From IMG/VR virus record IMGVR_UViG_3300043539_002419, positions 1-21,092 of that record: a DNA stretch of 21,092 nucleotides; one strand, 5' to 3'. Shown here in pieces: positions 1 through 21,092 of this stretch. Made by a program: the position numbers and the translations under genes. Numbering within the stretch: position 1 is the first letter of the stretch; each line of letters begins with the position of its first letter. The notes beneath the pieces were generated by a model. The model searched no databases and was not told the DNA's origin. It saw only the letters and a list, made by a program, of their open reading frames with translations. The stretch comes from a virus.

Positions 1-469
1 CGTTGAAAAAAATCCAAGTGTTGATTCATTTTTACCTATTGTAGTAGATGTAGATGACAAAGGTGTTTTTGCGGGATTTACAAATGAAGCAGTTTTTGCC
101 GCAAACTTTACTCAAGAAATGGGTTTCCTTACAAATGATATTCTTCAGGATTATCAAAACTTTCAAACAGCTGGTATGGTAATCAGAAAATCTACATTCG
201 AAGATTTTGGTGGATTTAAATCATCAATAAAACTTACTTTTGTTTATGAATTTTTATTAAGATTAACGTACAACTCTGTACAAATTATGACAATACCAAG
301 ACTTGGATACAAACATATGAATTTGAGAGAAGGTTCAATTTTTTGGAATTACAAATTTGGTAATGATAAGATGGTTGGTGATGAAGTTACATTTTGGATT
401 CAGACGGCAAAAAAGGAATATTTTTTCACAAATGACAGAGCCATAAAGTATGAGAGTGAAAGTGCTTAA
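1..469 (+). CDS. Probable glycosyltransferase (GT2/GT-A like), C-terminal part; 5' end outside window
   Basis: The frame is open from base 2 with no start before the window edge, so this is the 3' part of a longer gene; the first internal ATG (119) lies mid-domain and is not taken as the start. The visible 155 or so residues resemble the second half of a GT-A glycosyltransferase. A segment GMVIRKSTFEDFGGF corresponds to the acceptor-side 'R..F..vGGFde' region, followed by VYEFLLRLTYNSVQI, like the 'EDydLwlRl...g' helix and strand, and then a His (YKHMNLREGS). Such enzymes transfer sugars from nucleotide donors; in phages they may decorate DNA, virion proteins or host glycans, and the target cannot be read here. 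The DxD donor-binding motif is not clearly visible, although VVDVDDKG near the window start is a possible remnant. It overlaps the next gene by one base (TAATG). The family call is moderate. Confidence 0.55.
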   Translation, partial: VEKNPSVDSFLPIVVDVDDKGVFAGFTNEAVFAANFTQEMGFLTNDILQDYQNFQTAGMVIRKSTFEDFGGFKSSIKLTFVYEFLLRLTYNSVQIMTIPRLGYKHMNLREGSIFWNYKFGNDKMVGDEVTFWIQTAKKEYFFTNDRAIKYESESA

Positions 470-1221
470 TGTTAGAATCATTAACAGCCACTACTCAAGA
501 AACTCTTCAGAAAAAAAGGGGTCGGAAAGCGACTGCAACACCAACAAATTACTTTGATGTAAGAGAAGAAGAAGCTGTAAGAATGTTTTTATTAGCTGAA
601 ACTCAAGAAGAAAAAAATAAGGTTTACAATGAATTCCTAAGATATCCGTTGGATAAAATGATTTCTTCGATAATAAGAAGATACAAACTTTATAGGAAAG
701 ATATGGATTTTAGAGAAATCCATAATGATACACATTCTTTCTTGATGACAAAAGTTGATAAGTTTCAACCAGCAAAAAATAAGAAAGCATATTCTTACTT
801 TGGTACAATTTGTAAAAATTATTTGATGGGTCAAATAATTAAGGACCAAAAAGAAACTAATAGGAAAGTATCTTACGAAGATATTTCTTCTTCATTAGAA
901 GAAAGACCTGATATGATATATACTATTGATGCTGACATAGTTGAAACAGAGGTGGTAATTATTTCTTATTTGGATGAACTAAAATCTTATATTGACAATG
1001 AAAACTTGAGTACAAGTGAGGTCAAATTAGGATATGCATTAATAGACTTATTTGAAAATTATGAAACTATATTCTCAGGTAATGACAACAATAAATTTAA
1101 TAAAAATATTGTTCTATTGTCTCTAAGGGAAATGACTAATTTATCAACAAAAGAAATTAGGAACTCTATGAAAAAATTCAAAAAACTATATTTGATGGTC
1201 CAAACTAAAATAAAAGAGTAA
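469..1221 (+). CDS. 55: Late-transcription sigma factor, T4 gp55-like
   Basis: The 250-aa protein has a sigma-70 region 2-like stretch at about residues 55-128. It includes an amphipathic helix LDKMISSIIRRYKLYRKDMD, then FREIHNDTHSFLMTKVDKFQP, matching the 'dliqeg..gl..av.kFdp' pattern, then KAYSYFGTICKNYLMGQI, matching the 'f.tya...ir..i' helix that contacts the -10 element. In T4, gp55 directs host RNA polymerase to late promoters that have only a -10 element, working with gp33 and the gp45 sliding clamp. This protein is longer than T4 gp55 (185 aa); the extra C-terminal 100 residues are mostly helical and I see no clear clamp-binding hydrophobic/acidic tail at the very end (it ends in KIKE). 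It starts at an ATG overlapping the stop of the upstream gene and leads a plus-strand block of structural genes. Sigma-like fold confident; gp55 orthology likely. Confidence 0.78.
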   Translation: MLESLTATTQETLQKKRGRKATATPTNYFDVREEEAVRMFLLAETQEEKNKVYNEFLRYPLDKMISSIIRRYKLYRKDMDFREIHNDTHSFLMTKVDKFQPAKNKKAYSYFGTICKNYLMGQIIKDQKETNRKVSYEDISSSLEERPDMIYTIDADIVETEVVIISYLDELKSYIDNENLSTSEVKLGYALIDLFENYETIFSGNDNNKFNKNIVLLSLREMTNLSTKEIRNSMKKFKKLYLMVQTKIKE

Positions 1222-1238
1222 AAAAACTATTTATAGAT

Positions 1239-1607
1239 ATGCCAAGACCACAAAGAAAAGTTATTGATTTAACAAAGGAATCACTACTTTCATTGATGCA
1301 AGAAATTTATAATGAAATAGTTGAACAACGAAATACCGCCATAAGGATTCAAAACAAATTGATTCCTATGATGAGAGAGCCTCAAGATATGAAAGAAATC
1401 GGGCCAGTTTTAGAAAAACAACAAAGAATTATAAATGAATGTGTTGAGAAAAAACTTTCTCTGTCAAAACTACAGGCAAGTATATGGGAAAAATCTAATT
1501 CTAACCAAGAATCATTTACTCTATTAGATTTGGATGATGATTTGTTACGTACTTTAATTGACAAAGACGCTGAAATTGTTGAAGAACCAACCTATAAAAT
1601 GAAATAA
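1239..1607 (+). CDS. Small protein beside the late sigma gene, function unknown
   Basis: This 122-aa protein is not recognised as a family. The N-terminal half is basic and predicted helical (MPRPQRKVIDLTKESLLSLM onward), the middle is a likely coiled-coil or helical hairpin (about residues 25-85), and the C-terminal third turns acidic and hydrophobic (SFTLLDLDDDLLRTLIDKD). It lies 17 bases after the gp55-like gene and one base before the 744-aa structural gene, so it is probably in the same transcript. Its size is close to T4 gp33 (112 aa), the late co-activator that carries a clamp-binding hydrophobic-acidic segment. A gp33-like role is only a positional hypothesis; a small structural or chaperone role is equally possible. 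Three bases before the ATG is a TATTTATA element, too close for a normal leader. Confidence 0.7.
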   Translation: MPRPQRKVIDLTKESLLSLMQEIYNEIVEQRNTAIRIQNKLIPMMREPQDMKEIGPVLEKQQRIINECVEKKLSLSKLQASIWEKSNSNQESFTLLDLDDDLLRTLIDKDAEIVEEPTYKMK

Positions 1608-1608
1608 T

Positions 1609-3843
1609 ATGCCTTTCGGAGTATCAGATAGTTCTTCAGATGTATCAGGCGGATATAAAGACATACAGTCTAAAATATCAGCCTTTCAATCTTATGTTGC
1701 AGTATCTGAGGCAACAAAAAATCAAACGAAATCGGCAGCTGATTCAGATGCAAGGGGTGCGGGCGAATATTCAAAACAACTCTCATCAATTGCGAAAGAC
1801 CAAAAATCTTTCCAAAGAAATATACCCACAAGTTACGAACAACTTTTAAACTTAATTCAAAAAACCGGTGGACAATCGAATGCTAATGGTACAGATACTG
1901 TTAAATTTTTAAGAAAATTACTTCTGAATACCGCTATTCAGATGAAACCTTATGTTGCTAAAGTAGTAAAAGAAGAAGCTTTTAAAGCCTTGAATTGTTC
2001 AATACAACAAGCATATAAAGCTTTTCCTTCATATCAAATTAATGCTATTCAGGGTATGTCAAATCTACCTACAAACCAAACTATAATGGTAAGAGTGGAA
2101 GATATTGATTTGTTTCAAAATTTGAAAATTAACCCGAATTCTTTAATAGGTAAAGTTTATTATGATACATCAGGAATTACTGCAGTTTCTTTATACAAAA
2201 ATTACGGTGATAAGAAAGATAGTTTTCCAATGAATTACGAACTTTGGGATAGAACTCAAAATAAAAATAGGTCTTTTTTTCAAGATTATAGTTTACCTTA
2301 CCAAGGGATTTCGAAAACAAGAATTTTTGATTTTCAATTTATAGGTCAAGCAACACCACTTTTTTCTACAGGAAACTTTTTTCAAGTTGCTTTATTAGAT
2401 AGAGAACAAGTTCCACCTCCACCAACACCCACACAAACCCCAACACCAAGTATTACACCATCTCCTACACCATTACCAAGTTCTACACCATCAACTACAC
2501 CCTCTAAATCAAAATCAGGACCTTTAATTAATTTAGACCCATTTATTTATTCTGCAAACACAATTGTAAAATCAATTGGTGACTATTATGATAGTATTGA
2601 AATACTTGACACAAAAGCTATGTTCGGTACACTATTAAATTTACTAACAGGTGCGTTTTCAGCACCCTTGTCAATAAGTCAAATTGAAAATGAAAGTTCA
2701 TTTGCATTAATTTTAAATAGAATTTTTGGTTTATGTGAATCAGGTGAAAAAGAAATTGATGTTTCAGGTACTGCAAAAGTATCGCCATACGATAACGTAG
2801 ATGATAGTTTTTTTGACCTTAACGAGGCTGACAGGAGAAATTTAGACCAATCTGTTAATAACGCTAAAAAAGGTGTGGTTCAATATGTAGAATGTAATAA
2901 TGTTGAGTTACCAATTAACCGTCAGGAAATTATTGAATCATTAACGGGTATAACTAATGACACACCAGCAGAAACACAGGTTGAAATAGTTGAAAATTTA
3001 CTTGATTCTATTCCACAGAATTGGGACAAGTTATTTCCTGGTATAGGTTGGGAAAACCCTTGGAACAAAGATGTTTTAAATAAAATTCCTACAGCTATGG
3101 CAATGTCTCTTTTCGCATCCCCAAAAGTTTTGTTTCCAATTTTTATGTTCAAATCTTTTTTAGAAAACCAAGTTTTTGGATTAGCCAATCAACTTATTAT
3201 AAGTGGAAATAGTATTATAAACATTGTAAATAGTGGTATAACTTCAGGTAATAGTATTAATAATATTGCCAATCAAATAATGAATAGTGGTATTGATTTT
3301 ATCCGTAAATTTAAAAAGTTCGTCTTTGGTATTGTTGCTAAAATATCCGAAAAATTCTTAGAGGTTTTATTTGAAACACTTAAGAAAAATCTGTTACAAA
3401 TAATCAAATTAATTTTACAAGACATTTATAAAACAACTAAAGATAGAAGATTTCTTATCATCAAAACTTTAATTGAAGTTGGTGAATTTGTGATTCAAAC
3501 CGCGGTTGCTTATAGAGAATGTAAATCACTTGTAAGTGCAATACAAAAAATACTCAAATTAATAACTAAACAACTACCAGGGTTACCAGGAATAAATAAA
3601 TCCTTGTTAGCATTTGCAGATGTTTTACCAGGATTTTCACCTGAAAGGGCAACTATAAATGCTACAGAAATTTTACAAGGTTTAGGAGTACCCACGGGAC
3701 CAATGCCCGATGGTTCCCCAAATGAAATGATTTTCTATCAAATAGCAACACAAAAGGGAATGAGTATTGAAGATGCTCAAAGCGGGGTTATTGATATCGG
3801 AATCAGCGCCTTAACCGGATTACCAATAGGAAAAGCACGATGA
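1609..3843 (+). CDS. Large probable virion/baseplate protein with Pro/Thr linker
   Basis: This 744-aa protein has no family I can name with certainty. Three parts are visible. Residues 1-267 are an N-terminal part rich in Ser/Gln/Lys near the start, then a compact domain (QTIMVRVEDIDLFQNLKINP and following beta-rich segment). Residues 269-298 are an almost pure Pro/Thr/Ser linker (VPPPPTPTQTPTP...). Residues 305-744 are a large helical, partly hydrophobic region with imperfect GNSI-NI repeats near residues 531-563, ending in a conserved-looking stretch (LPGFSPERATINATEILQGL, then GVPTGPMPDGSPNE). It is directly followed, with overlap, by a small helical protein and the gp5-like hub gene, which suggests a baseplate or tail role. 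It has no signal peptide; the hydrophobic helices are interrupted by charges and do not look like standard membrane spans. Start is the ATG immediately after the upstream stop. Confidence 0.75.
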   Translation: MPFGVSDSSSDVSGGYKDIQSKISAFQSYVAVSEATKNQTKSAADSDARGAGEYSKQLSSIAKDQKSFQRNIPTSYEQLLNLIQKTGGQSNANGTDTVKFLRKLLLNTAIQMKPYVAKVVKEEAFKALNCSIQQAYKAFPSYQINAIQGMSNLPTNQTIMVRVEDIDLFQNLKINPNSLIGKVYYDTSGITAVSLYKNYGDKKDSFPMNYELWDRTQNKNRSFFQDYSLPYQGISKTRIFDFQFIGQATPLFSTGNFFQVALLDREQVPPPPTPTQTPTPSITPSPTPLPSSTPSTTPSKSKSGPLINLDPFIYSANTIVKSIGDYYDSIEILDTKAMFGTLLNLLTGAFSAPLSISQIENESSFALILNRIFGLCESGEKEIDVSGTAKVSPYDNVDDSFFDLNEADRRNLDQSVNNAKKGVVQYVECNNVELPINRQEIIESLTGITNDTPAETQVEIVENLLDSIPQNWDKLFPGIGWENPWNKDVLNKIPTAMAMSLFASPKVLFPIFMFKSFLENQVFGLANQLIISGNSIINIVNSGITSGNSINNIANQIMNSGIDFIRKFKKFVFGIVAKISEKFLEVLFETLKKNLLQIIKLILQDIYKTTKDRRFLIIKTLIEVGEFVIQTAVAYRECKSLVSAIQKILKLITKQLPGLPGINKSLLAFADVLPGFSPERATINATEILQGLGVPTGPMPDGSPNEMIFYQIATQKGMSIEDAQSGVIDIGISALTGLPIGKAR
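2413..2502 (+). repeat. Pro/Thr/Ser low-complexity linker within the 744-aa protein
   Basis: These codons encode about 30 residues made almost only of Pro, Thr and Ser (repeating TPTP and TPS units), flanked by a globular N-terminal part and a Lys/Ser-rich stretch. At the DNA level the segment is a C/A-rich run of cca/aca codons on the plus strand, a clear compositional break from the surrounding AT-rich sequence. It probably acts as an extended spacer between domains. Confidence 0.85.
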
Positions 3844-4046
3844 CAAAAGAAGAATTTGATTTAATAGTAGAGTCTTGTAAAAATGTGAATAAATTACAGA
3901 ATACTATTTTGGAGTCTAGTATGGACTCTTTAGTGGAAGAATTTGAAAAAACTAAAAATTTGATTATTGGTCTTACTCATCATTTAGACAAAACTGAAGA
4001 AGTTTATAATTTATTTTTAAAAGAACACAAAAAACGTAATGGCTAG
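3840..4046 (+). CDS. Small helical protein between baseplate genes
   Basis: A 68-aa protein predicted to be nearly all helix, with heptad-like hydrophobics (FDLIVESCKNVNKLQNTIL, then MDSLVEEFEKTKNLIIGLTH), so possibly a coiled coil. Its ATG overlaps the stop of the 744-aa gene by four bases (ATGA), and its end overlaps the start of the gp5-like gene by eight bases, which implies coupled translation of the three genes. No family recognised. Its position suggests a small baseplate component or an assembly chaperone for its neighbours, but this is inference only. Confidence 0.7.
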   Translation: MTKEEFDLIVESCKNVNKLQNTILESSMDSLVEEFEKTKNLIIGLTHHLDKTEEVYNLFLKEHKKRNG

Positions 4047-5544
4047 AATATGGTTTTATGGAAAAGTACTGAACAATCAAGACCCTTTAAATCTTGGTCG
4101 TGTTCGTGCCCAAGTATTATCTACTGATTCGCAAGCCGTAAGTCAGTCTGTTGAAAATTTCAACCCCTTAACTGATTCTTGGACCGAAAAAGACCCATTC
4201 GTTTTCAACAGTTTTTTACCTCTTTACATCTATGCTGTACCAAAGGAAGAAGAGCTTGTTCAAATTTACTACCACGACGACGCCACTAGTAACTTCCTAA
4301 ATGCGTACTACATACAAGGACCATTCTCAAGAGTTCAAAATATAGTTTTAGAAAATTATCTTCAATCACAAAGATTAGGTGATATTCAAGGTCTAAGACA
4401 AAAATCTGCACAATTCATAAAAAACCCTGATGGTACTTATAAAAATTCTGACCCTGAAGGTGTATTTCCAGACCCTGGCGATATCTCAATTATGGGTAGG
4501 GGTACAACAGACTTAGTTTTAAAAGAAAATGAAGTTCTTTTACGAGCCGGAAAGTATCAAGCAAATTTGATGGGTAATACTGACCCCGTTGGTAATCCAA
4601 ATCGAGCTTTTTTACAACTTTCTAAATTTGATTATACAAGAACAGTCCAACCTAATAAAACTGTTTTTGACGTAAAAACGAATAATCCACAAGTTAAGTT
4701 TTTAATTGAGTGGCACATTAACAATCCCGAAAATCAATTCCAAATTTTTAACGGTAATTGTACTTTGTACAGATTAATACCTAACCCACAGACATTATCA
4801 AATGCCTTTCTTAATGATGTCACAAATAATGTTGAGTTATATAAAAGAATTGTTGCACAAGAAATTTTTACGACATCAGGAATTACAGAAACAATTGATT
4901 TTATAAACTTATTTATAAAGACTTGTAATTCGAAACAAAAAACTAAAAATGGTACAAAACTTTTTAATTCTTTGGAAGAAAGGTTTCCAATTTTTTTTAG
5001 ACCTACGGTCAGTAATTACAACTTTTTACAATCGGACAATCAACAAACCAAAGATAATCTTACGTCAATTTTTCAAAAAATTAAACTAAACAATAATGAT
5101 GAAAAAGGGGGTTATGGTTTGATTTATGAAAATGGGAAAGTTGGTAAACCTATCGAAATATTAAGAAGAATTTTTAATCAGGTCAAAACAAATGCCGTCC
5201 CAACCACTTATGCCACTTTAGTTGCAAACAGAACATATCTTTTGTCACAAAATTCTCAAATACCTGGTAAAGAAAAAATTAATTTCAGAAATAATCTTTA
5301 TGGTATTACAGAGCAACAATTTAATGAAATTATACTACCTCGAACTTCAAGTATGGTTAGAGGTGAAGAGTTAATGCAACTTATTGATTACATAGTAAGG
5401 TTTTTGATTTCCCATACACATAATTATCCTGGTAAAAGTACAAATCCTGTTGCTGTAGGTGGTGGCACTAATGTAGAAGAACTTACAACATTACTAAACG
5501 AGGCATATGATAAAGTATTGAACCAAAATATTCGTTTGAATTGA
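4039..5544 (+). CDS. 5: Baseplate hub / spike protein with gp5-type OB-fold domain
   Basis: The first 100 or so residues show the OB-fold typical of gp5/VgrG-like baseplate hub proteins: WFYGKVLNNQDPLNLGRVRA at the N-terminus, then a loop to 'LPLYIYAVPKEEELVQIYYH' with the usual 'vP..ge.V.i.y' strand and 'YYIQGP'. After it comes GDISIMGRGTTDLVLKENEV with LLRAGKY, the short beta-rich 'i.grg..di.l...evliRaGk' segment often seen after this OB-fold, and near the C-terminus SHTHNYPGKS. In T4, gp5 sits at the centre of the baseplate and carries a lysozyme domain and a beta-helix needle. At 501 aa this protein has no recognisable lysozyme catalytic motif and no long needle-repeat region, so wall degradation, if any, must come from another protein. 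It overlaps the preceding 68-aa gene and ends 25 bases before the next structural gene. Confidence 0.75.
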   Translation: MARIWFYGKVLNNQDPLNLGRVRAQVLSTDSQAVSQSVENFNPLTDSWTEKDPFVFNSFLPLYIYAVPKEEELVQIYYHDDATSNFLNAYYIQGPFSRVQNIVLENYLQSQRLGDIQGLRQKSAQFIKNPDGTYKNSDPEGVFPDPGDISIMGRGTTDLVLKENEVLLRAGKYQANLMGNTDPVGNPNRAFLQLSKFDYTRTVQPNKTVFDVKTNNPQVKFLIEWHINNPENQFQIFNGNCTLYRLIPNPQTLSNAFLNDVTNNVELYKRIVAQEIFTTSGITETIDFINLFIKTCNSKQKTKNGTKLFNSLEERFPIFFRPTVSNYNFLQSDNQQTKDNLTSIFQKIKLNNNDEKGGYGLIYENGKVGKPIEILRRIFNQVKTNAVPTTYATLVANRTYLLSQNSQIPGKEKINFRNNLYGITEQQFNEIILPRTSSMVRGEELMQLIDYIVRFLISHTHNYPGKSTNPVAVGGGTNVEELTTLLNEAYDKVLNQNIRLN

Positions 5545-5552
5545 TATTTATA
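5545..5552 (+). promoter_or_regulatory. TATTTATA element, candidate late promoter for the 504-aa gene
   Basis: TATTTATA begins right after the gp5-like stop codon and ends 17 bases before the ATG at 5570. The same element in the same gene-relative orientation precedes several other genes here. Its role as a late promoter -10 element read by the gp55-like sigma is inferred from position and recurrence. Confidence 0.35.
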
Positions 5553-5569
5553 AAAGAAAAACAATTCTG

Positions 5570-7084
5570 ATGTCTATATTAAGGTCATATTATTCAAAGA
5601 ATAATACAATTATTTCGAATTTATACACAAACACGGCTAGAAATCCTGTGGTTGAACTTAATTTTGGATTTTCTGAGTTGATAGTCCCAAACTATGGATT
5701 TACACGATTTATATTCGATTTAGATTTAATTTATTTACAAGAACAAATTGCAAGTGGGGTCATTTCAACAGGTTGTACAAGTGCAATGACCCACACACTC
5801 AATATGGTCAATACTTCGTCTTTTGAAGATGATTTGATAAATACTAATATGTCAAACGGCAGAAAAAGAGCTGCGTCATTTGATTTAATTCTTTTTAGAA
5901 TACCTAAATTTTCAGGTACAACAGGTTCACCACAAACTTGGGATGAGGGGGTTGGTTACGATTATAACCCATATGGATTAACATCTAACGGAATTTCAGG
6001 AGGTTTGACTGCAATACAACAATACAATGACGCAGCATTTTCAACAAGACCCTCCAACTGGTACCAAACAACCACGGTATCAAATTGGTCAACACCTGGT
6101 ATCTACGACAATACAAACAGTTTAACAGGAATTACAGGACTTAATTATTCCGCACTAACAATTGTTGATACACAACATTTTGAATTAGGTAATGAGGATA
6201 TTAATTTTGATATGTCAAACGAAATTAATAGTATTTTGGATGGTTCTTTAACCGGTGTGACAGGATGGGGTATCGCATACAAACCTGATATAGAATTAAT
6301 AACAGGTCTGACTGAGAGTTATAGTGTTGGATTCTTTTCACAATATACACAGACATTCTATCAACCATACCTACAAACAACTTATGATGATTTAATTCAG
6401 GATGACAGAAATGTATTCTTGAAAAATCAAACTAACAAACTGTATTTATACATTTACCAAGATGGAGATTTTGTAAATTTGGATAATCTCCCAACTGTTA
6501 ACATTGAAGATGCAAATGGTGATTTAATGTCAGGCGCAACCGGACTAACAACTTGTTTAGTCACAAAAGGTGTTTATGAAGTTACAGTACCAAACGCTTT
6601 TACAGGTTCACCGACACCTTGTGTTTATTACGATGTTTGGTCAAATTTAAATATAAATGGTCAAGCCATACCTGATGTCACAAATCAATTTGTATTGCAA
6701 CCTTACACCGCAGGAATCCAAATTGGGACACAATCTCAGGAACCATCCAAGTTCGGATTTAATTATTATGGTATTTTACAAAACGAACAGATTCTTAATA
6801 CCGAAATTAGAAAAATTGGGGTCAATGTAAAAAAACAATGGTCATCACAAATTCAACTTACTGATATCAAATTATATTACAGAGTTTATGTTATGGAAGG
6901 GACTACCGAAGTTCAAGTACAGGATTGGACTCGAGTTAACAGAACTCCAAATGAATATTACTTCATATTCGATATGAGAGATAAAATTCCAAATGAATAT
7001 TTTGTTGATTTGAAAGTAGACACAAGTGGAGAGAAGGATATTTATAAGGAAACATTACAATTTTCAATCGTAAACAAAAAATGA
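5570..7084 (+). CDS. Beta-rich probable virion/tail protein, unknown family
   Basis: A 504-aa protein rich in Asn, Thr, Gly and Tyr and poor in Lys, the composition of a secreted or virion beta-sandwich protein. The N-terminus reads NPVVELNFGF, then YGFTRFIFDLDL, resembling the opening strands of DNRLRE/carbohydrate-binding-like modules; many repeats of SG-T/TG turn motifs follow (TGITGLNYS, TGVTGWG). The C-terminal 100 residues (KLYYRVYVMEG and YFIFDMRDKIPNEYFVDLKV) look like a separate beta domain. It lies between the gp5-like hub gene and a probable packaged protein, and its stop overlaps the next ATG by four bases. A baseplate wedge, tail-fibre-associated or receptor-facing protein are all possible; none can be picked from sequence alone. 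Confidence 0.72.
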   Translation: MSILRSYYSKNNTIISNLYTNTARNPVVELNFGFSELIVPNYGFTRFIFDLDLIYLQEQIASGVISTGCTSAMTHTLNMVNTSSFEDDLINTNMSNGRKRAASFDLILFRIPKFSGTTGSPQTWDEGVGYDYNPYGLTSNGISGGLTAIQQYNDAAFSTRPSNWYQTTTVSNWSTPGIYDNTNSLTGITGLNYSALTIVDTQHFELGNEDINFDMSNEINSILDGSLTGVTGWGIAYKPDIELITGLTESYSVGFFSQYTQTFYQPYLQTTYDDLIQDDRNVFLKNQTNKLYLYIYQDGDFVNLDNLPTVNIEDANGDLMSGATGLTTCLVTKGVYEVTVPNAFTGSPTPCVYYDVWSNLNINGQAIPDVTNQFVLQPYTAGIQIGTQSQEPSKFGFNYYGILQNEQILNTEIRKIGVNVKKQWSSQIQLTDIKLYYRVYVMEGTTEVQVQDWTRVNRTPNEYYFIFDMRDKIPNEYFVDLKVDTSGEKDIYKETLQFSIVNKK

Positions 7085-7560
7085 GAGTAGTTAAAATTAC
7101 AGAAACTGAATTAGCAAAATTAGTTGCTAAAGTCCTAAGTGAAGACCACGAGGGAAGAAATAATAGATATATGTTTTTTCAAAATTTGGAACAAATGAAA
7201 AGACAATGTGATTTATTACTTAACTTAGATGAACATACTGTATCACAAATTTTAGATGATGGTCACGATTGGGCTGACGACCACGTAAGTGAAGCAAAAA
7301 ATAATTTAGACCAAGTCTTTGATTTTATGATGAATGAAATTCACGGTGATGATATCAGAACTATGGACGTTGACATTGAAGTAATGGAAGAAGGAAAAAA
7401 AAAGACTGGTAGTAAGCTATGTGCGCGTGGTAAATCCGCAGCAAAGGCAAAATTTGATGTATATCCCTCAGCATACGCTAACGGATATGCAGTACAAGTT
7501 TGTAAAGGAAGAATGCCAGGTTTAGATGGTAAAAAACGTTGTTCAGGTTTATATTGCTAG
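7081..7560 (+). CDS. Basic Cys-containing protein with N-terminal cleavable targeting-like helix
   Basis: A 159-aa protein in three parts. Residues 1-21 form an amphipathic helix ending in LSE (KITETELAKLVAKVLSE); the L-x-E end matches the cleavage rule of T4-type prohead proteases, as in T4 packaged proteins. Residues 22-105 are acidic and helical. Residues 110-159 are a basic domain with four Cys, containing KLCARGKSAAKAKFDVYPSA and YANGYAVQVCKG, a motif I know from small hypothetical proteins of marine phages and some large eukaryotic viruses but whose function I cannot name. The start codon overlaps the upstream stop (ATGA), so it is likely co-translated with structural genes. I infer a capsid-packaged or virion-associated protein. 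Confidence 0.72.
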   Translation: MRVVKITETELAKLVAKVLSEDHEGRNNRYMFFQNLEQMKRQCDLLLNLDEHTVSQILDDGHDWADDHVSEAKNNLDQVFDFMMNEIHGDDIRTMDVDIEVMEEGKKKTGSKLCARGKSAAKAKFDVYPSAYANGYAVQVCKGRMPGLDGKKRCSGLYC

Positions 7561-7590
7561 TTGTCATATTCAAATTTAGTTCTATATTTG
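7561..7590 (+). promoter_or_regulatory. Bacteroidota-type primary-sigma promoter
   Basis: TTG at 7561-7563, a 19-base gap, then TATATTTG at 7583-7590 match the Bacteroidota consensus TTTG-N19/20-TAnnTTTG. Transcription would begin near 7596 and give a leader of about 14 bases to the ATG at 7610, with a small GGGT/ACCC hairpin overlapping that region. It lies in a 49-base gap after a gene end, so it would serve the two-gene unit 7610-8331 by host polymerase without phage factors. Confidence 0.6.
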
Positions 7591-7609
7591 TGGGTATTAA
7601 CCCCCATTT

Positions 7610-8014
7610 ATGAATTTGTTACTACACAAACTAAAAAGATTTGTTCAAAAATCTACAATTAAAGTAATTCGTTTGAGTACCCCCACTCAAGAGAAATCTG
7701 AATACGAACGAGACGCTGTTAACATCTGCACAAAATTAATACTCAAGTCTGATTCTACACTTCTTTTAACCCCCATCTCAGGTAAACGTTATATTAAAAA
7801 TGACGAGTTAGGTATCTCAGTAATTTTGGAAGGTCGACATATCAAAGTAATCAATCACATTTATTCATACACAGTTTTTCTCGAAGATAAATCTTGGGAA
7901 AAAGTTGTTAAAACATTTGATTATGAAGTTGAATGTAGACGAGAAATTTTCGAAAAAGAAATAACTGAAAATATCAAACACTCATTACAAACAATTTATA
8001 AAAACATCGTATGA
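7610..8014 (+). CDS. Hypothetical protein, first gene behind a host-type promoter
   Basis: A 134-aa basic protein of unrecognised family. A basic N-terminal helix (MNLLLHKLKRFVQKSTIKVI) is followed by a mixed alpha/beta domain with a central antiparallel-looking strand set (KRYIKNDELGISVILEGRHI, then YSYTVFLEDKSWEKVV) and a C-terminal charged helix. It has no membrane segment and no Cys-rich motif. It sits behind the Bacteroidota-type promoter and its stop overlaps the start of the following membrane-protein gene by four bases (ATGA), so the two are probably translated together and expressed at a time different from the flanking virion genes. Confidence 0.7.
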   Translation: MNLLLHKLKRFVQKSTIKVIRLSTPTQEKSEYERDAVNICTKLILKSDSTLLLTPISGKRYIKNDELGISVILEGRHIKVINHIYSYTVFLEDKSWEKVVKTFDYEVECRREIFEKEITENIKHSLQTIYKNIV

Positions 8015-8331
8015 AAATTTTCAAACAATTATTTTGGTTTGGTTTAGTGTTTTACATTTTTGTAGCACTTTTCATAGGATTAGTAACTGTCAACCTGTAT
8101 TCACTACTAACAGATAAAATTTCTGTTAAGAAAAGAACAACAGAAATTAAATCCGAATACGTTGACGATTTTACAAATTTAGATACTCAGACCAAAAAAG
8201 TAATCTATGATACAGTTTTTGTAGAAAAGGCCAAACCCAAACCTGTCGAAAATAATTTGAAAATCCAAACCCGTGATACAGTAAGGGATACCACGGTTAT
8301 TAAAACTAACGATTCGACAAAGACTCTTTAA
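8011..8331 (+). CDS. Small membrane-anchored protein, spanin-like candidate
   Basis: A 106-aa protein with one clear N-terminal hydrophobic segment (residues about 7-33, FWFGLVFYIFVALFIGLVTV) preceded by MKIFKQ, then a charged, probably exported or periplasmic tail that ends in a Thr/Asp/Lys-rich low-complexity stretch. With positive residues before the span it should be N-in, C-out. Single-span proteins of this size in phages include inner-membrane spanins and superinfection-exclusion proteins; no lipobox partner gene is visible next to it, so neither role is supported further. The end overlaps, tail to tail, the last 26 bases of the minus-strand gene at 8306-8707. Confidence 0.68.
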   Translation: MKIFKQLFWFGLVFYIFVALFIGLVTVNLYSLLTDKISVKKRTTEIKSEYVDDFTNLDTQTKKVIYDTVFVEKAKPKPVENNLKIQTRDTVRDTTVIKTNDSTKTL

Positions 8332-8707
8332 GAACTCTTAATATTGTATCTTTAATACTTTCATTCTTTTTCTTAGGTTTGTAAGAAACCATAGTTGGTT
8401 TGTTTCCTTTACCTACTTTAGGTTCTTTTTTTTCTTCTCTTCTCTTTTGTGCGCAAGCGGCTTTTTTCTGAGAGTCAGACATCTTTGATGCAACACCTGC
8501 AGCCCTACATTTAGGATATCCTTTACTGTCCGCATCAGGTCTTCCGCAAGGAGGATGCCCACCACCCTCTTTTTTTCTACATATATTAACCCAAGGACCC
8601 GAGGGTTGTTTACTTCCTTTAGGTTTTTTCTTTTTACCAAACCAAACAGCCAAGTCTTCTTTCATTATCTGTTCTAAAACAGCTTCATCGATTTGTTTTT
8701 TTTCCAT
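8306..8707 (-). CDS. DUF5872-like basic Cys-containing small protein
   Basis: A 133-aa, strongly Lys-rich protein. The core (about residues 38-90) contains PWVNICRKKEGGGHPPCGRP, then KGYPKCRAAGVASKMSDSQK and CAQKRREEKK, with four Cys spaced as in DUF5872-type proteins of phages and large DNA viruses; a metal-binding or nucleic-acid-associated fold is plausible but unproven. The N-terminus (IDEAVLEQIMKED) and especially the C-terminus (ESIKDTILRVLKESLSNR) resemble the amphipathic helix ending in I/L-x-E seen in the protein at 7081-7560, so it may also be a packaged, protease-trimmed protein. It starts 13 bases after an AATAAATA/TATTTATT element and is divergent from the gene at 8734. Confidence 0.72.
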   Translation of the reverse strand: MEKKQIDEAVLEQIMKEDLAVWFGKKKKPKGSKQPSGPWVNICRKKEGGGHPPCGRPDADSKGYPKCRAAGVASKMSDSQKKAACAQKRREEKKEPKVGKGNKPTMVSYKPKKKNESIKDTILRVLKESLSNR

Positions 8708-8720
8708 AATTTACTATATT

Positions 8721-8728
8721 AATAAATA
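8721..8728 (-). promoter_or_regulatory. TATTTATT element in the divergent 8707/8734 spacer
   Basis: On the minus strand this reads TATTTATT, 13 bases upstream of the ATG at 8707, within AATATTTATTAATATAGTAA, which resembles the sequence upstream of the portal gene. Read on the plus strand the same bases are AATAAATA, close to the T4 late core TATAAATA, five bases before the ATG at 8734. It could serve either or both genes. Confidence 0.35.
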
Positions 8729-8733
8729 TTCTT

Positions 8734-8976
8734 ATGAACGAAAACGACAATATTGAAAACCAACCCAACAATGAACCAATAGGTCAACTATTTGGTTCTG
8801 TTTTTTATTACAGTACTGAACATTTGGATGATTTAATTGATAGTATACAAGAAGAACAAGCATTACTTATGATGAAATTAGCTTGTGAAAAAGCCTTATT
8901 TTCTGGTGTTTATTCTCTTGAAGAAACAGAAATTCTTTTAAAATCTTTACGTAAAACACATAAGGTTAAAATTTAA
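8734..8976 (+). CDS. Small acidic hypothetical protein
   Basis: An 80-aa protein with a polar, Asn-rich N-terminus (MNENDNIENQPNNEP) and a helical remainder (TEHLDDLIDSIQEEQALLMM, then YSLEETEILLKSLRKTHKVK). Family not recognised. It stands alone on the plus strand between a divergent small gene and the terminator that faces the capsid gene. Start chosen at the first ATG after the 26-base divergent spacer; no alternative upstream start exists in that spacer. Confidence 0.65.
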   Translation: MNENDNIENQPNNEPIGQLFGSVFYYSTEHLDDLIDSIQEEQALLMMKLACEKALFSGVYSLEETEILLKSLRKTHKVKI

Positions 8977-9015
8977 TAACTTTATGTTTTTATAAATCAA
9001 AGTATATAAAATAAA

Positions 9016-9038
9016 AAAGGGGACCATTGGTCCCCTTT
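9016..9038 (-). terminator. Strong hairpin terminator at the end of the capsid gene
   Basis: AAAGGGGACCA-T-TGGTCCCCTTT is a perfect odd palindrome (10-bp stem with a 3-base loop in practice). On the minus strand it is followed by TTTTTTATTTT, a good intrinsic-terminator tail, about 20 bases after the gp23 stop. On the plus strand the tail is CCCCTTTCTATTT, so it may also end transcription of the convergent 80-aa gene. Confidence 0.85.
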
Positions 9039-9057
9039 CTATTTAATAAGAGATAGA

Positions 9058-10848
9058 TTATCTCAATTCTCTCAAGTCGAATGTTCTTACACCATCAACT
9101 GTAATTCTACCGTAGAAACGGTTGTTTACCACCTTCTTAGCGTATCTTGTCATAATACCCTTGATTGGTGTGAAGTTGAATGGATTGTACATTGTAGGAG
9201 TTAATTGTAGAGGTACATACGGTGCGTAAATGTAACCTGTATCAAGTAACGATGTTCCTTTGTGACCTAACAACACTTGGTTTGCAGGGAAGTAAGGGTC
9301 ACGGTAAACCTGATATCTACCAGCCAATGTTCCAACTCTCTCGATACCCATATTGTATTGGTCTTGCTCAGGAGCTGCATTTGAAACGTGGAAGTATTCC
9401 AAGTCATCAAAGATAGCAGATACCTCAGAAGATACTACAATCCAGTTAGCTCCACCTCTAAGTGTAGACTTGTGGATTTGAGCTGAGATTTGGTTGATTG
9501 CTGTGATAAGAGTTTGGTTCCAGTCCTTCTGTGTGTAAGGAACTGCGTTTGAACCTAATCTCTTCCATCCGTTGTAATCCCAACGTAAGTTCCAAGCTGC
9601 CGCTTTTCTTAAGTCTCTTAAGATTTCACGGTCGATTTCAGCTGCCACTTGCTCAGACAACAAAGCTGTTAATTCAGCCTCAGCGTCGATGTTGTGGAAT
9701 GCTGCAACGTCTTGAGCCATTTCAGGAGACCATTGAGCTCTAAGTTTTCTTTCTGTTACAGATACAGTAACTGACTGTAGGTCAAAAGAAACTTCACCAA
9801 TTTTATCTTCGAATTCAAGATTCTTGTAGATTCTGTAAGTAGTAGTGAACGCTTGAGCGTTTGCACTCGTAGAAGAGAATGTTGAACCTGTGTAACCGTC
9901 AATTGAATTAGCACCTACTTCAGCAGGAACCTGTAAATCAACTTCCAAGTAAATCTTACCTTCAGCATCACAAACGTCGTAGTAAGTACCACCATCAGTT
10001 AAACTTTCAGGGAATCCTAATGTTTCGTTTTGACCATACTGAACAATACCTTTACCATATCTTTGAGTTACAACTCTAAATAGGTAATTGTTGTTTGTAT
10101 TCGCAGATGTAGTTATATTTCCTGCAGCACCTCTGATAGTTAAATCTGCTAAGAATTCTTCAGTGTCCATAGGTTGACCGTTAGGACCGATAAGTTTACC
10201 AGCACCATCAGATGCGAAACCTGACATAACCAAAAGAACTTTTCTGTAGTCACCATAATATCCATAACCTGAAACTACTAATTGGTCACCTACCCAAACT
10301 ACAGTTCTGTTACCAGCTGTAATTGAAGAGAATTGACCTTTAGAATAGTCGTAAAGACCTGGTGGGTCTAAAGCTGGTTCGTTACCTTCGTAGAATCTAT
10401 CGTAAAGGTCTTTTTGAGTGTTGTAGTCGTAACCACTGTTTGGTGTTTGACCTGCAGCAGCATTAGGTGAACCGTAAGGAGCCCAGTGCTCGTTAGCGCC
10501 AGCACCTGTGTATGACTGAATGTTTGGTACAAAGTAGAACAACTTACCGATAGGAAGGTTCATAGCTTGTACAGAAACGATATCATTAGCCAAAAGTTTA
10601 GAGAAAACTCTACGTACGATTGGAAACACAACAGTTTCGAAAGAACCTGAGTCAGCGGTAGACGCAGCTTCGTTAATGAGGTATGATGCTTGGTTTTCAT
10701 ATAACTGAGCAACGTTCTCTTTTAGGTGGCCTTTTAAGCCTTCTAGGAAACCTAATTTTTCCCATTTGTTAATAGTATCTTCTTTGATAACTTTAAGGTG
10801 CTTAAGACCAATGTTACCAACAAGACCTGATTCTAATAATGCTCCCAT
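9058..10848 (-). CDS. 23: Major capsid protein, T4 gp23-like
   Basis: A 596-aa protein. The N-terminal 60 residues form a charged helical delta-like segment (INKWEKLGFLEGLKGHLKEN) ending in ASYLINE|AASTADSG, an I-x-E|A site after E60 that corresponds to the T4 gp23 maturation cleavage near residue 65. Next come FETVVFPIVRRVFSKLLAND and VQAMNLPIGKLFYFVPNI, hallmark gp23 lines, and near the end the floor/P-domain strands (PTMYNPFNFTPIKGIMTRYA, then RFYGRITVDGVRTFDL). The middle (about residues 110-340) is a Gly/Tyr/Asn-rich insertion domain, making it longer than T4 gp23 (521 aa). It is the last gene of the minus-strand head block, after gp22, and is followed by a strong terminator. In T4 this protein forms the hexamers of the head shell after chaperone-assisted folding. 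Confidence 0.95.
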   Translation of the reverse strand: MGALLESGLVGNIGLKHLKVIKEDTINKWEKLGFLEGLKGHLKENVAQLYENQASYLINEAASTADSGSFETVVFPIVRRVFSKLLANDIVSVQAMNLPIGKLFYFVPNIQSYTGAGANEHWAPYGSPNAAAGQTPNSGYDYNTQKDLYDRFYEGNEPALDPPGLYDYSKGQFSSITAGNRTVVWVGDQLVVSGYGYYGDYRKVLLVMSGFASDGAGKLIGPNGQPMDTEEFLADLTIRGAAGNITTSANTNNNYLFRVVTQRYGKGIVQYGQNETLGFPESLTDGGTYYDVCDAEGKIYLEVDLQVPAEVGANSIDGYTGSTFSSTSANAQAFTTTYRIYKNLEFEDKIGEVSFDLQSVTVSVTERKLRAQWSPEMAQDVAAFHNIDAEAELTALLSEQVAAEIDREILRDLRKAAAWNLRWDYNGWKRLGSNAVPYTQKDWNQTLITAINQISAQIHKSTLRGGANWIVVSSEVSAIFDDLEYFHVSNAAPEQDQYNMGIERVGTLAGRYQVYRDPYFPANQVLLGHKGTSLLDTGYIYAPYVPLQLTPTMYNPFNFTPIKGIMTRYAKKVVNNRFYGRITVDGVRTFDLRELR

Positions 10849-10877
10849 TTTAGTATTAAATTTTGTTTTTTTTAGTT

Positions 10878-10885
10878 TATTTATT
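10878..10885 (-). promoter_or_regulatory. AATAAATA element upstream of gp23
   Basis: The minus strand reads AATAAATA 29 bases before the capsid ATG, near-identical to the T4 late core TATAAATA and in the T4 sense, unlike the TATTTATW elements before other genes here. The spacer between gp22 and gp23 is only 39 bases and very A-rich, so a chance match is possible. Confidence 0.3.
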
Positions 10886-10887
10886 TT

Positions 10888-12366
10888 TTAGAGTTTTGAC
10901 ATTAAATCTTTAATTCTTAAGAATTGTGGATTTTCATAAGCTCTAGATTCGATTAAACTTGTTGAAGAACCTGAACTTGCTTGGTTGTTGATTTTTCTTT
11001 CAACACTTTCATTAAGTCCTTGTGTCTCTACTTTTGAAAGGTCATCTTTCATTGTTTTGTAGAGTTGTTTTGATTCTTTTAAAGTTTCTGCTGAGTCGAA
11101 TCTTCTAAGAATGTTTATTTTTTCTTTCTTTGTAGTAGAGTGTTCAGTAAACAAACGAGTAGCGTAAGCTAAGTTTGAATTAAAAACAGCAACTTCGTTC
11201 AATTTTTCTCTGAAAATATTTAACGCTTTTCTGTATTCTTCATTCTTTTCTCTAAGCATTTTCATCTCTGCGTTGATAGACTCAACTTTTACACCATTGT
11301 CTGTATAATTGTAATTACGATTATTTGTAACACCTTTTCTCAAACCCCTACCTTCTTTTGAACCAAATCCATAAGTTCTAGCAGCTTCTTTAGTTTCCTT
11401 TTTTTCGTAATCTTTGTAGTGTCCTTTTTCTTCGCCAGCTTTCTTTTCAACACCGTCTACATTCTTACGTCTGTATTCGTGTTTCTTAGAACCATAGTCC
11501 TCTTCCATTTCACCCTCTTTAAATTCGAATTTAGCTTTACCAGTACCCATTTTAGTTGGTCCTTGTTTTTTGTGGTCGTCGAAGCCCTTTTTAGGTAATG
11601 ATTTACCATATTTAAATTTAGGACTTCCCATCCCAACGCCTTTAGGTTTTACAGTCATTTTTGCCTCTTCGAGATTGTAGTCTTCAGAACCTTCTTCCAT
11701 TTCGTCATAAGATTCCTCCATTTCCATACCCTCGTGTGAACTTTCTTCCATTTCATCGTCATCCTCATCCATTACGATTTCATACATAATGTCATCTTCT
11801 TCCATTTCTTCTTCCGTTTCATCTTCATTGTATTCGCCTTCAGCGTACAATGCGTCTAAAACAGCCTCAAGGTCTGTATCCTTTTCATCCAAATAAGATT
11901 CCCCCATTTCCTTTTCCATTTCTTCTAATTCATCTTCCTCCTCTTCATTCATTTTGACGAGGTATTCAACATCTTCATCGGTATCTTTTATGTGAACATC
12001 ATCACCGTCTTTTTTAACGATAATTCCATCCTCATCACCCATACGTTTGAAAATTGCCAAGATTTCTTCATCAGAAGCATCTGTCAAATCAATAGTTTCA
12101 TCTTCATCTTCGAAATCCATATCATCCATTTCATCCGAATCCATTTCTAGTTCATCAGCATCAACATCCATTGAGTCGTCATCGACATCAACATCTGTCA
12201 TTGCATCAAGCTCAATCTCATCTTGTTCAGATAGAGACTCTTTTACCAACTGACTGATTTCTTCCTTCATAGTTGAAGCAAGTATTCCTTTTGCGTTTTC
12301 GGCTATAACATTCTCCACATTTCTCATTTGGAGTAAAGCCTCTTCTACTAAATCTTTTTGCGACAT
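10888..12366 (-). CDS. 22: Prohead core scaffold protein, T4 gp22-like
   Basis: A 492-aa, extremely acidic protein. N-terminal residues 1-50 contain an amphipathic helix and two I/L-x-E protease-type sites (VIAE|N after residue 23, SLSE|Q after residue 47). Residues about 50-235 are long Asp/Glu/Met runs (DDMDFEDEDE, EMEESYDEMEE). Residues about 236-345 are a basic Lys/Gly-rich stretch (FKYGKSLPKKGFDDHKKQGP). Residues 360-430 are a likely coiled coil, and the C-terminus ends in ENPQFLRIKDLMSKL. It lies between protease and capsid genes exactly as gene 22 in T4; the longer, charge-segregated form (T4 gp22 is 269 aa) is unusual. The core protein is expected to be degraded by gp21 before packaging. 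Coiled-coil, acidity and position support the call; direct similarity to T4 gp22 is weak. Confidence 0.8.
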   Translation of the reverse strand: MSQKDLVEEALLQMRNVENVIAENAKGILASTMKEEISQLVKESLSEQDEIELDAMTDVDVDDDSMDVDADELEMDSDEMDDMDFEDEDETIDLTDASDEEILAIFKRMGDEDGIIVKKDGDDVHIKDTDEDVEYLVKMNEEEEDELEEMEKEMGESYLDEKDTDLEAVLDALYAEGEYNEDETEEEMEEDDIMYEIVMDEDDDEMEESSHEGMEMEESYDEMEEGSEDYNLEEAKMTVKPKGVGMGSPKFKYGKSLPKKGFDDHKKQGPTKMGTGKAKFEFKEGEMEEDYGSKKHEYRRKNVDGVEKKAGEEKGHYKDYEKKETKEAARTYGFGSKEGRGLRKGVTNNRNYNYTDNGVKVESINAEMKMLREKNEEYRKALNIFREKLNEVAVFNSNLAYATRLFTEHSTTKKEKINILRRFDSAETLKESKQLYKTMKDDLSKVETQGLNESVERKINNQASSGSSTSLIESRAYENPQFLRIKDLMSKL

Positions 12367-12379
12367 AGAATTTTTTTAC

Positions 12380-12387
12380 TATAAATA
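12380..12387 (-). promoter_or_regulatory. TATTTATA element upstream of gp22
   Basis: The minus strand reads AGTATTTATAGTAAAA, ending 13 bases before the gp22 ATG at 12366, and lies just after a transcription terminator, so a fresh start for gp22-gp23 is expected here. On the plus strand the same bases are TATAAATA, the exact T4 late core, but pointing away from gp22. Confidence 0.45.
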
Positions 12388-12444
12388 CTGCACAAACAAC
12401 AAAAAATTACATTTGTTGAACTACAAATTTTTATAGCAAAAAAA

Positions 12445-12466
12445 AAGAGGAGTAAAAACTCCCCTT
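12445..12466 (-). terminator. Intrinsic terminator after the DUF4494-like gene
   Basis: On the minus strand AAGGGGAGT-TTTT-ACTCCTCTT forms a 9-bp stem with one G-U pair, followed by a run of nine T (12446 down to 12438). The hairpin begins right after the TAA of the 69-aa gene. On the plus strand the wobble becomes an A-C mismatch, so it fits minus-strand use. It separates gp21 and the small gene from gp22-gp23. Confidence 0.8.
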
Positions 12467-12468
12467 TT

Positions 12469-12678
12469 TTATTGAATTACTTCGTCAATTTTACTTTCAA
12501 CAATTGCTGTTATTCTCCATTCGTGTTGAAAACCGCGATATTTTTCTGTTACCTTAGATTCGACATCCGTAGGTGAGTAACCTTTAACAAGTTTTTCTTC
12601 TCTCATTTTTTTTAATCTTCCTGAGTTTTCATCGGGTAACTCATAAACAACTTTTGCTACAAAATATTTTTCATCCAT
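12469..12678 (-). CDS. DUF4494-like small protein
   Basis: A 69-aa protein: KYFVAKVVYELPDENSGRLK, then EEKLVKGYSPTDVESKVTEK and WRITAIVESKIDEVI. The order of strand, 'kk..EeyLVda.s.tEaEa.vt' and a final strand with 'I..v..sKi' matches the DUF4494 pattern known mostly from Bacteroidota genomes and their phages; I know no biochemical function for it. It starts 11 bases after the gp21 stop and is ended by its own terminator. T4 has no counterpart between genes 21 and 22, so this is an accessory of the lineage. Confidence 0.7.
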   Translation of the reverse strand: MDEKYFVAKVVYELPDENSGRLKKMREEKLVKGYSPTDVESKVTEKYRGFQHEWRITAIVESKIDEVIQ

Positions 12679-12689
12679 ATGTTTTAATT

Positions 12690-13397
12690 TTATTTACCCA
12701 AATAATCGGACAATCTTTTCATTAAATCAACTGACTTACCAAAACCTTTTTCTTCCTGATGAACTTTTCTTTCCTCCTCAAGGTTTTCTTCGTAATTATT
12801 TCTATCTTCAGGATTTGAAAAAAGGTATGCTCCTGGTGTGGATGGTGATGAAACTAAATCAAAACATATTAATTCAAAGTCATCCTGAACCTCATTTTGT
12901 TCACCAACTTTTTTTAATGAACCAACACCACGTGATGAAACTCCCATCGTGACACCTTGTCTCATTAGGTTTGCCGCAATATCACCTTTTGTGGATACTA
13001 CACCGCTTTCGTGGAACCCTGGTGAAGTTAATAATTTGAGTTTACCCATAAGAATGTTGTTGTCCCACCACACATCAGTTATTATGTGTGAAACTCTGTC
13101 TAAATCGATTAGTGATGATTCTGGATGGTTTAATTCGGATGTTGATAATCCCTTTTTTATTGCTGTCTTATATCTGTCAGCTTCTCTCTTTAATATTCTC
13201 TCAGGATATACACGACCATTTCTATTTGGTACACCATATTTTTGTAAAACGGCATAAAACTCAAAAGGGTTTCTATAATCAATATCTTTTTGTTCTTTGA
13301 TAAAATCTTCATTCAATCTATCCTTCGGATTTACGAACCCAGCATCCATTTCTATTAGAATGCCCTTACCCGTCTGATTAGGTCCCAAAATTTTCAT
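12690..13397 (-). CDS. 21: Prohead core protease, T4 gp21-like serine protease
   Basis: A 235-aa protein with the fold signature of phage prohead proteases: FYAVLQKYGVPNRNGRVYPE at residues 47-66 (the 'gv.N.NgRvYp' line), the catalytic His in SELNHPE (H91), a following DLDRVSHIITDVWWDNNIL strand pair, and the nucleophile in MGVSSRGVGS (S154 or S155), then DFELICFDLVSSPSTPGAY, another conserved line (probable catalytic or structural Asp). T4 gp21 cleaves scaffold, shell and internal proteins after I/L-x-E and then itself. The C-terminal 35 residues are charged and helical and may be the self-cleaved propeptide. Position between portal-side core genes and scaffold gp22 matches T4. All catalytic elements appear present. 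Confidence 0.92.
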   Translation of the reverse strand: MKILGPNQTGKGILIEMDAGFVNPKDRLNEDFIKEQKDIDYRNPFEFYAVLQKYGVPNRNGRVYPERILKREADRYKTAIKKGLSTSELNHPESSLIDLDRVSHIITDVWWDNNILMGKLKLLTSPGFHESGVVSTKGDIAANLMRQGVTMGVSSRGVGSLKKVGEQNEVQDDFELICFDLVSSPSTPGAYLFSNPEDRNNYEENLEEERKVHQEEKGFGKSVDLMKRLSDYLGK

Positions 13398-13415
13398 ATT
13401 TGTTTTATATTTCTC

Positions 13416-13423
13416 AATAAATA
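13416..13423 (-). promoter_or_regulatory. TATTTATT element upstream of gp21
   Basis: The minus strand reads GTATATTTATTGAGAAATAT, with TATTTATT ending 18 bases before the gp21 ATG and starting 7 bases after the stop of the 149-aa gene. Candidate late promoter by recurrence and position. Confidence 0.4.
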
Positions 13424-13430
13424 TACTTCT

Positions 13431-13880
13431 TTAGATAGTTTGATACGTTTCTGAGTTTTTTGACGATGAAAAATTAAAATGTCTGTTGTTAATTATATTT
13501 TCCCTATAAATTTTTTTTATAATTTTTATTACGGAATCTCTAATTTCATTTGACTTAAAATCTAATAAACAGTTGGTATATAAGTTGATTTCCAAGTTCA
13601 TAAAAGATTTTTTGTCTTTCCTAATCCCACTAGTTCTCAAGTCCAAGTCAACTATAAAATTTTCTTTAAACAATTCTCTATCTAATGATGAAAAAATTGA
13701 ATGTTTTATGGAACGGTTTAAAGTATTAACAACATTACTCCAACTATCTTTGTTTTCCAATGGGTTTACCCAAGTTTGAATGTTTATGTAAATTGATTTA
13801 AGTTCTTTTGAATCAACAGTACCGTAAAATGTTTTAATTGAATCGTATTGATTAATGTTAATTGTTTTTCCCTTCTTCAT
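13431..13880 (-). CDS. Conserved-type hypothetical protein in the head gene block
   Basis: A 149-aa basic protein with an alpha/beta pattern: KSIYINIQTWVNPLENKDSW, then FKENFIVDLDLRTSGIRKDK, KSFMNLEINLYTN, and a helix SNEIRDSVIKIIKKIYREN. I recognise this kind of protein only as an unnamed companion of prohead genes in marine T4-like phages; no catalytic motif is seen. It starts at 13880, upstream of which is an 81-base spacer shared with the divergent bS21 gene, and it ends 33 bases before gp21. Codon use and base composition resemble its neighbours. Confidence 0.75.
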   Translation of the reverse strand: MKKGKTININQYDSIKTFYGTVDSKELKSIYINIQTWVNPLENKDSWSNVVNTLNRSIKHSIFSSLDRELFKENFIVDLDLRTSGIRKDKKSFMNLEINLYTNCLLDFKSNEIRDSVIKIIKKIYRENIINNRHFNFSSSKNSETYQTI

Positions 13881-13961
13881 AGGGTTTTTTTTGATACTAT
13901 GTAGTTTATTTTAATTAAAAATAGTAAATCTTTTTACATATTCCAAATATATGTATGATAT

Positions 13962-14150
13962 ATGTTATTAGTAAAAGTTGATTCAAACATTGAAAAAGCC
14001 TTAAAGACCTTAAAGTCCAAGGTAATCAAAACAAAACAAAACCAAAGATTGGTTGAATTAAAAGAGTATGAAAAAAAATCAGTTAGGAAAAGGGAACAAA
14101 TAAAAGTTGCAAAACACCAACAATATCTTAGGAATCAGTCTGAGAAATAG
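13962..14150 (+). CDS. rpsU: Phage-encoded ribosomal protein bS21
   Basis: The 62-aa product matches bS21 along its length: LLVKVDSNIEKALKTLKSKV, then IKTKQNQRLVELKEYEKKSV and RKREQIKVAKHQQYLRN. The 'IekALK.lK.K..kT', 'k.yeK.SV.kR.qi' and 'A..qQ.lRn' blocks resemble the Bacteroidota form rather than the Arg-tailed enterobacterial form. bS21 sits on the 30S platform beside the anti-Shine-Dalgarno end of 16S rRNA; in Bacteroidota it helps to hide that sequence. Phage copies of bS21 are known from cultivated and metagenomic phages. The gene is the only plus-strand gene inside the minus-strand head block, and its last 23 bases overlap the end of the convergent core-protein gene. No Shine-Dalgarno sequence precedes the ATG. 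Confidence 0.9.
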   Translation: MLLVKVDSNIEKALKTLKSKVIKTKQNQRLVELKEYEKKSVRKREQIKVAKHQQYLRNQSEK

Positions 14151-14838
14151 ATTCTTCCAACTGTTTCAATCTAATGTAGTTGACCTGTTCGTAATTCTCA
14201 TCCTTAATTTTTTGAATAGTTTCAACTAACTTTTGTTTCATATCATCTTCACTTTCTTTTTCTAAAAGATTTTCTAATTTAGAAACTGTTGACTCTTTAA
14301 TTTCAAAAAATTCTTTTTCTAAATCTTCAGGTCGACTAGCTAAAATATGAAATACTTTCTTTTTAGTTGATTCATCTAAATTTTCCAAATAATTTTGAAT
14401 AGTCTGATTTGCAATGTTTACCATCGACTTTAAAGGAATTTCGATTGATTCATTTACGGGAGTTGTATTCGATTTTAATATTTCCAATATTTTCTTTTTA
14501 GAACCAATTCTTTCTATCAAATTAATATTTTTAAAATAAACCAAATTGTCCAAATCCTGATAATTGTTTTCAACCTCTCTTCCTATTTTTGGTAAACTAA
14601 CATTTTCAATCAAATGTCTAATTAATTCAATACCTTCATTGAGGTATAATTCGGCATCTTCGGATGACAAACCTTGTGGTTTGTACAAGTCATCGTACAA
14701 AGAGTACAATTTTGAAAAATTTTTATTTTCGAGAATATTGTGTCTAAATTCTCTGAGAGTTTTTTTGAAATGTGCAGAGTTATTGTAGGACTCTACTAAG
14801 TTTTTTTCAACAACAGATTTTATTTGTCCAAAGGTCAT
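14128..14838 (-). CDS. Probable prohead core protein in the gp67/68 position
   Basis: A 236-aa helical, charged protein between portal and protease genes, where T4 has the core genes 67 and 68. I place the start at the ATG at 14838: the frame extends six codons farther to a TTG, but the ATG gives an N-terminus MTFGQIKSVVEKNLVE|SYNN, an amphipathic helix ending in L-V-E that matches the prohead protease rule, and leaves a 16-base leader after a TATTTATT element. The middle contains IEIPLKSMVNIANQTIQNYL and NLDESTKKKVFHILASRPED, and the C-terminal 70 residues are Glu/Lys-rich with coiled-coil character. No direct similarity to T4 gp67 or gp68 is claimed; the role is inferred from position, composition and the cleavage-like N-terminus. 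Its 3' end overlaps the bS21 gene on the other strand. Confidence 0.75.
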   Translation of the reverse strand: MTFGQIKSVVEKNLVESYNNSAHFKKTLREFRHNILENKNFSKLYSLYDDLYKPQGLSSEDAELYLNEGIELIRHLIENVSLPKIGREVENNYQDLDNLVYFKNINLIERIGSKKKILEILKSNTTPVNESIEIPLKSMVNIANQTIQNYLENLDESTKKKVFHILASRPEDLEKEFFEIKESTVSKLENLLEKESEDDMKQKLVETIQKIKDENYEQVNYIRLKQLEESISQTDS

Positions 14839-14854
14839 CTTAAGGGGATTTTTC

Positions 14855-14862
14855 AATAAATA
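14855..14862 (-). promoter_or_regulatory. TATTTATT element upstream of the gp67/68-like gene
   Basis: The minus strand reads CCTAATATTTATTGAAAAAT; TATTTATT follows the portal stop codon at once and ends 16 bases before the ATG at 14838. Candidate late promoter by recurrence and position. Confidence 0.4.
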
Positions 14863-16707
14863 TTAGGAATTAAGTAACTTATCCAGTTCTTCTCCAATTT
14901 TTCCTAAACTTTGTTGTCCCATTCCTAAATCTAACCATTTTTTACTATACATATCCGACTCTAAAAGGATATTCATATCCCTATTTTTAGCTGATTCAGG
15001 TGTGATTTCACCTGGTGGCGGAGATGGTGGTTCAATACCTCCAAGTTCTCCAGTTGGTGGTACTTCACCGCCTAAATCTCCTCCCGCAAATGCTCCACCT
15101 AATTCAGGTGGTGCTCCAGTTTCATCTCCACTTGGTGGTGGTGTTCCTGCAGGTGCTTTATTTGTACCGTATAGTCTATCAATATTATCAAATATACCTG
15201 TCTTAACAATAACGGTTGGTGTCTGTTTGAGTTCTTCACCAACCGCTTTTTCCATTCTTTGTTGAAGTAAATCGACTCTGATTTCATCGTCTGACCATTG
15301 GAACAAATGTTTCTTGGCCCAAGTTGATGATGTTGCAGCAATACCTGTACCAGGGTCAGAAACCATATCTTTATATAATAACATTTTTTCTTTCCAAATG
15401 TCAATCTTAAGAAGGTCAGCCTGTGTGGAAGGGTTTGTAAGTCCTAAAGTAAAATTTGAAATTTCTTCGTCGAATCCCAATAAGAACAAATGAATAATTG
15501 CAATTTTATTCAACTCTTGAACCATAGATTTCTGAATTCTATTGATTGTTCTTGCAAAACGAATATCCATAAGAGCTAAACTCTTACCATCACCAACCAC
15601 ATCCTCAAATCCAAGGAATGCCTTAGGAATACGAAGAGCCGTAACAAGTTTCTTTTGTAGGTACTCGATATCGGCAATTTCTGAAAGGTTTTGTGCACCA
15701 GCCAAAGTGTCAATTGGGTTTGGCGCTGCAGGGTCTCTTACAGGAATAAAATAATCTTGGTCAACAGCCATTTGATTAAATCTCATATCAACCGAACCTG
15801 TTTTACTATCAACAATTTGTTCTCTTTTAAACTTGTTGGCGACACGTTGTACATAAGCCTCAACGTCATCGTCATTCATATTTCCTACGTAGACCTTAAA
15901 CACTCTACGTTCTGGGGCTCTTGAAGTACGGTAAATTAACATCGCGTCCTCCGATAATAGAAGTTGTTTCCAAATTCTACGGGACTTTTCCAACATTGAC
16001 GTACCATACGGCAATTTTCTATCGTCACCTAATAGTCTAAAGTGACCAATTTCCCAAGGTTGAAATTCCATATTTCTGGCTTTCCAATAAAATTTCAATC
16101 CTTTTTGTTCATCTTCTTTTTTGATTTCATAGTTAGAACCATTCATCAAACCTCTTTCGATTCTTTCAACTTCAACATTTGGTAATTGTTGACAACCAAT
16201 AACCCCCCCTTCAGGGTCCAATCTCAAGTAGATGAAGTTGTCACCATACTTACAGGTGTTTCGTGTCCACATAGGTAAGTTGGTGTTAATATCTAAGTTG
16301 TTATTGAATAAATCGGCTAAAACAGATTTAATTCTTTTAGACTCAGAATAAATTTGAAGTACAAAACCATCCTCGTTAGGAGTGGTAGATTCTTCGGCAT
16401 AGATATCAAGTGCTGCAGAAATCTCAGGGGTATATTCCATTGATTCATAATCGTAATATGATGCCAATCTGTTTGGTTCGTAATAAACCGCCTGAGTGTA
16501 TAAATTACTTTCTACTTTGGCAAATTGACCAGCCAAATACGATGTTTGACGTGCCTGTAATTTCTCTTTTTCGTATTCGGCTTTATCAGTAGTTCTGAGA
16601 AGTTCTTTTTTGTCAAACTTATAAACAGGAAAATCCTGACTCATAAGTGCGTCAGGTCCCATAGCTCTACCTAATCGTTGCCATATAGTAATATTTTTAT
16701 CACTCAT
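14863..16707 (-). CDS. 20: Portal vertex protein, T4 gp20-like
   Basis: A 614-aa protein with lines typical of T4-type portals: TPEISAALDIYAEESTTPNE at residues 93-112, LPMWTRNTCKYGDNFIYLRL, WEIGHFRLLGDDRKLPYGTS, the long helix with LLSEDAMLIYRTSRAPERRV, and FLGFEDVVGDGKSLALMDIR. Twelve copies form the ring at one head vertex through which DNA enters, on which head assembly starts and to which the tail joins. Compared with T4 gp20 (524 aa) it has a C-terminal Gly/Pro-rich, low-complexity extension at roughly residues 515-575 (GTPPPSGDETGAPPELGG and similar), then a short helical end preceded by an L-L-E|S protease-like site. It follows the terminase gene with a 38-base spacer holding a TATTTATT element and precedes the core protein gene. 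Confidence 0.94.
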   Translation of the reverse strand: MSDKNITIWQRLGRAMGPDALMSQDFPVYKFDKKELLRTTDKAEYEKEKLQARQTSYLAGQFAKVESNLYTQAVYYEPNRLASYYDYESMEYTPEISAALDIYAEESTTPNEDGFVLQIYSESKRIKSVLADLFNNNLDINTNLPMWTRNTCKYGDNFIYLRLDPEGGVIGCQQLPNVEVERIERGLMNGSNYEIKKEDEQKGLKFYWKARNMEFQPWEIGHFRLLGDDRKLPYGTSMLEKSRRIWKQLLLSEDAMLIYRTSRAPERRVFKVYVGNMNDDDVEAYVQRVANKFKREQIVDSKTGSVDMRFNQMAVDQDYFIPVRDPAAPNPIDTLAGAQNLSEIADIEYLQKKLVTALRIPKAFLGFEDVVGDGKSLALMDIRFARTINRIQKSMVQELNKIAIIHLFLLGFDEEISNFTLGLTNPSTQADLLKIDIWKEKMLLYKDMVSDPGTGIAATSSTWAKKHLFQWSDDEIRVDLLQQRMEKAVGEELKQTPTVIVKTGIFDNIDRLYGTNKAPAGTPPPSGDETGAPPELGGAFAGGDLGGEVPPTGELGGIEPPSPPPGEITPESAKNRDMNILLESDMYSKKWLDLGMGQQSLGKIGEELDKLLNS

Positions 16708-16737
16708 TTTTTATAAATTTACGTATCTTACTATTTT

Positions 16738-16745
16738 AATAAATA
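16738..16745 (-). promoter_or_regulatory. TATTTATT element upstream of the portal gene
   Basis: The minus strand reads AGTATTTATTAAAATAGTAA; TATTTATT directly follows the terminase stop codon and ends 30 bases before the portal ATG. The downstream AATAGTAA part resembles the element before the gene at 8707. Confidence 0.4.
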
Positions 16746-18515
16746 CTACTTAGGACCAAACAACCATTTATATTGTTCATAATCATTTCTGGTTGGTGTA
16801 TAGTTTTTGCTATTTTTGGTCATTGAACCAGGAGTTTGAGGTACTGAAGGATTAAAAAATTTAGATTGGTCTTTATTTTCAGAAACCATAGTAGTCCAAG
16901 AATCTAACATAGATTTTGTATGGTTTTCTACTTTACTCAGAGATGGGAATGCTGCTTCTGCTGCAAAACAAGCCATAGAAATTCCCATAATACAATCATC
17001 GTGGTGACCCCTTTGATGGTCTGGTCTTCCGTTTATATACACGAAAGTTCCCATTTCATTTAAAAGTCTTGAGGAACGTATTTGGAATTTGTGTCTTATT
17101 GCCTCCTCAAATGAAGCGATTATTTGAACCCTTTTTGCGTTGAAATTGATACCAGGTATTTTTTCTTTTAATTTGGGGTCATACTTCCATTTATTAGCAA
17201 AATCAACCCCTTCAATATAAAAGTTCTCATATCCAAGTTCTTGTAATTTTCGTGCGGTGGCAACACCCATACCTCCTGTTAAGTCAGTTATGCAAAGTGC
17301 ACTATACATATTTCCCCATTTGTAGGCAATTTCCGCCAATACATCAGGTGGTATTTTACCAACAAATTCTAAGACTTGCTCACGTGCATCAAAATCGATA
17401 ATTTGAATACTTGAAAAATCTTCAGAGTCTCCTCTCGACACGTCGATACCCATAACATATCTGTGTCCATTTTCAGGTTCTTTCCAAATCCATAATTGAT
17501 TTGCCATCAATTTTGCGTTTGGGTCTTTAATGTAATTTTGAGAAATGTCTTGTAAAGTATTTGAATCAAATACGTTGTCGCCTGAACCTAAGAAATTACA
17601 CTCTAATTCTTGAGCAACTTTTCTTCTGTCGTATTTGAGTTTTTTAACCATCGCCTCAAACCAACTAGAGCAAGGTTTATAACCATCTGAAACGTAAATT
17701 TGTAGGCTTATCAAACTTCTGTTTTGAATATCAATATCTTGTAAACTTATAATATCTTCAGGACTGTATTGTTCTTTGTTGAGCAAATAATGTACAATAT
17801 CTTTGGTTTTTACCATATACAAATCTTTAGTATATCGGGGGTCCCTATACCAATACATTTCGGTAATTTTAAAATCGTTCATTCCCCTTAATGCTTGGTC
17901 GTAAATTTCATAGTAAATCGGGTCATAACCATTAGGGGTTGAAATTACAATAACTTTACCGCCTGTAGAAAGTGACGCCATACAAGCCGCCCAAAAATCA
18001 CTGTCAGCCTCGATAAACGCAGCCTCATCAAATATTAACACGGTTGGACTATAACCACGAAGTGCGTCTTTAGAAGTTGCCACAGCTTTAACTTCACAAC
18101 CATTAGATAGTTTAAAATGACGTGCAGAATTCTTTTCACCTGAAAATCCAATACCAACCCAATTTGGCCACTGTTCAGTAAAAGCTCTGATTTTGTTGGC
18201 AAATTCTACAGATGTTTCTAATTTGTTTGCAATAATAAGAATTTTTTCAGGTTTTTCTTTTCTTGCAAATGCCACTTTTTTACTTGCCCAAGCAGCGGTC
18301 ACTGTAGAAACACCTGCTTGACGGTATTTTAAAGCAATATTTTCATTAAAATTTTCATAATCCTCAATCAATAATACTTGGTCTTGAAATAACTCAAGTG
18401 GTACATATTTGGAGACAGTATTATCAAATGTTTGTAAATAAGTTCTCAAAGCGTATGGAGTACTATTCATACACTTTTTATACTCAATTAAAAGTTGTTC
18501 TCTTGTAAGACTCAT
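16746..18515 (-). CDS. terL: Large terminase subunit, T4 gp17-like
   Basis: A 589-aa packaging motor and nuclease. ATPase part: Walker A-like KYRQAGVST at residues 63-71 (no Lys in the usual P-loop position), Walker B VLIFDEAAF with D163/E164, and coupling motif ISTPNG at 191-196. Nuclease part, RNase H-like: D358 in VMGIDVSRGDSEDF, D411 in ALCITDLTGGMG, and D506/D507 in GHHDDCIMG, the three acidic positions expected for metal binding. In T4 the enzyme docks on the portal, pumps DNA into the prohead and cuts the concatemer. The N-terminal region before Walker A is about 100 residues shorter than in T4 gp17 while the total is close to T4 (610 aa). The start ATG overlaps the stop of the upstream 429-aa gene (TAATG), implying coupled translation. 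Confidence 0.95.
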   Translation of the reverse strand: MSLTREQLLIEYKKCMNSTPYALRTYLQTFDNTVSKYVPLELFQDQVLLIEDYENFNENIALKYRQAGVSTVTAAWASKKVAFARKEKPEKILIIANKLETSVEFANKIRAFTEQWPNWVGIGFSGEKNSARHFKLSNGCEVKAVATSKDALRGYSPTVLIFDEAAFIEADSDFWAACMASLSTGGKVIVISTPNGYDPIYYEIYDQALRGMNDFKITEMYWYRDPRYTKDLYMVKTKDIVHYLLNKEQYSPEDIISLQDIDIQNRSLISLQIYVSDGYKPCSSWFEAMVKKLKYDRRKVAQELECNFLGSGDNVFDSNTLQDISQNYIKDPNAKLMANQLWIWKEPENGHRYVMGIDVSRGDSEDFSSIQIIDFDAREQVLEFVGKIPPDVLAEIAYKWGNMYSALCITDLTGGMGVATARKLQELGYENFYIEGVDFANKWKYDPKLKEKIPGINFNAKRVQIIASFEEAIRHKFQIRSSRLLNEMGTFVYINGRPDHQRGHHDDCIMGISMACFAAEAAFPSLSKVENHTKSMLDSWTTMVSENKDQSKFFNPSVPQTPGSMTKNSKNYTPTRNDYEQYKWLFGPK

Positions 18516-19804
18516 TATTTGGAAGGACTGATACCTAGTCCTGCCAACAAGTCATCTAAACCATCTTCACCCGAGTCTTTTTTCTCTGGTTCAAAATTTT
18601 CGTATTCTGTTTTAAGTTGGTTCGCTTTTTTCATAATCTCACGGAACCTATCGGTTGCTTTAGAAACACGAGATTTATCCTCTGAAATTGCGTCTCCCGT
18701 AAGTTTTATCACCTCAGCGGCAGGAAGTTTATAAAGTTCCATTTGGAACCAATTTATTAAGCCTTTATTTTCATCTTCAAAAATCTCATCGGGCAGAGCA
18801 AATCGTAATCTTTCAACCACTGGTGGACCAATTCTCAAAGACCACGCCTCCATAGGTAAAGTGTCCGTTTGACCCATTACTTGTTGTCTTATGACAGGGT
18901 CTTCAGGTAATCCGTATCTACCTTTTGCCTCTTCCAAACCTTTCAAAATCTCGTGACACAAGATTGGAAATAACATACCCCAAGCGGAGATTGTTGTGTC
19001 AGGTCTTTCTTCGCCTTCTTCACCTTCACCTTCATCATTATCATTGTTGTTGTCTTGAAGTTCTACCTTACCACCAACACCTTGTCCTGTTTCAGACATA
19101 TATTCTATCGAAGCCTCATCAGTGAAATAATTGAAGTCGTTTAACGCCATAATCAACAAGTAATTGTCATAGAGATTTGGGTTAATTCTGTTAAGTTCTC
19201 TTCTAACACTTGGTTTTTGAAAGACGTAGTGCCCTTTTTTAGCAGTCCCCTGAATAATTGCGTTAATGATATTTCTTTTGTGAATTTCAAGTTCAACTAA
19301 TTCCTTACGAGTAAGTTCATCACCATCCATCAAAGCATTTGCTTTAATTTCTTCTTCAGTTTCATCTTCTAATTCTTCAGATTCGTTTCGGAAATTTTGT
19401 ACATTGATTTGTTCCCCTAAGTGTAAATCAAAATCAAACCAATCTTCAGGAACTTCAGATTCTTCGAGACAAGCCCTCAGAGCCAAGTCTTTTAACTCTT
19501 CAAGGTGACCTTGCTCGATTTGCCAAGTTGGCATAATTTTACCATACGCCTCAGATTTAATCATCATTGCAAGATTTCTTGGGGTAACAAGTGTTTGATT
19601 AGAAGTGGCACTTCTTAACTTATCAACAACTTGTTTGAATCTATTTGTGATTAATCTTTGTACGTCTTGCTCACGACGGGCAAGTGCAGGATTTTGAGCA
19701 TATGGACTTTCAGGATTAGAAATTTTTCTTTCTAAAGATGGGTCCATCCTTTCAGGATAATCCCCATAATCAATTTGTTCCTGAATTTTTTTATTTCTTG
19801 CCAT
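18515..19804 (-). CDS. Conserved-type structural or packaging protein upstream of terminase
   Basis: A 429-aa acidic protein of unrecognised family. Features in order: a charged N-terminus (ARNKKIQEQIDYGDYPERM), a helical part including VQRLITNRFKQVVDKLRSAT and NLAMMIKSEAYGKIMPTWQI, an acidic stretch (residues 140-155), a helical part with HKRNIINAIIQGTAKKGHYV, an Asp/Asn/Glu/Gly low-complexity loop at 250-268, a well-ordered segment (ISAWGMLFPILCHEILKGLE, then MEAWSLRIGPPVVERLRFAL) and a short tail DGLDDLLAGLGI. It is in the place where T4 has the small terminase gene 16, and is translationally coupled to gp17, but it is much larger than gp16 (164 aa) and shows no clear DNA-binding motif. 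Small-terminase replacement, head-completion protein or portal-associated protein are open options. Confidence 0.75.
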   Translation of the reverse strand: MARNKKIQEQIDYGDYPERMDPSLERKISNPESPYAQNPALARREQDVQRLITNRFKQVVDKLRSATSNQTLVTPRNLAMMIKSEAYGKIMPTWQIEQGHLEELKDLALRACLEESEVPEDWFDFDLHLGEQINVQNFRNESEELEDETEEEIKANALMDGDELTRKELVELEIHKRNIINAIIQGTAKKGHYVFQKPSVRRELNRINPNLYDNYLLIMALNDFNYFTDEASIEYMSETGQGVGGKVELQDNNNDNDEGEGEEGEERPDTTISAWGMLFPILCHEILKGLEEAKGRYGLPEDPVIRQQVMGQTDTLPMEAWSLRIGPPVVERLRFALPDEIFEDENKGLINWFQMELYKLPAAEVIKLTGDAISEDKSRVSKATDRFREIMKKANQLKTEYENFEPEKKDSGEDGLDDLLAGLGISPSK

Positions 19805-20630
19805 TACTTAGTAAACTTTTAATTGCGTTCAATACATCTTCTTTAGCTCTTTCTAAATCCTGTGCTTTAGGTGCAGGATTTTCTCCTGGATTTGGATTTT
19901 TACCAGGGTGTGGTGGTCTTTGAGGTTTTGTATCAGGTTTTACACCTGGCTTAACTTTTGGTTTTGTTGGAGCCTCAGTTGGAGCTTCGAATATTGTTTT
20001 GATAAAATCTTTCTTTGTCATCTTAGGTGTTAAATTTCTTTCTACCAAAGATACAATTTCTTTTTCAATTAACAAATGGTAAGGGTTTTTTCCTTCTTTG
20101 ACAGACTTCTTCACATCCTTAACACATCTTTCGTATTTGTTCATTTCAGATTTACTCCATTCACTTCTCTCCGTTGTTCCGAACTCTTTACCCATAGTAG
20201 AAGTACAAATCGCAAAAGGATTGTATTCCTTCTTTTTTTCTCCAAGTTCACCTTCTGTTGGCATTCCGTCCACTGCCCCTGAAGGGTCACCCATATCAGT
20301 TGACGCACCAACTTGGTGTGGTTGTTGAGTAGTTTCTCCACTGAAAACATTCATAGGGTCAACTTTGTCTTCACTCATTTCACCCTCCGCAGTTGTTGTT
20401 ACAACGGTTTTACCGGCTTTGTTTGCAACAGAAACACCACCAACAGAAGTTTCACTTCCACTTGGAATTTCAATCTGTTTTACGGTTTTTGTTCTAACAA
20501 CTGGTTGTGATTGTTCATCAAGCATAAATTTACCGTAAAGTAATTCGAGTTGGGATTCCGATAGTTTACCAACAGTATTTGCACTAAGACCCATTTCTAT
20601 GAGTTTTATCGCTTTTGAATTAGTTTTCAT
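19791..20630 (-). CDS. Candidate capsid-packaged protein with protease-type cleavage sites
   Basis: A 279-aa protein; the frame runs six codons further upstream to a TTG, but the ATG at 20630, overlapping the upstream stop by 11 bases, is preferred. Residues 1-39 are a helical N-terminus (KLSESQLELLYGKFMLDE|Q) with an L-x-E end after residue 39. Residues 40-135 are Thr/Ser/Gly-rich and probably unstructured. Residues 136-180 hold a compact Cys-containing motif (NPFAICTSTMGKEFG, then NKYERCVKDVKKSVKEGKNP) that I have seen in marine phage proteins without a known function. Residues 185-215 are a second helix ending in TIFE|A, another I-x-E site. Residues 216-256 are Pro/Lys-rich, and the end is a short helix. 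The layout suggests processing by gp21 into several pieces inside the head. It overlaps the next gene by 14 bases. Confidence 0.7.
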   Translation of the reverse strand: MKTNSKAIKLIEMGLSANTVGKLSESQLELLYGKFMLDEQSQPVVRTKTVKQIEIPSGSETSVGGVSVANKAGKTVVTTTAEGEMSEDKVDPMNVFSGETTQQPHQVGASTDMGDPSGAVDGMPTEGELGEKKKEYNPFAICTSTMGKEFGTTERSEWSKSEMNKYERCVKDVKKSVKEGKNPYHLLIEKEIVSLVERNLTPKMTKKDFIKTIFEAPTEAPTKPKVKPGVKPDTKPQRPPHPGKNPNPGENPAPKAQDLERAKEDVLNAIKSLLSNGKK

Positions 20631-21015
20631 ATATAACGTCTTTTTCAAATTCGAGAATCAAATCCATCTCGTAAAGTTTATCTTTTACAGTTTTTTCAGC
20701 TTCACCAAATGAGAATACCAATCTTTCATCTCTATCTCTCTCTGAGGGTTCCCATCCAAGTGCAACAACACCATCCATAGAATCCACCAAAGAAAATAAA
20801 TCAGAATTTTGAATTAAATCTAATTTGATTTCAGTATTTCTCAAAATACCAACTTTTTTTATAAATTCTAATTCAGGTGGGTGAGGATATCCTGCAGCTG
20901 GTTGATTGTCCCAAGACTCACCCCAAACCTCCTTTGTGTCAGAAAATATAAATTCATATAAATTATCTCCTTTATAGTCGGGACCAAGTCCGTTAATATA
21001 AATTAGATGACTCAT
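20620..21015 (-). CDS. Conserved-type hypothetical protein
   Basis: A 131-aa acidic protein: SHLIYINGLGPDYKGDNLYE, then FIFSDTKEVWGESWDNQPAA and GYPHPPELEFIKKVGILRNT, followed by DSMDGVVALGWEP and a charged C-terminus FGEAEKTVKDKLYEMDLILE. I recognise the type as a small protein recurring upstream of terminase genes in marine T4-like phages, with no known function; it shows no membrane segment and no catalytic motif that I can name. Its ATG overlaps the stop of the partial gene upstream (ATGA) and its end overlaps the next gene by 11 bases, so all genes from the window edge to gp17 look like one tightly coupled unit. Confidence 0.75.
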   Translation of the reverse strand: MSHLIYINGLGPDYKGDNLYEFIFSDTKEVWGESWDNQPAAGYPHPPELEFIKKVGILRNTEIKLDLIQNSDLFSLVDSMDGVVALGWEPSERDRDERLVFSFGEAEKTVKDKLYEMDLILEFEKDVIYEN

Positions 21016-21092
21016 AAAACTTGACCTTCTTGACTGATTTTAACCAATTTATTTTTGAATTCGAAAACCAAATTTTTCTTATTAGTTTTACC
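21012..21092 (-). CDS. C-terminal end of a gene cut by the window edge
   Basis: The minus strand is open from the window edge for 26 codons, reading GKTNKKNLVFEFKNKLVKIS then QEGQVL and a TGA that overlaps the ATG of the 131-aa gene (TTATGAG). The tight ATGA overlap matches the junctions downstream, so this is very probably the 3' end of a real gene. The piece is too short to identify; it alternates polar and hydrophobic residues like beta strands. Confidence 0.6.
   Translation of the reverse strand, partial: GKTNKKNLVFEFKNKLVKISQEGQVL

Follow-up and report, generated by a model that had tools for sequence, protein, structure and literature searches.

Phage-encoded ribosomal protein bS21 is known from freshwater Bacteroidetes myoviruses (Chen et al. 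2022, ISME Commun, PMC9723584), in which a reversed bS21 gene lies between two hypothetical genes and is flanked by terL and the genes for portal, protease and major capsid protein (MCP). Position 54 of these proteins is Tyr or another aromatic residue, with a few His, and the phage proteins fall apart from, yet nearest to, the Bacteroidetes copies. In metatranscriptomes of the same study, late-stage phages expressed bS21 together with their structural genes, and its level was near that of an opposite-strand neighbour; the reads over the convergent overlap may not be strand-resolved. Pelagibacter phage HTVC008M (Mizuno et al. 2019, PMC6375957) is also a large myovirus with a bS21 gene, set apart by that paper's description of a separate acquisition from an alphaproteobacterial host. 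The same authors reported purifying selection on virus-encoded ribosomal protein genes, and entry of the pelagiphage bS21 into E. coli ribosomes with a drop of translation to about 5%. On the host side, Tyr54 of Flavobacterium johnsoniae bS21 stacks on A1534, and the Y54A change partly frees the anti-Shine-Dalgarno (anti-SD) sequence (McNutt et al. 2023, PMC9976891). The F. johnsoniae bS21 gene, rpsU, carries an extended Shine-Dalgarno (SD) sequence, and ribosomes without bS21 translate it better, an autoregulatory loop.

The locus described here lies on a 21,092-base virus fragment from IMG/VR, the whole of which is called the window below. Compared with the portions of Chen et al. (PMC9723584) used here, nothing essential differs: the reversed gene between two hypothetical genes, the surrounding head genes, the class of residue at position 54 and the placement of the protein relative to Bacteroidetes copies all recur. 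That paper already describes the gene with its orientation and context, an aromatic residue at position 54, transcription late in infection and the hypothesis of a ribosome swap. What we add is modest detail: the absence of an SD, a near-universal gene overlap, one natural absence of bS21, and a phage-specific motif in a near-leaderless register. Those portions of the paper held neither a tail-to-tail overlap, a promoter motif, a near-leaderless register nor a bS21-less relative with both flanks, and no statement on SD absence or escape from autoregulation. With respect to the host system (McNutt et al., PMC9976891), the phage and Flavobacterium proteins share family, length and the position contacting the 16S tail. 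They differ in the sequence of the N-terminal helix and in control, the phage gene having none of the extended SD through which host rpsU is autoregulated. A cultivated relative, Flavobacterium phage vB_FspM_immuto_2-6A (immuto), has the same terminase-portal-protease-core-MCP order and TATTTAT motifs upstream of its genes. It differs from the window in that all its head genes are on one strand and its portal is just 36% identical; within the 50-kb region examined, neither bS21 nor homologues of the 149-aa and 236-aa genes described below were detected.

The bS21 gene and its surroundings

The window holds the T4-like head block of a Bacteroidota-type myovirus, with the following features.

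9058-10848, minus strand: major capsid protein gp23 (PF07068, E 8e-74)
10875-10881, minus strand: AATAAAC motif upstream of the major capsid gene
10888-12366, minus strand: acidic protein, prohead core/scaffold by its position between protease and gp23; TATTTAT at -21
12690-13397, minus strand: prohead protease, peptidase S77 (PF03420, E 1.4e-23)
13431-13880, minus strand: 149-aa conserved protein, divergent neighbour of bS21
13881-13961, no strand: 81-nt intergenic region between the divergent bS21 (plus) and 149-aa (minus) genes, presumably holding both promoters
13904-13910, minus strand: AATAAAC motif at -30 of the 149-aa gene
13950-13956, plus strand: TATGTAT, one mismatch from TATTTAT, at -12 from the bS21 ATG; putative promoter element that would yield a near-leaderless mRNA
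13962-14150, plus strand: coding sequence of the phage bS21; 62 aa from an ATG, SD-free, with His52 in the column of F. johnsoniae Tyr54
14128-14150, no strand: 23-nt tail-to-tail overlap of bS21 and the 236-aa gene
14128-14856, minus strand: conserved protein annotated as 242 aa, likely ATG at 14838 (236 aa)
14863-16707, minus strand: T4-like portal protein gp20 (PF07230, E 4.5e-74)
16746-18515, minus strand: terminase large subunit

An earlier note on this DNA had called the gene a full-length, Bacteroidota-like bS21. A complete 62-aa frame with an ATG occupies exactly 13962-14150 on the plus strand and translates to MLLVKVDSNIEKALKTLKSKVIKTKQNQRLVELKEYEKKSVRKREQIKVAKHQQYLRNQSEK, and its tree placement (below) agrees with the Bacteroidota-like character. 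In a profile search, residues 4-52 matched positions 2-52 of the 55 in Pfam Ribosomal_S21 (PF01165) with E 1.6e-5; the score of 25 bits is slightly below the 27-bit cut-off, and the match to NCBIfam TIGR00030 was also below cut-off (17.5 vs 28.95). The top PDB sequence matches were the bS21 chains 9i5v and 7jil, the latter from F. johnsoniae. Six of eight syntenic relatives tested passed the Pfam cut-off, at 28.5-37.1 bits, and the two below it belong to the clades nearest to the window. Since most of these same-slot relatives score above the cut-off, the window frame is not a chance one. Judged on such sequence matches, assignment to the bS21 family is safe, though the window copy is diverged.

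The neighbours of bS21 from MCP to terminase all lie on the minus strand, in line with the earlier description of the neighbours. The same note had placed bS21 between the core-protein and 149-aa genes; its true flanks are the 149-aa gene and the gene of about 236 aa, and the next neighbours outward are protease and portal, not the core protein. Its wording 'antisense inside the head-assembly block' holds for the opposite strand; bS21 does not lie within another gene, having a slot of its own and a 23-nt overlap with the 3' end of the 236-aa gene. The likely start of the 242-aa frame at 14838, giving about 236 aa, follows from the lengths of its homologues (231-237 aa). The 149-aa protein is highly conserved, with the motifs IVDLDLRTSG and GKKSFxNLE, and its AF2 model (pLDDT 89) is alpha/beta. 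Foldseek against the PDB gave no match at E <=0.001, the best VIA-align Z of 7.3 concerned only common alpha/beta folds so that no function was assigned, and the sole clear match was an uncharacterised Myoviridae sp. ctPuP5 protein. A strong terminator-like hairpin of 13 pairs (12441-12470, minus strand) lies just downstream of a 69-aa gene, which comes after the protease gene in minus-strand order, and before the core gene. A search for Rfam elements found none.

The arrangement is conserved. Scanning viral contigs yielded at least 558 bS21 relatives and at least 600 portal relatives. Among fetched loci, bS21 and the portal lay on opposite strands in 143/143 cases having a portal; the same held for bS21 and the protease in 139/139, the 149-aa gene in 145/145 and the 236-aa gene in 148/148, counts that are not independent, as the sets have contigs in common. 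The distance from bS21 to the portal was nearly always 718-784 nt. In a further set, collected by matches to the 149-aa gene with bS21 playing no part in the search, all 78 testable loci contained bS21, reversed in each. The tail-to-tail overlap with the 236-aa gene, of 4-26 nt, was present in 139 of 140 loci, and its lengths recur among relatives. With genes overlapping in this way, moving or inverting bS21 would be costly, which may be a simple reason for the fixed orientation and needs no special timing. Portal loci without a bS21 match were cut off by contig ends in all cases but one, a close relative (L153) in which both flanking genes are present with no bS21 between them; given this locus, the gene may not be strictly essential. 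Where bS21 would lie, the gap of L153 (10501-10780) has a terminator-like hairpin with a T run after it. In another relative (L140, 7388-7855) an insertion of about 470 nt with one long open frame separates portal and 236-aa gene.

Ancestry and translation start of the phage gene

In a tree of 114 bS21 proteins, resting on 64 columns only and with many forks open, all 52 phage rows, sampled from one family by design, formed a single clade (SH-aLRT 99). Tree building with Bacteroidota and phage copies, which the earlier note had proposed, thus placed the phage proteins inside bS21: their clade, on a long branch, is nested in the Tyr54-type Bacteroidota clade (SH-aLRT 95), next to but outside Flavobacterium. 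Most likely, the gene was gained once from a Bacteroidota host lineage and then inherited vertically in one large freshwater T4-like myovirus family. The nearest isolates by portal include Flavobacterium phages, at 36-37% identity, the other being a Microcystis phage; together with the bS21 ancestry this suggests that the window is probably from a freshwater phage of a Bacteroidota host. One bacterial bS21 without an SD (L304, from the Bacteroidota-phylum genome G067) sits loosely near the phage clade on a long branch; it may be either a relative of the donor in the host lineage or a copy carried by a prophage.

The phage copies are under purifying selection: dN was 0.045-0.059 against a dS of 0.62-0.72, values confined to comparisons within the window clade, cross-clade comparisons of equal-length unaligned sequences having been discarded. 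In the column of F. johnsoniae Tyr54, 62 of 80 phage proteins have Tyr and 18 have His, among them the window with His52; Tyr was found in 45/45 distinct proteins of the Flavobacterium set, and mostly Arg elsewhere in the phylum sample. A reading of His52 as loss of the 16S-tail contact was rejected given the recurrence of His in the phage copies and its listing among the ring residues by Chen et al. (PMC9723584). Sequestration of the anti-SD by the His-bearing window protein may nevertheless be weaker than with Tyr. The N-terminal helix differs consistently between phage (consensus LKTLKSKVIKTKQ) and host (LKRYKRKFDKTGT), a difference also present in Chen et al. (PMC9723584).

We then scored SD sequences as the pairing energy of the 20 nt upstream of a start with the 16S tail. 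All 80 Flavobacterium rpsU genes were at or below -10 kcal/mol (mean -19.6), against none of 86 distinct phage bS21 genes at or below -7 kcal/mol (median -0.4; window +0.2). In a phylum-wide sample of bacterial bS21 genes 35/50 were at or below -7 kcal/mol. All these energies rest on a single canonical 16S tail, so that hosts with the alternative anti-SD would be underscored. The window bS21 is therefore missing the extended strong SD of the autoregulated Flavobacteriales rpsU. The window genes in general also mostly lack an SD, as the earlier note had claimed: 1/24 starts reaches -7 kcal/mol.

By its extended SD, host rpsU ties bS21 synthesis to bS21-depleted ribosomes, and no phage relative examined has that signal. 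Having no SD, the phage copy would be made by bS21-replete ribosomes, outside the host loop; with Flavobacterium as a proxy for the host, it should thus escape bS21 autoregulation. McNutt et al. (PMC9976891), in the portion consulted, speculate otherwise on phage bS21, namely that host autoregulation could counter the phage.

Upstream motifs and expression timing

On contigs of two relatives (150 and 140 kb; L242-L256), 81 of 275 genes had TATTTAT upstream, where 9.1 were expected; the reverse complement was found for 16. It was similarly enriched in phage immuto (17/60 vs 1.8). A role as a host promoter was rejected, since the motif is not enriched upstream of Flavobacterium genes (9/224 vs 7.8 expected), where the host-type TATTTG is (52 vs 10.7 expected). 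Distances from the motif start to the ATG fell at -11 to -13 in 30 of 82 cases and at -17 to -27 in about 36, with only two at -14 to -16. Among orthologous pairs with the near position in either member, both had it in 5/6. In the window and the family TATTTAT precedes the core, protease, 236-aa and portal genes; the window sites lie upstream of 1239(+), 5570(+), 8707(-), 12366(-), 13397(-) and 16707(-).

The TATGTAT of the window bS21 is weak by position weight matrix (2.2, below the 95% null of 7.1). Of 76 distinct relatives, 55 had TATTTAT with at most one mismatch at -13 to -11 of bS21; after thinning the figure was 16/32, against 1.7 in shuffles (sd 1.3, maximum 6). The T4 late promoter is TATAAATA, with transcription starting about 6 nt downstream. 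From its sequence distribution TATTTAT is a predicted phage late promoter, and if it works like the T4 element, the near class would give leaderless or near-leaderless mRNAs. A search of open-licence literature, which is no proof of novelty, found nothing linking TATTTAT, leaderless mRNAs and Bacteroidota phages. Sigma-70 promoters around bS21 were also considered and rejected, with 14 sites, fewer than the 18.8 in shuffles.

The earlier note had read the separate orientation of bS21 as a sign of timing apart from the head genes. The published late co-expression (PMC9723584) and the degenerate copy of a motif class common to the head genes do not support a separate timing.

Possible roles of the phage bS21

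Replacement of host bS21 by the phage copy is an already published hypothesis (PMC9723584, PMC6375957) and is plausible. The best explanation overall, which we hold to be probable by a modest measure, is that a late phage bS21 joins the host 30S and keeps the 16S tail sequestered, free of autoregulation. Promoters of the phage's own class would drive its late synthesis alongside the virion genes; the protein would enter host 30S subunits in place of host bS21, a step that we infer for the window copy, and would go on sequestering the 16S 3' tail, which would let the ribosomes translate SD-less messages efficiently. Its own SD-free message would be translated by ordinary bS21-replete ribosomes and not be throttled as ribosomes fill. 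The comparison with rpsU sharpens the swap idea into a testable form: without an SD, the phage gene is predicted to go on supplying bS21 even when ribosomes are already replete with it. The missing autoregulatory SD, the retention of an aromatic residue or His at position 54, and the fact that F. johnsoniae requires bS21 to initiate efficiently where an mRNA lacks an SD (PMC9976891) would also suit a phage copy that supplies extra bS21 to complete new or bS21-poor ribosomes late, their specificity unchanged. However, the long phage branch and the consistent N-terminal differences exceed the needs of a simple supplement, and we consider this possible but rather doubtful. The same N-terminal differences, near the mRNA exit, argue for a published hypothesis in which ribosomes are reprogrammed to prefer phage late messages, as do the many phage genes with TATTTAT at 4-6 nt from the ATG, an arrangement that host genes do not show in excess. 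Host and phage messages are nonetheless alike in lacking SD (PMC9976891), so that this lack cannot discriminate phage messages and selectivity needs another basis, for which a leaderless start is one candidate. Moreover, immuto has TATTTAT with no bS21 detected; motif and phage bS21 are thus at least separable, and the motif does not require the protein. Reprogramming seems unlikely to us on balance.

The drop to about 5% of normal translation with pelagiphage bS21 in E. coli (PMC6375957), from the sole functional test of a phage bS21 that we found, fits poisoning or host mismatch as well as reprogramming. It could also point to host shut-off, the phage protein replacing the host copy and lowering translation of host messages rather than favouring those of the phage. 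But this test was cross-phylum, a late-expressed shut-off gene would harm virion protein synthesis when it is most needed, and strong purifying selection and the kept residue 54 point to working ribosomes, making shut-off very improbable. A bS21 that is packaged or acts in head assembly would account for its fixed position among head genes in the relatives, and packaging was raised by Chen et al. (PMC9723584); yet the sequence constraint is that of a ribosomal protein, 16S-contact residue included, and the tail-to-tail overlap with the 236-aa gene may alone hold bS21 in place. We regard such a virion or extraribosomal role as the least likely of all.

A wider scheme may be drawn, in which TATTTAT drives a late system of leaderless mRNAs and an SD-free, near-leaderless, autoregulation-free bS21 adapts host ribosomes to them; it is speculative and, taken whole, quite improbable. 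For uncultivated Bacteroidota phages, the motif itself offers a means of predicting which genes are late and which mRNAs may be leaderless. On the contigs of the two relatives another motif, AATAAAC, was also directional, being found in 22/275 upstream regions against 7.1 expected and 2 for its reverse complement. It lies about 25-35 nt upstream of both the 149-aa and MCP genes.
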